A DNA stretch of 64,000 bases from Bacteroidales bacterium (GTDB lineage: Bacteria; Bacteroidota; Bacteroidia; Bacteroidales; F082), in the NCBI GenBank assembly GCA_015493525.1, contig WGCY01000030.1:1-64000 (forward strand), written 5' to 3'. Shown here in pieces: positions 1 through 64,000 of the stretch. The number at the start of each line of letters is the position of its first letter. Position 1 is the stretch's first letter. The translations under genes were made by a program, and so were the position numbers. The notes below the pieces were generated by a model. That model was not told the origin of the DNA and did not search any database. It was given only the letters and a program-made list of their open reading frames with translations.

Positions 1-2
1 CG

Positions 3-1481
3 ACTTTTGCAGCTTTTGCCGTTGCCCATCCGGTAAAAACAAGGATAAAAAAACTAAATTCAGACATCAATTCTTCGGAAAATGAATACATCAACTTCGT
101 GAATGAAAATCAAAGTCGGCTCATTTTTACGAGAAAAATTCTGGAATCCGGGCCGGGTAAGCCGGTTTACAAAGAGCATTTTTTCCGGGCTTATCGGAGG
201 GACAACGTCTGGGAACCACCAACAAGAATGCGCTTTTCCTGGGATTCCACACGGAGTATGGGTGCTCTCGGCTTCTCCGTAGATGGTAGAAACATGTATT
301 TTACAGGATGTTACTGGCCGGGTGGCTTTGGAAGCTGTGATATTTACGTGAGCCGGAAAAAGGGAATACAATGGCAGTTCCCAGGACATTTGGATGGCAA
401 CGTCAACACCTCCGGATGGGATTCGCAGGCAGTGATTTCGTCCGACGGAAAACGGTTGTTTTTTGCTTCTAAAAGGCCAGGAGGATTCGGAGGCTCAGAC
501 ATCTGGATGTGTATCCGGCAGAAAAATGGTCGTTGGGGAAGAGCCATGAATCTGGGCGACAGCATAAACACGCCGGGCAATGAAATGGCACCGTTTCTTC
601 ATGCCGATAACCATACGCTTTATTTTTCTTCCAACGGGCGCACAGGGATGGGCGGTTACGATCTTTATGTTTCGTGCGAAGACAGTGCCGGGCATTGGTC
701 AAAAGCGACAAATCTTGGCTTTCCGGTCAACACCAAAGCCAACGAAATAAATATTTTTGTAAGTCTGAATGGACAGCATGCCTGGCTTTCTTCTGACCGC
801 GACACGGCAAAAACGGGATTCGATATTTACGCTTTTCCGGTATTCCCCAAAATATGTCCCGGAAAGGTACTTTTTGTAAAAGGCACAGTGCAGGATGCCC
901 GTAACGGCAAAAAGCTGGCAGCGGTCGTTTTGCTCACAAATTTATCCAATGGCAGGACAGTCGATTCGGTAATTTCCGATGCGGTAACCGGACATTTTCT
1001 GATGGTATTGCGTGTGGGGACAAATTATGCCTTCAATATTCAAAAGAGAGGATATCTCATTTATTCACAGAATCTTAACCTGAAGGAATTTCCCAATATT
1101 GCTTCCGAAAACAAAACTTTTGCCCTGATGCCCATCAGCCGGAATGCGAGAATGCCACTGCACAACATCCGCTTTGACTTTGACCGGGCTACGTTGAAGC
1201 CATCGGCTCTCCCGGAGCTGAAAAAACTGGTTGGGTTCCTGAAGGAAAATCCGGCCATAAAGGTTCTCATTGCAGGTTATACCGATAATGTGGGCAGCGA
1301 CTCCTATAACCTGAAGCTCTCACAGAGGCGGGCGAAAGCGGTGTACAGTTATTTAATTTCCAAAGGTATTCCCGCCCGCCGCCTGCAATACAAAGGTTTT
1401 GGAAACACACATCCCCTGTCGGCAAATAATTCGCCTTTGGGCAGGGCCGCTAACCGCAGGACGGAAATTGTGATAAAGTAG
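3..1481 (+). CDS. PD40 beta-propeller / OmpA-family envelope protein (5' partial)
   Basis: The reading frame is open to the left edge of the window, so the true start and any signal peptide lie outside; an internal GTG at 99 is not a convincing start. Four PD40-type propeller repeats with SDG/FxS and GG-x-D-I/L-Y cores (for example around GGFGSCDIY, GGFGGSDIW and GMGGYDLY) fill the first half. A carboxypeptidase-regulatory-like beta-sandwich follows (VKGTVQDARNGKKL), then a C-terminal OmpA domain beginning IRFDFDRATLKP with the peptidoglycan-binding motif TDNVGSDSYNLKLSQRRA. This order matches PorE (PG1058-like) proteins of the type IX secretion system and related Bacteroidota proteins, which sit in the outer membrane or periplasm and bind peptidoglycan. 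An N-terminal TPR region usual in PorE cannot be seen because of the edge. Assignment to the OmpA/PD40 family is secure; the T9SS role is inference. Confidence 0.85.
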   Translation, partial: TFAAFAVAHPVKTRIKKLNSDINSSENEYINFVNENQSRLIFTRKILESGPGKPVYKEHFFRAYRRDNVWEPPTRMRFSWDSTRSMGALGFSVDGRNMYFTGCYWPGGFGSCDIYVSRKKGIQWQFPGHLDGNVNTSGWDSQAVISSDGKRLFFASKRPGGFGGSDIWMCIRQKNGRWGRAMNLGDSINTPGNEMAPFLHADNHTLYFSSNGRTGMGGYDLYVSCEDSAGHWSKATNLGFPVNTKANEINIFVSLNGQHAWLSSDRDTAKTGFDIYAFPVFPKICPGKVLFVKGTVQDARNGKKLAAVVLLTNLSNGRTVDSVISDAVTGHFLMVLRVGTNYAFNIQKRGYLIYSQNLNLKEFPNIASENKTFALMPISRNARMPLHNIRFDFDRATLKPSALPELKKLVGFLKENPAIKVLIAGYTDNVGSDSYNLKLSQRRAKAVYSYLISKGIPARRLQYKGFGNTHPLSANNSPLGRAANRRTEIVIK

Positions 1482-1529
1482 GACCTGCACTTGCCCCGTA
1501 TCATAATAACCTGAAAATCATCCGAAAAG

Positions 1530-2579
1530 TTATCCTTTGGTCATCCGTTTCAACACAGCCCGGTTTATCCGCCTGGCAATAAAAGGCCCTTCGTAGATAA
1601 AACCCGTATAGACCTGCACAAGGTCGGCACCGGCATCTAACATTTGCAAGGCATCTTCAGGCGTAAAAATACCACCGACGCCAATGATGGGGAATACCCG
1701 TCCCGATTTCTCCGAAAGGTAACGTACTACTTCCAAAGCCCGCAGTTGCAAAGGTTTGCCGCTCAGTCCTCCCCTGCCGATCTGAAGGACCCTTTTTCCC
1801 AAAGTTTGTAATGGCGGCCTGGTAATGGTGGTATTTACAGCCACCACACCTGCAATACCTGTTTCAGACACAAGGTTTATCACATCATCCAGCTGCAGGT
1901 TGTTCAGTTCGGGAGAAACTTTTAATAAAATCGGCTTGGGATGAGGCTTTCGCAGATTTACGGCCTGTAACTTAAGAAGAATATCCCGCAAGGCTTCTTT
2001 GTCCTGTAAATCCTGTAAATCAGTAACATTGGGACAGCTTACGTTCACCACAAAATAATCTGCCACATCGAAAAGGCCTTCAAAAAGCCGGAGATAATCC
2101 TCAGCAGCACGGGCATTGGGTGTCAGTGTATTTTTCCCTAGGTTTGCACCGATGACAAGGTCATTACCTTTTCGTTTTTTCAGCCTGCCGGCTGCTGCGG
2201 CCAGCCCATCATTGTTAAAACCCATCCGGTTGACAAGTGCACCATCGGCAGGTAACCGAAAAAGGCGGGGTTTCTCGTTTCCGGCCTGGCTTTCCGGGGT
2301 GATGGCACCCACTTCCACAAAACCGAAACCCAAATAGCCCAAGGCATCAAAAAGCTGCGCATTTTTATCAAAACCCGCCGCAACGCCCACCGGGTTCCTG
2401 AACTTCAGCCCAAAAACCTCCCGTTGAAGCCTTTTGTCATTTACAGATGTCAACCTGCGGGCCAGCATCTTCATTCCGGGTATCCGGAAAGCAAGCCGCA
2501 ATGAACTACTGACAAAATGATGAACCTTCTCCGGGTCAAAGCGAAACAGCAACGGCCTGATGAAGGTTTTGTAAAGCAT
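1530..2579 (-). CDS. pyrD: Dihydroorotate dehydrogenase (quinone), class 2
   Basis: 349 residues, full length for class 2 DHODH, which oxidises dihydroorotate to orotate at the membrane with quinone as acceptor in pyrimidine synthesis. The N-terminal helical extension (about residues 1-45) that binds the membrane/quinone in class 2 is present, followed by the FMN-binding barrel with GVAAGFDKN, GFVEVGAITP, NRMGFNN and the C-terminal IGVGGIFTPEDA and AGADLVQVYTGF signatures. The active-site loop reads VNVSCPN: at the position of the catalytic base (Ser in E. coli PyrD NISSPN) there is Cys182, as in class 1 enzymes. It follows the DUF5606 gene with only two bases between stop and ATG, so both are probably co-transcribed from the promoter near 3080. 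It converges on the PD40/OmpA gene. Confidence 0.96.
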   Translation of the reverse strand: MLYKTFIRPLLFRFDPEKVHHFVSSSLRLAFRIPGMKMLARRLTSVNDKRLQREVFGLKFRNPVGVAAGFDKNAQLFDALGYLGFGFVEVGAITPESQAGNEKPRLFRLPADGALVNRMGFNNDGLAAAAGRLKKRKGNDLVIGANLGKNTLTPNARAAEDYLRLFEGLFDVADYFVVNVSCPNVTDLQDLQDKEALRDILLKLQAVNLRKPHPKPILLKVSPELNNLQLDDVINLVSETGIAGVVAVNTTITRPPLQTLGKRVLQIGRGGLSGKPLQLRALEVVRYLSEKSGRVFPIIGVGGIFTPEDALQMLDAGADLVQVYTGFIYEGPFIARRINRAVLKRMTKG

Positions 2580-2581
2580 GT

Positions 2582-3061
2582 CTATTTTTTATCGTCGGAA
2601 TCCGGCCCTTTTTCGTCTGCTTCCGGTTTTATCTCCGTGTTTTCTTCCGGTTTTTCCTCAGCTTCCCCCTCTTCGCTAAAATCGAGTAATTCATTGTCTA
2701 AAAGCATATTATACCACGTGAAAACCTTTTTCATATCAGAGACATAAACACTGTCTTCGTCGTAATTGGGAATGGCTTTCCCAAATAGTTCCTTCAATTG
2801 GGCAGAAGACATTTTCTTCGGATTATCCACCTTTTGCGCGCCGGTCATGTCATAAATCATCTTCAATGCATCGTGCAGCGGCAAATCCTCATCGGTTGTG
2901 TAAATGCTGATTTCCTGCAACGAGCTGATGCGCTCATGCGAGAAAGCCGGCATCCTCTTCCCGTCCGTCAACGATTCCACCACGAGGTTGTTCTTTGCTT
3001 CACCTGCCAGTTTGTACAAACCGGGTTTTCCGGCAATTGACAAAATTTTACTTAAATCCAT
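2582..3061 (-). CDS. DUF5606 domain protein
   Basis: 159 residues, start ATG at 3061. The N-terminal two thirds (MDLSKILSIAGKPGLYKL... to TWYNMLL) has the conserved look of the Bacteroidota DUF5606 family; no enzymatic motif is visible and no signal peptide or membrane segment is present, so it is probably cytoplasmic. The last 30 residues are a low-complexity acidic tail rich in Glu, Asp and Lys. A TATTTTTG box 17 bases upstream of the ATG on the minus strand, with TTTG 23 bases further out, supports transcription from here into pyrD. Family recognition is from memory of the fold pattern; the function is unknown. Confidence 0.8.
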   Translation of the reverse strand: MDLSKILSIAGKPGLYKLAGEAKNNLVVESLTDGKRMPAFSHERISSLQEISIYTTDEDLPLHDALKMIYDMTGAQKVDNPKKMSSAQLKELFGKAIPNYDEDSVYVSDMKKVFTWYNMLLDNELLDFSEEGEAEEKPEENTEIKPEADEKGPDSDDKK

Positions 3062-3077
3062 ATTTCAATATTTTTTG

Positions 3078-3112
3078 CAAAAATAACTTTTTCTTTTTTT
3101 CGGCACACCAAA
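3078..3112 (-). promoter_or_regulatory. Bacteroidota-type promoter for DUF5606-pyrD
   Basis: On the minus strand TATTTTTG (plus positions 3085-3078) fits the TAnnTTTG -7 element; TTTG at 3112-3109 lies 23 bases upstream as a possible -33 element. The leader to the ATG at 3061 would be about 10 bases. Confidence 0.55.
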
Positions 3113-3164
3113 TAAGAATTAGCCGAAAAAAATTGAACGGCCATGCGACAAAAGAATTATATTC

Positions 3165-3172
3165 TATTTTTG
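3165..3172 (+). promoter_or_regulatory. -7 element TATTTTTG for the TPR gene
   Basis: TAnnTTTG match 25 bases upstream of the ATG at 3198. No well-spaced TTTG was found upstream. It is divergent from the promoter at 3078-3112 within the same 136-base gap. Confidence 0.45.
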
Positions 3173-3197
3173 CCCTTTCAAAAAAAAACAGGCTTAC

Positions 3198-4103
3198 ATG
3201 AAAGCAATCAAACAGATTACCGGAACATTCATTCTTCTTGCCCTTTTCATATCAAGCACTGCCGTGGCAGGCAACCGCAAAGACAAAGCACAAACAGCTT
3301 ACAACCAGGGAAAGTATGAAACGGCCCTTGCCCTGTGGAAGAAAACCATTGCCAAATATGAAAGGCGGGGAAAAGGGGCCCTTTGTACAGTTTATGGAAA
3401 AGCAGGCATGGCAGCATTAAAACTTCACAAAGAAGATGAGGCGCGGGATCTTTTGGGAAAAGCCATTTATTCTGCATCGGCCAGCCCGGAAGCTTATACA
3501 ACGTTGGCCAAGCTTTACCGTAAAATTGACAACCTGTCGCTGGAAATCGATGTCCTGGAAAAATATGTTAAGAAATATCCTTCGGGAAAAGAGATTATTC
3601 CCATGCAGGAACGTCTTTTTGCCACTTATGTGGAAAGCGAAAATTGGGAGGAGGCACTCAGCCTGTGGGAAAAACTTCCGGCAACTTACAAAAACGAACC
3701 CTCAAACAAAACAGCCCTTTTAAAAGCCAATATTGCGCTGAATAAAAAGGAGGCCTGTAACAAACTTGCAACTGAAATACTGAAATCAGACCCAAAAAAC
3801 ACAACGGCACTTGACTGGGAAGCCAAAAGATATTTCTGGCGGGGCGAAAACCGCTATCAGTCGGAATTAAAAGCCTATAACAAAAACAAAACCCGCAGTC
3901 AGTATGCCCGGTTACTGGAAGCATTTAAAGTGGTTACTGTTGATTTTAAGAAATCTTTGGGTTATTTCCGGAAGCTTTATGCCCTGCAGCCCTCTTCCGA
4001 TAATGCGCTTTTTCTGGGCAATATCTATGCACGTCTCAGCACGCCATCCAAGGCAAAATATTACCATAACCTTGCCAAAAAGCTAAAGGATGAAGGAAAA
4101 TAA
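3198..4103 (+). CDS. Exported tetratricopeptide-repeat protein
   Basis: 301 residues. Residues 1-24 form a signal peptide (MKAIKQ, hydrophobic core, AVAG). The remainder is helical with TPR-like pairs, recognisable as AYNQGKYETALALWKK near residue 35, GKAGMAALKLHKEDEARDLLGKAI near 70, AYTTLAKLYRKIDN near 100 and ALFLGNIYARLSTPSKAKYYHNLA at the end. TPR proteins of this kind are periplasmic scaffolds; there is no catalytic motif. It stands alone: the upstream operon is divergent and gldG downstream is convergent. Which complex it serves cannot be told from the sequence. Confidence 0.8.
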   Translation: MKAIKQITGTFILLALFISSTAVAGNRKDKAQTAYNQGKYETALALWKKTIAKYERRGKGALCTVYGKAGMAALKLHKEDEARDLLGKAIYSASASPEAYTTLAKLYRKIDNLSLEIDVLEKYVKKYPSGKEIIPMQERLFATYVESENWEEALSLWEKLPATYKNEPSNKTALLKANIALNKKEACNKLATEILKSDPKNTTALDWEAKRYFWRGENRYQSELKAYNKNKTRSQYARLLEAFKVVTVDFKKSLGYFRKLYALQPSSDNALFLGNIYARLSTPSKAKYYHNLAKKLKDEGK

Positions 4104-4253
4104 GCTACGATTATTCGGTAACCATTCTATGATTCGATAATTGGTCATTCGGTTGTCAGGCAATGGTTAGGCAGTTTTCTGGCAACGGTTATTCAGCCGT
4201 TAAGCGGTTTACCCTGTCACCTTTCAACCCTCTTACCCTTCAACCCTGTTCCC

Positions 4254-5990
4254 TCACTTCCTCCCGTACTTTCGCTTCCGGAGCGCAACAACAGCAAAAG
4301 CAAAAGCCAGCAACAACATCAACGGTGTCAGCACATTAAACAACTGCCATTGCAGCCGCTGCCGATTGATTTTTGTCTTGTCAAGCAACCGCAATTTAAA
4401 TTCGCGGGTACGCAACGCGATGAGGCCCGGGCCGTCGGTCAGATAATTCAATGCATTTAAAATAAATTCTTTGTTCCCATAAGTCTGTCTTGTAAACTGG
4501 TTATATCCCAATGGCAACGGATAACCATCCGGGATTTTGAGTTGGTTCATAAACACATCCCCATCAGAGACAATAACCATGTCCGTCGGGACACTCTTTT
4601 TCCGAAAAGGATAAACGTGGCTTTTCCATCCGGACAGCAACCGGTTTTTAAAATCAGAAGTAAACTTTCCACTTAACAATACGGCCACATCCCTTGCCGG
4701 CCCCCTGAAAAATGCAGGTGCCGGTTTCCGGCGCAAAATGGCAAGGCTAATGATTCCCGGAACTTCTTCCACGCCGCTGTAAGGCGAAGATTTTAACAAA
4801 ATGGTCTTCTTCACCCCTCCAATAGCCAGTGTATCAATACTGCTGGCAAAATTCAGCTCGATACTGTTCAGGTTACGCACCACAGGATGGTTGTTTCGCG
4901 GTGTAACAAGAAGATAGTAGTACCAGGGCAGCATCTGTATCTGCGACCGGTTTCCCATCTGTCCTGTGCGCACAGGAATGGGAACAGCGTTCAAATCAAG
5001 CACCAGGTTTTTGTTCAGGCGCACGCCATAGGTAAAAAGTTGTGATTGCAACCCGAGGTTTAAATCGATGGAAACCGTTGTTTCCGACTGTTTAATGCTG
5101 TCCATACTGGCCAAAACAGGGTCAATCATCCAGAGCACTTTTCCTCCGTACATAATGTATTGGTCCAGCATGAGTTTTTCTTTGTCTGTAAATGGTTTTT
5201 GGGGTTTGTCCACAATCAGTGCCCGAAAACGGGGCAAAACGCTGTCGGAAACATCTTTTTTCAGTAATGGGTTGGGCAGGGTGTCAACATTCACCATTTT
5301 CAGGTCATAGTTGTCATGCAAGGTATTCATAATATCGGCCACGCGTTTGCCCTCCGGTTCCCCCTGTCCGATGAGATATGCCAGCGATGGTTTTTTCTGT
5401 TGTTCCAGCTTGTGAATGGCATTTACAAAGACAAATTCCAGGTTTTCAATGGAATGGTTCAGCACTTCGTCGGGAGGGATATTTCGTTCATTGCTCAGCA
5501 GGGATACCGGGACCTCCCGCCCTTTATATTGTAAAACAGCTCCCGGAAATATTGTTTGTTGTTCCATCCCGTTTTTGGTTTTTACCTGCAAATTGGTGGG
5601 GACCAGCCCCCTGCTTATTAACTGGCGGTAAAAGCGCACCCTCTTTTTCGGGTTTTCCAGTGCCGATGGGTTTACAAAACGAAACCGTACACGGCCGTTG
5701 TAAGCCTGAAGTTCCTGCAACATCTCACGGGTTTCGGCGGCAAGCCTCTTAAACCCGACAGGAAAATCACCTTTCAGATAAACCGTACAGGTCAGCCTTT
5801 CGTCCAATTGTTTCAGAATATCCCTGGAAACTTTTGCCAGGGAAAACCGATGGTCAGATGTGAGGTCAATCCGTGAAAAATAAAACGATCCGGCATAATT
5901 GGCAACAACGAGGAGAAGGACAACGAGGAGCAGCCGTTTTCTGTATTGTTTTTTAATCTTTTTTGTACGGGGATGCAAAACTTTTTTCAT
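4254..5990 (-). CDS. gldG: Gliding-motility ABC transporter substrate-binding component GldG
   Basis: 578 residues. An N-terminal membrane helix (about residues 17-35, LLLVVLLLVVANYAGSFYF) is followed by the ABC-type 'uncharacterised/GldG' periplasmic domain (FSRIDLTSDHRFSLAKVSRDIL, later NIPPDEVLNHSIENLEFVFVNAI, LMLDQYIMYGGKVLWMIDP) and a C-terminal helix (LMLLLAFAFAVVAL). The ATG at 5990 overlaps the TGA of gldF as ATGA, so this start is preferred over a GTG six bases upstream. GldF and GldG form, with the ATPase GldA, an ABC transporter linked to gliding in Flavobacteria and conserved in many T9SS organisms. gldA is not in the window. Confidence 0.9.
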   Translation of the reverse strand: MKKVLHPRTKKIKKQYRKRLLLVVLLLVVANYAGSFYFSRIDLTSDHRFSLAKVSRDILKQLDERLTCTVYLKGDFPVGFKRLAAETREMLQELQAYNGRVRFRFVNPSALENPKKRVRFYRQLISRGLVPTNLQVKTKNGMEQQTIFPGAVLQYKGREVPVSLLSNERNIPPDEVLNHSIENLEFVFVNAIHKLEQQKKPSLAYLIGQGEPEGKRVADIMNTLHDNYDLKMVNVDTLPNPLLKKDVSDSVLPRFRALIVDKPQKPFTDKEKLMLDQYIMYGGKVLWMIDPVLASMDSIKQSETTVSIDLNLGLQSQLFTYGVRLNKNLVLDLNAVPIPVRTGQMGNRSQIQMLPWYYYLLVTPRNNHPVVRNLNSIELNFASSIDTLAIGGVKKTILLKSSPYSGVEEVPGIISLAILRRKPAPAFFRGPARDVAVLLSGKFTSDFKNRLLSGWKSHVYPFRKKSVPTDMVIVSDGDVFMNQLKIPDGYPLPLGYNQFTRQTYGNKEFILNALNYLTDGPGLIALRTREFKLRLLDKTKINRQRLQWQLFNVLTPLMLLLAFAFAVVALRKRKYGRK

Positions 5991-6715
5991 TTCCACTTCC
6001 TCCTTCCCAACAGATTCACGCTCAGAAACAAAAACAAAATGTCCAGGCTGAGGAAGTAGAGTACATCACGAGAATCAATCACCCCCCTGCTCATGGAAGA
6101 ATAATGCGCCTGGATACCGAGGGCATTTATCAGGAGTTCTGCCCCTCCAAAAAAAGAGGCAATAAAAGCAAAGCCCATGTACACAAAAGCACTGATAACC
6201 ACCGCCATAAGAAACGAAACAATGGGATTATTGGTCAGTGAAGAGGAGAAGAGCCCCATAGCCGTGAAAGCAGACCCAAGAAACAACAGGCCGGTAAACG
6301 ACCCCCAGAAACCTCCGGAATCAATATCGCCCACCGGAAAACCCAACCGGAAAACAGAGTAATAATAAATCAATGTGGGGAGCAACGACAAAACCACCAG
6401 GGTAAATGCGGCAAAATATTTGGCCAGGATGATTTTTGTATCGCTAAGCGGGCGTATCAACAGCAATTCCAGGGTACCGTTACGTTTCTCCTCAGAAATA
6501 CTGTTCATGGTAACAGCCGGGACCAAAAACAGAAAGACAAATGGGGCAAGGCTGAAAAGTCCGTTCAGATTGGCATAGCCATTGTCAAGGACATTAACAC
6601 CCGAAGGGAAAACCCATAAAAAAAGCCCGGTTACTGTCAGAAAAATACCAATAACAATCCATCCGGTGATGGCACTTAAAAATCCGAGTATTTCTTTTTT
6701 GTACAACGCCCCCAT
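5987..6715 (-). CDS. gldF: Gliding-motility ABC transporter permease GldF
   Basis: 242 residues with six predicted membrane segments typical of ABC-2 permeases (ITGWIVIGIFLTVTGLFLWVF, LAPFVFLFLVPAVTMNSISEEKRNGTLELL, FAAFTLVVLSLLPTLIYYY, GSFTGLLFLGSAFTAMGLFSSS and others, each given here only as fragments of the hydrophobic stretches). The MNSISEEKRNGTLELLLIRP loop is the signature of the ABC-2/GldF family. It is the first gene of a two-gene operon with gldG (four-base overlap). A TATTTTTG box lies 23 bases upstream of the ATG. Inner-membrane location. Confidence 0.9.
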   Translation of the reverse strand: MGALYKKEILGFLSAITGWIVIGIFLTVTGLFLWVFPSGVNVLDNGYANLNGLFSLAPFVFLFLVPAVTMNSISEEKRNGTLELLLIRPLSDTKIILAKYFAAFTLVVLSLLPTLIYYYSVFRLGFPVGDIDSGGFWGSFTGLLFLGSAFTAMGLFSSSLTNNPIVSFLMAVVISAFVYMGFAFIASFFGGAELLINALGIQAHYSSMSRGVIDSRDVLYFLSLDILFLFLSVNLLGRRKWK

Positions 6716-6738
6716 GCGATATTTTTATTTTGGTAACG

Positions 6739-6746
6739 CAAAAATA
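6739..6746 (-). promoter_or_regulatory. -7 element TATTTTTG for gldF-gldG
   Basis: CAAAAATA on the plus strand reads TATTTTTG on the minus strand, 23 bases from the gldF ATG. Confidence 0.45.
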
Positions 6747-6810
6747 CGGTTTTTAGGATGTGGCTTCACCAACAAAAAAACATCCCTCCCGAAAAAAGAA
6801 AAATAACCCC

Positions 6811-7224
6811 TTAATCGTGTTTGTGGCTTCTTTTTTTATGGACATACACCACACCGCTCCAAAAAACAGCGACCCAGCCCGCCAAAAAAAGCAATGCACC
6901 AATGGAAATCAGAAAAGAAAATCCCCCCATGCTCAGGCCTGTAACCGATGTAGTGGCATTAACATAAACCGGAAAAGAGTAAAGGACAATGCCCGATAAA
7001 AACAGGTAAAAAGCAAGGTTTAACAAGGAGCGGGAAACGTAACGGTTAAAAAAGACAATGGCAAGAATGGCCAGCGTATGAAACATTTGCATTTGCAAAG
7101 CCGCATTGAAATAAGCCAACTGCACGGGAGAGAGCTTTCCCAATAGCAAATAATTGATAAGCGTCCCGAAAATAACAGTAATGAAACCGGAAATACCGGC
7201 AATAATTAGGTAAGTTTTCGTCAT
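6811..7224 (-). CDS. DUF423 small integral membrane protein (YgdD-like)
   Basis: 137 residues from ATG 7224; a longer frame reaching 7284 exists but would begin upstream of the promoter box at 7243-7250, so it is not used. Four hydrophobic helices are visible (LIIAGISGFITVIFG, FHTLAILAIVFF, LLNLAFYLFLSGIVLYSF, FLISIGALLFLAGWVAVFW) with the pattern of DUF423: Gly-rich first helix, conserved QMQMFHTLA in the loop and SIPV/FPVY after helix three. The family is widespread and has no established biochemical role. It is transcribed divergently from the vitamin cassette. Confidence 0.85.
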   Translation of the reverse strand: MTKTYLIIAGISGFITVIFGTLINYLLLGKLSPVQLAYFNAALQMQMFHTLAILAIVFFNRYVSRSLLNLAFYLFLSGIVLYSFPVYVNATTSVTGLSMGGFSFLISIGALLFLAGWVAVFWSGVVYVHKKRSHKHD

Positions 7225-7242
7225 TTTATTGTAAGCTTTTCG

Positions 7243-7250
7243 CAAAAATA
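7243..7250 (-). promoter_or_regulatory. -7 element TATTTTTG for the DUF423 gene
   Basis: CAAAAATA on the plus strand, 18 bases upstream of the ATG at 7224. It lies back-to-back with the element at 7268-7275. Confidence 0.45.
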
Positions 7251-7267
7251 CAAAAATCAAAATAATG

Positions 7268-7275
7268 TACCTTTG
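7268..7275 (+). promoter_or_regulatory. -7 element TACCTTTG for the vitamin-salvage cassette
   Basis: Exact TAnnTTTG match 20 bases upstream of the ATG at 7296. The intergenic space is only 71 bases, too short for a TPP or NAD riboswitch between the two divergent genes. Confidence 0.5.
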
Positions 7276-7295
7276 TCGGCACAAAAATAAAAATT

Positions 7296-7553
7296 ATGAC
7301 CATTTCTGTTGATATCAGTTATTATCCCCTGAAAGAAGAATTTATTCCTCCCATTAAAAACTTTATTGACCGGCTCCACGCTTACGAGGGACTGACCGTA
7401 AAGACCAACGGCATGAGCACGCAGGTTTTTGGTGAATATTTTGAGGTAATGAAAGCCATTACCCACGAAATACACAAAAGTTTTGAGCTGCCCCATTCCG
7501 TGTTTATCCTGAAGATTATCAATGCCGACCTGAACCATGTTGTAAAAGAGTAG
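7296..7553 (+). CDS. YkoF/MTH1187-like thiamine-binding-type protein
   Basis: 85 residues, one ferredoxin-like domain. Features typical of the thiamine-binding (YkoF/MTH1187) superfamily are the opening MTISVDISYYPL strand, GLTVKTNGMSTQVFGEYFEVMKAI in the middle and a closing FILKIINADL strand. It is cytoplasmic and has no signal peptide. In Bacillus the related YkoF binds thiamine or its HMP moiety. It is the first gene of a packed operon: the stop is two bases before the PnuC-type transporter ATG. The neighbourhood suggests a vitamin-sensing or carrier role, but whether it binds thiamine here is inference. Confidence 0.8.
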   Translation: MTISVDISYYPLKEEFIPPIKNFIDRLHAYEGLTVKTNGMSTQVFGEYFEVMKAITHEIHKSFELPHSVFILKIINADLNHVVKE

Positions 7554-7555
7554 CC

Positions 7556-8200
7556 ATGGATTTTAGTTATTATTTACAATTGCTCCTGCAAAACATCCAG
7601 GATTCTACGTGGATGGAGATTGTGGCGGCAAGCCTGGGTGTCATTAGTGTATGGTATGCCAAAAAAGCCAATATCCTGGTCTATCCCACCGGTATTGTAA
7701 GTGTCCTGCTTTACGTTTTTATCTGCTTTAAAGCGCAGCTGTACGCCGATATGGGAATAAATGCATACTATTTCATCTTCAGCGTTTACGGTTGGATTAT
7801 GTGGTCGCAGAAAAATGAGGACAAAGAGGAGCTGCCGGTAACCTATTCCGACCGAAAAACGTGGCTCATCAGCATAGGTGTTTTTGTGGTTTCCATTTTT
7901 GTCATTTGGGGGCTGCTACGGATTTTTAAAGCCGGCGACACGGTTTACTGGTCAACATTTGTCCCTTACACCGACACATTTACCACGGCTGTTGCCATCC
8001 TGGGCATGTGGCTTATGGCCGTCAAAAAAGTGGAAAACTGGCTGTTCTGGATTGCGGCCGATGTGGTTTCTGTTCCCTTATATCTTTACAAAGGGCTGGT
8101 TTTTACCAGTTTGCAATATTTTATTTTTCTTGTCCTTGCTGTGATGGGATATTTTGAATGGCGTAAACTGGCCAGCGAAAACATAGCCGCTCATGCTTAA
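7556..8200 (+). CDS. pnuC: PnuC-family vitamin transporter (nicotinamide riboside or thiamine)
   Basis: 214 residues with about seven or eight membrane helices. Family hallmarks include VAASLGVISVWYAKKANILVYPTG in the first third (shown as shorter blocks VISVWYAKK and ILVYPTGI), YADMGINAYYFIFSVYGW and the C-terminal PLYLYKGLVFTSLQYFIFL block. PnuC proteins move vitamins by facilitated diffusion and depend on a cytoplasmic kinase to trap the substrate. PnuC itself takes nicotinamide riboside, while the PnuT branch takes thiamine. Here the upstream YkoF-like gene points to thiamine and the downstream NadR-like kinase to nicotinamide riboside. The stop overlaps the start of that kinase. Confidence 0.9.
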   Translation: MDFSYYLQLLLQNIQDSTWMEIVAASLGVISVWYAKKANILVYPTGIVSVLLYVFICFKAQLYADMGINAYYFIFSVYGWIMWSQKNEDKEELPVTYSDRKTWLISIGVFVVSIFVIWGLLRIFKAGDTVYWSTFVPYTDTFTTAVAILGMWLMAVKKVENWLFWIAADVVSVPLYLYKGLVFTSLQYFIFLVLAVMGYFEWRKLASENIAAHA

Positions 8201-8711
8201 ACGTATTGCCATCACCGGACCTGAGTCAACGGGCAAATCAAAATTAGCCGCCTGGCTGGCCGGGCATTACCAAGCGTTATGGGTCCCTGAATATGCACGC
8301 CAATATCTTGAGAAAAACGGCCCGGATTATACGCCGGAGGATATTGTCGCCATTGCCCGCGGACAACTGGCCAATGAAAATGCCGCAACTGAAAATGCCA
8401 GCAGGGTTTTATTTTGCGATACCGACCTGTTGGTAACCAAAATATGGTGCGAAGTAGTTTTTGGCTTTTGCCCCGAATGGATTGAAAAACAATTTCATGC
8501 CCATCGTTACGATTTGTATTTACTCTGCTATCCGGATATTCCATGGGAGCCTGACCCTTTGCGGGAAAATCCCAATGACCGTAAAGAACTTTTTGGCCTT
8601 TACCTGAAGATATTGGAAGAAAACAACCTGCCTTTCAGGATTATAAAAGAGTTAGGACTGGTTCGTTTTAAAAATGCACGTACCTTTGTGGAAGAAATCC
8701 TGAATTCATGA
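8193..8711 (+). CDS. NadR-like ATP-binding kinase
   Basis: 172 residues. The P-loop GPESTGKS at residues 9-16 is followed by VPEYARQYL (residues 32-40), the signature of the ribosylnicotinamide kinase domain of NadR, and by FCDTDLLVTKIW (about 74-85). The DNA-binding and adenylyltransferase domains of full NadR are absent, so this is the stand-alone kinase module. It overlaps the transporter stop by eight bases and ends overlapping the next glycosyltransferase start (ATGA). The expected role is phosphorylating the vitamin brought in by the PnuC-type transporter. Substrate identity is not proven by the motifs visible here. Confidence 0.85.
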   Translation: MLKRIAITGPESTGKSKLAAWLAGHYQALWVPEYARQYLEKNGPDYTPEDIVAIARGQLANENAATENASRVLFCDTDLLVTKIWCEVVFGFCPEWIEKQFHAHRYDLYLLCYPDIPWEPDPLRENPNDRKELFGLYLKILEENNLPFRIIKELGLVRFKNARTFVEEILNS

Positions 8712-9910
8712 AATCTTCTGCCGGGCCACTGCATATATTAAACCTTACCCGATGGTATCCCAACCGTACCGATTCCATGCCCGGGCTTTTTGTGCAACGC
8801 CATGCCGAAGCAGCAGCCCTTTATGCCAGGATAGCACTCGTCTATGCACATGGCGTAGGGGCAAAAGATGCTGTTTCGCTGTACCAGCTTGAATATGAAG
8901 AAAAAGCGGATGTGCGCACAGTCCGTATCTACTACCGGCTGCCCCGTAGGCATATCCCGTTTATTTCATCCGGGGTGCGTTTATGGCGGTTTCTCCGTGC
9001 CATCGTAAAAGGCATCGAAAGGGTAAAACAGCCCGGTGAGAAATTTGATGTGATACATGTACATGTATTGACACGGCTCGGGGTTATTGCACTGGGCAAT
9101 AAATGGTTACACGGAACGCCTTACGTCATAACGGAACACTGGACCCGCTATCTGGATTCCAGAAAAGATTTTACCGGATTTTTGAGAAAATACCTCACAA
9201 AGGTTGTCGTAAGAAATGCAGCTGTGATGACCACTGTTTCCGAAGACCTGACACGTGCCATGAAAAATTTCCGGCTCCTGCATCCGGATTATCGGGTAAT
9301 TTACAATGTGGCAGATGACCCTTTTTTTGAAACAGCCGCCAAAACGGTCCGGAAAGAAGCTCCAGCCCAAATAGAATTCATTCATGTAAGCTGTTTTACA
9401 GATGCGCATAAAAACATCAGCGGTTTACTTCGGGTGATAAAAAAGCTCTCTGAAACCCGAAACGATTTTCATTTCTCGCTTGTGGGCGATGGAGAAGATT
9501 TGGATAAAATGAAAAAATATGCCATCCAGCTCGGTATCCCCAAAAAAATGCTGACCTTTACAGGGCTGCTCGAAGGAAAAATGCTGGCACAGGCCATGGC
9601 AGGGGCAGATGCCCTCGTTATTTTCAGCAACTACGAGAACATGCCGGTAGTCATCAACGAAAGCTTTGTGTTGGGAATTCCCGTTTTTTCAACGGATGTG
9701 GGTGGGATTTCGGAAATGGTAAATGAAAATAACGGACGGTTGGTCCCCAAAGGAGATGAAACTACCCTGTTAAAATTACTGACAGACTTTCTCGATAAGA
9801 AAATTAAATTTCAGAAAGAAGAAATCAGAAACAGGGCAAGAGAAAGATTTTCACGTGAATCTGTGGGAAAAACATTAAATGAAATTTATAAAACCGCAAT
9901 AAAAAAATAA
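8708..9910 (+). CDS. Glycosyltransferase family 4
   Basis: 400 residues. GT-B fold pattern: N-terminal domain starts ILNLTRWYPNRTDSMPGLFVQRHAEA, and the C-terminal domain carries FIHVSCFTDAHKNISGLLRVI, FHFSLVGDGEDLDKMK and the donor-sugar-binding NMPVVINESFVLGIPVFSTDVGGISEM block with the conserved E-x7-E (glycogen-phosphorylase-type) motif. Such enzymes build surface glycans from nucleotide sugars at the cytoplasmic face. The ATG overlaps the kinase TGA, so it is translationally coupled to the vitamin genes although functionally unrelated. The acceptor and sugar cannot be predicted. Confidence 0.9.
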   Translation: MKSSAGPLHILNLTRWYPNRTDSMPGLFVQRHAEAAALYARIALVYAHGVGAKDAVSLYQLEYEEKADVRTVRIYYRLPRRHIPFISSGVRLWRFLRAIVKGIERVKQPGEKFDVIHVHVLTRLGVIALGNKWLHGTPYVITEHWTRYLDSRKDFTGFLRKYLTKVVVRNAAVMTTVSEDLTRAMKNFRLLHPDYRVIYNVADDPFFETAAKTVRKEAPAQIEFIHVSCFTDAHKNISGLLRVIKKLSETRNDFHFSLVGDGEDLDKMKKYAIQLGIPKKMLTFTGLLEGKMLAQAMAGADALVIFSNYENMPVVINESFVLGIPVFSTDVGGISEMVNENNGRLVPKGDETTLLKLLTDFLDKKIKFQKEEIRNRARERFSRESVGKTLNEIYKTAIKK

Positions 9911-9914
9911 GAAT

Positions 9915-10325
9915 ATGAATCTTAGAAAAGCATCAGAAAGGGCTTTCAAGAGCCTGTTACGTGTCTTTCCCGGACTTTTCGGAATTATGATCCTGATAAG
10001 TTTATTCAATACGTTTGTACCGGCCAACTTTTTCAAAATATATTTCCACGGCTCTTTTCTCGGCCCGCTTCTCGGTGCCCTGGCCGGGAGTGTGGCAACC
10101 GGAAGCCCTGCCATCAATTATCTTTTTTCGGGCGATTTGATTCACCAGGGGTTTCCTTTGCTGACAGTAACCGCCTTCATGCTGGCATGGGGAACGGTAG
10201 GCATTGTCCAGTTGCCGGCCGAGATGCGATATCTGGGAAAAAAGTTTGCTTTGGCCCGTAACCTGAGTGCTTTTGTCTTTTCACTGATAGCAGCTTTTTT
10301 AACTATTTTTCTACTAAGCTTATGA
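9915..10325 (+). CDS. Permease half 1 (DUF318/ArsP-like)
   Basis: 136 residues with three to four membrane helices: FPGLFGIMILISLFNTFVP, then a loop with the re-entrant-like motif LLGALAGSVATGSPAINYLFSG, then LTVTAFMLAWGTVGIVQLP and FVFSLIAAFLTIFLL. The G-x3-G-S-x-x-x-G-S-P element resembles one half of UPF0718/ArsP-type permeases, which normally are single proteins of about 300 residues made of two such halves. The next gene supplies a second half with the analogous motif, and the two overlap by four bases (ATGA). Most likely the two form one heteromeric transporter. Substrate unknown. Confidence 0.7.
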   Translation: MNLRKASERAFKSLLRVFPGLFGIMILISLFNTFVPANFFKIYFHGSFLGPLLGALAGSVATGSPAINYLFSGDLIHQGFPLLTVTAFMLAWGTVGIVQLPAEMRYLGKKFALARNLSAFVFSLIAAFLTIFLLSL

Positions 10326-10891
10326 GCAGTAAAAAACATCGCAACCAACGGGGAAAAAGAAAATTTTCTTATTTCATAAAAGGCTCCAACCTTTTGTTGG
10401 GATTTTCCCTGCTCCTGTTTCTGGAGACTATGCTCCTTGATTATGGCAAAGCACATGAAACCGCAGAAAGATTATACTATTTGGTGAAAGCCATGGTTCC
10501 TTTTTTGCTCATTGTCTTCGTGCTCATGGTACTTGTCAACCTCTTTGTCAGAACGACAAAACTGGTAAAATACATGGGTGAAAATTCAGGCATAAAAGGA
10601 TGGCTGATAGCCCTTGTTGCCGGTAATATTTCCGTTGGCAATATTTATTTTTGGTTTCCCATGCTCAAAGAGATGAAAGACAAGGGGGTAAGGCCGGGCC
10701 TGATTGCCTCCTTTTTGTTCAACCGTGGAATAAAGCTAACATGGCTTCCGGTGATGGTGCTTGTTTTTGGAAAAAAATATGTACTGGTATTGTTTGTCGT
10801 TACCACTGTCGTTTCCATCCTCCAGGGAATCATTATCGACTTGCTAATGAAAAAAGACAAGCCATCAACAACAGCCCCGGAAATAAAGTAG
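10322..10891 (+). CDS. Permease half 2 (DUF318/ArsP-like)
   Basis: 189 residues. A basic N-terminus, then helices LLLGFSLLLFLETMLL, MVPFLLIVFVLMVLVNLFV, a re-entrant-like block GWLIALVAGNISVGNIYFWFPML and LVLFVVTTVVSILQGIIIDLL. The A-G-N-I-S-V-G-N-I-Y-F-W-F-P element mirrors the A-G-S-V-A-T-G-S-P element of the preceding gene, as expected for two homologous halves of a permease. Translation is coupled by ATGA overlap. It is the last gene of the run that starts at 7296; the following 82 bases to the GH26-like gene are AT-rich. Confidence 0.7.
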   Translation: MSSKKHRNQRGKRKFSYFIKGSNLLLGFSLLLFLETMLLDYGKAHETAERLYYLVKAMVPFLLIVFVLMVLVNLFVRTTKLVKYMGENSGIKGWLIALVAGNISVGNIYFWFPMLKEMKDKGVRPGLIASFLFNRGIKLTWLPVMVLVFGKKYVLVLFVVTTVVSILQGIIIDLLMKKDKPSTTAPEIK

Positions 10892-10973
10892 AAAACAAAA
10901 ATATCATAGCAACATACGGTTCGTCAACTGTTTAATATTATATTTAAAAGAAGTTTTAGGTTTAATTAAAGAA

Positions 10974-12053
10974 ATGAATCCTGAATTTAAGAACATGAAC
11001 AGAAGAATGACACAAATAGTATTCCTATTAGTAGCAACAACTTTTATCTCTTGTAATAAAGGGGATATTAATAACAAAAAAGCCGAATGGATAAAGAATG
11101 CTTTCATTAGTTTTGAAAGTGGCAACTATCCCAGAATTAAAGCAATTTCCTGGTGGAATGAAAATTGGGAAGACAACGGGAAAATGGTAAGTTTACGGAT
11201 AGATTCCTCACCGGAAAGCCTCGAAGCATACCGGCAAGGTGTTAAATCCCCTACATTTATTACGAAAGCAAATTTCCAGAATGGTAAATTGGTTGCACCT
11301 GTTAGTGGCATTTACCATGCTGCTTTTCCCGATTTTGGCGGAACAGAAGATATTGTTACTACGGATAGGATTAATGAGTTTGTCGAATTGTCAGGGAAAG
11401 ACATTGTATGGGCTTACTTCTCGAACAATTGGACTGACGGAATTCGTTTCCCATTTGAAGCAGTCAAAACAATATCATCAACAGGAAAAATTCCATTTAT
11501 CCGGCTTATGCCACGAACCAGCTATGAAGAATACGTTGCTGACACCCTTTTTTCAATGCAAAAAATCATTGACGGAGATTTTGACGATGAGTTAACACAA
11601 TGGGCAAAAGATGCAGCCAAGACCGGTATTCCGCTTCTTGCAGAATTCGGAACAGAAGTCAACGGTAGCTGGTTTCCCTGGAATGGGCTATACAATGGTG
11701 CAGGACAGGCTGATGCTTACGGAGATGCCAGTGTTGCAGACGGTCCCGAAAGGTTTCGTGATGCGTACCGTCATATCATTGATATTTGCAGAGAGAACGG
11801 AGCTACAAACATAACCTGGTTTTTCCACATAGACGCTGATAGCGAACCCCTTGAGGCATGGAATAATTTTGAAAATTATTATCCGGGCGATGATTATATT
11901 GATTGGATTGGCGTTAGTGTATATGGGTCCCAGGAAGAAGGCGATGAATATCGCGAATTTTCTGAAACTTTGGATAAAGTCTATCAACGCATGACAAAAC
12001 TTACGGATAAGCCTATGGCCATTTTGGAATTTGGTATAACAGAGCTAAAATAA
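10974..12053 (+). CDS. GH26-like glycoside hydrolase lipoprotein with permuted domain order
   Basis: 359 residues. A lipoprotein signal ends at TFISC (Cys27), so the protein is membrane anchored and probably surface or periplasmic. The catalytic acid/base is in EFGTEVNGSWFPW (Glu228) and the nucleophile in AILEFG (Glu352), as in GH26-type mannanase-like enzymes. Unusually, the nucleophile lies eight residues from the C-terminus, and the block that normally follows it (WIKNAF...YPRIKAISWWNENW...LRIDSSPESLEAYR) is at residues 39-90, before the domain start GIYHAAFPDFGGTEDIVT. The order is therefore last strand first. ATG at 10974 is used; 10995 is an alternative. The gene is more AT-rich than its neighbours. 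Expected activity is on beta-mannan or a related polysaccharide, which is inference. Confidence 0.75.
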   Translation: MNPEFKNMNRRMTQIVFLLVATTFISCNKGDINNKKAEWIKNAFISFESGNYPRIKAISWWNENWEDNGKMVSLRIDSSPESLEAYRQGVKSPTFITKANFQNGKLVAPVSGIYHAAFPDFGGTEDIVTTDRINEFVELSGKDIVWAYFSNNWTDGIRFPFEAVKTISSTGKIPFIRLMPRTSYEEYVADTLFSMQKIIDGDFDDELTQWAKDAAKTGIPLLAEFGTEVNGSWFPWNGLYNGAGQADAYGDASVADGPERFRDAYRHIIDICRENGATNITWFFHIDADSEPLEAWNNFENYYPGDDYIDWIGVSVYGSQEEGDEYREFSETLDKVYQRMTKLTDKPMAILEFGITELK

Positions 12054-12170
12054 AAACCAAACCCAACAATTGGCGTTCTGATGGCCGGGCAAACAGGGTG
12101 CTTTTTCAGGAGCTTTTCCTGTAAGCTGTCTTTCTGAGTTGCATTTATAAACGATGTACCTTAACAACCA

Positions 12171-13889
12171 CTAAAGAATTCCCAGCCAGACAAAACCATA
12201 AGGTTCCAGTTGAAAAACCCGGTTTTCTTCGTCGTAAGAAAAACCGTTGAAATTCAACACGAAGACATTATTTTCCGGTAATGGGTGACTGATTTCTACC
12301 GGTTTTCCGGAAAGGTTGTTGAGCACCAGGATATTCTCCTCCACAGCCGTGCGAAGATAGGCCAGCACCTGTCCTAACGGTTTGTTGTCTTTACCATGGA
12401 CATCCAGAAATTTTGTATCGCCCCGGCCAAAAGCAACATGCTCTTTCCGTGTATTAAGCAGCGATTTAATCATCTGATAAACACGTGCATGGAAATTGTC
12501 AGGGTCTTTTAAATCGGCTTTTAGTTTTTCCCAGTCGATGCGCCCGCGCACCAGGAAACGGGTATCATCTTTACCGGTCAGTTTGATTTGCTTGCCGTAA
12601 TAGGCTTCATCGTTTAGCTTTCCGAATTCATCGCCATAATAAACCACCGGACTGCCGGTAATGGTGAGCATCAACGAATAAGCCAGTCCTATTTTGCGTT
12701 CATCACGCTGGAAAAGTTCCGACAGCCGCGCCGAAATACCTTCGCCCACCCGGAAGTCCCATTCAGGTTTATGACAATAATTTTCATGGATATATTTCCG
12801 GTCTTCCTCACTCACATACACCAACTCTAAACTCAATTCGTCATGTACCCGTAAAAAAGTGAGCCACTGACCGATGGCCGGAATTTCCGGTGTCACCTCA
12901 GGGCTGAGCGTATGCCGGATGGGCTGGTTGCTTCCCATGGCAATGGCCTTGAACATCATGGGCATCAATGGAAAATGGTACGCCGCATGGCACTCATCGC
13001 CGTTGCCCATGTATTTCACCACCTCCTTGGGTTTCTGGCAAGCCTCGGCCAGTAGCAGCGAACCGGGTTGCACGTAATCCAGCATGGCGCGGAAAAACTT
13101 CACTATGGTATGCGTTTTGGGCAGGTTTTCGCAGTTGGTACCTGCCTCTTTCCAGAGATAGGGAATGGCATCGGCGCGGAACCCATCTACGCCCATACTT
13201 TGCCAGTACAGCAGGTTTTTTGACATTGACAGCAGCACATCCGGATTTTTATAATTCCAGTCGGGCTGAAAACTGAAAAACCGATGAAAATAATACCAGT
13301 CGCCCAGCGGTTCCCAGTTGCTGTCTTCAATGCCTTTGAAAAGCAGCCGTGCTTCTTTGTAAAGACTGGTATCCCTGCTCCAGATAAAATAGTTGCGAAA
13401 AGGGCTGTCCTCCGATTTTTTGGCTTCCTGAAACCAGGGGTTCTGGTCGGAAGTGTGGTTGATGGCCACATCAAAAATCACGCGGATGCCACGCTCATGG
13501 GCTTTATTCAAAAAATTGCCAAAAACGGTTTCCTGTTCTTTTTTATCAAATCCTTCCGGCAATCCTAACAAATCGGCCCGAATACGGTCGTAGTTGCGAA
13601 TATCGAAACCGGCATCCCGCATGGGCGAATCCAGAATGGGCAACAGCCACAAGCAATTCACGCCCAAATCTTCGAGATAATCGAGCTTGTCAATAAGTCC
13701 CGAAAAATCGTTATTAAACAAATCCACATAAAGGGAATAGATAACGGCATCTTTGTACCAATCGTTGCTGCCGGCGTCTCCGGGCAGGGCCTTTTGTTCA
13801 ATTTCCGAAAGGAAAACATCTAACTTCCCAAGGGTCTCTTCGGGATAAAGTTCCAGCCACAAGCTAACCAGGTGTTCTTTGTTTGTCAT
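12171..13889 (-). CDS. GH13 alpha-glucan enzyme, trehalose-synthase-like
   Basis: 572 residues, no signal peptide, so cytoplasmic. GH13 barrel: VIYSLYVDLFNND, the first conserved region DVAINHTSDQ, nucleophile Asp240 in DGFRADAIPYLWKEAGTNC, acid/base Glu282 in LLAEACQKP, and Asp350 in LRVHDELSLE, then GSPVVYYGDEFG. The DAIPYL...GTNCENLP...TH and HDELSLE blocks resemble trehalose synthase (GH13_16), which interconverts maltose and trehalose; an alpha-glucosidase or amylosucrase-like activity is possible. The N-terminal 40 residues (LWLELYPEETLGKLDVFL) form a small extra helical segment. It is divergent from the SusA-like gene and shares its 309-base regulatory region, with a TATTTTTG box 30 bases from the ATG. 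Confidence 0.85.
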   Translation of the reverse strand: MTNKEHLVSLWLELYPEETLGKLDVFLSEIEQKALPGDAGSNDWYKDAVIYSLYVDLFNNDFSGLIDKLDYLEDLGVNCLWLLPILDSPMRDAGFDIRNYDRIRADLLGLPEGFDKKEQETVFGNFLNKAHERGIRVIFDVAINHTSDQNPWFQEAKKSEDSPFRNYFIWSRDTSLYKEARLLFKGIEDSNWEPLGDWYYFHRFFSFQPDWNYKNPDVLLSMSKNLLYWQSMGVDGFRADAIPYLWKEAGTNCENLPKTHTIVKFFRAMLDYVQPGSLLLAEACQKPKEVVKYMGNGDECHAAYHFPLMPMMFKAIAMGSNQPIRHTLSPEVTPEIPAIGQWLTFLRVHDELSLELVYVSEEDRKYIHENYCHKPEWDFRVGEGISARLSELFQRDERKIGLAYSLMLTITGSPVVYYGDEFGKLNDEAYYGKQIKLTGKDDTRFLVRGRIDWEKLKADLKDPDNFHARVYQMIKSLLNTRKEHVAFGRGDTKFLDVHGKDNKPLGQVLAYLRTAVEENILVLNNLSGKPVEISHPLPENNVFVLNFNGFSYDEENRVFQLEPYGFVWLGIL

Positions 13890-13918
13890 AATTCAGGATT
13901 CGGGAGTAATTTGTCAGG

Positions 13919-13926
13919 CAAAAATA
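13919..13926 (-). promoter_or_regulatory. -7 element TATTTTTG for the trehalose-synthase-like gene
   Basis: CAAAAATA on the plus strand, 30 bases upstream of the ATG at 13889. Confidence 0.45.
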
Positions 13927-14015
13927 AGGAAATAGCACCGCAAGATGAGTAATTTCAGGAACAGACCTCTCTCTGTCGTAATGAGAAGACTTCTCCTCTT
14001 GTTATTTTTAGATTT

Positions 14016-14025
14016 CAAACGTTTG
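14016..14025. promoter_or_regulatory. Palindrome CAAACGTTTG, candidate LacI-type operator
   Basis: Perfect inverted repeat with central CG, the form favoured by LacI-family regulators of sugar genes. A one-mismatch relative, CAAACGATTG, occurs at 21818-21827 before the sugar transporter, and GCAAACGAT (minus strand) at 14075-14083. No regulator gene is in the window. Confidence 0.4.
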
Positions 14026-14162
14026 TTGTTTTCAAATACCCTATGAAAACATTCACTATCGACAATCTGCTGTTATCGTTTGCAAAACAGTAAATCATTG
14101 CAATAACTAACATTTAGGCAGCGGTTCCTTTCCCAAAACCGCACCGGCACTTCTATTTATCT

Positions 14163-14170
14163 TATTTTTG
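14163..14170 (+). promoter_or_regulatory. -7 element TATTTTTG for the SusA-like gene
   Basis: TAnnTTTG match 28 bases upstream of the ATG at 14199. Confidence 0.5.
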
Positions 14171-14198
14171 AGCTTCCAAATAGTGAAATACTTTATTT

Positions 14199-16055
14199 AT
14201 GAAAACAAAAACTCTACTGTTGGCCTTTTTGCTTACGCTGGGAAGTAGTACTTTTTCCTATGCACAAAAAATCAATGTAAAACGTGTGGACCCGCCTTCG
14301 TGGTGGACAGGTATGCACGACCATAACCTTCAGCTTTTGGTTTACGGCCCGCGTATTTCGGAAACCCATCCGGTGATTGATTATCCGGGGGTACAGCTGG
14401 AGCAAACCATCCATGTAAAAAGCCCGGACTACCTCTTTTTGGATTTGATTATTTCACCCGGAGCAAAACCGGGAACCATGGCCATCCATTTCAAAAAAGG
14501 AAAGAAAGATATTGTAAAATATGCCTACACACTCAACAAAAGAGAAAAGGGCCCCAAATTGCATCAGGGTTTTGACAATTCGGATGTTATCTATCTGCTT
14601 ATGCCCGACCGCTTTGCCAATGGCGACACCACCAACGACAACATGCCCGGTATGCTGGAAAAAGCCGACCGCAGCAATCCCAACGGACGGCACGGCGGCG
14701 ACATCAAAGGCATTGAAGAACATTTGGATTATTTAAAAGATCTGGGCATTACCACTATTTGGAGCACGCCACTCATGGAGGACAACATGCCGGCTTATTC
14801 TTACCATGGTTACGCCCAGACAGATTACTACAAGGTAGATCCGCGTTTCGGCACCAACCGTAATTACCGGAACATGGTGCGGGAAGCCCACAAAAAAGGG
14901 CTGAAAGTCATTCAGGACATGGTTTTTAACCATTGTGGCACCAATTATTTCTGGAAAAATGACCTGCCCACTCCCGACTGGTATAACCCATGGCCGAAAT
15001 TCACCCGTTCCAACTACCACGGTGGTGTGGTTTCCGACCCGCACGCCTCAAAATACGATTATCACCACATGGTAGCCGGCTGGTTCGACAGCAGTATGGC
15101 CGACCTGGACCAGGACAATCCTTTGGTAGCCAACTACCTGATTCAAAACAGTATTTGGTGGATTGAGTACGCCGGGTTGGATGGTATACGTCAGGACACT
15201 TATCCTTATCCGTATAAAGACTTTATGGCGAAATGGATGCAGCGTATCCTTCTGGAATATCCGCATTTTAATGTAGTGGGCGAAACATGGTTTTCGTATC
15301 CGGCAACGGTAGCCTACTGGCTCGAAAACGACCGCAACAAAGACGGATACCATTCCCATCTGACCAATGTTTTTGACTTTCCGCTAATGATGGCCATCAA
15401 CAAGGCATTTAACGAGAAACCGGGCTGGGATACGGGGCTTGCACGTCTTTACGAAGTTATTTCGCAGGACTTTGTGTACAGCGACCCTATGAAACTGGGG
15501 ATTTTTGCCGGCAACCACGACAGCAACCGCATCTTTTCCTCTTTGCACGAAGACCTGAAAGCCTGGAAAATGGCCATGGCTTTCCTGATGACCACCCGCG
15601 GGATTCCCGAAATTTATTATGGGGATGAAATCGTTATGACCGGAGAAAAATCCAAAGGCGACGGCAACCTGCGTAAAGACTTTCCCGGTGGCTGGCCCGG
15701 CGATAAACTGGATGCTTTTACGCAGCAAGGCAGAACGCCTGAACAAAATGAAGCTTTCAATTACATGCACAGGCTGCTAAACTGGCGCAAAACCAACAAA
15801 GCCGTGCAGTTTGGCACACTAACGCATTACATTGTCGAAAACGGTGTGTATGTCTATTTCCGCTCTTACAAAGGACAAAAGGTAATGGTCCTGCTGAACA
15901 ACAACGAAAAACCGGTTACCGTTGACCTCAGCCGTTTTGCGGAAGATTTAAACGGTTTTACCAAAGGCCGGAACGTGATAAAAGGCAATACTATCGTTTT
16001 AGGAAAAGAGATGGAACTGCCGGGGAAATCGGCGGAGATACTGGAACTGGAATAA
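14199..16055 (+). CDS. susA: SusA-like neopullulanase / cyclomaltodextrinase (GH13)
   Basis: 618 residues, essentially the length of Bacteroides SusA. Signal peptide residues 1-22 (ending SYAQ), then an N-terminal beta domain (INVKRVDPPSWWTGMHDHNLQLLVYG) typical of cyclomaltodextrinase N, the GH13 barrel and a C-terminal beta domain (VYVYFRSYKGQKVMVLLNNNE). Catalytic residues: Asp333 in GIRQDTYPY, Glu362 in VVGETWF, Asp441 in GNHDSNRI. The expected activity is cleavage of maltodextrins or pullulan in the periplasm after import. Together with the SLC45-type transporter at 21956 and the cytoplasmic GH13 enzyme it forms an incomplete maltodextrin pathway; there is no SusC/D next to it. Confidence 0.9.
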   Translation: MKTKTLLLAFLLTLGSSTFSYAQKINVKRVDPPSWWTGMHDHNLQLLVYGPRISETHPVIDYPGVQLEQTIHVKSPDYLFLDLIISPGAKPGTMAIHFKKGKKDIVKYAYTLNKREKGPKLHQGFDNSDVIYLLMPDRFANGDTTNDNMPGMLEKADRSNPNGRHGGDIKGIEEHLDYLKDLGITTIWSTPLMEDNMPAYSYHGYAQTDYYKVDPRFGTNRNYRNMVREAHKKGLKVIQDMVFNHCGTNYFWKNDLPTPDWYNPWPKFTRSNYHGGVVSDPHASKYDYHHMVAGWFDSSMADLDQDNPLVANYLIQNSIWWIEYAGLDGIRQDTYPYPYKDFMAKWMQRILLEYPHFNVVGETWFSYPATVAYWLENDRNKDGYHSHLTNVFDFPLMMAINKAFNEKPGWDTGLARLYEVISQDFVYSDPMKLGIFAGNHDSNRIFSSLHEDLKAWKMAMAFLMTTRGIPEIYYGDEIVMTGEKSKGDGNLRKDFPGGWPGDKLDAFTQQGRTPEQNEAFNYMHRLLNWRKTNKAVQFGTLTHYIVENGVYVYFRSYKGQKVMVLLNNNEKPVTVDLSRFAEDLNGFTKGRNVIKGNTIVLGKEMELPGKSAEILELE

Positions 16056-16065
16056 GGGATTGCAC

Positions 16066-16245
16066 GCAAAGACGCGAAAACGCGGAAAAGTTGCACGCAA
16101 AGATGCGGAGACGCAAAGACATTCTCGCAAAGACGCGAAAACGCTAAGAAATTGAGACGCAAAAAAGATTCTCGCAAAGGCGCAAAAACGCTAAGAGATT
16201 AAGACGCAACAGATTGCTCGCAAAGGCGCGGAGGCGCAAAGAGTG
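16066..16245 (+). repeat. Left repeat array next to the GxxExxY gene
   Basis: About five degenerate units built on ctCGCAAAGACGCGAAAACG with spacers such as CTAAGA and TTGAGACGCAA, all in one orientation. A 55-bp block at 16121-16175 is repeated at 16756-16810 with one mismatch. The frame is not coding: it starts just after the SusA-like stop and ends 25 bases before the GxxExxY ATG. Confidence 0.85.
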
Positions 16246-16269
16246 TTATTAATAAACGGTTAAAAACTT

Positions 16270-16653
16270 ATGGATATGACGGAGAATGAATTATCAAAAA
16301 TCATTGTCAATACGGCTTATCAAATTCATGTTGGGCTTGGGGCCGGGTTGTTTGAATCGGTTTACGAGGAAGTGCTTTATTACGAACTCACTGAAATGGG
16401 GTTGTCAGTTACACGCCAACAGGTTATCCCTGTGATTTGGAAAGAGATAGAAATGGAACAGGGGTTTCGAGCGGATTTAATTGTGGAAAATAAAGTCCTG
16501 ATAGAAATAAAGTCAGTCGCTGCCCTTGCCCCCGTTCACCACAAGCAGGTTTTGACCTATTTGAAGCTTACTGGTCTCAAACTCGGACTTTTGATTAATT
16601 TCAACGAAACTTACATTAAAAATGGTATCACCAGAATTGTAAACAACCTGTAA
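16270..16653 (+). CDS. GxxExxY protein (PD-(D/E)XK-like)
   Basis: 127 residues. The naming motif G-L-F-E-S-V-Y is at residues 27-33, inside IHVGLGAGLFESVYEEVL. A nuclease-like core follows: RADLIVENKVLIEIKSV (about residues 71-87), where Asp and the E-I-K pair fit the D...E-x-K arrangement of the PD-(D/E)XK fold (PDDEXK_3, PF13366). The end, GLLINFNETYIKNGITRIVNNL in outline, is the usual C-terminus of the family. The whole domain is intact. The gene lies between two arrays of closely related repeats. The biochemical role of this widespread family is, to my knowledge, not established; nuclease activity is inference from the fold. Confidence 0.9.
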   Translation: MDMTENELSKIIVNTAYQIHVGLGAGLFESVYEEVLYYELTEMGLSVTRQQVIPVIWKEIEMEQGFRADLIVENKVLIEIKSVAALAPVHHKQVLTYLKLTGLKLGLLINFNETYIKNGITRIVNNL

Positions 16654-16654
16654 C

Positions 16655-16830
16655 ACGCAAAAGTCGCGCGCAAAGACGCAGAAACGCAAAGGCTCTTCGA
16701 TACAGAAAAATTCTCGCTAAGATGCTAAGACGCTAAGACTTTAAGACGCGAAAAGATTCTCGCAAAGACGCGAAAACGCTAAGAAGTTGAGACGCAAAAA
16801 AGATTCTCGCTAAGACGCAAAGATTAAAGG
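16655..16830 (+). repeat. Right repeat array, same orientation as the left array
   Basis: Units based on CGCAAAGACGC / CGCTAAGACGC. It contains 16756-16810, which matches 16121-16175 at 54 of 55 positions, so the GxxExxY gene sits inside a pair of near-identical 55-bp direct repeats about 580 bp apart. Confidence 0.85.
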
Positions 16831-16904
16831 AAGGAATCTTTCAAAAAACAAGGCAATATCCACAAAAAACCTGCCCCCCTGCAAACGCACCCTCCCCAAA
16901 AAAT

Positions 16905-17012
16905 CTCTTTGCGTCCTTGCGCCTTTGTGGGCAAACAAACTCTTTGCGCCTCTGCGTCTTTGCGGGCAAAATCACTTCGCGCCTTTGCGTGAACAAAAAT
17001 CTTTGCGTCTTT
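16905..17012 (-). repeat. Inverted repeat array ending at the next promoter
   Basis: The same unit in the opposite orientation (CTTTGCGTCTTTGCG, CTTTGCGCCTCTGCG and variants, about five copies). It ends a few bases before the -7 element of the metallopeptidase gene. RNA reading through 16066-17012 could pair left and right arrays. Confidence 0.8.
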
Positions 17013-17016
17013 TTAT

Positions 17017-17024
17017 TATTTTTG
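17017..17024 (+). promoter_or_regulatory. -7 element TATTTTTG four bases before an ATG
   Basis: TAnnTTTG match with only GCTT between it and the ATG at 17029, which implies a leaderless or nearly leaderless transcript if this box is used. Confidence 0.45.
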
Positions 17025-17028
17025 GCTT

Positions 17029-19851
17029 ATGAAAAAACAGTGTCTCCTTCCCTTTATCTTCTTCCTGGCTCTCTTTTTATTTTCAACACAAGCCGAAGCA
17101 CAGTACTACCTTACCGGACAAGACCCGGCATCCGTTAAGTGGCGGCAAATCAAGACGAAAGAGTTCCGGCTGGTGTTTCCAGAAGGCTATGAGAAAATCG
17201 CCAACTACTATATAAACCTGCTGCAGCTTTCCGCCCCATCCATCAACACGCCGTATCATGCACGCCTGCGAAGGCTGGACATTGTGCTGCACAACCAATC
17301 CACCACCTCCAACGCCATGGTCTCCCCGGTCCCTTTCCATGCCGATTTCTTCGAAATGCCTTCACAAAACATGTATGCACAAAACTGGCAAAAGCAACTC
17401 ACCCTGCACGAATTCCGGCATACGGTTCAAATGGACAAAATGCGACAAGGCTTCGGAAACTTCATGTACTATCTGCTGGGTGAGCAGGGAACAGCAGCCA
17501 TATTCGGGCTTTATCTTCCACAATGGTTTATTGAGGGGGATGCCGTGTGGAGCGAAACAGTACACAGCCACAGCGGACGGGGACGACTGCCGGATTTTGT
17601 CTATCCACTAAAAGCACAAGTACTTGATAAACAGATTTACGGGTACGACAAGGCCCAGTTTGGCTCCTATCGCGATTTTGTCCCCGACCACTACACCCTT
17701 GGCTACCAGCTTGTTTCGGAAGGAATTAAAAACTACGGCACCGGACTTTGGAACGATGTATTGAACCAGGTTGCCCGAAAAAGTTATACCTTCGTCCCAT
17801 TTACCCACCGGCTGAAGAAAAATACCGGAACCAAAAAGGTAAAATATTATCAGGCCACCATGAAAGAGCTGAGGGGCCAATGGCAGGGACAGGCAAAGCC
17901 ACCGGAAAACCAGAATATTCCTACGGCCCCCACCCGCTTTTATACCAGCTATCTCTTCCCACAAATACTTTCTGATGGGCACATCATCGCCGAGCAGACC
18001 TCCATCGACGACATCAACCGGTTTGTGAAAATCGGCCCGGACGGGAAGATTACACGACTGTTTACGCCCGGTTTCGATTTCAAAGAGTCGCTTTCTGCCA
18101 ACGACAGCCTGCTTTGCTGGAACGAAAAGACTTTTGACCCACGCTGGACAAACCGCGACTATTCGGTCATAAAAATCTACAATTACAAAACCCGAAAACT
18201 GAGACAGCTCACACGCCGAAGCCGCTATTTTGCCCCGGCACTGTCGCCCGATGGCAAAACCATAATAGCCGTCAGGGTCGATATGCAGCAAAACCATTAT
18301 CTTGACTTCCTGGATGTGGCCACCGGCAAAAAGTTAAAGGAGTTCCACACTCCAAATAATCTCTTTTTCATGACACCCCACTGGTCGGCTGACGGGAAAA
18401 ATATTGTGGCCACCGTCCTCGGCGACAAAGGCAAATCCATCCTGCTGCTCAGTGCGAAAACCATGAAATACAGGCTGCTGCTCCCCTTTTCTTTTACGGA
18501 AATAAAATGGCCGGTGATGCACGGGAACAACGTTGTTTACACCGGCACTTACGAAGGCAAAGATAACCTGTATGCCATTGATGTGGCCACGGGCAAAACC
18601 TACCGTGTTCTCGACAGCCGTTTTGGTGCTACGGCACCCACTTTCGCCCCGGCAGGCAACAAGCTTTATTTCAGCAACTACACTGCCGATGGTAATAAAA
18701 CAGCTTCCGTACCTTTCGTGCCGGCTGACCTGAAATCTTTTGATGTTACCACAGCACATCACGAATATCTTGTGGACAAACTGCGGGGGAAGAATACTTT
18801 TAACCTGGATGACTCCATTGTTCCGGACAAAAAATATCCCGAAAAAAAATACAGCCGGCTGGGGCATCTTTTCAACCCTCACTCCTGGGCACCCCTGTCT
18901 CTCGATTTGAACAGCTATACCGTGAAACCGGGTGTTATGCTCCTGTCGCAAAACGTTTTGAGCACGGCCGTTACCATGCTTGGGTGGTCTTACGACCTGA
19001 ATGAGCGTACCGGGAAGTTTAATTTCGGCATGCGCTATCTCGGATGGTATCCGGTGATAGGCATCAATGTAACGTATGGTAACCGTAGAATAAATATGGC
19101 CGACAACAGCGGCGTTTACCACGAACTTTTCTGGCACGAAACGAACCTTTCCCTTAACGTCAGTGTGCCTTTGAACTTTACCCACAGCAAATGGATAAAC
19201 GGGTTACAGCCTTATATCGGCTTTTCCGAAAAGTTTCTGAAAATGGGTTCCGGCTATCCCTACGAATTTAAAGAAGACCGTGTAATGACGATGCACTATC
19301 AATTTTATGCCTACAACCAGCTCAAACGGTCACCCAAAGATTTGTATCCCAAATGGGGACAGGATATCCGTGTGGATTATGAAAACACACCGATTTCCGA
19401 CGACCCCGGTAACCAGTTTGCGGTGCAGGGCCATCTTTATTTCCCGGGGTTTGTCCGCCATCAAAGTGTAGTACTCTATGCCGGATACGACAGACAACAA
19501 CGGGGCAGCTATTCGTTTAGTACAAGGATAAACATTCCCCGGGGCTATAGCGACATTTACGAAGATATGATGACGGTTTTCAAAGCCGATTATGCTTTTC
19601 CCATCGCCTATCCCGACATGGACTGGCAGGGAGTCATGTACCTGAAGCGTATATACGGACATGCCTTTTACGATTTCCTGAGGGGCGAAACCTCCGGCGT
19701 TGTTACCGATTATACCAGCACCGGCCTGGAACTGTACACCGACTGGAACTTTCTGAGTTTCTTCCCCAATGTTTCTGTCGGATTACGCTGGTCATATGCC
19801 ATCAACCGCGACACACAGACTTTTGATTTTCTTTTCGGAATAAATTTTTAA
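17029..19851 (+). CDS. Exported metallopeptidase-like / PD40 propeller / outer-membrane barrel protein
   Basis: 940 residues. Signal peptide 1-24 (ending AEAQ). Residues about 30-190 look like a gluzincin peptidase domain: HEFRH at 127-131 (HExxH) and, 38 residues on, the candidate third ligand Glu169 in LPQWFIEGDAVW. Residues about 290-600 contain TolB/PD40-type repeats (FAPALSPDGKTIIAV, FMTPHWSADGKNIVA, TAPTFAPAGNKLYFSNY). The last 300 residues alternate aromatic/polar beta strands and end in FDFLFGINF with a terminal Phe, the mark of an outer-membrane barrel. The whole would be an outer-membrane protease with periplasmic or surface propeller. No known family member name can be given with certainty. 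Confidence 0.75.
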   Translation: MKKQCLLPFIFFLALFLFSTQAEAQYYLTGQDPASVKWRQIKTKEFRLVFPEGYEKIANYYINLLQLSAPSINTPYHARLRRLDIVLHNQSTTSNAMVSPVPFHADFFEMPSQNMYAQNWQKQLTLHEFRHTVQMDKMRQGFGNFMYYLLGEQGTAAIFGLYLPQWFIEGDAVWSETVHSHSGRGRLPDFVYPLKAQVLDKQIYGYDKAQFGSYRDFVPDHYTLGYQLVSEGIKNYGTGLWNDVLNQVARKSYTFVPFTHRLKKNTGTKKVKYYQATMKELRGQWQGQAKPPENQNIPTAPTRFYTSYLFPQILSDGHIIAEQTSIDDINRFVKIGPDGKITRLFTPGFDFKESLSANDSLLCWNEKTFDPRWTNRDYSVIKIYNYKTRKLRQLTRRSRYFAPALSPDGKTIIAVRVDMQQNHYLDFLDVATGKKLKEFHTPNNLFFMTPHWSADGKNIVATVLGDKGKSILLLSAKTMKYRLLLPFSFTEIKWPVMHGNNVVYTGTYEGKDNLYAIDVATGKTYRVLDSRFGATAPTFAPAGNKLYFSNYTADGNKTASVPFVPADLKSFDVTTAHHEYLVDKLRGKNTFNLDDSIVPDKKYPEKKYSRLGHLFNPHSWAPLSLDLNSYTVKPGVMLLSQNVLSTAVTMLGWSYDLNERTGKFNFGMRYLGWYPVIGINVTYGNRRINMADNSGVYHELFWHETNLSLNVSVPLNFTHSKWINGLQPYIGFSEKFLKMGSGYPYEFKEDRVMTMHYQFYAYNQLKRSPKDLYPKWGQDIRVDYENTPISDDPGNQFAVQGHLYFPGFVRHQSVVLYAGYDRQQRGSYSFSTRINIPRGYSDIYEDMMTVFKADYAFPIAYPDMDWQGVMYLKRIYGHAFYDFLRGETSGVVTDYTSTGLELYTDWNFLSFFPNVSVGLRWSYAINRDTQTFDFLFGINF

Positions 19852-19868
19852 CGTAAAACAATAGAATT

Positions 19869-20231
19869 ATGATGTACTCCATTCTAAAATTCCTCAGCAC
19901 TGTAGTTTCCATTCTGATTATTGGTGCCTTACTTCCGGGCATTCGTATCAAAGGCTCCACTTTTTGGACAGCCAGCCTCGTGGCTGTTGTACTGGCCATA
20001 CTCAACTTTCTGGTCTATCCCTTTATGATCATATTGACACTCCCCATCACCATCCTCACCTTCGGCCTCTTTCTGCTGGTAATCAATGCATTTATTATTA
20101 TGCTTGCTGCATGGATAATCCCCAATTTTAAAGTGGCCAACTTCTGGTGGGCACTACTTTTCAGCATTTTGTTGAGCCTTGTAACGCTTTTCTTTGAAAT
20201 GTTCCTCTTTCCGGTGAACATGTTTTCTTAA
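19869..20231 (+). CDS. Phage-holin-family (PF04020-type) membrane protein
   Basis: 120 residues with four hydrophobic helices covering nearly all of the chain (FLSTVVSILIIGALLPGIRI, ASLVAVVLAILNFLVYPFMII, LTFGLFLLVINAFIIMLAAWII, WWALLFSILLSLVTLFFEMFL in shorter terms). The pattern ILTLPITILTFGLFLLVINA is the core of the widespread 'phage holin family 4-2' (YvlD-like) proteins, which are chromosomal and not phage derived. It starts 17 bases after the metallopeptidase stop, so may be co-transcribed. Function unknown. Confidence 0.85.
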   Translation: MMYSILKFLSTVVSILIIGALLPGIRIKGSTFWTASLVAVVLAILNFLVYPFMIILTLPITILTFGLFLLVINAFIIMLAAWIIPNFKVANFWWALLFSILLSLVTLFFEMFLFPVNMFS

Positions 20232-20250
20232 AGAAGGTATTTAGCCTTTA

Positions 20251-20438
20251 CTAACGCATATTGTTCATTGGCCGGCCGGCTTTCAGACTATCGTAATACT
20301 TCAGCAACTTACCTATATCACTGTATTTATAAAAACTGATGTCATTGTTATGAAGCCAGCTTTCCAAAGGTTTTTGTTCATCTGAGAGAGCGGAAAGAAT
20401 GGTTTTCAAAAGCAGGAAATTATTTCCCGTTTCCTAAA
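20251..20438 (-). pseudogene. Possible 3' remnant of a minus-strand gene
   Basis: An uninterrupted minus-strand frame from just after a TAG near 20438 to a TAG at 20251-20253 encodes about 61 residues (parts: FLLLKTILSALSDEQKP, WLHNNDISFYKYSDIGKLL, KAGRPMNNMR). It looks like the end of a protein, but there is no ATG near its beginning and no continuation upstream. It fills most of the 333-base gap; nothing else is seen there. Weak evidence, the family is not recognised. Confidence 0.3.
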
Positions 20439-20564
20439 TATTTCTGTCGTAACTATTCCCCTGTTCATCCTTTTTTTCCTGTCATTTGTCGAATTAACCG
20501 GGCAGCATGAAATAAAAGGCATAATATTGTTGTCAAAAGGGCAAATAATCAAAACAATAAAAAA

Positions 20565-21722
20565 ATGAAAAAATTCGGAATTATGATCTTCGCTTTACTG
20601 TTTGCCGGAATGGGAATGGTAAATGCACAGCAACCACAGCAGAAACAAGCGCAAATGCGTACCTATTTTCAACAGACAATATTACCATTTGTGGAGCAAC
20701 AGCAGGCAAAATTTGAACAGGTTTTGACAACCTCCGAGAAAAAAACACTGGCTGATATTCGTCAGGAGATGGAAACTTTCCGTCAGCAGGGAGCACAAAT
20801 GCGCAAAGCCATGCAGGGAAATTTCAATCAGGCAGCATGGGATGCCCGCAAGGCACAATTTGATGCCATTGTGGCCAAAGCCCGCCAACTGGCCGATGCC
20901 CATCCCAGGGAAGCGGAAGCCTATAAAAAGGCCATCGAAACCGAAATGACAAAATGGAAAGAAAATATGCCGGCTATGGGACAGGAACAAAAAGGCCAAC
21001 AAGGTCGCGGACACGGTATGATGGGGGGAAAATCTCAGACAAAGTTTCAACGAATAAGTGATCCGGCACTGGGATTGCTGATGAGCGGGAAACAGTTGAA
21101 CAGCATGATGATGCACCACCCGCATGGAATGAATGGAAAACAGGGCATGAGGGGAAACCGTCCAATGGACAACATGGGCAAACGTCGCCATGCCATGATG
21201 ATGGCCATGCAAAACCCCGAAACCAAAGCCAAAGTACAGGCTTATGTGGAAAAAAATATTTTTCCTGTCATAAGTAAAGAGCGGGAAGCTTTTGAAAAAG
21301 AGCTCAGCAAAAAGGAAAAGAAGATTATCGCCGATGCACGGCAGCAAATGCAGGCGCAAAGGGCAAAGATGATGCAAATGCGCAAAACAGGCAAAATGGC
21401 CATGAACGATTCTGCCCGGATGGCCATGAGACAGCAAATGGACAAGCAGCATGTGGCACTTCGGCAGATTGTGCTGGACCATTACAGCGAATTGCAAAAA
21501 CAAATGGCCCCGCTAAAAACAAAAATGCCCCAATGGCGTGCAGACATTCACAACCTCGTTATGCCAAACAGGCCGCAGCAGGTCAACCGGAACATGAATA
21601 AACCCCTTCAGGGAAAAGCTTTCCTGAAAGACCGGGGCGACATTATGTTTCTGCTCTTCGACCCGCAACATCCCGACAGCAACCTGTTTATGCACAAGTT
21701 GCAGGATAAAAAAAGAAAATAA
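20565..21722 (+). CDS. Met/His/Gln-rich periplasmic helical protein (Spy/CpxP-like, duplicated)
   Basis: 385 residues. Signal peptide 1-21 (ending VNAQ). Two homologous helical modules can be aligned by eye: residues about 28-90 (ILPFVEQQQAKFEQVL, EKKTLADIRQEME) and about 225-290 (NIFPVISKEREAFEKEL, EKKIIADARQQMQ). They are joined by a linker extremely rich in Met, His and Gly (HGMMGGK, MMMHHPHGMNGKQGM, RRHAMMMAM). The arrangement resembles Spy/CpxP or heavy-metal-resistance chaperones of the periplasm. The Met/His linker suggests copper or other soft-metal binding, which is inference. The gene stands alone and ends in a clear terminator. Confidence 0.65.
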   Translation: MKKFGIMIFALLFAGMGMVNAQQPQQKQAQMRTYFQQTILPFVEQQQAKFEQVLTTSEKKTLADIRQEMETFRQQGAQMRKAMQGNFNQAAWDARKAQFDAIVAKARQLADAHPREAEAYKKAIETEMTKWKENMPAMGQEQKGQQGRGHGMMGGKSQTKFQRISDPALGLLMSGKQLNSMMMHHPHGMNGKQGMRGNRPMDNMGKRRHAMMMAMQNPETKAKVQAYVEKNIFPVISKEREAFEKELSKKEKKIIADARQQMQAQRAKMMQMRKTGKMAMNDSARMAMRQQMDKQHVALRQIVLDHYSELQKQMAPLKTKMPQWRADIHNLVMPNRPQQVNRNMNKPLQGKAFLKDRGDIMFLLFDPQHPDSNLFMHKLQDKKRK

Positions 21723-21743
21723 TCCTGACTTACTCTCAAGACT

Positions 21744-21781
21744 AAAAAAGCCATTCCTGATTTTTCCGGAATGGCTTTTTT
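21744..21781 (+). terminator. Rho-independent terminator
   Basis: Perfect 14-bp inverted repeat AAAAAAGCCATTCC / GGAATGGCTTTTTT with a 10-base loop, ending in a run of T; 22 bases after the Spy-like stop. Confidence 0.85.
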
Positions 21782-21903
21782 ATTTACAGACAGTTCCCGG
21801 GGATGCCTGCCCCTCTGCAAACGATTGAATTCTTTGCTTTGTCATAAATACCTCATGCTCCTGTTGTAAGGTACACAGTTTCTGTTCCCGGCATCTTTTT
21901 ACG

Positions 21904-21935
21904 TTTGGCCAATCCGCCAAATTACCGTATTTTCG
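21904..21935 (+). promoter_or_regulatory. Promoter TTTG-N20-TATTTTCG for the sugar transporter
   Basis: TTTG at 21904-21907 and TATTTTCG at 21928-21935, 20 bases apart, an almost ideal Bacteroidota spacing (one mismatch in the -7 box). It shows that the coding start is 21956, not the in-frame alternative at 21905. A candidate operator lies at 21817-21827. Confidence 0.6.
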
Positions 21936-21955
21936 AACTTTCTAAAAGAGACGTT

Positions 21956-23470
21956 ATGGCAAGAAAACCGCATCTCAGCTTTTGGCAGATCTGGAACATG
22001 AGCGTGGGATTTTTCGGGATACAATTTGGCTTTGCTTTGCAAAACGCCAATGTGAGCCGCATTTTTCAAACACTCGGTGCCGACATCGGCAACCTCTCTA
22101 TTCTTTGGGTCGCCGCTCCGGTTACAGGCCTTATTGTACAGCCCATCATTGGACACTACAGCGATAAAACCTGGACACGCCTCGGAAGAAGACGGCCTTA
22201 TTTTCTTGCCGGTGCATTGCTTGCTTCGCTGGCTTTGCTGATTATGCCCAACTCGCATGTGCTGTGGATGGCTGCCGGTATGCTTTGGATTCTGGATGCC
22301 TCCATTAACATCTCCATGGAACCTTTCCGTGCTTTTGTAGGTGATATGCTTCCCCAGGAACAACGGACACAGGGCTTTGCCATGCAGAGCTTTTTTATCG
22401 GAACGGGAGCCGTCATTGCCAGCGTACTTCCGTGGGTAATGACCAACTGGCTGCACATCAGCAACACCGCACCCGAAGGCATTATTCCGCCTTCGGTAAA
22501 ATGGGCTTTTTACATTGGCGGGGCGGTCTATTTCACAGCGGTACTGTGGACAATTATTACAACCAAAGAATACCCGCCAGAACAACTGGCAGCCTACGAT
22601 GCGGAAGAAGAGGAACGCACACAGGCTCCCGTTACAAGAAAAGAGGAAACCATAGATTACCGTCGCAAAGGGAGAAAACAGGTCATCAATGGCTTTCTAT
22701 GGCTGATATTCGGGGCACTGCTTACTTATTGGTTCTATTACGACCATCTGACCAAAGACTTGTATGTCCTCTCTTTTGGCCTGATTGCTTTGGGATTATT
22801 GATGCTTATCTCCGGTAGCATGCAGCGCAATGGAAATAATAAAACCGCTTTGGTGGAAATTATGAACGACATGTTCGGCATGCCCAAAACCATGTTGCAA
22901 CTGGCTTTTGTTCAGTTTTTTAGCTGGTTTGCCCTGTTCTCTATGTGGATTTATACCACGCCGGCCGTAACGGAATATGTTTTTCACACAACCAACACCA
23001 CTTCGGCAGCCTACAACAACGGTGCCGACTGGGTCTCCATTCTGTTTGCCGTTTACAACGGGTTTGCTGCTATTGTGGCCTGGCTGCTCACGCCACTGGC
23101 CAAAGCTACGAGCAGAAAGTCGGCCCACGCTATTTCTCTGCTGTTGGGAGGCCTTGGCCTTTTTTCCATCTATTTTATCCATAACCAGTATCTTTTGATT
23201 GTTTCCATGCTGGGCGTTGGTGTTGCCTGGGCCAGCATCCTGTCTATCCCCTACGCCATTCTTACCAACGCATTGCCCCACGATAAAATGGGAATTTACA
23301 TGGGAATTTTCAATTATTTCATTGTCATTCCGCAGATTGTGGCCGCAGCCATTTTGGGTTTCTTCCTGCAAAAATTTTTCCACAGCGAAGCCATTTACGC
23401 TTTGATAATCGGTGGGATTTCCATGTTGCTGGCCTCTGTTTTAATTTTGTTTGTAAAAGATAACGGCTAA
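21956..23470 (+). CDS. SLC45-type MFS sugar transporter (maltose/sucrose-like)
   Basis: 504 residues from ATG 21956 with about 12 membrane helices. The GPH/SLC45 signature is in GHYSDKTWTRLGRRRPYF between helices 2 and 3 (residues about 63-80), where R-x-G-R-R-R-P is typical of plant sucrose and bacterial maltose/sucrose permeases. FFSWFALFSMWIYTTPAV in helix 7 and the two Pro-containing loops also fit. The transporter probably brings disaccharide or maltodextrin into the cytoplasm with H+ or Na+, feeding the GH13 enzyme at 12171. It is followed after 13 bases by an alpha/beta hydrolase gene. Substrate is inferred from neighbours. Confidence 0.85.
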   Translation: MARKPHLSFWQIWNMSVGFFGIQFGFALQNANVSRIFQTLGADIGNLSILWVAAPVTGLIVQPIIGHYSDKTWTRLGRRRPYFLAGALLASLALLIMPNSHVLWMAAGMLWILDASINISMEPFRAFVGDMLPQEQRTQGFAMQSFFIGTGAVIASVLPWVMTNWLHISNTAPEGIIPPSVKWAFYIGGAVYFTAVLWTIITTKEYPPEQLAAYDAEEEERTQAPVTRKEETIDYRRKGRKQVINGFLWLIFGALLTYWFYYDHLTKDLYVLSFGLIALGLLMLISGSMQRNGNNKTALVEIMNDMFGMPKTMLQLAFVQFFSWFALFSMWIYTTPAVTEYVFHTTNTTSAAYNNGADWVSILFAVYNGFAAIVAWLLTPLAKATSRKSAHAISLLLGGLGLFSIYFIHNQYLLIVSMLGVGVAWASILSIPYAILTNALPHDKMGIYMGIFNYFIVIPQIVAAAILGFFLQKFFHSEAIYALIIGGISMLLASVLILFVKDNG

Positions 23471-23483
23471 AACCACACTTAAA

Positions 23484-24275
23484 ATGGTTAGGGAAGATAG
23501 TTTTGTCGAATTATCCGGTATCAGGTTGTTCACCCGAAGGCTGATTCCCGATGGAAGCAACCGAAACCCGGAAAACCCGGTCGTTATTTTTCTTCACGAA
23601 GGCCTGGGATCGGTGGGACAGTGGAAAGATTTTCCGGAGAAATTCCTTGAAAGATGCCGTTTACCTGTTTTGCTTTATGATCGGTTGGGATACGGAAAAT
23701 CCTCTCCCCGTAAGGGAAAACGCGGACTTGATTATATCCATAGGGAGGAGAAACTACTCCGCCTCCTTATCGGGAAACTCTCCCTGAAAAGCTATTACCT
23801 TCTCGGGCACAGCGAAGGCGGCTCGCTGGCATTGATTCATGCCGCACAGCATCCGGAAGGGTTATTAAAAGTCATCACGCTTTCGGCCAACACGCAGGAA
23901 GAGGCCTGCATAACCCCCGGCATCGAGAAAGTCAGGAAACTATACGAAGAGCCGGAATCAAAGCTAAAACAGGCATTACAGAAATATCATGGAACACGCT
24001 GTGATGATGTTTTTTATGCCTGGTGCGATACGTGGACAGCCGATTTTTTTCAGCAATGGAACATCAAGCCGGAACTAAGCAGAATTCAGGTACCTGTTCT
24101 CGCTTTCCACGGACATAATGACCAGTATACCAGCCTGCAACAAATAGAAAATATCCGCCAGCTGGTTTCAGCAAAAAAGGAAATACACCTTTTAAACCAT
24201 TGCAGTCATCATCCGCATTTTGACCATCCTGAAAAAGTGCTGGCCATAATCCAAAATTTTATTGGACAGAAATAA
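23484..24275 (+). CDS. Alpha/beta-hydrolase
   Basis: 263 residues. The oxyanion loop HEGLGSVGQW (about residues 35-44), the nucleophile elbow GHSEGG with Ser109, the acid Asp in FHGHNDQYTS (about residue 214) and the His in CSHHPHFDHPEKV near the C-terminus form a complete triad. No signal peptide, hence cytoplasmic. The closest general match is the esterase/aminopeptidase-like alpha/beta-hydrolase superfamily; the substrate cannot be told. It is 13 bases downstream of the sugar transporter and so is likely in the same transcript, but no link to sugar metabolism is evident. Confidence 0.85.
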   Translation: MVREDSFVELSGIRLFTRRLIPDGSNRNPENPVVIFLHEGLGSVGQWKDFPEKFLERCRLPVLLYDRLGYGKSSPRKGKRGLDYIHREEKLLRLLIGKLSLKSYYLLGHSEGGSLALIHAAQHPEGLLKVITLSANTQEEACITPGIEKVRKLYEEPESKLKQALQKYHGTRCDDVFYAWCDTWTADFFQQWNIKPELSRIQVPVLAFHGHNDQYTSLQQIENIRQLVSAKKEIHLLNHCSHHPHFDHPEKVLAIIQNFIGQK

Positions 24276-24293
24276 CTTAACGTGCCGCCGAAA

Positions 24294-25721
24294 TTATTTC
24301 TTCTTTTTGCCTGAAAGCCAGGTATGGCGAAAATGACACTGCTGATATTCGGGATTTATCCGCACAAAGGTTTCCAGTGCATGGGCATTTATCCACGTGT
24401 CAATGGCTTTCCGTTGCTTGGCCTGTAAGGCCCACTGCTCAATCCGGGGGTAGTCCTGTTTGAGGTTGGCTTTGTGAGGCGGAATCCGCTTTTCGAGATA
24501 AAGCAACCGGTAGGCGTCTTTCCCTTCATCCGTTTTGAAAGGGACAGGATTTGAGATTTTACCCGGTTTCAGCTTATTTACAATAAACGAAACCTGCGGA
24601 TCCAGTTGTTCCCCTTCAAACTCAATACTTCCCGAATTTGGGTTCAGCAGATAGCCCCCGTTATTCCTGTTTTTCCCCTGCGAATATTTTTCCACCGCCT
24701 TGTCAAAAGTAATGGAATCCGAACGGATCTCTTTCACCACGCTGTCCAGTTTCATCCTTGCTTTTTGCAAATCCTGAATGGAAACTTTGGGAACAAGCAA
24801 AATATGGCGCACGTTGATATAATCCCCTTTACGGGCAATCATCTGAATGATGTGGTACCCCGCTTTTGTCTTTACCACACCCGAAATTTCACCCGGTTTC
24901 AATTTATAAGCCGCTGCTTCAAATGCCGGGTAAAGCTGTCCGCGGCCGTAAAACCCCAACTCACCGCCATTTTTAGCCGACCCGGGATCTTCAGAATACA
25001 AAATGGCGAGTGTGGAAAAGCTCTCTCCGTTCAGAATACGTTTGCGCAATTCGAGCAGCTCTTTTTTTACACGCAACTTCTCTTCAAGGTTCACCGGTGG
25101 CTTACGGACAATCTGACGGATAATGTATTCCGTTTTTATCATGGGGACGCTGTCCCTGGGCAAAGAGTTATAATAAGCGGTTATCTCCGAAGGGGTAACG
25201 GTAATATCTCCAATAATTTTCTGCTGCACCTGTTGTGCCAGCATTTGGTCTTTTACCATATCATGGATTTCAGATTTAATCTCCGTGAGTGATTTTCCAT
25301 AATATTTCTCCAGCTTTTCCTGACTGCCAAACTGGTTGATAAACCCCGAAAGCCGTCTTTCCAACTCGGCATCTACCTGTGCTTTGTCAACCTGGATACT
25401 GTCCACCTCTGCCTGGGCCACCATGAGTTTCTGGTACAGCAGGCTTTCCAGGATTTCACATTTCATATCCTGTTCGGTACCTTCAATGGAACCCTGCATC
25501 CTGTAATTCAAATACTGGTTTTCAACATCCGATTGCAGGATAGGTGTTTTGCCCACAACCGAAACCACCTGATCGATAACTTTCCCCGCAGGTTCGGCCT
25601 GAAGGCTGTCCTGGGCAAACATTGCAGAATGAAAAGCCAGGGTAAAAACAAGGACAAGAAATCCTTGGAAACTGTATCTGAATACCGGGATATTATTTTG
25701 TCTTTTCAGCGTTTTTGTCAT
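24294..25721 (-). CDS. SurA-like periplasmic peptidyl-prolyl isomerase
   Basis: 475 residues from ATG 25721; a TTG five codons upstream lies inside the preceding stop region and is not preferred. Signal peptide ends at about AMFAQ. A SurA N-domain (VVSVVGKTPILQSDVENQYLNYRMQG) is followed by a parvulin domain (about residues 185-285, including ILYSEDPGSAKNGGELGFYGRGQLYP) and a second partial one (VRHILLVPKVS ... PVPFKTDEGKDAYRLLYL). The product is a chaperone for outer-membrane proteins. It is the last of three consecutive chaperone-type genes; its ATG starts one base after the stop of the previous one. Confidence 0.9.
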   Translation of the reverse strand: MTKTLKRQNNIPVFRYSFQGFLVLVFTLAFHSAMFAQDSLQAEPAGKVIDQVVSVVGKTPILQSDVENQYLNYRMQGSIEGTEQDMKCEILESLLYQKLMVAQAEVDSIQVDKAQVDAELERRLSGFINQFGSQEKLEKYYGKSLTEIKSEIHDMVKDQMLAQQVQQKIIGDITVTPSEITAYYNSLPRDSVPMIKTEYIIRQIVRKPPVNLEEKLRVKKELLELRKRILNGESFSTLAILYSEDPGSAKNGGELGFYGRGQLYPAFEAAAYKLKPGEISGVVKTKAGYHIIQMIARKGDYINVRHILLVPKVSIQDLQKARMKLDSVVKEIRSDSITFDKAVEKYSQGKNRNNGGYLLNPNSGSIEFEGEQLDPQVSFIVNKLKPGKISNPVPFKTDEGKDAYRLLYLEKRIPPHKANLKQDYPRIEQWALQAKQRKAIDTWINAHALETFVRINPEYQQCHFRHTWLSGKKKK

Positions 25722-25722
25722 G

Positions 25723-26634
25723 TTAATAGATTTCAAATTCTTTGTGTTTTAGTGCATGATTAAAAATTTCAGTCCGCAATTTATTGATCATTTCTGTCTT
25801 GCGCCTGTTTAAGATAATTTGCCGGATAAAATTTGTCTCCATCTCTTCCGGCGAGATTTCATCCTTCATTTTAAAGTTGACAAATTTAACAAGATAAATC
25901 TTGCTGTCATCCTTTAAACGAATAATTCGATGATTCTTTAAATAAATACCCTGGTTATAGGTCTCGATAGGGATTATTTTCAACAACCGGTTAAAAGGGA
26001 CCCAAAAATTTGTATCCGCAGAAAAAGATTCAGCCATAACGGGTGCATAATTCTCCAATGAATCCAGTAAAATGCTGTCGGGCAGGTGAAACATTCTCCA
26101 GAAAGTATTTTCCAGTCCGGGGCTGTCTTCCCTTTTACGGTCGATAATGGCGTATATTGCTTTTACAATATTCTCTTTCAGCTGAAAATCTTTCTGATGG
26201 CCCCAGTAATATTTGTCAATCTGTTGTTCCGTTACAACCGTATCCATGTTTTGCCGTACATATTCTGTTTCGTACTGATAGATAACCAATGAGTTACGGT
26301 ATTCTTCAAGGCGTTTTTTAAAATCTAATTTGTCTTCCGGAAGGTTTTTTTCGGCCTGCTGAAGCAACAGTTGGGTATGCACCCATTTGTTAATATAACT
26401 TTTGCACAGCATAAGGCTGTCGGCTGAGGAAGCATTTACGGGGACTATTCCTTTCAGGTCATTGACATATAGATAGTGGCCATCAACACGGGCCAATGGG
26501 GCGTTGGCAGGCTCGGTTTTGTGCCTGCATCCGGAGAAAACACCCGCCATCACTGCCAACACCATTACAACAATCAAATGGCCATGATGACTTTCTGCTT
26601 TGGGAAAGAAGGTTTTTGTTCCAAACAGTGTCAT
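25723..26634 (-). CDS. SurA-N-domain-like lipoprotein without a parvulin domain
   Basis: 303 residues. Lipobox near VFSGC (Cys36), so lipid-anchored. The body starts RVDGHYLYVNDLKGIV and has the helical SurA-N pattern including LCKSYINKWVHTQLLLQQAEKNL and a long helix to VRQNMDTVVTEQQIDKYYWGH. A parvulin catalytic domain is not visible: the C-terminal half has no KYSxDPS or GGELG motifs. The function may be a holdase partner of the two flanking PPIases. It begins two bases after the stop of the gene at 26637 and ends one base before the next. The family is not named with certainty. Confidence 0.7.
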   Translation of the reverse strand: MTLFGTKTFFPKAESHHGHLIVVMVLAVMAGVFSGCRHKTEPANAPLARVDGHYLYVNDLKGIVPVNASSADSLMLCKSYINKWVHTQLLLQQAEKNLPEDKLDFKKRLEEYRNSLVIYQYETEYVRQNMDTVVTEQQIDKYYWGHQKDFQLKENIVKAIYAIIDRKREDSPGLENTFWRMFHLPDSILLDSLENYAPVMAESFSADTNFWVPFNRLLKIIPIETYNQGIYLKNHRIIRLKDDSKIYLVKFVNFKMKDEISPEEMETNFIRQIILNRRKTEMINKLRTEIFNHALKHKEFEIY

Positions 26635-26636
26635 AA

Positions 26637-28652
26637 TTATATTTTATCCTGGTATTTTATCAGCTTGTCCAGGACTTTCCGGTTTACCTTAACGGGATAT
26701 TTTTTCCGAAGCTGTTGCACCCATGCCTTTTCAAGATAATCCTGATAATCAGAAGTAACCAGTCCGCGCGCCTGTTCAAACGACATGATGCCCGGCGGGA
26801 CAATCTTTTGAATAAAAACAACATCTACCTTGTTTTCCACCTCAGAGGGCACGGGTTTCGAAAGCCCTGTTTTCCAGCGAATGCTATCCAGGACCCGGCT
26901 GTCCCCTTTTTGAAAAAGGCCGCTGTCGGCTTCCATTCCCTTTATGCCCACCTTCTGTTTCCGAACATCTTTTATCAGTTGTTGTTTGTCCTTGTATTGG
27001 TTTATGACCGCCAGCATCTGGTTAAGATCTTGTTTCGGGCAGGAAAAGATAAAGGCTTTCGCTTCCGTACCATGATGGTATTTCTGCCGATGTGCCTGGT
27101 AAAAGTTTTGTAAGCCTGTTGTATCTTTCATGGCTTTTGTCCAAACCATTTTGTCCATCAGGTTAAAAAGTAAAATACCATCGTGGTATTCATCCATGAG
27201 TGCCTTAAAATCAGGATAAAAATCCTCGAGGTGTGCATTTTCATAATGGAGGCAGTTGCCGTTGACAAACTGTTTAAACAAATGATTCAGCATAACCGAC
27301 TTATTCTGGTACGATTTTTCATGCTGATGTTGCTGGATGTACCGGGCAAAATCTTTTTGTACATATACCTTCGGGTTTTTCTTTCCGATTTCCATAATGG
27401 CATGGTTCCATGTACCGGGCAAGCTGTCGGCCTTAAACTTTCCGGCCAAAACGGAAGAGTCAACAGCCTGAAACAACGCTTCTTTTGCATCCTGATAAAT
27501 CCGCAGGTCATGGTCTTTTTTAATCTTTGCCAGCACAGCCTCTTTGCTCTTTTCGGCACGCTGGTCCCTGGCAACACGCTCTTTCAGCGAAGCTTGTTCC
27601 CGGGCAAAATTACCCGGTTGCTTTTTGCTCAGGAGCTTTATGATATGAAACCCGTAAATCGTCTGGAAAGGTTTGGAAATCTCGCCCGGCTTCAAACGAT
27701 CAATCTGCGCAACAAACTGGGGCACAATGCGACCGGAGGTAAATTGGGGCAACTTTCCGCCATTGTTGGCCGACCCGCGGTCTTCCGAATATTTTTTGGC
27801 CGCTTCCTCAAAAGGCATCCCCCCTTTGATTTTTTGGTAAATATTCTGAATTTTTTTCGCCTTTGCCACAGAATCAGCCGGTGTAAAACCCGGTTTCAGT
27901 GCCACAAAAATATGTTCCACGCTGGCAACGCCCATGGCCGGTTTTTTATCAGTAACTTTTATCAGATGATAGCCATAACGTGTTCGGACAGGCCGGGAAA
28001 CGCTACCCACAGGGGTTGTGTAAGCAGCCGACTCAAAGGGATAAATCATATTAAAAACAGTAAAATAGCCCAAATCGCCTCTGTTTCCACGATGTCCGCG
28101 CCGTTTTCCGGGAATGGCTTTCTGATCCCTCGCCGACGGGTCATCCGAATATTTTACGGCCGCCGCACCAAAATCAAGGCCATGCGCAATCTCCGAACGG
28201 ATTTTATTGATTTTTTTCCACGCTTTCAGCGTATCTGCCGGACTCGCATCCGGACTGACGCGAACAAGAATGTGGCTGGCACGCACATCATATTGCATCC
28301 GGTCGTAGGCCTCTTTAACCAGCGAATCCGTTACGCTTTCGTCCACAAAATAGGGACGGGCGAGTTGTTTCCGATAACCTTTCAGTTCTCTGATAAAAGC
28401 AGGAACCGTATCCATTTTCAACTTTTCCGCCTCCATAACTTTCAAACGAAAGTTAATATAGAGTTGCAGATAGTCTTTCAGGCTGGTCGTATCTTTGCCT
28501 TCTGTGCCGTTTTTGTTATAAACTTTCAGAAATTCCCCGGCGGTAATTTTCTGCCCCCCAATGTTGAGCAGCTCCTTTTTCAACAAGGATTTCTGTGCAT
28601 GAACATTTGCAGCAATAAAAATAAATATTGCAAAAAACCATATTTTTCTCAT
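26637..28652 (-). CDS. Periplasmic PpiC/parvulin-type foldase (two PPIase domains)
   Basis: 671 residues from ATG 28652; an in-frame upstream extension to 28739 overlaps the guaB end and lacks a signal peptide, whereas MRKIWFFAIFIFIAANVHAQ does have one. Two parvulin domains are clear: about residues 120-240 (ASHILVRVSP ... KYSDDPSARDQ ... GDLGYFTVFNMIYPFE) and about 240-340 (VEHIFVALKPG ... KYSEDRGSANNGGKLPQF). The C-terminal 250 residues are helical and lack further parvulin motifs. It assists folding of envelope proteins. It is 17 bases downstream of guaB, so may be co-transcribed with it and with the two chaperone genes that follow. Confidence 0.88.
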   Translation of the reverse strand: MRKIWFFAIFIFIAANVHAQKSLLKKELLNIGGQKITAGEFLKVYNKNGTEGKDTTSLKDYLQLYINFRLKVMEAEKLKMDTVPAFIRELKGYRKQLARPYFVDESVTDSLVKEAYDRMQYDVRASHILVRVSPDASPADTLKAWKKINKIRSEIAHGLDFGAAAVKYSDDPSARDQKAIPGKRRGHRGNRGDLGYFTVFNMIYPFESAAYTTPVGSVSRPVRTRYGYHLIKVTDKKPAMGVASVEHIFVALKPGFTPADSVAKAKKIQNIYQKIKGGMPFEEAAKKYSEDRGSANNGGKLPQFTSGRIVPQFVAQIDRLKPGEISKPFQTIYGFHIIKLLSKKQPGNFAREQASLKERVARDQRAEKSKEAVLAKIKKDHDLRIYQDAKEALFQAVDSSVLAGKFKADSLPGTWNHAIMEIGKKNPKVYVQKDFARYIQQHQHEKSYQNKSVMLNHLFKQFVNGNCLHYENAHLEDFYPDFKALMDEYHDGILLFNLMDKMVWTKAMKDTTGLQNFYQAHRQKYHHGTEAKAFIFSCPKQDLNQMLAVINQYKDKQQLIKDVRKQKVGIKGMEADSGLFQKGDSRVLDSIRWKTGLSKPVPSEVENKVDVVFIQKIVPPGIMSFEQARGLVTSDYQDYLEKAWVQQLRKKYPVKVNRKVLDKLIKYQDKI

Positions 28653-28668
28653 ATCTCTTCGGGTTATT

Positions 28669-30189
<1,521 letters not shown>

Positions 30190-30442
30190 TTACGGAAGCC
30201 GTTTTACGGGAAAAATCATTTTAACAAGTTTTAACGAAAAAAGATGGCGCATTCATAAAGGGAAAAAGCTACCACTAAGGAGACGAAGGGGCCTTCACAA
30301 GGGTGCACAAAGTTTTTTCTATAAACCTCCCCGACATGGGACCTTCCTTGGGGTTGCTCCATAGCAGCACCATTGACACAAACCGGCTAATTCCTATTTT
30401 AATGCGCCTGTTTTTGCTTTCAGGTTGGGTAAAAAATTGATG

Positions 30443-30450
30443 TACCTTTG
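30443..30450 (+). promoter_or_regulatory. -7 element TACCTTTG four bases before the priA ATG
   Basis: TAnnTTTG match followed by TGTT and the ATG at 30455, again implying a leaderless or nearly leaderless transcript if used. It also argues against the longer in-frame start at 30425. Confidence 0.45.
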
Positions 30451-30454
30451 TGTT

Positions 30455-32944
30455 ATGGATAGAATCACGTTGTTTGCCGAGGTCTTACTTCCCCTGCCCA
30501 TTCCCGGAACATTTACTTATCGCGTCCCTTTTGCGATGAATGATGCGGTAAAACCGGGGCAGCGCGTTTCGGTACAGTTTGGCCGCCGCCGTGTTTATGC
30601 CGGACTGGTCATGGAACTCCACGAGCATCCGCCACAGAAAGGAATACCGAAATATATTTTGTCTATTCTTGATGAAAAACCACTCGTCAACGCACTGCAA
30701 TTTCAGTTTTGGAGATGGATGGCCGATTATTACATGAGTACGCTGGGTGAAGTGATGAATGCAGCCATGCCTTCCGCATTTAAGCTGAGCAGCGAGTCGA
30801 AAGTGGTCCTGTCACCGGCATTTTCCCCTGACGAAGAGACATTAAACGAATCTGAATACCGGATTACGGAAGCCCTGCTGCAGAAAAAAGGACTGACCAT
30901 CAAAGAAGTAACCAACATTGTCGGCTATCAAAAGGTGCTGCCCCTGCTTAAAACCATGATAGAACGCCGGCTTATCGCGATGGAAGAGGAGCTGAAACAG
31001 CAGTACAAACCAAAAAAGACAAAAATGGTACGGCTGGCCCCGCATTACTTCGACGAAACAGCTTTACAGGAGCTCATGGAACAGCTGGGAAAACGGGCAC
31101 ACAAACAATTAGAACTGATTATGGGATTTCTTTCCCTGTCGGGGTTCCCGCTGAAGAAAGATTTTTCTGTAACAAAAGCTGAGCTGCTAACCAAGACAAA
31201 AGCCGCCGATGCCGCTGTTAAAGCCCTTGTGGGAAAAGGCGTTTTTCTGCTCGAAGAAAAAACCATCAGCCGCTTTACGGAAGAAGATACCGAAACTGCC
31301 GGTGCTTTTACGTTGAGCCCCGGCCAGCAGGAAGCCTACGAAGCACTCACGGCGCAAATGCAGAAACATTTGGTGGTGTTGCTGCACGGCGTTACCTCCA
31401 GCGGAAAAACCGAACTGTATATCCGGTTGATGGAGGATGCACTGCAACAGGGAAAACAGGTGCTGTACCTCTTGCCTGAAATAGCCCTCACCACACAAAT
31501 CATCAACCGCCTGCGAAAGCATTTTGGTGATGAAATTGGTGTTTATCATTCGCGCTACAACCAGAATGAACGTGCTGAGGTATGGGAAAATATCGCCGGG
31601 CTTCAGCAGGCCGGTGTCCACAAACCCTATCGCATTGTCCTCGGGCCGCGTTCGGCCATGTTTCTCCCGTATAAAAATCTCGGACTGATTATTGTGGATG
31701 AAGAACACGACACTTCGTATAAACAATTTGACCCGGCACCCCGCTACAATGCCCGCGATGCCGCTATTTACCTTGCAAAACTTCACGGGGCCAAAGTGGT
31801 GCTGGGTTCGGCCACGCCGGCGGTGGAGACCTATTTTAACGCCCAAAACGGAAAATACGGACTGGTATCGCTTAACGAACGTTTTGGCGGCGTGAAAATG
31901 CCTGAGATACTGGTAGTGAGCATGAAAGAGGAAAAACGCCGCCGCCTGCTGCAACTGCATTATTCTTCCGTTTTGCTCAGCCATATTAAAAAGGCTTTGG
32001 AAAACAAGCATCAGGTTATCCTTTTCCAAAACCGGCGTGGGTTTTCCACCCGCATCGAATGTGAGCAGTGCAACTGGGTACCGCAGTGCAAATACTGCGA
32101 TGTTACCATGACCTATCACAAAAAACAACAGCTGCTGAAATGCCATTATTGCGGCTATTCGCGACCGGTACCTGCTGTTTGTGAAAGCTGCGGCAGTCCC
32201 AACGTGGTAATGCAGGGCTTCGGAACGGAAAAAGTGGAAGAAGAACTGGCTTTGATATTGCCGGAAGCCCGTATCGACCGGATGGACCTGGACACCACAC
32301 GGTCAAAAAATGCATTCCAGCGTATTATTTACAGCTTTGAAAACCGGAAGACCGATATCCTCACCGGCACACAAATGGTTACCAAAGGTCTTGATTTCGA
32401 CAATGTGCAGGTGGTGGGCATCCTGAGTGCCGACAACATGCTCAGCTTTCCTGATTTCAGGGCGCACGAACGCAGTTTTCAGATGATGGAACAGGTGAGC
32501 GGACGGGCGGGGCGCAAGGACAAACAGGGTACTGTCATTATTCAGGCATGGCAACCCGGGCACCCCATTATTCAGGATGTGGTACGGCATGATTATAAAA
32601 GCATGTACGAACGGCAGCTGGCAGAACGGCAACGGTTTCGCTATCCGCCCTATTACCGGCTGGTCATCATTAAGTTAAAGCACAAAGACCCGAATAAGCT
32701 GAATGTGGCGGCAGCCGAACTGGCACGCGATATGAAAACCCGCTTTGGCGGTTTGGTTTACGGGCCGGAATATCCGATGGTCTCCCGCATCAAGAACTGG
32801 TACATCAAGCAGATTATGCTGAAAATCCGCCGCGATGCACATCTCGCAGAACAAAAGACACAGCTTAAAAAGGTTTTGGACAACTTCAAGGCCCACACTA
32901 CCGTAAAATCGGTTTTGGTGCAGGTGGACGTGGACCCGCAATAA
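30455..32944 (+). CDS. priA: Primosomal protein N' (replication-restart helicase)
   Basis: 829 residues from ATG 30455. The N-terminal 3'-binding domain starts ITLFAEVLLPLPIPGTFTYRVP. Helicase motifs follow: Walker A GVTSSGKTELY (about residue 315), DEEH box in IIVDEEHDTSYK, GSATPAVETY and the C-terminal helicase lobe QVSGRAGRKDK. The zinc-binding insertion has the Cys pairs CEQC, CKYC, CHYC and CESC, all eight present. PriA reloads the replisome at stalled forks. The gene is monocistronic, bounded by the -7 box at 30443 and the bidirectional terminator after 32944. Confidence 0.97.
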   Translation: MDRITLFAEVLLPLPIPGTFTYRVPFAMNDAVKPGQRVSVQFGRRRVYAGLVMELHEHPPQKGIPKYILSILDEKPLVNALQFQFWRWMADYYMSTLGEVMNAAMPSAFKLSSESKVVLSPAFSPDEETLNESEYRITEALLQKKGLTIKEVTNIVGYQKVLPLLKTMIERRLIAMEEELKQQYKPKKTKMVRLAPHYFDETALQELMEQLGKRAHKQLELIMGFLSLSGFPLKKDFSVTKAELLTKTKAADAAVKALVGKGVFLLEEKTISRFTEEDTETAGAFTLSPGQQEAYEALTAQMQKHLVVLLHGVTSSGKTELYIRLMEDALQQGKQVLYLLPEIALTTQIINRLRKHFGDEIGVYHSRYNQNERAEVWENIAGLQQAGVHKPYRIVLGPRSAMFLPYKNLGLIIVDEEHDTSYKQFDPAPRYNARDAAIYLAKLHGAKVVLGSATPAVETYFNAQNGKYGLVSLNERFGGVKMPEILVVSMKEEKRRRLLQLHYSSVLLSHIKKALENKHQVILFQNRRGFSTRIECEQCNWVPQCKYCDVTMTYHKKQQLLKCHYCGYSRPVPAVCESCGSPNVVMQGFGTEKVEEELALILPEARIDRMDLDTTRSKNAFQRIIYSFENRKTDILTGTQMVTKGLDFDNVQVVGILSADNMLSFPDFRAHERSFQMMEQVSGRAGRKDKQGTVIIQAWQPGHPIIQDVVRHDYKSMYERQLAERQRFRYPPYYRLVIIKLKHKDPNKLNVAAAELARDMKTRFGGLVYGPEYPMVSRIKNWYIKQIMLKIRRDAHLAEQKTQLKKVLDNFKAHTTVKSVLVQVDVDPQ

Positions 32945-32980
32945 AAAAGCCCCCATGGCACAAAGTCAAGGGGGCTTTTA
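32943..32980. terminator. Bidirectional terminator between priA and the peroxiredoxin gene
   Basis: AAAAAAGCCCCC and GGGGGCTTTTA form a G/C-rich stem with A and T tracts on both sides, serving the convergent priA (+) and peroxiredoxin (-) genes. Confidence 0.85.
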
Positions 32981-32999
32981 TGAAAAATATTGTCTTTTT

Positions 33000-33623
<624 letters not shown>

Positions 33624-33687
33624 TTTGTCTATTTTTTAATGTTAATAAATTGATTTATCTTTCCTTAACTTTTTTAAAAAGGCTTTT

Positions 33688-33695
33688 CAAAGGTA
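33688..33695 (-). promoter_or_regulatory. -7 element TACCTTTG for the peroxiredoxin gene
   Basis: CAAAGGTA on the plus strand, about 65 bases upstream of the ATG at 33623. Confidence 0.45.
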
Positions 33696-33776
33696 AGAAA
33701 AAAACCGTCTCAGTTTCTGATTTTAATGTTTTTTAAGAAAAGTCAATAAACCGGAAAAATATTTCTTTAAAAGATG

Positions 33777-33812
33777 GAAGAAAGCGGATTTCCGGGGAAA
33801 TTCGCTTTCTTC
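33777..33812 (-). terminator. Hairpin terminator after the NO reductase gene
   Basis: GAAGAAAGCG and CGCTTTCTTC are perfectly complementary, and the interior GATTTCC/GGAAATT extends the stem with one mismatch. On the minus strand a T-rich stretch follows. It starts 14 bases after the stop of the NO reductase gene. Confidence 0.7.
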
Positions 33813-33825
33813 AGCCCATGGCAGT

Positions 33826-36078
33826 TTACGCTTCGTTAACCGATGTTTCAGGCTTTCCAAAAAAAGTTTTCTTACAGAGGTCAATAAAAACGATAATTCC
33901 ACCCAGAATCATCATACTGTCCGGTACAATCCGGAACCACATCCAACCCCTCACGGCCATAAGGGCCTCACGGGTGCGGGTGTAATAATATCCCAGATCA
34001 GCTGCCATTTTGGTTTGGTGTGCCCCAATAATCAGGGTAGGTAGGGCAAACAGCAAAACACCGATGGTCAGCAACCAGAATCCCCATTGGCTTAATTTGC
34101 CGTTCCATTCCCAGCCGTTGGCAAGGGCATTGGCCCGCGAAGTCATGTACAGGAAAGCAATGGAAATGTATCCAAAAGCACCCAACAGGGCCACATGCCC
34201 GTGAGGCATAATCAAATAAGTGCCGTGGGAGTAGTAACTGATGGTGGGAGTATTGATAATCATTCCGAAAAACCCGGCACCAATCCAGTTTAAAACAGCT
34301 GATCCGGCAATCCACATAAACGGTGTGGCAAACTTGAAATCTTTGCCGCTATGCGCACCATCTCTTTTGTTTTTCCAGGCTTCGACTATCATCAAGGCCA
34401 GCGGCAACGGCTCCAGGGCCGAGAAAATTCCGCCAATGGCAATCCAGTATTCGTCCAGCCCCTGCCACCAGTAGTGATGGCCTACGCCCAGCGTACCCGA
34501 CATCATAATCAGGAACAGTTCGAAAAACATAACCTTTTCGGCCGTTTTTTGCGAAATGAGCCCCAATGAAACGGTAAAGAAAGCGATGACACCGGCGGCA
34601 AACAGCTCAAAAGTCAGTTCCACCCAGAGGTGGATGACCCACCAGCGGTAATAATCGTCCACCGTAAAATTAGGCATAATTTTGTTCAGAGGCATCATAC
34701 CCGCAATGTACAAGGTGGCGATGGCAAAGGCTGACCAAATGATGGTTCCCACCAACGGGTTATTGGTAGCTGATTTTCGGATGAGGGTAATGATAAGCAG
34801 GAACCAGAACACCAGTCCGATGACCAGTCCGATATCCCATACCCTGCCGAGATTAATGAGTTCGCGGCCTTCGTTTCCAAACCAAAACCAAACATGGCGC
34901 ATTTCGCCCATGGCACCCATGTACAGTCCGATGACCGAGCCAACGGCCACAATAACCAAAGCGGCCCAGAGTACATCGATAAGCCAGGGAAGCTTATGGT
35001 CTTTGTTGGCTATCCAGGGGGCAATGAGCAATCCGCCCACCAGCCAACCCACAGCAACCCACAAAATGGCCAGCTGGGTGTGTACCGAACGCAAAACATT
35101 GAACGGAAAAAGCGACTGGGGTAAAATAAAGTTTTTGGCCGGATTAATGTACAGATGGGCCAAATAGCCTCCCAGAAAGAGCTGTACCACAAAAAGAAGT
35201 GCCACAATGGGAATGTATTTCAACAATTTTTTCTGCGAAGGAAACAGTTTGGTAACCTGGATGGCCGGTTGCAGGTCTTCTTTGCGGTCTTTATTAAAAA
35301 GATATTCGTAAGAAAGGAAAATAACCACAATGGTCAACGTCCATAAAAGCAAGAATTCCCATAACGAAACCCAATGGCTGTTGAAACCGGTATCCTGGTC
35401 CACTAACGGCTCGTGTGGCCAGTTGTTCGACCAGGTTCTTTGATTAACGGTACCTTCGGTGCCGGGGCGAAGGGTTGACGCAACTAACTGCGACCAGTCA
35501 ACAAAGCAGGCAATCTTTTCGGCCTCTTTTTTTGTGATGATATGCCCAGGAAATCCTCGTTGCGGATCACCTTCCACCAACATTCTTGTGATGTATTTTA
35601 CATTGTTGCGAAAAGCCTGTGCCGAAGCATCTGTGTAGGTAACGCCTTCTTTGCGAAGCCTGGTTTTGTTGTGAAAATCGTTTTTTACCAAAGCTTTGAT
35701 ATAGCCTTTTTGTTCGGGACTAAGGTCCGCTGCCTTTTGGCCATAAACCTTTTGGCCATAAAAATCATAAAGGTATTCGGCCCGGTGATGAAAAAAATTG
35801 GTGGTAAAATCGGGACCAATGTAGGCTCCCATTCCCAACAAGGTACCCCAGTCCATCAGGTCGAATTCCTGAAAATACCCCTTTCCTTCCACCACATCGT
35901 TATAGGTATATAGCACTTCTCCACTTTCCGATTTCACCTGTTTCGGTATGGGGGGAACTTCCCTTTGCAGGGTGGCAGTGTAGTAAATCAGGATAGTTAC
36001 CATAAAAATGGCAATAATCCAAAAGCCTGTGTAAAGGCCCTTTTTACTCATAAACTTGTCTAGTAATGTTTCTTTCAT
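33826..36078 (-). CDS. norB: Quinol-dependent nitric oxide reductase (qNOR)
   Basis: 750 residues from ATG 36078; an ATG 48 bases upstream is not preferred because MKETLLDKFMSKK is the natural amino end. It has the fused form of qNOR: a long N-terminal periplasmic domain after the first helix (VEGKGYFQEFDLMDWGTLLGMGAYIGPDF, later RTWSNNWPHEPLV) joined to a 12-helix heme-copper-oxidase-like core with HTQLAILW, WWVIHLWVELTFELF, GVGHHYWW and MPHGHVALLGAFG, carrying the heme b, heme b3 and FeB histidines. It reduces NO to N2O with quinol electrons. It directly follows an Rrf2 regulator, and no NorC is present, as expected for qNOR. Confidence 0.95.
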   Translation of the reverse strand: MKETLLDKFMSKKGLYTGFWIIAIFMVTILIYYTATLQREVPPIPKQVKSESGEVLYTYNDVVEGKGYFQEFDLMDWGTLLGMGAYIGPDFTTNFFHHRAEYLYDFYGQKVYGQKAADLSPEQKGYIKALVKNDFHNKTRLRKEGVTYTDASAQAFRNNVKYITRMLVEGDPQRGFPGHIITKKEAEKIACFVDWSQLVASTLRPGTEGTVNQRTWSNNWPHEPLVDQDTGFNSHWVSLWEFLLLWTLTIVVIFLSYEYLFNKDRKEDLQPAIQVTKLFPSQKKLLKYIPIVALLFVVQLFLGGYLAHLYINPAKNFILPQSLFPFNVLRSVHTQLAILWVAVGWLVGGLLIAPWIANKDHKLPWLIDVLWAALVIVAVGSVIGLYMGAMGEMRHVWFWFGNEGRELINLGRVWDIGLVIGLVFWFLLIITLIRKSATNNPLVGTIIWSAFAIATLYIAGMMPLNKIMPNFTVDDYYRWWVIHLWVELTFELFAAGVIAFFTVSLGLISQKTAEKVMFFELFLIMMSGTLGVGHHYWWQGLDEYWIAIGGIFSALEPLPLALMIVEAWKNKRDGAHSGKDFKFATPFMWIAGSAVLNWIGAGFFGMIINTPTISYYSHGTYLIMPHGHVALLGAFGYISIAFLYMTSRANALANGWEWNGKLSQWGFWLLTIGVLLFALPTLIIGAHQTKMAADLGYYYTRTREALMAVRGWMWFRIVPDSMMILGGIIVFIDLCKKTFFGKPETSVNEA

Positions 36079-36196
36079 AGAAATAAATTTAAGGTTTGAT
36101 AAAAAATAAAATTGAAAAAGATTCATTTAGGTAGTTAAATCCTTTCTTAAACTCTACTAATGACAATGATATGGAAATATTTGCAGGCATATCCGG

Positions 36197-36610
36197 CTAA
36201 AACCTTTTGATTTTCAAACTTTTTAAATCGGCCAGGGTAAGTGTGTCCAAGAGATTGAGCACTTGGTTTCTGATAGGGGCATAGGCGTAGTGAAGGCTGC
36301 ACGGGCTATCATCGCTGCAATTGTTCAAACCCAGCAGGCATCCGGTATATTTGTCCATGCCTTCCACAGCATCAATAATTTCAGAAAGATGAATGGTGGT
36401 GGCATTTTTGGCGAAAACATAGCCGCCTTCACGGCCCTGAATGCTTTTAATGAAACCGTTTCTGGCCAAATCGGTCATAAGCCGCCGCAAATATTTGTCG
36501 GGGATATGCAAGTACGTTACCAGATAGCGAGCTGTGAAAACCTGCTTTTCCGAGTTAATCATAAAACCCAGTATACGCAGGGCATATTCCGAAGTCTTTG
36601 AAAGTTTCAT
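36197..36610 (-). CDS. Rrf2-family regulator, NsrR-like
   Basis: 137 residues. Winged-helix domain with the family start MKLSKTSEYALRILGFM and the recognition region IPDKYLRRLMTDLARNGFIKSIQGREGGY. The iron-sulfur cysteines are Cys91, Cys98 and Cys104 (C-x6-C-x5-C), close to the positions of NsrR (91, 96, 102). NsrR-type proteins hold an Fe-S cluster that reacts with NO and releases repression. The gene precedes qNOR on the same strand (118 bases apart), the standard arrangement of an NO-sensing repressor and its target. A palindromic operator lies at its own promoter. Confidence 0.88.
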   Translation of the reverse strand: MKLSKTSEYALRILGFMINSEKQVFTARYLVTYLHIPDKYLRRLMTDLARNGFIKSIQGREGGYVFAKNATTIHLSEIIDAVEGMDKYTGCLLGLNNCSDDSPCSLHYAYAPIRNQVLNLLDTLTLADLKSLKIKRF

Positions 36611-36612
36611 TA

Positions 36613-36634
36613 AATACTATCTTAAAGTAGTATT
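36613..36634. promoter_or_regulatory. Operator palindrome at the Rrf2 promoter
   Basis: 22-bp dyad AATACTA-TC-TTAA-AG-TAGTATT: 18 of 22 positions are self-complementary. It lies just downstream of the -7 box on the minus strand, over the expected transcription start, and 3 bases before the gene, ideal for autorepression. Confidence 0.7.
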
Positions 36635-36637
36635 TTG

Positions 36638-36645
36638 CAAATATA
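36638..36645 (-). promoter_or_regulatory. -7 element TATATTTG for the Rrf2 gene
   Basis: CAAATATA on the plus strand, 28 bases upstream of the ATG; immediately precedes the palindrome at 36613-36634. Confidence 0.5.
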
Positions 36646-36770
36646 AAAATTTCTTTTAATAGAGAATAAAAATTGATAAAGTTAAATATCTTATAATCAA
36701 TAAGGAGGAATCGTTACCAAAAAGAAAGGGGAAATAAGAGAATATCGGTTTACGACCTGGCAAAGCCGGT

Positions 36771-37070
36771 TTACTCCGGTTTTTTTCTGATGACCACATA
36801 TACGTCTTCGTTGTCTTTTTTCATGAAATATTTCTCACGGGCATACTTTTCCAGCCGGGTGGTGTCGTATTTTAGTGCATTCAGGGCACTTTTGTTTTTT
36901 TGTATCTCCGCCTTGTAAAAAGATTCCTGTTGATGAAGTTGTTCAATTTTGTTACTTAACCGCATCTGTTCCCTGAAATTATCATTGTCAAAAAAAGCCA
37001 TCCAGATAACAAAGGCCAGTCCCGTATAGAAGTAACGGTTGTTGATATATTTAAGGAAAAAATGTCTCAT
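36771..37070 (-). CDS. FtsB/DivIC-type cell-division protein
   Basis: 99 residues from ATG 37070. One short N-terminal transmembrane segment (YTGLAFVIWMAFF) is followed by a coiled coil (LSNKIEQLHQQESFYKAEIQKNKSAL in outline) and the closing DTTRLEKYAREKYFMKKDNEDVYVV typical of FtsB/DivIC, which bridge FtsQ and FtsL in the divisome. A longer frame reaches upstream to 37154 but would include the promoter box at 37079-37086. Its position next to envelope genes MltG and PEMT fits. Confidence 0.85.
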   Translation of the reverse strand: MRHFFLKYINNRYFYTGLAFVIWMAFFDNDNFREQMRLSNKIEQLHQQESFYKAEIQKNKSALNALKYDTTRLEKYAREKYFMKKDNEDVYVVIRKKPE

Positions 37071-37078
37071 TGTTGGTA

Positions 37079-37086
37079 CAAAAATA
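37079..37086 (-). promoter_or_regulatory. -7 element TATTTTTG eight bases before the FtsB/DivIC ATG
   Basis: CAAAAATA on the plus strand. The eight-base gap suggests a very short leader. Confidence 0.4.
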
Positions 37087-37232
37087 GGTGATTTGTTTTC
37101 ATTAAAATAAACTTTCCTTATAATTTTACACTTGTAGATGTTAATAACCTGCACCCGGCATAAGGCTTACATACGGAAAGCCTGCAAAATGTGAGATTTA
37201 AAGCAAGAAACATGAAGTAATGGCGGGCTACT

Positions 37233-37769
37233 TCAAAGCGGGTGCTTTGCAGGCTTTTCTATTTTGTCAAACAATGCTTTCAGACAGGTTGGTTTCAAAC
37301 AAAACCAGGGTGTTTTTTTCTGATATTCAAGATAGGCATCGCCAAATTTACGGATGGCTTCCGGCTCCTCAACCCATTTTATCATAAGCAACATAAAAAC
37401 GGCCTCCAGTGGTGCAATCATCAGGACAAAAGAGGGTGAACCGGCGAGAAAGGCAAAAACAAACGGAAAAAACAGCAAGCCAAGGTGCATGGGATGCCGC
37501 ATATAACGATAGGCACCTTCCGTTACAAGCCGGTTGGTTTCCATGCGTGGCAAATCCCCTTCCCTGCCGTACCCGGCCAGTGTACGTCCCGTGTTACGGC
37601 TAACGGTCATTACCAGTTTCAACACGCCGGCCCCAATGAAGAAACCAACAACGTGCATCCACAGATTTCCATGCAAATGAGGAAATAATTTGCTGTCAAG
37701 GGCCAGGCCGCCCCAGGTTCCGCCAACGAGCATCACAAGCCAGACCACTATTCGCGCCACTGCTTTCAT
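37233..37769 (-). CDS. PEMT/ICMT-type membrane methyltransferase
   Basis: 178 residues from ATG 37769, after which MKAVARIVVWLVMLVGG forms the first helix. Four membrane segments are followed by the family motif GAYRYMRHPMHLGLLFF (about residues 102-118) and the C-terminal E-E-P-E-A-I-R-K-F-G-D-A-Y-L-E-Y-Q, the SAM-binding region of isoprenylcysteine methyltransferases and phospholipid methyltransferases. It probably methylates a lipid or lipid-like substrate in the inner membrane; the exact substrate is not known. It lies 70 bases downstream of mltG, possibly in one transcript. Confidence 0.8.
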   Translation of the reverse strand: MKAVARIVVWLVMLVGGTWGGLALDSKLFPHLHGNLWMHVVGFFIGAGVLKLVMTVSRNTGRTLAGYGREGDLPRMETNRLVTEGAYRYMRHPMHLGLLFFPFVFAFLAGSPSFVLMIAPLEAVFMLLMIKWVEEPEAIRKFGDAYLEYQKKTPWFCLKPTCLKALFDKIEKPAKHPL

Positions 37770-37839
37770 AATAAATTCTTTGAATCTCAAATAACAAGAC
37801 AATCTGACACCGGCCATGCCTGTTTCAAACACATCACCT

Positions 37840-38922
37840 TTATTTATATATCCTCAGTTTGTCCAGTGCCTCCTGATATTTCTTTGCATTTTTCTGGTGC
37901 TGGCGGTTGGTTTCGGAAAAAGCATGGTAACCGGACATGTCGCTTCTTGCACAGAAATAGAGGTAGTGGGTCTTGTCGTAGTTCAACACGGCATCAATTG
38001 ACGAGATAGAAGGGATACAAATCGGCCCGGGGGGCAACCCGCGATGACGGTAGGTATTGTAAGGGGAATCGACCTGCTTTTGAACATTCAGTACCCGGTG
38101 GATGTTTGGGTTTCCAAGGGCAAATATCACAGTCGGGTCGGCCTGCAACCGCCATCCTTCATGTAACCGGTTGATGTAAACGCTGGCTATTCGCGGCTTT
38201 TCATCGTTTTTGTTGGTCTCTTTTTCCACAATAGAGGCCAGAATTACAACCTGTGTCGGGGTCAGTCCTGCCGCATGCGCTTTTTGGAGCCGGCTTTTGT
38301 TCCAAAACCTCCTGTACTCGCGTATCATCCGGTCAACAAACTCCTTTGCCGTAGTAGTCCAGTAAAGCCGGTAGGTGTTGGGGATAAACAAGGTGGAAAC
38401 CGGTATGGTATCAACACCGGCCCGGGCAAGGTTACTCCGGTCATTCAGAAACTTAACAATGTCTGCCGAATCGGCCTCTATCTGTTTGCCCACTTTTCCG
38501 GCCAGCTGATAGATATCACGCACATTGTTAAAGGTAACATTTACAGGAACCTGCTTGCCGGCACGCAGCATATTCACAAGCTGGTTATCAGACATGCCCT
38601 CTGTAATAATGTAGTGTCCGGGTTTGACCAGTTGTGGCAATTTCTTTTTCTTTGCCCACCATTCAAAGTTCCTTCGGTGTATAATCAGCCCTTTGGAATA
38701 AAGGATGCTTTTAAGCTGGCCGAAATCAGCCCCTGTCGGGACGTAAATACTTACGGTTTCCCCCTTGGGCGTCCACACGTTAGGACCGCTGATTACCTGA
38801 TAAACAAAATACCCGGAAGCAAGCAACAACAATATCAGAACAAACAAAAACCGAAACAGAAATTTGCGGGCACGGCTGTGAGATTTGGCCGGATGCCCAT
38901 ATTTTGAATGGTAATATGCCAT
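37840..38922 (-). CDS. mltG: Endolytic murein transglycosylase
   Basis: 360 residues, one N-terminal membrane helix (FLFRFLFVLILLLLASGYFVYQ), a LysM-like part and the YceG catalytic domain with ASIVEKETNKNDEKPRIASVYINRLHEGWRLQADPTV, whose Glu (in VEKET) is the catalytic acid. MltG cuts nascent glycan strands to end peptidoglycan polymerisation. The ATG lies 21 bases downstream of the GNAT gene stop, suggesting co-transcription. It is of normal length. Confidence 0.95.
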   Translation of the reverse strand: MAYYHSKYGHPAKSHSRARKFLFRFLFVLILLLLASGYFVYQVISGPNVWTPKGETVSIYVPTGADFGQLKSILYSKGLIIHRRNFEWWAKKKKLPQLVKPGHYIITEGMSDNQLVNMLRAGKQVPVNVTFNNVRDIYQLAGKVGKQIEADSADIVKFLNDRSNLARAGVDTIPVSTLFIPNTYRLYWTTTAKEFVDRMIREYRRFWNKSRLQKAHAAGLTPTQVVILASIVEKETNKNDEKPRIASVYINRLHEGWRLQADPTVIFALGNPNIHRVLNVQKQVDSPYNTYRHRGLPPGPICIPSISSIDAVLNYDKTHYLYFCARSDMSGYHAFSETNRQHQKNAKKYQEALDKLRIYK

Positions 38923-38943
38923 AATGTTTGTGTATTTTTTCCT

Positions 38944-39474
38944 TTAACCGCCTGCCATCAGCTGCAGTAAATATTCATCTGCCCATTTTCCGTTTTTCCT
39001 GTTCCATTCTTTTTTCAGGCCTGAAACTTCAAATCCACGACTTTTAAAGAGCTTTAAACTTGCCTCATTTTCAACTTCAATATTACAATAAAGCTGATGC
39101 AAATTTAAAAAATTAAATCCATAATCGATGAGTATTTCCAGTGCCTTTCCGGCCAACGATTTTCTCCGGTATTTTTCGAGAATGACTATTCCCACACCTG
39201 CCCTGCGGTTAACGGCATCGAGGGCAAACAGGTCTATCGTCCCGATAACCCTGGGATCATTGTCCTGAACAAGTTCTATGATAAAACGCACCTGTCCGGC
39301 AGCAAACGGGTCTTGTTTGTTTGCCGAAAACACATACTGCTCCATGTCGAAACGCGCAAAAGGCACCAGCGTCTGCGATATATGCCACAGTGCAGGTTTA
39401 TTTTCCAAATGAAACAGAAAATCTATATCCTGCGGCTCGACAGCCCTTAATTTTATGGATCCTTTTTGTAACAT
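38944..39474 (-). CDS. GNAT-family N-acetyltransferase
   Basis: 176 residues from ATG 39474; an in-frame ATG six codons upstream gives the less typical MQFCFL start. The opening IKLRAVEPQDIDFLFHLEN is the RimJ/RimL-type motif and the acetyl-CoA pyrophosphate loop is in GIVILEKYRRKSLAGKALEILIDY, followed by LNLHQLYCNIEVENEASLKLFKSRGF. Similarity suggests a cytoplasmic N-acetyltransferase acting on an amine such as spermidine or a protein amino terminus; the substrate is unknown. Placed just upstream of mltG. Confidence 0.88.
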   Translation of the reverse strand: MLQKGSIKLRAVEPQDIDFLFHLENKPALWHISQTLVPFARFDMEQYVFSANKQDPFAAGQVRFIIELVQDNDPRVIGTIDLFALDAVNRRAGVGIVILEKYRRKSLAGKALEILIDYGFNFLNLHQLYCNIEVENEASLKLFKSRGFEVSGLKKEWNRKNGKWADEYLLQLMAGG

Positions 39475-39686
39475 GAGAAAGCAAAATTGCATATTTCTAA
39501 TGAATTAAACGCATTTTTTATGATTTTCTTTTCCCGCACTGTTAAAAAAACAGCCATAATTTCCGGAATTTTTGTCAGCTAACAGGTATTTGTTGTCCAT
39601 TTTTCTTAAAGAATGTTGGGAAACCCGCTAACCCATTCACCAAAATATTCTATTTTAGCTTTTTTAAATTCCTGACATTCCACTTT

Positions 39687-40793
39687 ATGGACAGCAGAAA
39701 CAATACATCCCTGAGCATCATAAAAGTTATCGGTACAATAGCCATTGCCGCCTTGCTTTTATGGTATTTCTCCGATATTGTAGGTTATCTGTTGGCGGCT
39801 ACTTTTATCGGATACCTCGGTATCCCGGCAGTGAAATATCTTGACCGGGCAAGAATAAAACAATTCAGGCTTCCCCATGCCCTGAGTGTGATAATAACGC
39901 TGCTGCTGATGATAACCGTCTTTTTGGGGTTTATCGTTTTGGTTGTCCCTTTGATATTAAAGCAAGCGGATATCATCACTTCCATCAATATCGATGCTGT
40001 CTTTTCCCATTTTCAAAAAGCACTCACCGAAACACGTCATTTTCTTGTTCAGTACAACATCACCAATGCCAATACAACCCTCTCGGGCCTTTTGTATGAA
40101 CAGCTGAGCCAGATTGTTGATTTGGCCAAATTCACCAACATTTTCTCCGCTATGATAGGGACGACCGGTTCATTCCTCATGGGCGTATTTATCATTTTGT
40201 TTCTCACTTTTTACACCATGCTGGAGCCGAACCTGTTAAAAAGCTTTATTTTAAATTTAACACCGGCCAAGTACGAACAGGATCTGAGTAATGTACTTTC
40301 AGATTCGCGAAAGTTATTGACGCGGTACACATACGGCGTTTTTGCGGAAGTGGCCATTATGATGACACTCGAAGTGATTGGTTTAACCCTATTGGGTATT
40401 CCCAACGCTTTACTCATTGGTTTTTTAGGCGGGCTGATGAATATTATCCCCTATCTCGGGCCGGTTATTGGTGCAGCAACAGGTATTGTACTGGCAATAT
40501 TATCGCAACTCGGATTGGGATATTACAACAATATTGGCGAAACAATCCTTATTGTGCTGGGCGTATTCGGTATAGCCAACCTGATTGACAATTTTGTACT
40601 TCAACCGCAAATATATTCCAAAAGTGTGAAAGCACACCCCGTGGAAGTCTTTCTTGTCATTATCGTCGGGGGCAAGCTGGCGGGCATTACAGGCATGATT
40701 CTTGCAATACCTTCCTACACCATAATAAAAGTGGTGGCGCGACAGTTTATGAACAACAGACGAATTGTCAAGTTCTTAACACAACGTATGTAA
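39687..40793 (+). CDS. AI-2E/PerM-family membrane protein
   Basis: 368 residues with about eight membrane helices in the pattern of the AI-2E family: an N-terminal pair (IKVIGTIAIAALLLWYFSD), a soluble middle with DIITSINIDAVFSHFQKAL, and the conserved ALLIGFLGGLMNIIPYLGPVIGAATGIVLAIL block around residues 240-272 (shown here in shorter parts: GGLMNIIPYLGP, VIGAATGIV). Members were named for AI-2 export but many have other roles. It is followed by the YtxH gene on the same strand with 98 bases between. Confidence 0.9.
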   Translation: MDSRNNTSLSIIKVIGTIAIAALLLWYFSDIVGYLLAATFIGYLGIPAVKYLDRARIKQFRLPHALSVIITLLLMITVFLGFIVLVVPLILKQADIITSINIDAVFSHFQKALTETRHFLVQYNITNANTTLSGLLYEQLSQIVDLAKFTNIFSAMIGTTGSFLMGVFIILFLTFYTMLEPNLLKSFILNLTPAKYEQDLSNVLSDSRKLLTRYTYGVFAEVAIMMTLEVIGLTLLGIPNALLIGFLGGLMNIIPYLGPVIGAATGIVLAILSQLGLGYYNNIGETILIVLGVFGIANLIDNFVLQPQIYSKSVKAHPVEVFLVIIVGGKLAGITGMILAIPSYTIIKVVARQFMNNRRIVKFLTQRM

Positions 40794-40891
40794 TTTGGTT
40801 TTTTTTACGAAGAAATGCGTAACTTTTTTTGTAAAAAAAGCTATAACAAAATAACTATTTACAGAATGTTTAACTTTTAAAATTTAGTACT

Positions 40892-41224
40892 ATGAGCAAC
40901 AATAATTCACATTCAGGATTTGCCTTTTTCTCAGGCATGGTCATTGGTGCAGCTATCGGAGCCATTGCCGGCTTGCTGTATGCACCCGAATCCGGCGAAC
41001 AAACACGGAAAAGAGTAGCCGATAAAAGCAAAGAAGTGTCCGACGAGTTGCTGGACCAGTTTGATGACCTGAAAGAAAATGTAAACAAAATTCTGGAAGA
41101 CGTTAAAAAAACCGGTTCCGAATTACTGGAAGATGTCAAGACAGCAGGAAATGAAGCACTCGAAGATGTCAAGAAAACCGGAGCTACTGTCATCGAAGAC
41201 GTTAAAAAAGCAACAAAAAGCTAA
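40892..41224 (+). CDS. YtxH-domain protein with amphipathic C-terminal repeats
   Basis: 110 residues. The N-terminal part has a Gly-rich membrane helix (GMVIGAAIGAIAGLLYAPESGEQTR) with the YtxH motif LLYAPESGEQTRK. After it come repeated 11-residue amphipathic units built on EDVKKTG / LLEDVKTAG / ALEDVKKTG / VIEDVKKAT, resembling apolipoprotein- or LEA-like helices that could lie on a membrane. YtxH proteins are general stress-related in Bacillus; the role here is unknown. Followed by the holin-like gene in the usual Bacteroidota pairing. Confidence 0.85.
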   Translation: MSNNNSHSGFAFFSGMVIGAAIGAIAGLLYAPESGEQTRKRVADKSKEVSDELLDQFDDLKENVNKILEDVKKTGSELLEDVKTAGNEALEDVKKTGATVIEDVKKATKS

Positions 41225-41244
41225 TTAGCCCGAAAAAGTTATAC

Positions 41245-41350
41245 TATTCGGGGGCTAAAAAGACAGCACCAGATAGCTCACGCAGAGGTCGCTAAGAGGC
41301 AAAATAGTTAGCTTTGCGGTTTTTGTATTAAATTTTAGCACACTTTGCGT
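41245..41350. repeat. Decayed copy of the CGCAAAGAC-type repeat
   Basis: CTCACGCAGAGGTCGCTAAG at about 41278-41297 and ACTTTGCGTGAG at 41342-41353 are imperfectly inverted, with GCTTTGCGG between. It resembles the arrays at 16066-17012 but has no gene inside. Confidence 0.4.
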
Positions 41351-41357
41351 GAGTTTT

Positions 41358-41365
41358 TATTTTTG
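41358..41365 (+). promoter_or_regulatory. -7 element TATTTTTG for the holin-like gene
   Basis: TAnnTTTG match directly after the repeat relic, 27 bases before the ATG at 41393. Confidence 0.4.
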
Positions 41366-41392
41366 AATGCTTTCATTTTTATTAACTACCAA

Positions 41393-42037
41393 ATGAAGAA
41401 AAAAGGGAAAAACCGAATGGAAAATCCTGATTTCAGGGAACCTATCAAGGTATTGATTGATGAGTTGAAGACCTATGTGGACCTCCGGCTGGAATACAGC
41501 AAGATAGCCTATCGCAAGAAATCGGCCGAAATGGTTGGCCAAATGGTTCTTTTCTCCATGCTTTTCGGTGTCCTCGTGTTCGTTTTTATGTTTCTCTCCT
41601 TTGCCTTTGTCAATTGGTATGCGGCCCATGCCGGAACACGGATGGGAGGGTTCCTCATTGTAACTGTCTTTTATTTGTTCATGGCACTCTTTATTTATGC
41701 TTTCAGGGAACCACTGATTTTCTCCACCATACGAAAAATCCTGGGGAAAAACCTTTCCAGCACCAAAGAGAAACAATTTCGGGGCGGGACCAGTTTCTCC
41801 AACCAGAAAATGACCGACAAATACCTCGAACAACTAAAAGACAAAAACCGGAAACAGGAAAACAGTATCCGGCAGCAATACGATTCCGTACAAGATGCTT
41901 TCAACATGGTAAACATTGCCAAAGCCATGATAAATTCAGGTATTCAGGCGTTTGTAACCACCTCTAACATCATCCGGACCGCCTTTCAGCTGGCAAGACG
42001 GGTAAAATCAAAAAACAGAAAAAAGTTAGGGGACTAA
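41393..42037 (+). CDS. Phage-holin-superfamily-III-like membrane protein
   Basis: 214 residues from ATG 41393 (ATG at 41417, MENPDFRE, is an equally possible start; a TTG at 41345 would be upstream of the promoter). Two membrane helices near residues 52-72 and 85-105 (MVLFSMLFGVLVFVFMFLSFAFV and FLIVTVFYLFMALFIYAF in outline) are followed by a basic helical C-terminus. The segment LKTYVDLRLEYSKIAYRKKSAE is typical of the Bacteroidota 'holin-superfamily III/YqjE-like' proteins found after YtxH genes. No phage genes are near. Function unknown. Confidence 0.75.
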   Translation: MKKKGKNRMENPDFREPIKVLIDELKTYVDLRLEYSKIAYRKKSAEMVGQMVLFSMLFGVLVFVFMFLSFAFVNWYAAHAGTRMGGFLIVTVFYLFMALFIYAFREPLIFSTIRKILGKNLSSTKEKQFRGGTSFSNQKMTDKYLEQLKDKNRKQENSIRQQYDSVQDAFNMVNIAKAMINSGIQAFVTTSNIIRTAFQLARRVKSKNRKKLGD

Positions 42038-42068
42038 TTTCGTCCGTTTCCCACAAAAATTTCTGACT

Positions 42069-42293
42069 TTATTGATGTATTTTCCAATAGTTACGAACTA
42101 CCCTGATGACAATAGCCGTAGCAACAATTATCAGTAAGTAAATCGTGAAATATCCCTTTTGTAAGAAGTTCTTACCAAAAAAGTCAGTCATTACGGTTGT
42201 GATCAAAAAAATCGAAACAAACCATGTAAAAAACACGAGAAGCACCTGCTTTTTGGTCGGGTTTTTCATCCATGAAACCTTCGGCTTTTCCAT
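42069..42293 (-). CDS. Small two-helix membrane protein
   Basis: 74 residues from ATG 42293 (MEKPKVSWMKNP). Two hydrophobic helices (LLVFFTWFVSIFLITTVM and YLLIIVATAIVIRVV) joined by a short loop. Not recognised as a named family. It follows frr on the same strand with about 40 bases between and is likely co-transcribed. No further function can be inferred. Confidence 0.6.
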   Translation of the reverse strand: MEKPKVSWMKNPTKKQVLLVFFTWFVSIFLITTVMTDFFGKNFLQKGYFTIYLLIIVATAIVIRVVRNYWKIHQ

Positions 42294-42335
42294 AAAAATA
42301 TTATAATCCCGAATTGTCAACGACAATGTTGCAAA

Positions 42336-42899
42336 TTAAATAGTCATTATATCTTTCTCTTTTGCTTCAAGAAGGGCTTCAATTTTTCCCGTATATTTAT
42401 CCGTAAGTTTTTGAATTTCATCCAGAAGGCGTTTTACATCATCTTCCGGAACGCCCTCTTTTTCCAATTTTTTGGCATCATCGTTGGCACTGCGCCGCAC
42501 ATTCCGGATGGCTACTTTGGTATCTTCCGTAACCTGTTTGGCTTTTTTCACCAGGTCAAGCCGTCTTTCTTCGGTCAGCGGCGGCACATTAATACGAAGA
42601 ATATCGCCCTCGTCCATGGGGTTAAACCCCAGGTTGGCATTCATTATGGCTTTTTTGATATCGTGAATGGTACTTTTATCAAATGGCTGAACCACAATAG
42701 AATGCGGATCGGGCGTGTTGATGTTTGCCGTTTGCTCAATCGGGGTCTGGGTTCCGTAATACTCCACCCTGATGCCGCTCAGCATACCCGGGGAAGCTTT
42801 ACCGGCCCTTATTTTTTGAAATTCTTTTTCCAGGTGCCGAATGGAATGGCCCATATTTTCTTCAGCCTCTTCTAAAACAAATTGTGCGTCATCGGTCAT
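42336..42899 (-). CDS. frr: Ribosome recycling factor
   Basis: 187 residues from ATG 42899, the usual length. The three-helix-bundle core is complete, with HLEKEFQKIRAGKASPGMLSGIRVEYYG, the hinge and QPFDKSTIHDIKKAIMNANLGFNP, LRINVPPLTEERR. The protein recycles ribosomes after termination together with EF-G. A TAAATTTG box at 42918-42925 with TTTG 22 bases upstream forms a well-spaced promoter on the minus strand. An in-frame extension upstream to 42950 would overlap that promoter. Confidence 0.97.
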   Translation of the reverse strand: MTDDAQFVLEEAEENMGHSIRHLEKEFQKIRAGKASPGMLSGIRVEYYGTQTPIEQTANINTPDPHSIVVQPFDKSTIHDIKKAIMNANLGFNPMDEGDILRINVPPLTEERRLDLVKKAKQVTEDTKVAIRNVRRSANDDAKKLEKEGVPEDDVKRLLDEIQKLTDKYTGKIEALLEAKEKDIMTI

Positions 42900-42917
42900 A
42901 ATGGTAATTTTTGTTGC

Positions 42918-42951
42918 CAAATTTATGAAAGTTCCCCGAATATCTGACAAA
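42918..42951 (-). promoter_or_regulatory. Promoter TTTG-N22-TAAATTTG for frr
   Basis: On the minus strand TTTG at 42951-42948 and TAAATTTG at 42925-42918, 22 bases apart, 18 bases upstream of the ATG. Confidence 0.6.
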
Positions 42952-42994
42952 AATTATGTTAAATATCTCCCGGGGCCGGTTCGGGATAAATTTA

Positions 42995-43002
42995 TATTTT
43001 TG
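42995..43002 (+). promoter_or_regulatory. -7 element TATTTTTG for the FtsE-like gene
   Basis: TAnnTTTG match 16 bases upstream of the ATG at 43019, divergent from frr. Confidence 0.5.
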
Positions 43003-43018
43003 TTCAAAACAAATTGTC

Positions 43019-43705
43019 ATGGCAGAAACTTCGGTTGTCTCACTTCAGGAATTGTCCGTATCCCAGAAAAATAAACTTGTTCTGACCGATGTAAATTTCC
43101 AAATAGAAAAAGGGGAATTCGTTTATCTTATCGGGAAAACCGGCAGTGGCAAATCGAGTTTGTTGCAAACCCTCTTTGCCGAACTGCCGGCAGAAGCAAA
43201 AGAAGCCATGGTTTGCGATTTTAACCTTTTGACATTAAAAAAGAAACAAGTCCCCTTTCTCCGGAGAAAAATAGGAATTATTTTTCAGGATTACAGGCTG
43301 CTCGAAGACAGGTCTGTCAAGGACAATCTTTATTTCGTGCTGAAAGCCACCGGATGGAAAGATAACAGGGCCATCGACAAGCGAATAATGGAAGTTATCT
43401 CGGATGTGGATTTGGTAGCCAAACTGGGAGCCCGTCCCCATCAGCTGTCAGGTGGTGAGAAGCAGCGTGTTGCCATTGCCCGCGCACTGTTGAACAACCC
43501 GGAGCTTATCCTTGCCGACGAGCCAACTGGAAACCTTGACCCACAGACTTCCAACGAAATTATGCGCCTGCTTCTAAAAATATGCCAGTCAGGACATACC
43601 GTCATTATGGCCACGCACAACTACAACCTGATTCATAAATTCCCGGGACGGATCATCAAATGCGAAGAAGGCAGCATCGTTGATTCAGACAATAAGCTTA
43701 ATTAA
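43019..43705 (+). CDS. ftsE: FtsE-like ABC ATPase
   Basis: 228 residues from ATG 43019; a longer frame from 42956 would run through the promoter. Walker A GKTGSGKSSL (about 37-46), Q-loop FQDYRLL, signature LSGGEKQRVAIARALL (about residue 142) and Walker B LILADEPTGNLD are all present. The sequence resembles FtsE, which with FtsX controls peptidoglycan hydrolases during division. No FtsX-type permease gene is adjacent, so it works with a partner encoded elsewhere or belongs to a related LolD/MacB-like system. It ends convergent with the glycosyltransferase gene, overlapping by 21 bases. Confidence 0.85.
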   Translation: MAETSVVSLQELSVSQKNKLVLTDVNFQIEKGEFVYLIGKTGSGKSSLLQTLFAELPAEAKEAMVCDFNLLTLKKKQVPFLRRKIGIIFQDYRLLEDRSVKDNLYFVLKATGWKDNRAIDKRIMEVISDVDLVAKLGARPHQLSGGEKQRVAIARALLNNPELILADEPTGNLDPQTSNEIMRLLLKICQSGHTVIMATHNYNLIHKFPGRIIKCEEGSIVDSDNKLN

Positions 43706-44803
43706 TTTCTCCACATTGTTGCCATTCTTATACAGGGTTTGCAAATGTACCTGCCGCTCCACTTTCATTGCCACGGTAAATTCTTTTTGTATAAGTTCGG
43801 TGAGCTGCCCCCTCATTTCAGAAAAGCTGTTTTCAACCACGCATAGATTATCTAAGTTACTTCCACTTAGCATTTTATCATTTGTCAGTACAAACCGTCC
43901 GTTGTAAAGGGCGTTGAGCAGTTTAAGCTTTAAGCCGGTGGCCTGGCCAGTGAAAAATATATTGACCTGTGCATGGGCTATTAATTCGTTCAGCTGCTGA
44001 TCACCGGGATTGGCTATCAGCTCTGCCAAAGGATTTGCCCCCACAAGCTGCCACAAAGACCGTGGCGGATTTAACCCTGCAATTTTAAAGGGGATATTCA
44101 ATCCCCTGAAAACTTCGTTTAACAAGGTTGTAACAGCATTGATATTTTCAGGGACCGACAGGTTGCCATGGTATAAAACATAACGCCCCTGTCCCGTCAG
44201 GCCCCTGACAGCAGTATAAGGATGAAAAGCAGGGACATAGGCCACCGATTTATACCTGTCGGAAAAATAGGCATAATCGGTTTGGGAAATAGCCAGCAGG
44301 AGATCGGCTTTTGCCAAGACTTTTTCATACTTTTTCAGCTTGGCCGCCTCATTAAAAAAATAATACTTCTTAAAAAGGTCCGTCTCTGCATGCGACAGGT
44401 TACTGTAATATTCATGTTCTATGTTGTGGGTCCTGACAATGCGTTTCCGGTGCTTCAGGCGTTTCTCAAACAACAGACCGCTGGTATGCAGTCCCTCCAT
44501 AATAATCGGATAACCGTCTTTCAATAAGTCATTTACAAGCCTTTCGGAAATACGGGTTTCAATAATGTACGGATTACTTTTGAAAAGATGCTTTTTTGAA
44601 ATGTCCCGCTTGTAATAGCGAACCTCATAAAACATTTTTTCCAGTTCCGGCACTTTCCTCCTCCCATACTCAAAACAATGCAGATGGACCCTGACACCGT
44701 GTTCGGCCAGTGCTTTGGCCTTATAAAAAACATCAATCACCCCGCCATAGTTGGCAGGATAGGGTATGTCAAACGAAATAATATGTACGTGAATATCAGA
44801 CAT
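43685..44803 (-). CDS. Glycosyltransferase family 4 (second of pair)
   Basis: 372 residues from ATG 44803, which overlaps the TGA of the upstream glycosyltransferase; an ATG three codons upstream is also possible. GT-B pattern: IHVHIISFDIPYPANYGGVIDVFYKAKAL at the start and VLYHGNLSVPENINAVTTLL, LLNALYNGRFVLTNDKM near the C-terminus. Probably assembles a surface glycan from nucleotide sugars. The two tandem enzymes suggest a short glycan-branch step; substrate unknown. Its 3' end overlaps the convergent FtsE-like gene by 21 bases. Confidence 0.85.
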   Translation of the reverse strand: MSDIHVHIISFDIPYPANYGGVIDVFYKAKALAEHGVRVHLHCFEYGRRKVPELEKMFYEVRYYKRDISKKHLFKSNPYIIETRISERLVNDLLKDGYPIIMEGLHTSGLLFEKRLKHRKRIVRTHNIEHEYYSNLSHAETDLFKKYYFFNEAAKLKKYEKVLAKADLLLAISQTDYAYFSDRYKSVAYVPAFHPYTAVRGLTGQGRYVLYHGNLSVPENINAVTTLLNEVFRGLNIPFKIAGLNPPRSLWQLVGANPLAELIANPGDQQLNELIAHAQVNIFFTGQATGLKLKLLNALYNGRFVLTNDKMLSGSNLDNLCVVENSFSEMRGQLTELIQKEFTVAMKVERQVHLQTLYKNGNNVEKLIKLIV

Positions 44804-45914
44804 ATTCTTCATAAATCTTTTTCAACTTTTTCGATTCATTTTCCCAGTTAAGTTCACGGGCGGCCTTGTGTGTATTTTTCTTCCATTGCAATAATTTTTC
44901 AGGTTGGGAAAATATCTCATTCACCTTCTGTGCAATATGCCGCGGCTGATGGTCGGGAATAAACGTTCCAACCTGATAGGTGTCAATGATTTTCCCTATC
45001 TCCACCAGCTTTGAAGCCAAAACGGGAACGCCGGCATGAAGATAATCAAAAATTTTGTTGGGAAGGCTGTACCGGTAGTTAATGTTGGTATCCTTATCCA
45101 AAGTCAGCCCCAGATCGGCAACAGCAGTGTATTGCATAAGTTTCTCGTAAGGCTGGCGCGGCAGGAACAGCACCCTGTCCTGAATGTCCAGCTGTTTTGC
45201 CTTCTCTTTTAAAATATCAAACACATCTCCCCCGCCAACGATGAGCAATACCGCATTTTCAATAAACTGCATGGCTTCCGTCATCTCCTCTGCACCCCGT
45301 TGAATATTGATGCCCGCCCCCTGTAAAATCAACAGATGTTTGTGTGCCGGCAACCCGAGATCCGACCTATCCTTTTTCTTTTGTGTTTTTCTCTTCAACG
45401 GCACATTGCGGACAACAACAGGCCGGATGCCATACTCCTTTTCATAAAGGCCGGCAATGGAACCGTTGACCGTAAAAACGTGTTTTAACCGGGGGAATAT
45501 CCACCGTTCCAACCGTTTCCATATTTTTTGCTTTACCGGGCTGTTTTGCAATTCGGGAACGCCGGTAAAATATTCGTGGCTGTCATACACCAAAGGAATA
45601 CGTTTCATTTGCGAAACAAGAAAATTTGGCAATAATGTGTCCAAATCATTTGAAACCAACAAATTAACTTTGTGAAACAACAAAAAGAAAAAGAGGCGTA
45701 CCTGAAAGCAGGTATAAAATGCAGGCCCTTTTTCAAAGACAAGTTTCATCCGGCGGCAAGCATAAGGACGGCTGTCCATGGGAGGGCTGTTTTTCATCCG
45801 GCGGCCCACCAACCAGATGTCAAATCCCATTTCGTGCAATGTACCACAGACTTTTTTCACCCGTTGGTCAGTAACCAAATCATTTATCACCGATACAATT
45901 ACTTTTTGTCCCAA
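44796..45914 (-). CDS. Glycosyltransferase family 4 (first of pair), TTG start
   Basis: 372 residues from TTG 45914 (coding MGQKVIVSVINDLVTDQRV); the frame extends upstream to another TTG at 45944, which overlaps the -7 element at 45942-45949, so it cannot be the start of the transcript from that box. GT-B motifs: INDLVTDQRVKKVCGTLHEMGFD, LVYDSHEYFTGVPEL, HLLILQGAGINIQRGAEEM, FLPRQPYEKLMQYTAVADLGLTLD and NIFDYLHAGVPVLASKLVEIG-like end (PNKIFDYLHAGVPVLASKL). The enzyme probably adds a sugar to a surface glycan. It shares a transcript with the following glycosyltransferase. Confidence 0.85.
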   Translation of the reverse strand: MGQKVIVSVINDLVTDQRVKKVCGTLHEMGFDIWLVGRRMKNSPPMDSRPYACRRMKLVFEKGPAFYTCFQVRLFFFLLFHKVNLLVSNDLDTLLPNFLVSQMKRIPLVYDSHEYFTGVPELQNSPVKQKIWKRLERWIFPRLKHVFTVNGSIAGLYEKEYGIRPVVVRNVPLKRKTQKKKDRSDLGLPAHKHLLILQGAGINIQRGAEEMTEAMQFIENAVLLIVGGGDVFDILKEKAKQLDIQDRVLFLPRQPYEKLMQYTAVADLGLTLDKDTNINYRYSLPNKIFDYLHAGVPVLASKLVEIGKIIDTYQVGTFIPDHQPRHIAQKVNEIFSQPEKLLQWKKNTHKAARELNWENESKKLKKIYEEYV

Positions 45915-45941
45915 TACCCAGAAGTTGAACTTTAAATAATA

Positions 45942-45949
45942 CAAATGTA
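45942..45949 (-). promoter_or_regulatory. -7 element TACATTTG for the glycosyltransferase pair
   Basis: CAAATGTA on the plus strand, 27 bases upstream of the TTG at 45914; it supports that start. Confidence 0.45.
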
Positions 45950-46026
45950 ATCATTATTCCTTTTGCCGAAAAGATGAACGCGGCCGTAAAACAGCTTTTA
46001 TCCATATACCGAAACGGAATAAATCA

Positions 46027-46034
46027 TATCTTTG
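46027..46034 (+). promoter_or_regulatory. -7 element TATCTTTG for the CBM9/GHL10 gene
   Basis: TAnnTTTG match; the leader to the ATG at 46137 would be about 95 bases. Confidence 0.4.
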
Positions 46035-46136
46035 ACAGAAGAATGCAGAAAAAGCGTTTCACAAGCAGATAAAGATGCTGGCCATGTATTGAAACCGTAA
46101 AATTTAAAACTTTTGTATCTAAAAAAATGAAAGCCC

Positions 46137-47912
46137 ATGAACCGACTATTCATCTTTTTGCTTTTGCTCCTGCCTTTTGGCTTAACGGCGCAAAGTAAAG
46201 TGTTTCCCCGGAATTACACTTGCTATTTTACTACTGATTCTGTAACGATTGATGGTAAAATTGATGAAAGAGCCTGGCAAAACATCCCGTGGTCTGATGA
46301 TTTTTCGGACATCGCCACCGCGGCCAAAATGCCTGAAAATCTGTTTACCCATTTTAAAATGATGTGGGATGATAAATATTTATACGTGGCGGCATGTCTC
46401 GGTGAACCGGATATTTCGGGGAAATTGATGCAGAGAGATGACACGATTTACCACGATAACGATTTTGAACTGTTTATTGATCCGGATGGGGATGGACTGA
46501 ACTATTATGAACTGGAAATCAATACACTCGGAACAGTGATGGATTTGTTTATGAACAAACCTTATAACTGGGGAGGAAAAGCCAACCTGAAATGGAACTT
46601 TAAAGGACTGAAATCAAATGTGGCTCTATACGGAACACCAAACCATCCTGGCGATACCGACAGCCGCTGGACAGTGGAACTGGCTATTCCGTGGACAAAT
46701 TTCGATAACGGGCAACTTCCGGCAAACAACGATGAATGGCGGTTTAACTTTTCAAGGGTGGAATGGCCGGTTTCTGTTAAAAACAGAATTTATGTGAAAC
46801 AGAGCGATTCGGTAACCGGAAAAAACCTGCCGGAAGCTAATTGGGTGTGGTCGCCACAAGGAGTTGTAAATATGCATGTTCCGGACAAATGGGGATTTAT
46901 CAAATTTGTAACAAGGCAAGCCAAAACAGTTATACCAAAGTATTGGATTTGGGCACAAGCCTATCCCAATTGGAACACGGCTAAATGGCAAACTACTTTA
47001 CAGAAATTGTCGAATGCGGGAATTACCGGTTTGTTACTCCAGGCCGATACGGCCAATTTACATAAAATTGCTTTGATAGCCAGTTGCTTCGGCATTCAAA
47101 CACAAGCCTGGTATGTAACCATGAACAACACGAAAGCACCGCCGGAGTGGCTTTCGGTAAACGAACAGGGAAAGTCCCTGGGCGAACAAAAGGCCTATGT
47201 AAATTATTATAAGTTCATGTGTCCCGGTTTGCCTCAAGTACGTAACTATTTGAAAAACAAAATAAACGAGTTGATTTCGGTAAAAGGGCTGAGCGGCATT
47301 CATTTCGACTATATCCGTTATGTGGATGTGATACTGCCCAAAAAACTACAACCGAAATATCATTTGAGACAAAAGGATATTATGCCGGAATATGATTATG
47401 GATATCATCCATACATGCGTAAAATATATGAAGAAAAATATGGTATTGACCCGTTAAGCCTTCCTGATCCACTCCATGACACCACTTGGTTATCGTTCCG
47501 TTTAAAAGTGCTGGATACTACCGTTATACAACTCAGAAACCAGATAGAAAAAGCCGGGTTGATAACCAGTGCCGCGGTTTTCCCCACGCCTGATATGGCA
47601 CGCAGCATGGTCAGGCAGGATTGGGACAGCTGGCACCTGAACTACTATTTCCCCATGGCTTATCACAGCTTCTACGGGAAAAAATATGCCTGGCTGAGAA
47701 GAGTTTCTAAAATTGATAGAGCATCGGTTGGGAAAGGCTCAAAAATATTTACGGGACTTTTTCTCCCTGCTTTGAAGAAAGGCAACAGTCTGACAAAGGC
47801 CATGAGAGCTTCTTTCAAAGGGGGTGCTGACGGGATTGCCTTTTTCGATTTGAGGTCGTTGAATGATAGCCTTTTGCAACAGGTAGCCCGGTTTAACGGG
47901 CAAGAGAAATAG
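46137..47912 (+). CDS. CBM9-like / GHL10-type glycoside hydrolase, exported
   Basis: 591 residues. Signal peptide 1-20 (ending LTAQ). Residues about 25-260 form a CBM9-like domain: VTIDGKIDERAWQNIPWSDDF, FKMMWDDKYLYVAACLGEPD, DNDFELFIDPDGDGLNYYELEINTLGTVMD, which binds carbohydrate ends. Residues about 265-590 form a DUF187/GHL10 barrel with AGITGLLLQADTANLHKIA, WYVTMNNTKAPPEWL and GLSGIHFDYIRYVD, where the Asp/Tyr-Arg strand is the likely active-site region. It is surface or periplasmic. It is convergent with the SusD gene. The glycan substrate is unknown. Confidence 0.85.
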   Translation: MNRLFIFLLLLLPFGLTAQSKVFPRNYTCYFTTDSVTIDGKIDERAWQNIPWSDDFSDIATAAKMPENLFTHFKMMWDDKYLYVAACLGEPDISGKLMQRDDTIYHDNDFELFIDPDGDGLNYYELEINTLGTVMDLFMNKPYNWGGKANLKWNFKGLKSNVALYGTPNHPGDTDSRWTVELAIPWTNFDNGQLPANNDEWRFNFSRVEWPVSVKNRIYVKQSDSVTGKNLPEANWVWSPQGVVNMHVPDKWGFIKFVTRQAKTVIPKYWIWAQAYPNWNTAKWQTTLQKLSNAGITGLLLQADTANLHKIALIASCFGIQTQAWYVTMNNTKAPPEWLSVNEQGKSLGEQKAYVNYYKFMCPGLPQVRNYLKNKINELISVKGLSGIHFDYIRYVDVILPKKLQPKYHLRQKDIMPEYDYGYHPYMRKIYEEKYGIDPLSLPDPLHDTTWLSFRLKVLDTTVIQLRNQIEKAGLITSAAVFPTPDMARSMVRQDWDSWHLNYYFPMAYHSFYGKKYAWLRRVSKIDRASVGKGSKIFTGLFLPALKKGNSLTKAMRASFKGGADGIAFFDLRSLNDSLLQQVARFNGQEK

Positions 47913-47934
47913 GGACGAAAAGCCCTGAAATTAA

Positions 47935-47967
47935 AAACGAGGCTATCCTTATTGGACATCCTCGTTT
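47935..47967. terminator. Hairpin after the CBM9/GHL10 gene
   Basis: AAACGAGG and CCTCGTTT flank a 17-base loop and are followed by ACTTTTAG. It starts 23 bases after the stop. Confidence 0.55.
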
Positions 47968-48004
47968 ACTTTTAGCTTATTTCGAACTCAGCTTGAAGAA
48001 AACA

Positions 48005-48042
48005 GTGCATAAACAGGTGAGCAAACTCACCTGTTTATGCAC
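48005..48042. terminator. Perfect 17-bp inverted repeat between convergent genes
   Basis: GTGCATAAACAGGTGAG and its exact complement CTCACCTGTTTATGCAC are separated by CAAA. No U-run follows on either strand, so it may be a terminator for the converging genes or a binding site. It lies 20 bases from the SusD stop. Confidence 0.6.
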
Positions 48043-48061
48043 CAAGACAATTATATTATAA

Positions 48062-49549
48062 TTATTTATCCCACCACATTCTGGTAGTTAATTCATCTCC
48101 CCCCATATTTGCCACTGCAGCAGCGACATTATCGGGGTTGTTAATTTTTTCAGAAGCCGGATAAGTAAACCTTCTCGGTATTTTTCCACCGGTAAGTGAA
48201 GCGGCAATATTTAAGGGAACCAATTGAGGATAGCCGGACCTTTTCCAGTTTGAAAAGGATTCCAGGGAATTACCAAAAGTAGCTACCCAATATTGATCAT
48301 TTATTTGTTCCAGTCCCTTTGCAGCATCAAAAGGGTTTGCAGCTAAATAATCAGTAATTTCCGATGGAGGAATTACACCATCGGGCCCATATAATGCCAA
48401 TTCTTCCATGGCAGCTTTTACCCCTGCATTATAATGTGCAGCAGCATTACCACCAGCCAGCCCCCAACGGACGGCAGCCTCTGCCTCCATAAATTCAACT
48501 TCTGCATAGGTTTGGAAGAACAGGGGTGCATCGTAAACAATGACTCCTGATCCGCCAAAAATATGAATGTTTGGTTTAGAATTGGCAGCTGTTTTTGAGA
48601 AATCGTTTATATCCTGGCCTGACTGTAATGCAACAGCGGTGTCGCCTGTAACTGTAGAACACAAAACCCTGATACGCGGGTCATTATGAGCTTTTAAGTA
48701 ATCAAAAAATGTAGCGGAAATTTTCACTTGGTTTGCAGCCCTCGAAGTGAATGATTTTGTCAGAGGATTCACTTTAGGCCCGTGATCGTCAGATGAATTC
48801 TCATATTTTACAAAAACATCATCATCATTACTTGTCATAACACCGCCGGCAATTGCTTTGGCAGCCCATGTTTTTGCGGCATCAGGATCAACCTTTACCA
48901 TACGCAGGGCAAGACGAAGCATCAAAGAATTAGCAAATTTAGCCCATTTGGCATCGTTGCCACCAAAATATAAATCGGCAGAACCATATGAATTTGCTCC
49001 GCCTTTCTTCAATACGGCAACAGCTTTTTCAAGAGTGGAAAGCATGTTTGCATATATATCACTCTGCTTGTCGTATTTAGGAAAGCGGATTCCTTCAAGG
49101 TAACCTTTCCCTGCTTCGGTATAGGGGATGTCGCCATAAGCATCAGTGAGCCTGCTAAAGATCAGGACTTTCTGAACTTGTGCAATGGCCAAATCAGTCT
49201 CGGCAGTGGGTTCTGTGCTTTTTTCCAATTGATTTTGCAAATCAACAATTGATTTCACTGTTGTTTTATACTGCTCCAGAAAGAGATCAGCTGTATGATT
49301 TTCTTTGTAAGTAAAAGCATTGGAATAACTAGTAATATTTATCTGCTGAACATCAGTCATCATGTGGATCATACTCCAAAATAAGGTTGCTACATAATTG
49401 CTCCCACCTGTATATAACTGAATATATGTCAATTTTGTGGCAGGAGAAATTTGAGTAGGTTTGGTTGGGTTCACATTCATTTCATCAAAACCCTTATCGC
49501 AAGAGCCGAAAGCTAAAACGACAGCTAAAATTATTATTATTTTTTTCAT
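48062..49549 (-). CDS. SusD/RagB-family outer-membrane lipoprotein
   Basis: 495 residues from ATG 49549, 10 bases after the SusC stop; a start 24 bases upstream would overlap SusC. Lipobox LAFGSC at residues 11-16 followed by DKGFDEMNVNPTKPTQIS, the motif of the SusD-like (family 2, PF12741/12771) lipoproteins, then the TPR-like helical body (AWAAKAIAGGVMTSNDDDVFV, EFMEAEAAVRWGLAGG) and a C-terminus rich in aromatic residues. It captures a glycan or peptide ligand on the cell surface and passes it to the SusC barrel. Which ligand is not known. Confidence 0.92.
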   Translation of the reverse strand: MKKIIIILAVVLAFGSCDKGFDEMNVNPTKPTQISPATKLTYIQLYTGGSNYVATLFWSMIHMMTDVQQINITSYSNAFTYKENHTADLFLEQYKTTVKSIVDLQNQLEKSTEPTAETDLAIAQVQKVLIFSRLTDAYGDIPYTEAGKGYLEGIRFPKYDKQSDIYANMLSTLEKAVAVLKKGGANSYGSADLYFGGNDAKWAKFANSLMLRLALRMVKVDPDAAKTWAAKAIAGGVMTSNDDDVFVKYENSSDDHGPKVNPLTKSFTSRAANQVKISATFFDYLKAHNDPRIRVLCSTVTGDTAVALQSGQDINDFSKTAANSKPNIHIFGGSGVIVYDAPLFFQTYAEVEFMEAEAAVRWGLAGGNAAAHYNAGVKAAMEELALYGPDGVIPPSEITDYLAANPFDAAKGLEQINDQYWVATFGNSLESFSNWKRSGYPQLVPLNIAASLTGGKIPRRFTYPASEKINNPDNVAAAVANMGGDELTTRMWWDK

Positions 49550-49559
49550 TTTTCTGGTT

Positions 49560-52500
49560 TTAGAATTTAACATTTAAGGAAAAACCATAAGTTCTTGTTG
49601 CAGGAAGTCCGAACCGCTCAATCCCTTGAGAGTTCAAACTGTTCAAATCTGCTTCCGGATCAACATTGTCAATTTTCTTAAACAGGTAGAAAAGGTTTCT
49701 TCCAATCAAAGAAATGCTTGCAGAACCGATGAAAGTATTGGCTAAAAGTTTTTTCGGGAAAGAATAGGTAAGGCTCAACTGTCTGAATTTGATAAAATCT
49801 GAACTATAAACAAATTCTTCCGAGATACCACCATTTTCAGCCCCTATAAAGCCCCAGTATGTACGCAGGTCTTTTGGCGCAACAGTTTGTGTAAAAGGAT
49901 TGCCTGATTTGTCAACACCTGAAACAACCAAACCGTTTTCACGGCCTTCAAGGGTTTTTTTGGTAAGGCCGGCCAGGGTCAGGTTCCAGTTAGTCCCGGA
50001 GTAGAGGCTCCCGCCAAATTTACCATCAATAAGGAAACTCAGTGAAATAGTTTTGTATTTAAAAGTGTTGGAGAAGCCAAGCGTATAGGGAGCAATTCCC
50101 TGGCCAAGTACTTTGTATGGGCCTTGAACAGCTTTCGGAACAGTACTGCTCAGGTCGTAAACAATGCGCCCCTGGTCATCTCTTTTATAAGAAGAGCCAT
50201 AAATAACACCATAATGTTCACCAACAATGTGGGCAATAATGGCTGTTTTGGAACGGGTTTGGCTACCATCTACATCAATTGGTGTGTCTTTGTCATCAGT
50301 ATGAATAATTTTACTGTCGTTATAGGCAAAGTTGATTGATGTTTTCCATGAGAATTTTCCGGCTTTTACAGGGGTACCGCCTATTAAAACTTCAATCCCT
50401 TTGTTTCCTAATTTACCAATGTTAAGGATAGCGGCACTAAAACCGGATGCGGTAGAAGAAGAGGTGCGGACAATGTCATCTTTGGTCTTGTTTGAATAAT
50501 AAGCCAAATCGAAGAATAAGCGATTTTTGAATAGCCGGCCATCAATACCAAATTCAAACTCTGCTTTTTGGAAAGGTACTAAATCCGGGTTTGGAATAGT
50601 ACTTCCGTTAATGGCACCGTAAGGCTGCCCCTGGAATGTACCTAAAATAGCATAGTCGAGGTTTAATGCGTAAGCCTGGCGGGCACCACCTGCAACCTGA
50701 GCATAGCTGCCCCTGATTTTCAAATATTCTATGGATTCGGGTAATTTAAAGGCGTTATTTAACAAGAAACTACCACTTACCGACCAGTAAAACCCACTGT
50801 TTGGCGTTGTTTTTCCGGGAAATGAAAGCGTTGAAAACCAATCGTTTCTTCCTGTGAAAGTCAAAAAAAGATAATCTTTGTAGTCTGTTTCAAACGAACC
50901 GTAAAGGGAGTTGGTCCTTGTTTTGTAATATCCATAACTGGGAATGGGCAATGTGGTGTTGTTCAAGTCTTCCAGGCCGTGAACGACAAAGTTACTGCCC
51001 GCAGCACTAAGCCCTTCGTAAGAAGATATCTTTGTGTTGGCACCAACAAGGTAATGCATGGCGAAGTCTTTGATTTTTTTGTCAAATCCAATCATAATGT
51101 CAGCATTGAACAGTTGGTAAGTTGCTTTGCGTTGGGATAGACTACCAGCCGGACGGAAAGCAGTTCCGTAAGGAACAACATCTTTTCTGGAATAGTCATA
51201 AGCATCCCAGCCGGCCCTTCCAGTTACGTTCAGCCATTTTGTAAATTCATATTTTAATGTGGAAGAAGCAATGATACGGTTCTTCTTGTCATTGTTGTTA
51301 AACTTGTTTATAACCCAGTAAGGATTTGTAATCCATTGACTTGGCTCAAAACGTAATTCTGTCCCCTGATCATTGTATCCCGGTTTTAAGCCGTATATGT
51401 TCAGGTTGCCGGGTAACTCGTATGCCGTTGTATTAGCGTTTCCGGGCGTATCTCCAATGGTAATACGGTTATGGGTTTTTTCTACAACATACATAATGTT
51501 GTTTGAAGAGCTAAGTTTTGGCGTAATTTGTGCAGATACATTTAGGCTTATTGTTTTTCTGTTTAATGTGGTTTTTGGAAAAATATCGTGATTATCAAGG
51601 TTTGTAAATGAGAACCGATAATTGAAATTTTTCCCGCCTTTTGATACGGCTACAGAGTTTACAATATTTTTTCCCACATTATAAAAACGGTCCAGATTAC
51701 TTCCTGTATAGGAATAAGGTCTTTTTTTCCCATCCCAGTTATAAACCATGGAGCCATCCATTTTGGCACCCCATGAATATAGTGTACTATTAAAAGCATC
51801 GCTTTTGGCCAGTACTTCGTCTGTCATTTCAATGGGATTTCCATTAGCATCATATTCCCATCCCGGTTTAAGGCCATCCAGGCCTTGTCCATACTCCGTC
51901 TGCATATTGATTAGGCTTGTATTTACTTTATCAAACAAGAAAGAACCGGAATATTCAACGCTTAATTTCTTTTTGGCGTTTTTGCCCGATTTGGTTGTAA
52001 TCATAATAACGCCATTTGAGGCCAATGAACCGTAAAGGGCAGCAGCAGAACTACCTTTCAGTACAGTAACCGAAGCAATGTCATCCGGATTGATACCGGA
52101 AATATCATCGCCACCGTCACCGCCAAGACCGCCAAAAGGACCTACGACAGACCCTTTCGTGGAATTAATGATTGGGATACCATCCACAACGTAGAGCGGC
52201 TGGTTGTTGCCGGTAAGCGAACTGGCACCACGGATAATCACCCTCGTAGCACCTGCGGCACCTGTATTGCCCTGTGAAATATTGACACCTGCAATTTTAC
52301 CCTCCAGTGCATTCATTGGATTGGTGGTTGGCACCTCGGTCAAAGCTTTCCCTTTCATTTCAGTAACCGAATATCCCAAAGCCTTTGCCTGGCGTTTAAT
52401 GCCCAAAGCAGTAATCACTACCTGGTTCAGGGCGGTTGCTGATTGCTTCATAGCAACGTTAATCGTGCTTCTGCCATTAATGGCAATTTCCTGTGTTTTC

Positions 52501-52736
52501 ATTCCCACGAATGAAAAAACCAGGGTTGTGGCCTTTCTGCCGACCTGAAGGGAATATTTACCGTTTCCATCGGTAACTGTACCGTTGGCTGTCCCTTTTA
52601 CCAGTACGGTAACACCTGGTAAAGGCGAACCATCGTCCGCACTGGTTACCGTACCCTGAATGGCTTTTGTTTGTGCAAAGGCAAAATTAAGCCCGGCAAA
52701 CAACAAAAACACAAGCGTAATAGTAATTTTTCTCAT
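49560..52736 (-). CDS. SusC/RagA-family TonB-linked outer-membrane protein
   Basis: 1058 residues, normal length. Signal peptide 1-21 (ending AFAQ), CarboxypepD-regulatory-like domain (residues about 25-105, IQGTVTSADDGSPLPGVTVLVKGT), then the TonB-box/plug region (SSLTGNNQPLYVVDGIPI, DDIASVTVLKGSSAAALYGSLASNGVIMITTK) and the beta-barrel ending RTYGFSLNVKF with a terminal Phe. It imports glycan or peptide pieces together with the SusD partner downstream, using proton-motive force via TonB-ExbBD. It lies upstream of SusD in the usual order. No ECF sigma or hybrid regulator is next to it. Confidence 0.95.
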   Translation of the reverse strand: MRKITITLVFLLFAGLNFAFAQTKAIQGTVTSADDGSPLPGVTVLVKGTANGTVTDGNGKYSLQVGRKATTLVFSFVGMKTQEIAINGRSTINVAMKQSATALNQVVITALGIKRQAKALGYSVTEMKGKALTEVPTTNPMNALEGKIAGVNISQGNTGAAGATRVIIRGASSLTGNNQPLYVVDGIPIINSTKGSVVGPFGGLGGDGGDDISGINPDDIASVTVLKGSSAAALYGSLASNGVIMITTKSGKNAKKKLSVEYSGSFLFDKVNTSLINMQTEYGQGLDGLKPGWEYDANGNPIEMTDEVLAKSDAFNSTLYSWGAKMDGSMVYNWDGKKRPYSYTGSNLDRFYNVGKNIVNSVAVSKGGKNFNYRFSFTNLDNHDIFPKTTLNRKTISLNVSAQITPKLSSSNNIMYVVEKTHNRITIGDTPGNANTTAYELPGNLNIYGLKPGYNDQGTELRFEPSQWITNPYWVINKFNNNDKKNRIIASSTLKYEFTKWLNVTGRAGWDAYDYSRKDVVPYGTAFRPAGSLSQRKATYQLFNADIMIGFDKKIKDFAMHYLVGANTKISSYEGLSAAGSNFVVHGLEDLNNTTLPIPSYGYYKTRTNSLYGSFETDYKDYLFLTFTGRNDWFSTLSFPGKTTPNSGFYWSVSGSFLLNNAFKLPESIEYLKIRGSYAQVAGGARQAYALNLDYAILGTFQGQPYGAINGSTIPNPDLVPFQKAEFEFGIDGRLFKNRLFFDLAYYSNKTKDDIVRTSSSTASGFSAAILNIGKLGNKGIEVLIGGTPVKAGKFSWKTSINFAYNDSKIIHTDDKDTPIDVDGSQTRSKTAIIAHIVGEHYGVIYGSSYKRDDQGRIVYDLSSTVPKAVQGPYKVLGQGIAPYTLGFSNTFKYKTISLSFLIDGKFGGSLYSGTNWNLTLAGLTKKTLEGRENGLVVSGVDKSGNPFTQTVAPKDLRTYWGFIGAENGGISEEFVYSSDFIKFRQLSLTYSFPKKLLANTFIGSASISLIGRNLFYLFKKIDNVDPEADLNSLNSQGIERFGLPATRTYGFSLNVKF

Positions 52737-53213
52737 AGTAAAGTTTTTAAAGTGAATAAAATATGTGAATTTGTGTAAATGTTTTTGTATTGATAGTGGG
52801 GGATATAAGACTGTAGCTTATTTGAAAAGTAAACATTTTTCGGGAAAAATGTCGGCTGGCTGGTTGATAGTTTCTGCCTAAATGCACAAACCACAGTTGT
52901 TACTGAGCGATACTTGTTTTTTAAGAAACAAAATCTATTTTTCAGTTTCATAAATATTGGTTTACTTAAAAAAACTTTTATGCATAAGTAAAAGCATAAT
53001 AATTAATTATAAGTAGAACAAAGAAAGTAATTTTTTTTAAAGATTCTTATCATGATTCGTTTTTTAACAAATTAGCTAATTTTTGTTAACTTTTTTGTTA
53101 TTTCCAACCTTTTATATTTCCAAAGTTGTTTAGAACTAATCTTGTGATTTTAAACTTTAAACAAATTCAATATAAAACTCCAAATTCATTTTGGTATTTT
53201 TGAAATACAGTAG

Positions 53214-53247
53214 CAAACTTAGGTTGGCATTATCTGTACCAGCCAAA
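53214..53247 (-). promoter_or_regulatory. Promoter TTTG-N22-TAAGTTTG for SusC-SusD
   Basis: On the minus strand TTTG at 53247-53244 and TAAGTTTG at 53221-53214 are 22 bases apart. It is far (about 480 bases) from the ATG at 52736. Confidence 0.45.
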
Positions 53248-53265
53248 AACCCCAAAACCCCTTTC

Positions 53266-53299
53266 TTTGGTTACCCCGGTTAAAACATTTGTACTTTTG
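53266..53299 (+). promoter_or_regulatory. Promoter TTTG-N22-TACTTTTG for the anion transporter
   Basis: TTTG at 53266-53269 and TACTTTTG at 53292-53299, 22 bases apart, 18 bases before the ATG at 53318. Confidence 0.55.
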
Positions 53300-53317
53300 T
53301 ATTGAAAAACAAAAAGG

Positions 53318-54451
53318 ATGCATAACCCATCATTATATGGTGATTGGAAAAGTCACGTGCTGGCACTTTGGGAAAAGAACTTTATTTTCCTGCCGTTTTT
53401 GCTGTTATTGGTTCTTTTCATGGTGTTGGCTCCTGAAAAAATTGTTGACTGGCCCGAATTTGTTGGCTGGCATACGATACTGAACCTCACCGGGTTGCTC
53501 TTGGTTGTTACGGCCATAAAAGAGAGTGCTTTTGTCGGGCAGTTTTCCAAAAGGCTGCTTACAAAAACAAAAACAGAACGCTCACTGGCTTTTGCGCTTG
53601 TGGCACTCTCCGGCATCCTCTCCATGTTTCTCACCAACGACATTGCCCTTTTTATCACCATTCCGCTGACACTCAGCTTTCGGGATGTCATGAAAAACGA
53701 TGTAAAGAAACTGATTATCTTTCAGACCCTTGCCGTCAATACCGGTTCGGCCCTCACGCCGGTGGGCAATCCGCAAAACCTGTTTTTGTGGCACCAATGG
53801 GGCGTATCATTTTTTGGGTTTATCGAAAAAATGTTCCCGCTTTTTATTGTCATGTTCCTTGTTTTGGCCATTTTTGTCGGAATCTTTTTCCCAAAAAAGC
53901 CCCTCTCTTTTCATGACCGGCCACGCAAAAACAGTGTGAACACACGTTTGTTTGCTGTCTCTGTAATTTTATTGTTTGGCTTTATTGCTTCCATTGAACT
54001 GGGATGGGCTTTTCCGGCATTGATAGCCATTGCCGTACTTTATCTGTTATTTTACAGAGAAATATTTATTAAAACCGATTGGATGCTGTTGTTGCTCTTT
54101 GTGGTGATGTTTATTGACTTCCACTTGTTGGGGCACGTTCCATTGGTCATCCGGTTTGTGAACCATTTCAACATGGCACATCCTGCAGATTCATTTGTAA
54201 GCTCTGCACTGTTCTCGCAGGTCATGAGCAACGTTCCGGCGGCCATTTTCATGTCGAAATTCAGCACGCAGTGGCAGGCCATAGCCTATGGCGTAAATGT
54301 GGGGGGCAACGGACTGGTGCTGGCTTCGCTGGCCAATATTATTGCTTTGCGTTTTGTAAAAAGAAGAAGCATCTGGATTGATTTTCACAAATATTCCATT
54401 CTTTACCTTGTGGTAACGATGGTGTTGGTTTACCTGATTTTTTATCTTTGA
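53318..54451 (+). CDS. SLC13/ArsB-type ion-transporter-superfamily permease
   Basis: 377 residues with about 10 membrane helices. The ion-transporter motif appears as FLTNDIALFITIPLTLS (about residues 105-121) and NTGSALTPVGNPQNLFLW (about 142-159), the T-N-D and G-N-P-Q-N elements shared by ArsB, NhaD and SLC13-type proteins. A second similar helix pair is SALFSQVMSNVPAAIFMSKFS near residue 290. It is probably an exporter or importer of an anion, or a Na+/H+ antiporter. The gene is shorter than SLC13 proteins with full length, but complete. It ends convergent with the nqr operon, separated by a repeat-like element. Confidence 0.8.
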   Translation: MHNPSLYGDWKSHVLALWEKNFIFLPFLLLLVLFMVLAPEKIVDWPEFVGWHTILNLTGLLLVVTAIKESAFVGQFSKRLLTKTKTERSLAFALVALSGILSMFLTNDIALFITIPLTLSFRDVMKNDVKKLIIFQTLAVNTGSALTPVGNPQNLFLWHQWGVSFFGFIEKMFPLFIVMFLVLAIFVGIFFPKKPLSFHDRPRKNSVNTRLFAVSVILLFGFIASIELGWAFPALIAIAVLYLLFYREIFIKTDWMLLLLFVVMFIDFHLLGHVPLVIRFVNHFNMAHPADSFVSSALFSQVMSNVPAAIFMSKFSTQWQAIAYGVNVGGNGLVLASLANIIALRFVKRRSIWIDFHKYSILYLVVTMVLVYLIFYL

Positions 54452-54521
54452 CAGGATTTTCAATTTGCTCCTCCGGATTCCTGTCTGCCTGAGGCTGATG
54501 TAAGCCATAGGTTTTTGAGAT

Positions 54522-54596
54522 GGGGGATTTCAAATCCCCCCTATCCCGTAAACATTCGGATTGCTCCTAAGGAGTGCCATAGCACAAATCCGAATG
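54522..54596. repeat. REP-like double-hairpin element
   Basis: Two inverted repeats in tandem: GGGGGATTT-C-AAATCCCCC (54522-54540) and CATTCGGATT ... AATCCGAATG (54553-54596) with the inner palindrome CTCCT-A-AGGAG. It lies between convergent genes, 33 bases from the nqrF stop. Confidence 0.6.
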
Positions 54597-54629
54597 AGCA
54601 ACATATTTTACAACTTTCCAATTATCCTG

Positions 54630-55889
54630 TTAACTTCCAAAGTCGTCAAACATAATCATCTCTTCGGGCACGCCCAGGTCGTCCAGCATCTTCAGCACTG
54701 CACTGATCATCATGGGCGGGCCGCAGAGATAGTATTCAATTTCCTCAGGTTCGGGATGGTTTTTCAGATAACTGTCGAAGATGACCTGATGAATAAAGCC
54801 CGTCTTTCCTTTCCAGTTATCTTCGGGAAGCGGTTCAGAGAGCGCAACTTCAAACTGAAAGTTTGGGTTTTCCTGCTGTATTTTCTCAAACTGATCCACA
54901 TAGAAAAGTTCTTTCAGCGAACGCCCGCCATACCAGAATGTGGCCTTGCGCTTGGTATGTTCCGTGTTGAAGAGGTGGAAGATATGGGAACGCATGGGTG
55001 CCATGCCGGCCCCACCACCGATAAACATCATTTCGCGTTGGGTTTCTTTGATAAAAAACTCACCGTAAGGGCCTGAAATGGTTACTTTGTCCCCCGGTTT
55101 TCTGGAAAAGACGTACGAAGAACAGATTCCCGGGTTCACTTTCATAAAACCATTTCGTTTCCGGTCCCAGGGCGGGGTGGCAATACGGATATTGAGCATG
55201 ATAATATTTCCTTCGGCGGGATGGTTGGCCATGGAATAAGCCCTGTAAACGGGTTCCGGATTTTTCATTTTTAAATCCCACATTTTAAAATGGTCCCAGT
55301 CGCTGCGATATTCTTCTTCAATGTCCATGTCTTTAAAATCCACTTCAATTTTGGGGACATCAATCTGGATATAACCTCCGGAACGGAAGTCCATGTGTTC
55401 ACCTTCGGGAAGTTTCACCACAAACTCTTTGATAAAAGTGGCCACATTATGGTTCGACACAACCTCACATTCCCACTTCTTGATACCAAAAATTTCCGGC
55501 GGAACGGTTATGTCCATGTCTTCCCTGACTTTCACCTGGCATCCCAACCGCCAGTTTTGCATTTGTTCTTTTCGTGTGAAGAAACCTTTCTCGGTAGGGA
55601 GGATACTCCCCGCCCCCGAGTTGACCTGAACCCTGCACATGCCACATGTACCGCCTCCGCCACAAGCTGATGGCAGGAAAATCTTCTCATTGGAAAGAGT
55701 GGACAACAAAGAAGAACCCGGATTGGTTTCCACCTCTTTTTCATCGTTAATTTTAATGATTACTTTTCCCTGTGGCATCAACCTGGCTTGCGCAACACTC
55801 AGAATGGCCACCAGCAGCAAGACGATTACCAAAAAAATGGCAATGCTTAGCAGTACGATGGTTCCGGTACCTATAGATAATATGGTCAT
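54630..55889 (-). CDS. nqrF: Na+-translocating NADH:quinone reductase subunit F
   Basis: 419 residues. One N-terminal helix (residues about 10-32), then a [2Fe-2S] ferredoxin domain with Cys76, Cys82, Cys85 and Cys117, then the FAD-binding region (RAYSMANHP, YVFSRKPGDKVTISGPYGEFF) and NADH-binding region (FIGGGAGMAPMRSHIF, YYLCGPPMM). It is the NADH-oxidising entry of the complex. It is the last gene of the operon; the stop is followed by the REP-like element. Confidence 0.97.
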   Translation of the reverse strand: MTILSIGTGTIVLLSIAIFLVIVLLLVAILSVAQARLMPQGKVIIKINDEKEVETNPGSSLLSTLSNEKIFLPSACGGGGTCGMCRVQVNSGAGSILPTEKGFFTRKEQMQNWRLGCQVKVREDMDITVPPEIFGIKKWECEVVSNHNVATFIKEFVVKLPEGEHMDFRSGGYIQIDVPKIEVDFKDMDIEEEYRSDWDHFKMWDLKMKNPEPVYRAYSMANHPAEGNIIMLNIRIATPPWDRKRNGFMKVNPGICSSYVFSRKPGDKVTISGPYGEFFIKETQREMMFIGGGAGMAPMRSHIFHLFNTEHTKRKATFWYGGRSLKELFYVDQFEKIQQENPNFQFEVALSEPLPEDNWKGKTGFIHQVIFDSYLKNHPEPEEIEYYLCGPPMMISAVLKMLDDLGVPEEMIMFDDFGS

Positions 55890-55903
55890 CTTTTCTATTC
55901 TTT

Positions 55904-56521
55904 TTATAATTTAATTCCCAGGAAGCTCATAAAAGCAATTCCCATAAGTCCGGTTAATATAAATGTGATTCCAATTCCCCGCAGGGCAGGCGGAACATTT
56001 GAATACCGGATTTTCTCGCGGATGGCGGCAATGGCAACAATGGCCAGAAACCAGCCCACACCTGAGCCGAGGCCAAAAGCGGTTGCCTGTCCAATACTCT
56101 GGTAATCACGCTCCTGCATAAACAATGACCCGCCAAGGATAGCACAGTTCACGGCTATCAGCGGGAGAAAAATACCCAATGAATTATAGAGCGAAGGTGA
56201 GAATTTCTCCACCACCATCTCTACCAACTGTACAATGGCCGCAATGATAGCGATAAAAATAATGAAGCTTAGGAAGCTTAAATCGACTTTGGCGAAAGCC
56301 GGATCGAGCCAGGAAAGGGCACCCGCTTTTAAAATATATTCGTTGAGCAGGTAGTTGACCGGTACGGTGATGCCCAGGACAAAAATAACTGCGGCACCAA
56401 GTCCTACGGAAGTATCAACCGTTTTGGAGACAGCAAGGTAAGAACACATACCCAAAAAGTAGGCAAACACCATGTTGTCGACAAAAATGGACTTGACAAA
56501 AATGTTTATTATTTCATGCAT
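55904..56521 (-). CDS. nqrE: Na+-NQR subunit E
   Basis: 205 residues with six membrane helices. [16 protein letters not shown] and [14 protein letters not shown] contain the conserved cysteines (CSYLAVS and NCAIL) of NqrE that, with NqrD, hold the intramembrane [2Fe-2S] centre. The gene lies between nqrD and nqrF with spacing of 24 and 14 bases, in normal operon order. Inner membrane. Confidence 0.96.
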
Positions 56522-56545
56522 AGTCTGAAGCTTTAAAAGTTTTGG

Positions 56546-57199
56546 CTATTTTTCAATTAATGATCTGTTGTAATATCTCTGCACCCAAATGATGACCCCC
56601 ACGGTAATCAGTGCCATAGGCGGTAAAATCATCATGCCGTTGTTCACATAACCGGCATTGTACAAGCTTTGCGGAATCACCTGATAGTTGAAAAGGGTTC
56701 CCGAGCCAAACAACTCCCTGAAGAAAGCAACGGTAATCAGGATAAGCCCGTAGCCAAGGCCGTTGCCGATACCATCCAGGAAAGCCGGCCAGGGTTTGTT
56801 GGCCATGGCGAAAGCCTCCAGCCGGCCCATGATAATACAATTGGTAATGATTAATCCCACAAACACAGAGAGCTGCTTGCTGACATCAAAAACGAAAGCT
56901 TTCAGCAACTGGTCCACCAGAATAACGAGCGTGGCCACTACCACCAGCTGAACGATAATCCGTATTCTCGGCGGAATACCATTTCGCAAAAAAGAGACCA
57001 CCAGATTGGAGAACCCGGTAACCACCATAACAGCCAATGACATCACAATGGCCGGTTTCAGCTTGGCCGTAACCGCCAGGGCAGAACAAATACCCAGCAC
57101 CTGAACCGTAATGGGATTGTTCATATTGAGCGGCCCGGTAAGCAGTTTTATATTTTTGGGAGAGAACAAGGCTTCCCGTTCTGTTTTTTCCGTTTGCAT
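56546..57199 (-). CDS. nqrD: Na+-NQR subunit D
   Basis: 217 residues, six helices. LGICSALAVTAKL and TNCIIMGRLEAFAM carry the conserved Cys residues paired with those of NqrE. A longer N-terminus of about 20 residues (MQTEKTEREALFSPKN) precedes the first helix. It is the fourth gene of the operon, ten bases after nqrC. Confidence 0.96.
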   Translation of the reverse strand: MQTEKTEREALFSPKNIKLLTGPLNMNNPITVQVLGICSALAVTAKLKPAIVMSLAVMVVTGFSNLVVSFLRNGIPPRIRIIVQLVVVATLVILVDQLLKAFVFDVSKQLSVFVGLIITNCIIMGRLEAFAMANKPWPAFLDGIGNGLGYGLILITVAFFRELFGSGTLFNYQVIPQSLYNAGYVNNGMMILPPMALITVGVIIWVQRYYNRSLIEK

Positions 57200-57209
57200 A
57201 ATCTAAAAC

Positions 57210-57947
57210 TTATCTGTTTTTTTTAATATAAGGTAAATAACTTTTCAAAACATTCCGCAGCATGGCATCTACCCCTTTGCTGGTGATGGTTCCGCCCGAA
57301 ATAGCATCCACTCCGTGAATTTGCATGGAAGCAGGCAACTTTTGAACGCCTCCTTTCACCACTTCAACAGAAGTAAATTTTCCACCGTCATCAAAAATTG
57401 TTTTTCCGATAAACTGTTTTTGAAATTTGGGTTTTGCTATTTCACCGCCCAGGCCGGGAGTCTCCGATTTATCATCAAAAAAGACACCCACCACCGTTTT
57501 AAAATCGGATGTCAGGGCAATGTTTCCCCAAATAGGCCCCCACAGGCCTGTGCCCCGCATGGGAATAATATAAATCCTTTTCCCATCTTTCTGTGCGATA
57601 TAAAGCGGTAGTTTATATGGCTTATTTTGCGACTTGTTATAATACTGTTTTTTCAGGTCTATCTTAAAGGCAGGCGCATCTTCTTTGGGGGACTGGGTAT
57701 AGGTATTCACCACATTTCCCTGTGGATCAAGCACCAACTCTTCAGTAATGTATTTGTTAAAAAGCGGGATGGCATTGTTGGCATTGGCTTCCGTAACCTG
57801 TGCCGATGTCAGGATGCCGCGCATTTTCTCAATGGCAATATTCCGTTCCTGAAAAGGTTTCAAAAGCATGGCAGCCAGCGACAACAAGGCGGCGGCCACG
57901 ATGACCAGGACGGCTGCATATGTAAAAATATATCGGTTTGTGTACAT
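57210..57947 (-). CDS. nqrC: Na+-NQR subunit C
   Basis: 245 residues. One N-terminal helix (IFTYAAVLVIVAAALLSLAAML) and a periplasmic domain with GLWGPIWGNIAL and the covalent FMN site SGGTITS at Thr220 (the family motif is SGAT; here Gly replaces Ala). The subunit passes electrons from the FeS centre to NqrB FMN. It is the third gene of the operon, 15 bases after nqrB. Confidence 0.96.
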   Translation of the reverse strand: MYTNRYIFTYAAVLVIVAAALLSLAAMLLKPFQERNIAIEKMRGILTSAQVTEANANNAIPLFNKYITEELVLDPQGNVVNTYTQSPKEDAPAFKIDLKKQYYNKSQNKPYKLPLYIAQKDGKRIYIIPMRGTGLWGPIWGNIALTSDFKTVVGVFFDDKSETPGLGGEIAKPKFQKQFIGKTIFDDGGKFTSVEVVKGGVQKLPASMQIHGVDAISGGTITSKGVDAMLRNVLKSYLPYIKKNR

Positions 57948-57962
57948 AATACCTTTGTTTTC

Positions 57963-59111
57963 TTATTCGGCGAGCATCATTTTAGCCCTCTTTAAACGTT
58001 TCTTAATATTCGATTTTACGATGATGTGGTCAATCAAAGGAGCGAACACATTCATTAGCAGAATGGCCAGCATCATCCCTTCGGGATAGGCCGGGTTGAA
58101 AACCCTGATCAATATGGCCAGCATCCCGATAAGGAAACCGTAATAATATTTTCCTTTTGTCGTTTGTGCCGAAGTTACCGGATCGGTGGCCATGAACACA
58201 GCACCAAAAGCAAAACCGCCCATAATCATGTGTTCCCATGCCGGAAGCTGCATGTACTGGTTGGCCCCCACCAGATTAAAAATCCATCCCATGGCCAGGC
58301 CGCCGGCAAATACCGACAACATAATGCGCCAGCTGGCAACACCCGTAATCAGCAAAAACAATCCGCCAATAAGGATGAGAAAGGTGGATGTCTCCCCCAC
58401 CGAACCCGGAATAAATCCGAAAAACATATCATGTGGTGAAGGGAAATTATGGAAATTGCCTACCAGTGCCTGTCCCAATGGCGTGGCCCCTGAGAAGCTG
58501 TCCAGTTTATCGGCAATCCAGACCTTTTCGCCCGACATGTTTCCCGGATAAGCAAAAAAGAGAAACGCCCTGGCCGTCAAAGCAGGATTGAAGACATTCA
58601 TGCCGGTACCGCCAAAAACTTCCTTTCCAAATATGACGGCAAAAGCTACGGCGACAGCCAATTCCCACAATGGAATATCCGGTGGGACGATGAGCGGAAT
58701 CAGAATCCCGGTTACAAGATAACCTTCATTCACTTCGTGATGGCGAATCTGGGCAAACAAAAATTCAATGCCCAGCCCCACACCATAAGAAACGATAATG
58801 ATAGGCAGCACTTTCCCCAGGCCATAAAGGAAATTTGTCAGGATATCGGGATGTTGCCCAAAGGACAAAAAATGCTGGTATCCCACATTCCACATGCCAA
58901 ACAGCAGGGTTGGGATAACGCCGATAATGACAAATGACATGGTACGTTTCATGTCAACGGCATCGCGGATGTGTGCACCGCTTTGGGTTACTTTGTCAGG
59001 GACATAAAGGAAAGTTTCAAAAGCTTCAAAAGACGATTCAAGCTTTTCAAATTTCCCTCCGGGTTGAAAATGCGGTTTTTGTTTATCTAAAAATTTTCTT
59101 AACGCTTTCAT
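57963..59111 (-). CDS. nqrB: Na+-NQR subunit B
   Basis: 382 residues with about ten helices. The covalently FMN-binding Thr210 is in FSGATPLGQ, and VFGGTGMNVFNPALTARAF is the Rnf/Nqr core motif. NqrB also holds riboflavin and the Na+ channel and quinone site. The N-terminal cytoplasmic extension KFLDKQKPHFQPGGKFEKL is normal for NqrB. It is the second gene of the operon. Confidence 0.97.
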   Translation of the reverse strand: MKALRKFLDKQKPHFQPGGKFEKLESSFEAFETFLYVPDKVTQSGAHIRDAVDMKRTMSFVIIGVIPTLLFGMWNVGYQHFLSFGQHPDILTNFLYGLGKVLPIIIVSYGVGLGIEFLFAQIRHHEVNEGYLVTGILIPLIVPPDIPLWELAVAVAFAVIFGKEVFGGTGMNVFNPALTARAFLFFAYPGNMSGEKVWIADKLDSFSGATPLGQALVGNFHNFPSPHDMFFGFIPGSVGETSTFLILIGGLFLLITGVASWRIMLSVFAGGLAMGWIFNLVGANQYMQLPAWEHMIMGGFAFGAVFMATDPVTSAQTTKGKYYYGFLIGMLAILIRVFNPAYPEGMMLAILLMNVFAPLIDHIIVKSNIKKRLKRAKMMLAE

Positions 59112-59136
59112 GCGAATATTTTCATTTTCTGAATTA

Positions 59137-60486
59137 TTAACTCATTTCTTTACGCATCAGCTCCAGGCCGTTGCGTACGATTTGCTGAATTTCCGTTTTT
59201 GAAGTATCAATCACCTCACACAAGGCAAAATCTTCTGTATCAATCTCATAGATGCCGAGATTTTCCATCAGGTCTATGTCTTCCACCAGAATGGCTTTGA
59301 TCAGCTGCAACGGATATATGTCAAAGGGAAAAACTTTCTCGAACATCCCGGTCATCACATAAGCCCGTTCGCCGCCATGCAGGTTGGTATCGAGCCGGTA
59401 TCTCTTTCCGGGGTTCAGGAAAGCCGGAAAAGTATGGGAGAAACTAAATTTTCCAAATCCGGGAAGTGCCCAGCCAAACATCTCATAATATTTGCCCTCG
59501 GGGATAACCGTTACCTGCGAGTGGTAAAAGCCGATAAATCCGGCTTTGTCAATTTTGTCGCCGGTGAGGACGTTGCCGCTGATATACCGAAGTTCGCCCT
59601 TTTCCACGTTGTCCTTCACCATGTTTAAGACAGAAGCGCCCAGACGTGTTTTGTAATAACGGCGATGTTTGACTTCCGAACCGGTGAGGGCAATCAACCG
59701 TGTCGTATCGTGTTTGCCGGTCAGAAAAAGACGGCCCATGGCGAGGATATCCTGGGGATAAACATACCAGACCACTTCCCCTTTGTTGATGGGGGAGAGC
59801 CTGCTGACATGTACGCTCACGTTCCCGGAAGGATGCGGCCCTTTAAATGAATTTATCTCAACATTTTTGGCGTTTAAAAAAACTTTTGATTTGGTTTTAT
59901 CAACATGAATATTTAAATAGACCTTTCCCGGGGTGAGTTTGGCCAAAACATCCAATCCGGCCTGAAAAGCATCGCCGTGCCCATGAACCAGTAAATCAAA
60001 ATCGGCAGCAAGTGGGGAAGAGTCAAAAGCAGGGACAAAAATGGCTTTCGGTTCATCTGCCGGCTGTGCTATAACAGCGTAAGGACGTTGCCGGATAGCC
60101 GGCCAAAGACCGCTTTTTAACAACTTGTCCACGATGGCTTCGCGTTTTAATTTGGAAGGATCGGCCTTACCAAAATCGATCGATACATTCCTATCATCAG
60201 ATGCAATAATCACCTCGAGAAGTTTCCGCTTGGCACCACGCCGAATGCTGCTCACTTTTCCGCTTACCGGAGAGGTAAAGAGAATATCTTCCCTGTATTT
60301 ATCAATAAACAACGGGCTTCCGGCCTTCACTTCATCGCCTTCTTTCACCAACATCTTGGGGAAACAGCCTGTAAAGTCGGGTGGCTTGATGGCAAACAAA
60401 CGAGATTTGAGGTCAACGATAGTACGCTCGGCATCACCTAACAACTTGATGTCGAGACCCTTTTTAATAGTAAAAACTGTTGACAT
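59137..60486 (-). CDS. nqrA: Na+-NQR subunit A
   Basis: 449 residues, soluble. It begins FTIKKGLDIKLLGDAERTI and has the NqrA blocks VKAGSPLFIDKYRED, FVPAFDSSPLAADFD and the C-terminal EDIDLMENLGIYEIDTEDFALCEVIDTSKTEIQQ, lying at the cytoplasmic face of the complex. It is the first gene of the nqrABCDEF operon. No convincing TAnnTTTG promoter box was found in the 188-base gap to the divergent plug-protein gene. Confidence 0.97.
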   Translation of the reverse strand: MSTVFTIKKGLDIKLLGDAERTIVDLKSRLFAIKPPDFTGCFPKMLVKEGDEVKAGSPLFIDKYREDILFTSPVSGKVSSIRRGAKRKLLEVIIASDDRNVSIDFGKADPSKLKREAIVDKLLKSGLWPAIRQRPYAVIAQPADEPKAIFVPAFDSSPLAADFDLLVHGHGDAFQAGLDVLAKLTPGKVYLNIHVDKTKSKVFLNAKNVEINSFKGPHPSGNVSVHVSRLSPINKGEVVWYVYPQDILAMGRLFLTGKHDTTRLIALTGSEVKHRRYYKTRLGASVLNMVKDNVEKGELRYISGNVLTGDKIDKAGFIGFYHSQVTVIPEGKYYEMFGWALPGFGKFSFSHTFPAFLNPGKRYRLDTNLHGGERAYVMTGMFEKVFPFDIYPLQLIKAILVEDIDLMENLGIYEIDTEDFALCEVIDTSKTEIQQIVRNGLELMRKEMS

Positions 60487-60638
60487 ATATATATGAATTC
60501 ATGTTATTTTCGGAGCGCAAGTTAAAAAATTAACAAGTAAAATGAAGCATTAAAAGTAAAAAAAAATCTAAGTGGCCCGAAGTTTTTGGGGAGAATTTTC
60601 TCAGAAAGTTCATTTACCGCTGTTACAGAGGAAAATAG

Positions 60639-60646
60639 TACTTTTG
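60639..60646 (+). promoter_or_regulatory. -7 element TACTTTTG for the T9SS plug-protein gene
   Basis: TAnnTTTG match 28 bases upstream of the ATG at 60675. Confidence 0.45.
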
Positions 60647-60674
60647 TTCTGTTTAAAATTAATCCTCCGTTTTT

Positions 60675-61940
60675 ATGATAAAGAAAATACAGTTGTTATT
60701 AATTTTAGTGATGGCCTTCCCGTTTTTTGGCGCAGGCCAGACGGTCCATACCGACCATGTGTATGACGGGAACATTGAAAATGTCCTTTTGTATGCCAAT
60801 GGTAACCAACTGGAAGACCCGGTTATTGAGCTGGGCTCTGCCGATAAACTGACCCTGTCGTTTGATGATCTGAGCAACCGGCAGGAAAATTACAAATACA
60901 CACTGGTACACTGCACATCCGACTGGCATACGTCCGATCTGGACCCCTCCGATTATCTTTCCGGTTATTTTGAAGGAGACATCAACAACTACCGGTTTTC
61001 GTTCAATACACTGGCACCTTATATCCACTACCAGTTGGTTTTCCCGCAAGCGGAAATCAGGCCCAAACTTTCCGGAAATTATATTTTAAAAGTTTATTTG
61101 GATGATGATGGCGATACCAACGTTATGATAACAAAACGTTTTTTTGTGGTGGAACCCCTCGTGAAAATTGCGGCAAAGGTTCCATATTATCCGAAAAACC
61201 TGAAAAATTTCAAAACAAAACAACAAATCGACTTCTCCTGCTACACACCGGATATCTTTAGTGCCGAGCCCGAACAACGTTTTAAAGTAAACATCCGGCA
61301 AAACGACCGGTGGGACAATGCATTTTTTGGGCTTCATCCCACATCTGTTACCCCTAATGAGTTACAATATAACTTTGCCAATGGGATTGTGTTTAACTCA
61401 GGAAACGAACCGAGATATTTTGACATGAAAGATTTTTGGTACCGGTCGGAGTACATCCGGAGCATTACGCAACTAAAAAATGATTACAAAGTGGTGTTGC
61501 ACACGGATTATCCCCGTGTTGGAGGCCAGTATGAAACGTACAAAGATAACCACGGGAAAATGTTTATTGCTGCCCGCAGTGATCAAAACCCCAAAATTGA
61601 AGGGGATTATGCCGAAGTTTATTTTTCCCTGAGAATGCCTGAAATCAGCCATGCCAAAGTATTTATTTTAGGACAGTTAACTGACTGGCAATTAAACGAT
61701 AACAGCCTTATGACTTACAACGGGCAAACACACCAATACGAAGCCCGTTTGTTTTTGAAGCAGGGTTATTACGAATATTGGTATGCCGTCTTGCCTGCCG
61801 GGAGCCGGCAGGCAAGCGTAACCCCTGTTGAGGGAAGTTTCTGGGAAACACAGAACACCTATACCATCTATGTCTATTACCACAACAGGCTTCCCGTATA
61901 TGACCGGCTGGTGGGAGTCAAGAAAATAAACGCCCATTAG
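60675..61940 (+). CDS. Type IX secretion plug protein (DUF5103)
   Basis: 421 residues. Signal peptide 1-20 (ending GAGQ). The DUF5103 domain covers most of the remainder: SFDDLSNRQENYKYTLVHCTSDWHTSDL, LAPYIHYQLVFPQAEIRPKLSGNYILKVY, NPKIEGDYAEVYFSLRMPE and a C-terminal HNRLPVYDRLVGV. DUF5103 is the family of the plug protein that caps the SprA translocon in T9SS, facing the periplasm. It supports a T9SS in this organism together with GldF/GldG and the PD40/OmpA protein. It is monocistronic between the nqr operon and a BASS-type transporter. Confidence 0.9.
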   Translation: MIKKIQLLLILVMAFPFFGAGQTVHTDHVYDGNIENVLLYANGNQLEDPVIELGSADKLTLSFDDLSNRQENYKYTLVHCTSDWHTSDLDPSDYLSGYFEGDINNYRFSFNTLAPYIHYQLVFPQAEIRPKLSGNYILKVYLDDDGDTNVMITKRFFVVEPLVKIAAKVPYYPKNLKNFKTKQQIDFSCYTPDIFSAEPEQRFKVNIRQNDRWDNAFFGLHPTSVTPNELQYNFANGIVFNSGNEPRYFDMKDFWYRSEYIRSITQLKNDYKVVLHTDYPRVGGQYETYKDNHGKMFIAARSDQNPKIEGDYAEVYFSLRMPEISHAKVFILGQLTDWQLNDNSLMTYNGQTHQYEARLFLKQGYYEYWYAVLPAGSRQASVTPVEGSFWETQNTYTIYVYYHNRLPVYDRLVGVKKINAH

Positions 61941-62088
61941 AAACACAGTTCTTAATTAAAATCATGCTTTAGAAATGAAAAGGCCACCTCATTTATGATT
62001 AGGTTGTTTAAAGTCAACCTTAAACAACATCTGTTTGAAAATTCAAAAAAATAGATGTATCTATGCAAACTATTAGAATACAGAAAAC

Positions 62089-63066
62089 ATGCACACCTTA
62101 CAGGCTTTCGACCATATACGTTTAAATTTCAGCCCTGCCGGACTTCAGGCACTGAATATTACGTTGGCCATTGTCATGTTTGGCGTGGCACTGGAAATCA
62201 AATTGCAGCACTTTAAAAAGCTGTTACTGAACCCCATTTCAGCATTTGTGGGTGTCCTTTCGCAATTTCTCGTCCTCCCCTTCCTGACTTTTGTACTGGC
62301 TGTATTATTAAAAGACTACATCACCCCGACCATTGCACTCGGCATGATACTCGTTGCGGCCTGTCCGGGTGGAAATGTCTCCAATTTTATTTCTTCGCTG
62401 GCAAAAGGCAACGTAGCCTTGTCCGTAAGCCTGACGGCCATCGCCACCATGGCGGCTGTTTTTATGACACCCCTCAATTTCTCGTTGTGGGGAAACCTGT
62501 ACGCCCGTTTTCTGACACATTCCAACGCCGTACAGCTGGTACGCCCCCTGCATATCGATACCTTACAAATGTTTCAGACAGTCTTTTTAATTCTTGGAAT
62601 TCCTTTGGCCCTCGGCATCTTTGTCAACACAAAATGGCCCGAATTTACCCAAAAGATTATCAAGCCCATTAAACGTTTCTCCCTCTTACTTTTTGTGGTT
62701 ATCGTCGTGATTGCATTTGCAAAAAATTTCAGCCACTTTCTTGTGGTAATCAAGTATATTTTCCTTATCGTCCTGGTCCACAATGCAATGGCATTGGCAT
62801 CAGGATATTACATGGCCAGAATTTTCAAACGTCCGGTGATAGACCGGCGAACGATTTCTATTGAGACAGGTATTCAAAATTCGGGGCTTGCCCTGGTACT
62901 GATTTTCAACCCGAAAATCTTCCCTCCGGAAATGGAGTTGGGAGGCATGGCCATTATTGCAGCATGGTGGGGCATTTGGCATATTGTGGCCGGACTTACC
63001 CTTGCCGGGATATGGAACAAGCCCCACATAAATTTTAACCTGAAAAAGTTCATCAAAAGCCGTTAA
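62089..63066 (+). CDS. Bile-acid:sodium symporter-family transporter (BASS)
   Basis: 325 residues with about nine or ten helices. The BASS pattern is clear: ALEIKLQHFKKLLLNPISAFVGVLSQFLVLPF in the first third (in parts), LGMILVAACPGGNVSNFISSLAKGNVALSVSLTA around residues 84-117 (two sodium sites in the family) and IETGIQNSGLALVLIF near residue 265. It is a Na+-coupled importer of an organic anion, consistent with the Na+-NQR nearby; the substrate is unknown. The stop is followed after two bases by the acyltransferase ATG. Confidence 0.88.
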   Translation: MHTLQAFDHIRLNFSPAGLQALNITLAIVMFGVALEIKLQHFKKLLLNPISAFVGVLSQFLVLPFLTFVLAVLLKDYITPTIALGMILVAACPGGNVSNFISSLAKGNVALSVSLTAIATMAAVFMTPLNFSLWGNLYARFLTHSNAVQLVRPLHIDTLQMFQTVFLILGIPLALGIFVNTKWPEFTQKIIKPIKRFSLLLFVVIVVIAFAKNFSHFLVVIKYIFLIVLVHNAMALASGYYMARIFKRPVIDRRTISIETGIQNSGLALVLIFNPKIFPPEMELGGMAIIAAWWGIWHIVAGLTLAGIWNKPHINFNLKKFIKSR

Positions 63067-63068
63067 CC

Positions 63069-64000
63069 ATGGGTGTTGAAAATATTGAAAAATACTCCCG
63101 GTTATATGCGGTTTTAAAGGAATATCTACGTTGCTGGCACAATAAAATTTTTTACAGAAAAGTCGTTTACATAAACAGGGAAAGGATTCCCCTCAATGAC
63201 CACCTGATTTTTACGCCCAACCATCAAAATGCCCTGATGGACGCACTGGCCATCTTGTTTTCTTTCAAAAACCAGTTTGTTTTTGTGGCGCGTTCCGATA
63301 TCTTTAAGAATAAATTTATTGCCAGGATACTCTACTTCCTGAAAATCCTTCCCGTTTACCGTATTCGCGATGGCTATGATTCGCTGAAAAAAAATGAAAT
63401 GATTTTCAAAAAAACGCTGGATATCATTCACAACAAAAACGGTTTTGTCATCTTGCCCGAAGGGAACCATGCCGGTTTCAGACGGCTGCGTGCATTGAAA
63501 AAAGGTTTTGCACGCATTGCTTTTCAGGCAGAAGAAGCCTCCGGGTTTTCACTGGATATTAAAATTGTCCCCATTGGCATAAGTTACAGCAATTACGAGA
63601 ATGTTCGTTCGGATTTGTTGGTGGTTTTTGGAAAGCCTTTTCCCGTGTCCGGTTTTTATGAAGCATACAAAGACAATCCGGCCATCGCCTACAATGAGCT
63701 AAAAAAGAAGCTTGCGGAACAGATAAAACCACTGATGATCCACATAGGAAGTTCGTTTTATGGGGCATACGACTTTTTTAGAAAAGCGTTCCGCAATGAA
63801 GCCTGCCAGCGGCTGAAATTAAATCCGGATGACTTGTACGATCAGTTTAAAGCGGAAAAGGCCATCATAGCCCGTCTCGAAAAATTTGAAGCTGCCAGGC
63901 CGGAAGCCATGAAAACGCTGGCAAACAAAGTAAAAACTTACAATAACCTGCTGGGAAAGATGAAATTACAAAATACCCATCCGGTTTCCGCCGTAGGCTT
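63069..64000 (+). CDS. PlsC-type acyltransferase (3' partial)
   Basis: ATG at 63069, open to the window end, giving at least 310 residues. Acyltransferase motif I NHQNALMD (H-x4-D) near residue 50 and motif III LPEGNHAGF near residue 135 (the usual EGTRS is replaced by EGNHA) identify a glycerol-phosphate or lyso-lipid acyltransferase of the inner membrane. The region after about residue 215 has no motif. It is coupled to the BASS transporter gene (two-base gap), so both probably share a transcript. The C-terminus lies outside. Confidence 0.9.
   Translation, partial: MGVENIEKYSRLYAVLKEYLRCWHNKIFYRKVVYINRERIPLNDHLIFTPNHQNALMDALAILFSFKNQFVFVARSDIFKNKFIARILYFLKILPVYRIRDGYDSLKKNEMIFKKTLDIIHNKNGFVILPEGNHAGFRRLRALKKGFARIAFQAEEASGFSLDIKIVPIGISYSNYENVRSDLLVVFGKPFPVSGFYEAYKDNPAIAYNELKKKLAEQIKPLMIHIGSSFYGAYDFFRKAFRNEACQRLKLNPDDLYDQFKAEKAIIARLEKFEAARPEAMKTLANKVKTYNNLLGKMKLQNTHPVSAVG

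Follow-up and report, generated by a model that had tools for sequence, protein, structure and literature searches.

Inverted heptamer arrays enclose a GxxExxY nuclease-family gene in what is probably a compact palindrome-associated DNA element

The GxxExxY gene found in the window, i.e., the 64,000-nucleotide stretch of DNA that was analysed, probably forms together with its flanking heptamer arrays a compact nuclease-palindrome element, which resembles the REPIN-RAYT systems and uses an unrelated enzyme. This reading is based on the inward orientation of the flanks, the matching of both arms, the association of end motifs with the gene, the palindromic gene-less derivatives (minis) and the different states of orthologous sites, and it is also based on the low pN/pS values with kept repeat units, the heptamers tracking the protein tree, the invariant catalytic residues and the structural matches. 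Gene-less palindromes occurring mainly in gene-carrying genomes of the phylum sampled suggest a very small DNA element that is mobile or maintains itself. That the locus might be selfish or self-maintaining, with the repeats as recognition sites, was already proposed in a first-pass annotation of this DNA, and the proposal gains support by association, i.e., from arrays across phyla, gene-less relatives and presence/absence states.

The unit of the arrays is a degenerate heptamer, CRCNRAK, with short spacers (Table 1). On the plus and minus strand it occurs 10 and 0 times to the left of the gene (16056–16269), 0 and 0 times inside the gene, 8 and 0 times just to its right and 0 and 8 times in the third array, confirming the reversed orientation of the latter as described in the first-pass annotation. 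The boxed position of the gene described there is borne out by the profile matches and repeat counts, and the two 55-bp units were found on recomputation to differ in a single position. Tandem arrays were reported at 16065–16153, 16108–16230, 16669–16821 and 16899–16990; by reading, the left units extend to 16242 and the inverted units to 17011. The second array appears to have arisen by internal duplication of the left one. CRCNRAK is 9.8 times as dense in the 973-bp gap as in the remaining window sequence, and the gap is bounded by an alpha-amylase/cyclomaltodextrinase-like gene (14199–16055, stop at 16055; Pfam) and by the gene starting at 17029. Since the arrays occupy the entire gap between the neighbouring genes, the element is taken to extend over about this gap. 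The downstream gene (17029–19851) was previously called a metallopeptidase gene, a name that is not confirmed, Pfam giving only beta-propeller models, of which the WD40-like PD40 is above cut-off. The two neighbouring genes, which were the genes scanned, do not match any cas family. In the window genome (2.85 Mb, 53 contigs, 96.4% complete) the sequence CGCAAAGRCGC occurs ten times, eight of them at the window locus, and a 119-base array query matched below E 1 only the window locus. A scatter of the window repeat type over its genome independent of the gene, which would have spoken against the first-pass annotation, is thus not seen; this lack of dispersed copies counts against the preferred reading.

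Table 1. Features of the GxxExxY locus in the window.
Feature	Position	Strand	Remarks
GxxExxY gene	16270–16653	+	127 aa; profile matches TIGR04256, PF13366 (PDDEXK_3)
Whole element	16056–17028	.	limits inferred from array ends and neighbouring genes
Left array, CGCNAAG-type heptamers pointing to the gene	16065–16242	+	tandem-repeat report and reading
55-bp unit	16121–16175	+	54/55 identical to 16756–16810
Second array, sense of the left array	16669–16821	+	8 units on +
55-bp unit	16756–16810	+	54/55 identical to 16121–16175
Third array, right-hand inverted end of the element	16899–17011	-	8 units on -

The window protein matches TIGR04256 (E 6e-41, 139.4 bits, cut-off 35) and PF13366 (E 2e-39, 135 bits, cut-off 22). 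In a Pfam scan PDDEXK_3 was the sole match above cut-off and no transposase family was matched. The family motif is present as G26-x-x-E29-x-x-Y32. The residues G26, E29, Y32, D69, E79 and K81 are invariant in alignments of 27 and of 76 proteins, and Q93 and Y97 are invariant in the former and conserved to at least 90% in the latter; five of the 80 loci, containing stops or unknown residues, were excluded from the protein alignment. The AlphaFold2 model is confident (pLDDT 94.8, pTM 0.89), and its Foldseek matches include LHK-Exo, Cas4 SSO0001 (probability 0.99), lambda exonuclease, Bax1 and Hjc as well as the fdxN-element excision controlling factor. None of the Foldseek matches reaches E ≤ 0.001, which counts against the preferred reading, and a search for solved relatives by sequence gave none that is credible, the best being an acetyltransferase at E 0.014. 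A role as defence gene was considered and rejected, as PADLOC yields only Cas4, RT-PDDEXK and type IIG models at E 0.014–0.032 and the best PHROGs match, at E 0.0011, is a CRISPR-associated family. Similarly, a phage or a plasmid origin was rejected, the protein matching at E ≤ 1e-5 none of 50,697 phage records and five of 72,556 plasmid records.

The arrangement seen in the window recurs at GxxExxY genes elsewhere. The window genome encodes two further GxxExxY genes, both boxed by arrays of other heptamer variants, i.e., CACNAAG (L001) and CACGAAT (L003), and all its variants fit CRCNRAK. Among the 296 sampled genomes of the same phylum, 152 have the family, with up to 12 copies, and it occurs in other phyla, too. 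Most of the loci listed, from 30 phylum loci and 80 named contigs that were read, show the boxed layout; the named contigs come from several phyla and represent the best 80 of at least 575 matches, of which 74 were usable. At least two inward-pointing units on both sides are present at 49 of these 74 loci vs. two of 337 control genes on the same contigs. The mean number of units per 200 bp is 2.7 upstream in sense and 3.0 downstream in antisense orientation, compared to 0.37–0.40 for the controls, and units of opposite sense at the GxxExxY loci amount to 1.1 per 200 bp on each side. Evaluation of a wider set, comprising 121 loci after removal of 11 out of 132 that were duplicate, short or contained N, gave 90 with inward arrays on both sides. 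The exceptions, which count against the preferred reading, comprise seven loci with outward arrays, three with one sense on both sides, 18 that are one-sided and three with neither, i.e., with fewer than two units on every side, so that GxxExxY genes devoid of flanking arrays, which would have spoken against the first-pass annotation, are rare. One of these three, L089, has CGCAACG-like units lying outside the search pattern. The outward-pointing arrays are those of L061, L083, L122 and L125 (Acidobacteria) plus L113, L026 and L049; the genome of L061 (G358) contains 295 ends of the TCW type, many of which are listed as outward pairs about 62 bp apart.

Moreover, the two flanks of a gene match each other. 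Comparing the upstream flank with the reverse complement of the downstream flank, 61 of 74 loci score above the 95% point of the controls and 20 above the 99% point, and at 42 of 74 loci the own partner ranks within the top 5% of all partners. The best terminal inverted repeats, spacers included, are those of L129 (44/44), L030 (41/42), L216 (37/37) and L220 (33/33), with a median best flank-to-flank alignment of 25 columns (127 loci). Within a locus the variable heptamer positions are uniform, reaching 0.89 for position 2 (null 0.67) and 0.86 for position 5 (null 0.69). Furthermore, the gene is found at unrelated sites with homology extending over about the element only (L089/L114, 402 bp; L124/L225, 420 bp; both 74%). 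We regard it as almost certain that gene and arrays form one unit.

Next to the complete elements, minis were found, i.e., gene-less palindromes ending in heptamer arrays like those at GxxExxY genes. The minis of genome G100 consist of paired inverted ends with 41–71 bp between the outer edges, and a full element of the same genome spans 430 bp in total, composed of two 19-bp ends and the reading frame between them. Exact convergent end pairs of 53–134 bp are present in nine of 20 fetched regions (G292, G249, G206, G170); in several others of the 20 the second arm deviates from the pattern. The end motif AACCRCNRAGN{1,3}CRCNRAG occurs on average 8.83 times in the 152 GxxExxY-positive genomes and 0.33 times in the 144 negative ones, the latter being the chance level as the reversed pattern gives 0.32 per negative genome. 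Three or more of these motifs are present in 87 of 152 positive vs. three of 144 negative genomes. Restricted to families with both states, the numbers are 64 of 115 and three of 116, which was reached by none of 20,000 within-family permutations. This association refers to one end motif, the AACC type, in one phylum, and 65 of the 152 positive genomes have fewer than three ends of the tested type, counting against the preferred reading, as do the three negative genomes G072, G107 and G137 carrying 5, 7 and 4 motifs, for which recent gene loss or an overlooked gene is possible. In the window genome all AACC ends listed (13 of 35) start with CACNAAG, resembling L001 and differing from the window copy. 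For other phyla, a TCW-type end motif, counted in gene-carrying genomes only, is present in 14 of 16 genomes and with at least five copies in 12, reaching up to 295 per genome with 0–1 for the reversed pattern. Dispersed repeats thus do occur outside the window genome, yet mainly in genomes carrying the gene. It is very likely that the minis are partners of the GxxExxY element.

These counts bear on three other explanations. Short degenerate repeats arise readily, and the arrays could be chance or generic tandem-repeat noise beside an ordinary gene; in view of the same-contig controls, the reversed-pattern control and the within-family permutation this is very unlikely, with a probability that is practically negligible. 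The palindromes might also owe their spread to replication errors or to an agent other than the nuclease, the gene being a parasite that resembles a homing endonuclease, cuts minis and inserts a copy of itself at their centre. The gene indeed occupies the palindrome centre, and mini and full forms with common ends are found at one site; in the full element of G100, the ends measure 19 bp each out of 430 bp. However, in gene-less genomes the tested end motif does not exceed chance level, suggesting that the gene is needed for the minis and not only the reverse, and homing alone is quite improbable. Finally, the nuclease might use RNA from the arrays as a guide or as a structured partner, in line with the RNA hairpins proposed in the first-pass annotation. 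Five mini sequences (one mini on both strands) fold better than all of their 200 shuffles each. Nevertheless, the arm mismatches on the gene strand do not show a wobble-compatible (G-U) bias (168 vs. 176, 93 loci), no Rfam family is matched at gathering score and the arrays lack CRISPR-like unique spacers by reading, so that the hairpin proposal found no support and a role of array RNA is highly improbable.

The element is present or absent at orthologous sites. One site in Flavobacterium is bordered by a HemN/HemW-like gene (HemN_C) on one side and a cyclase-family gene (PF04199) on the other; the genus code was assigned to Flavobacterium because of an identical 3,351-bp stretch common to L217, which has this code, and the named L124. 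Of 61 genomes searched 56 have the cyclase and 55 were fetched, supplemented by eight named loci. Among the 60 that were parsed, including L150 and L073 that are identical in sequence, 15 are full, 22 have a mini (at least two units on either strand, the gap not exceeding 170 bp), 15 are clean (fewer units) and eight carry other inserts. The flanks of the clean L143 and the full L074 are 89% identical. A target-site duplication was not seen by eye in the element flanks including this pair, with one genome per species compared, which counts against the preferred reading. In L073/L150 the tandem repetition of the left end includes the final bases of the host gene, which resembles copy errors at a palindrome.

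In a second genus, one site carries a mini in G100, G054, G026 and G038, the latter within an unbroken match of 1,240 bases; the mini is absent there in G163, G065 and G069, and G175 has a half-mini. In G163 the right flank is 94% alike and the near-left flank 88% over 54 bases, and the locus contains a local duplication, another mini lying about 750 bp away. Because of this duplication, the 88% left flank and the half-mini in G175 the site does not represent a clean empty site, counting against the preferred reading. At another site (L252–L259), CACAGAG minis are found in G100 and G038 and about three other palindrome families in six relatives, so that by reading all eight related species have some palindrome there, from about four families. 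It looks as though this spot required or favoured a hairpin of some kind, and the other palindromes mean, against the preferred reading, that such a requirement could account for part of what is observed. Taken together, we have good confidence that the element shows insertion polymorphism at orthologous sites.

The gene at the Flavobacterium site shows pN/pS values of 0.06–0.20 at pS 0.59–0.78 (15 pairs, six orthologues), indicating that it is under purifying selection, and in a flank alignment of 12 sequences from this site the units mostly keep their CGC and AAG positions. The gene often keeps one site across species despite near-saturated synonymous change, which counts against the preferred reading; such a long residence is more like that of a resident than of an active transposon. 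This leads to an explanation by a resident nuclease useful for the host, acting in repair or processing of palindromes or hairpins, with units and minis as its binding sites, with minis that persist because intergenic hairpins serve the host in termination or RNA processing and with rare movement not driven by the protein. It is in agreement with the long stay at orthologous sites under purifying selection, with the unit positions kept over near-saturated synonymous distance, with the palindromes at one site in all eight relatives and with the folding of the five mini sequences as RNA, all beating their own shuffles. However, minis are present, absent or replaced between close relatives, the gene is found at unrelated sites with homology confined to about the element, and some genes have perfect terminal inverted repeats, which are not needed for a binding site. 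A resident nuclease of this kind is therefore considered unlikely.

The heptamer type tracks the protein tree, as judged from the number of changes over 122 loci compared to 200 shuffles: position 2 requires 17 changes (shuffles: mean 38.9, minimum 31), position 5 requires 19 (mean 35.2, minimum 26) and position 7 requires five (mean 8.8, minimum 7). The copies within a genome differ at positions 2, 5 and 7, reading AAG, GAG and AAT in the window genome and AGG, GAG, AAG, AGT and GAG in G236. We infer a recognition of the heptamer by the protein from these data; against the preferred reading, a common descent of the gene and its flanks could by itself yield the tree signal.

For the nuclease-palindrome element a mechanism can be proposed, in which the protein, acting as a symmetric complex, would bind the heptamer palindrome or the hairpin that it forms on single-stranded DNA, and the bound nuclease would cut the palindrome. 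Repair or replication of the cut ends would then copy the palindrome, with or without the gene, to new intergenic sites, and the same process would keep both arms alike. The position of the gene at the palindrome centre would correspond to the expected cut point of a symmetric nuclease and to the seat of a homing-type gene. It is somewhat more likely than not that the nuclease drives the dispersal.

Two further gene families show similar flanks. GIY-YIG nuclease genes of genus g57 (L317–L346) are partly flanked by inverted repeats, e.g., L320, L322 and L343, the latter with 28/28 bases, and TIGR02436 genes (L347–L376, e.g., L368, L373 and L359), encoding what we take to be a four-helix-bundle protein, are partly flanked by inverted TTAGTATTGAGTA-like repeats. 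For each family 30 loci were taken, out of 71 and 83 matches, respectively, in the same eight genomes, and TIGR02436 genes are present with 1 to 16 copies in each of them. An inverted-repeat score of the flanks of at least 19 is reached by eight of 30 GIY-YIG loci and five of 30 TIGR02436 loci vs. 0 of 60 control windows in both cases, the counts not being independent as several loci are orthologous copies. The GIY-YIG genes look like a parallel nuclease-palindrome pair. By eye, G163 and G054 have palindromes similar to these TIGR02436 repeats at the G100 site.

It is conceivable, as a tentative extension, that GxxExxY represents a new class of minimal mobile element spanning phyla, in which a single RecB/Cas4-like nuclease of some 130 residues mobilises or copies the heptamer palindrome around it, recognises heptamers in a lineage-specific manner and has non-autonomous palindromes as offspring, maybe as one of several palindrome-paired nucleases competing for intergenic sites. 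The widespread GxxExxY family, for which no function was found in the literature searched, gains a concrete putative substrate and a genomic partner, and the element could account for many short intergenic repeats in environmental bacteria. If true, a partnership of the REPIN-RAYT type has evolved with an unrelated nuclease. The association of GxxExxY genes with heptamers is not described in the accessible parts of PMC8934634, PMC12085832, PMC9756366 and PMC3733652, nor was it found in the accessible portion of the open literature searched; subscription journals and bioRxiv were outside its scope, and it may be in print there.

Compared to known systems, the window arrays differ from CRISPR-Cas in that they were read without unique spacers. 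With the Cas4/RecB-like and lambda-type exonucleases the protein shares the PD-(D/E)XK core, and Q93 and Y97 resemble the QxxxY motif characteristic of these enzymes. However, the protein has 127 aa only and matches the PADLOC Cas4 models just at the E values given above; since it does not contain a cysteine, it lacks the iron-sulfur site, which is a feature of Cas4. Like a free-standing homing endonuclease, the nuclease-family gene is centred in a putative recognition palindrome with empty and occupied sites, whereas an intron, intein or host-gene target was not seen and the site is a dispersed intergenic palindrome. Terminal inverted repeats, an internal gene and gene-less derivatives with common ends are shared with MITEs and their parent insertion sequences, from which the element differs by ends made of degenerate heptamer arrays, by a length of only 430 bp end to end for one full element, by the lack of a transposase-family match and by the absence of a target duplication on inspection by eye. 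The likeness is also seen for REPIN/RAYT (TnpA-REP) systems, in which a gene lies between inverted short repeats and gene-less palindromic pairs are dispersed in the same genomes, comparable to the inverted repeat copies pointing inward on both sides at 90 of the 121 GxxExxY loci. RAYTs are HUH/Y1 transposases, whereas the GxxExxY protein is by Pfam a PD-(D/E)XK family match. REPIN-RAYT repeats are described as REPs of 20–40 bp with a GTAG or CGTC tag (PMC3733652; for REPIN/RAYT systems see also PMC6006769 and PMC8266576), whereas the GxxExxY repeats are heptamers in arrays without such a tag, the element ends by eye consisting of AACC, TCT or TCA plus heptamers. The element would therefore work like a REPIN-RAYT system or a MITE with its parent, but with a RecB/Cas4-like nuclease instead.
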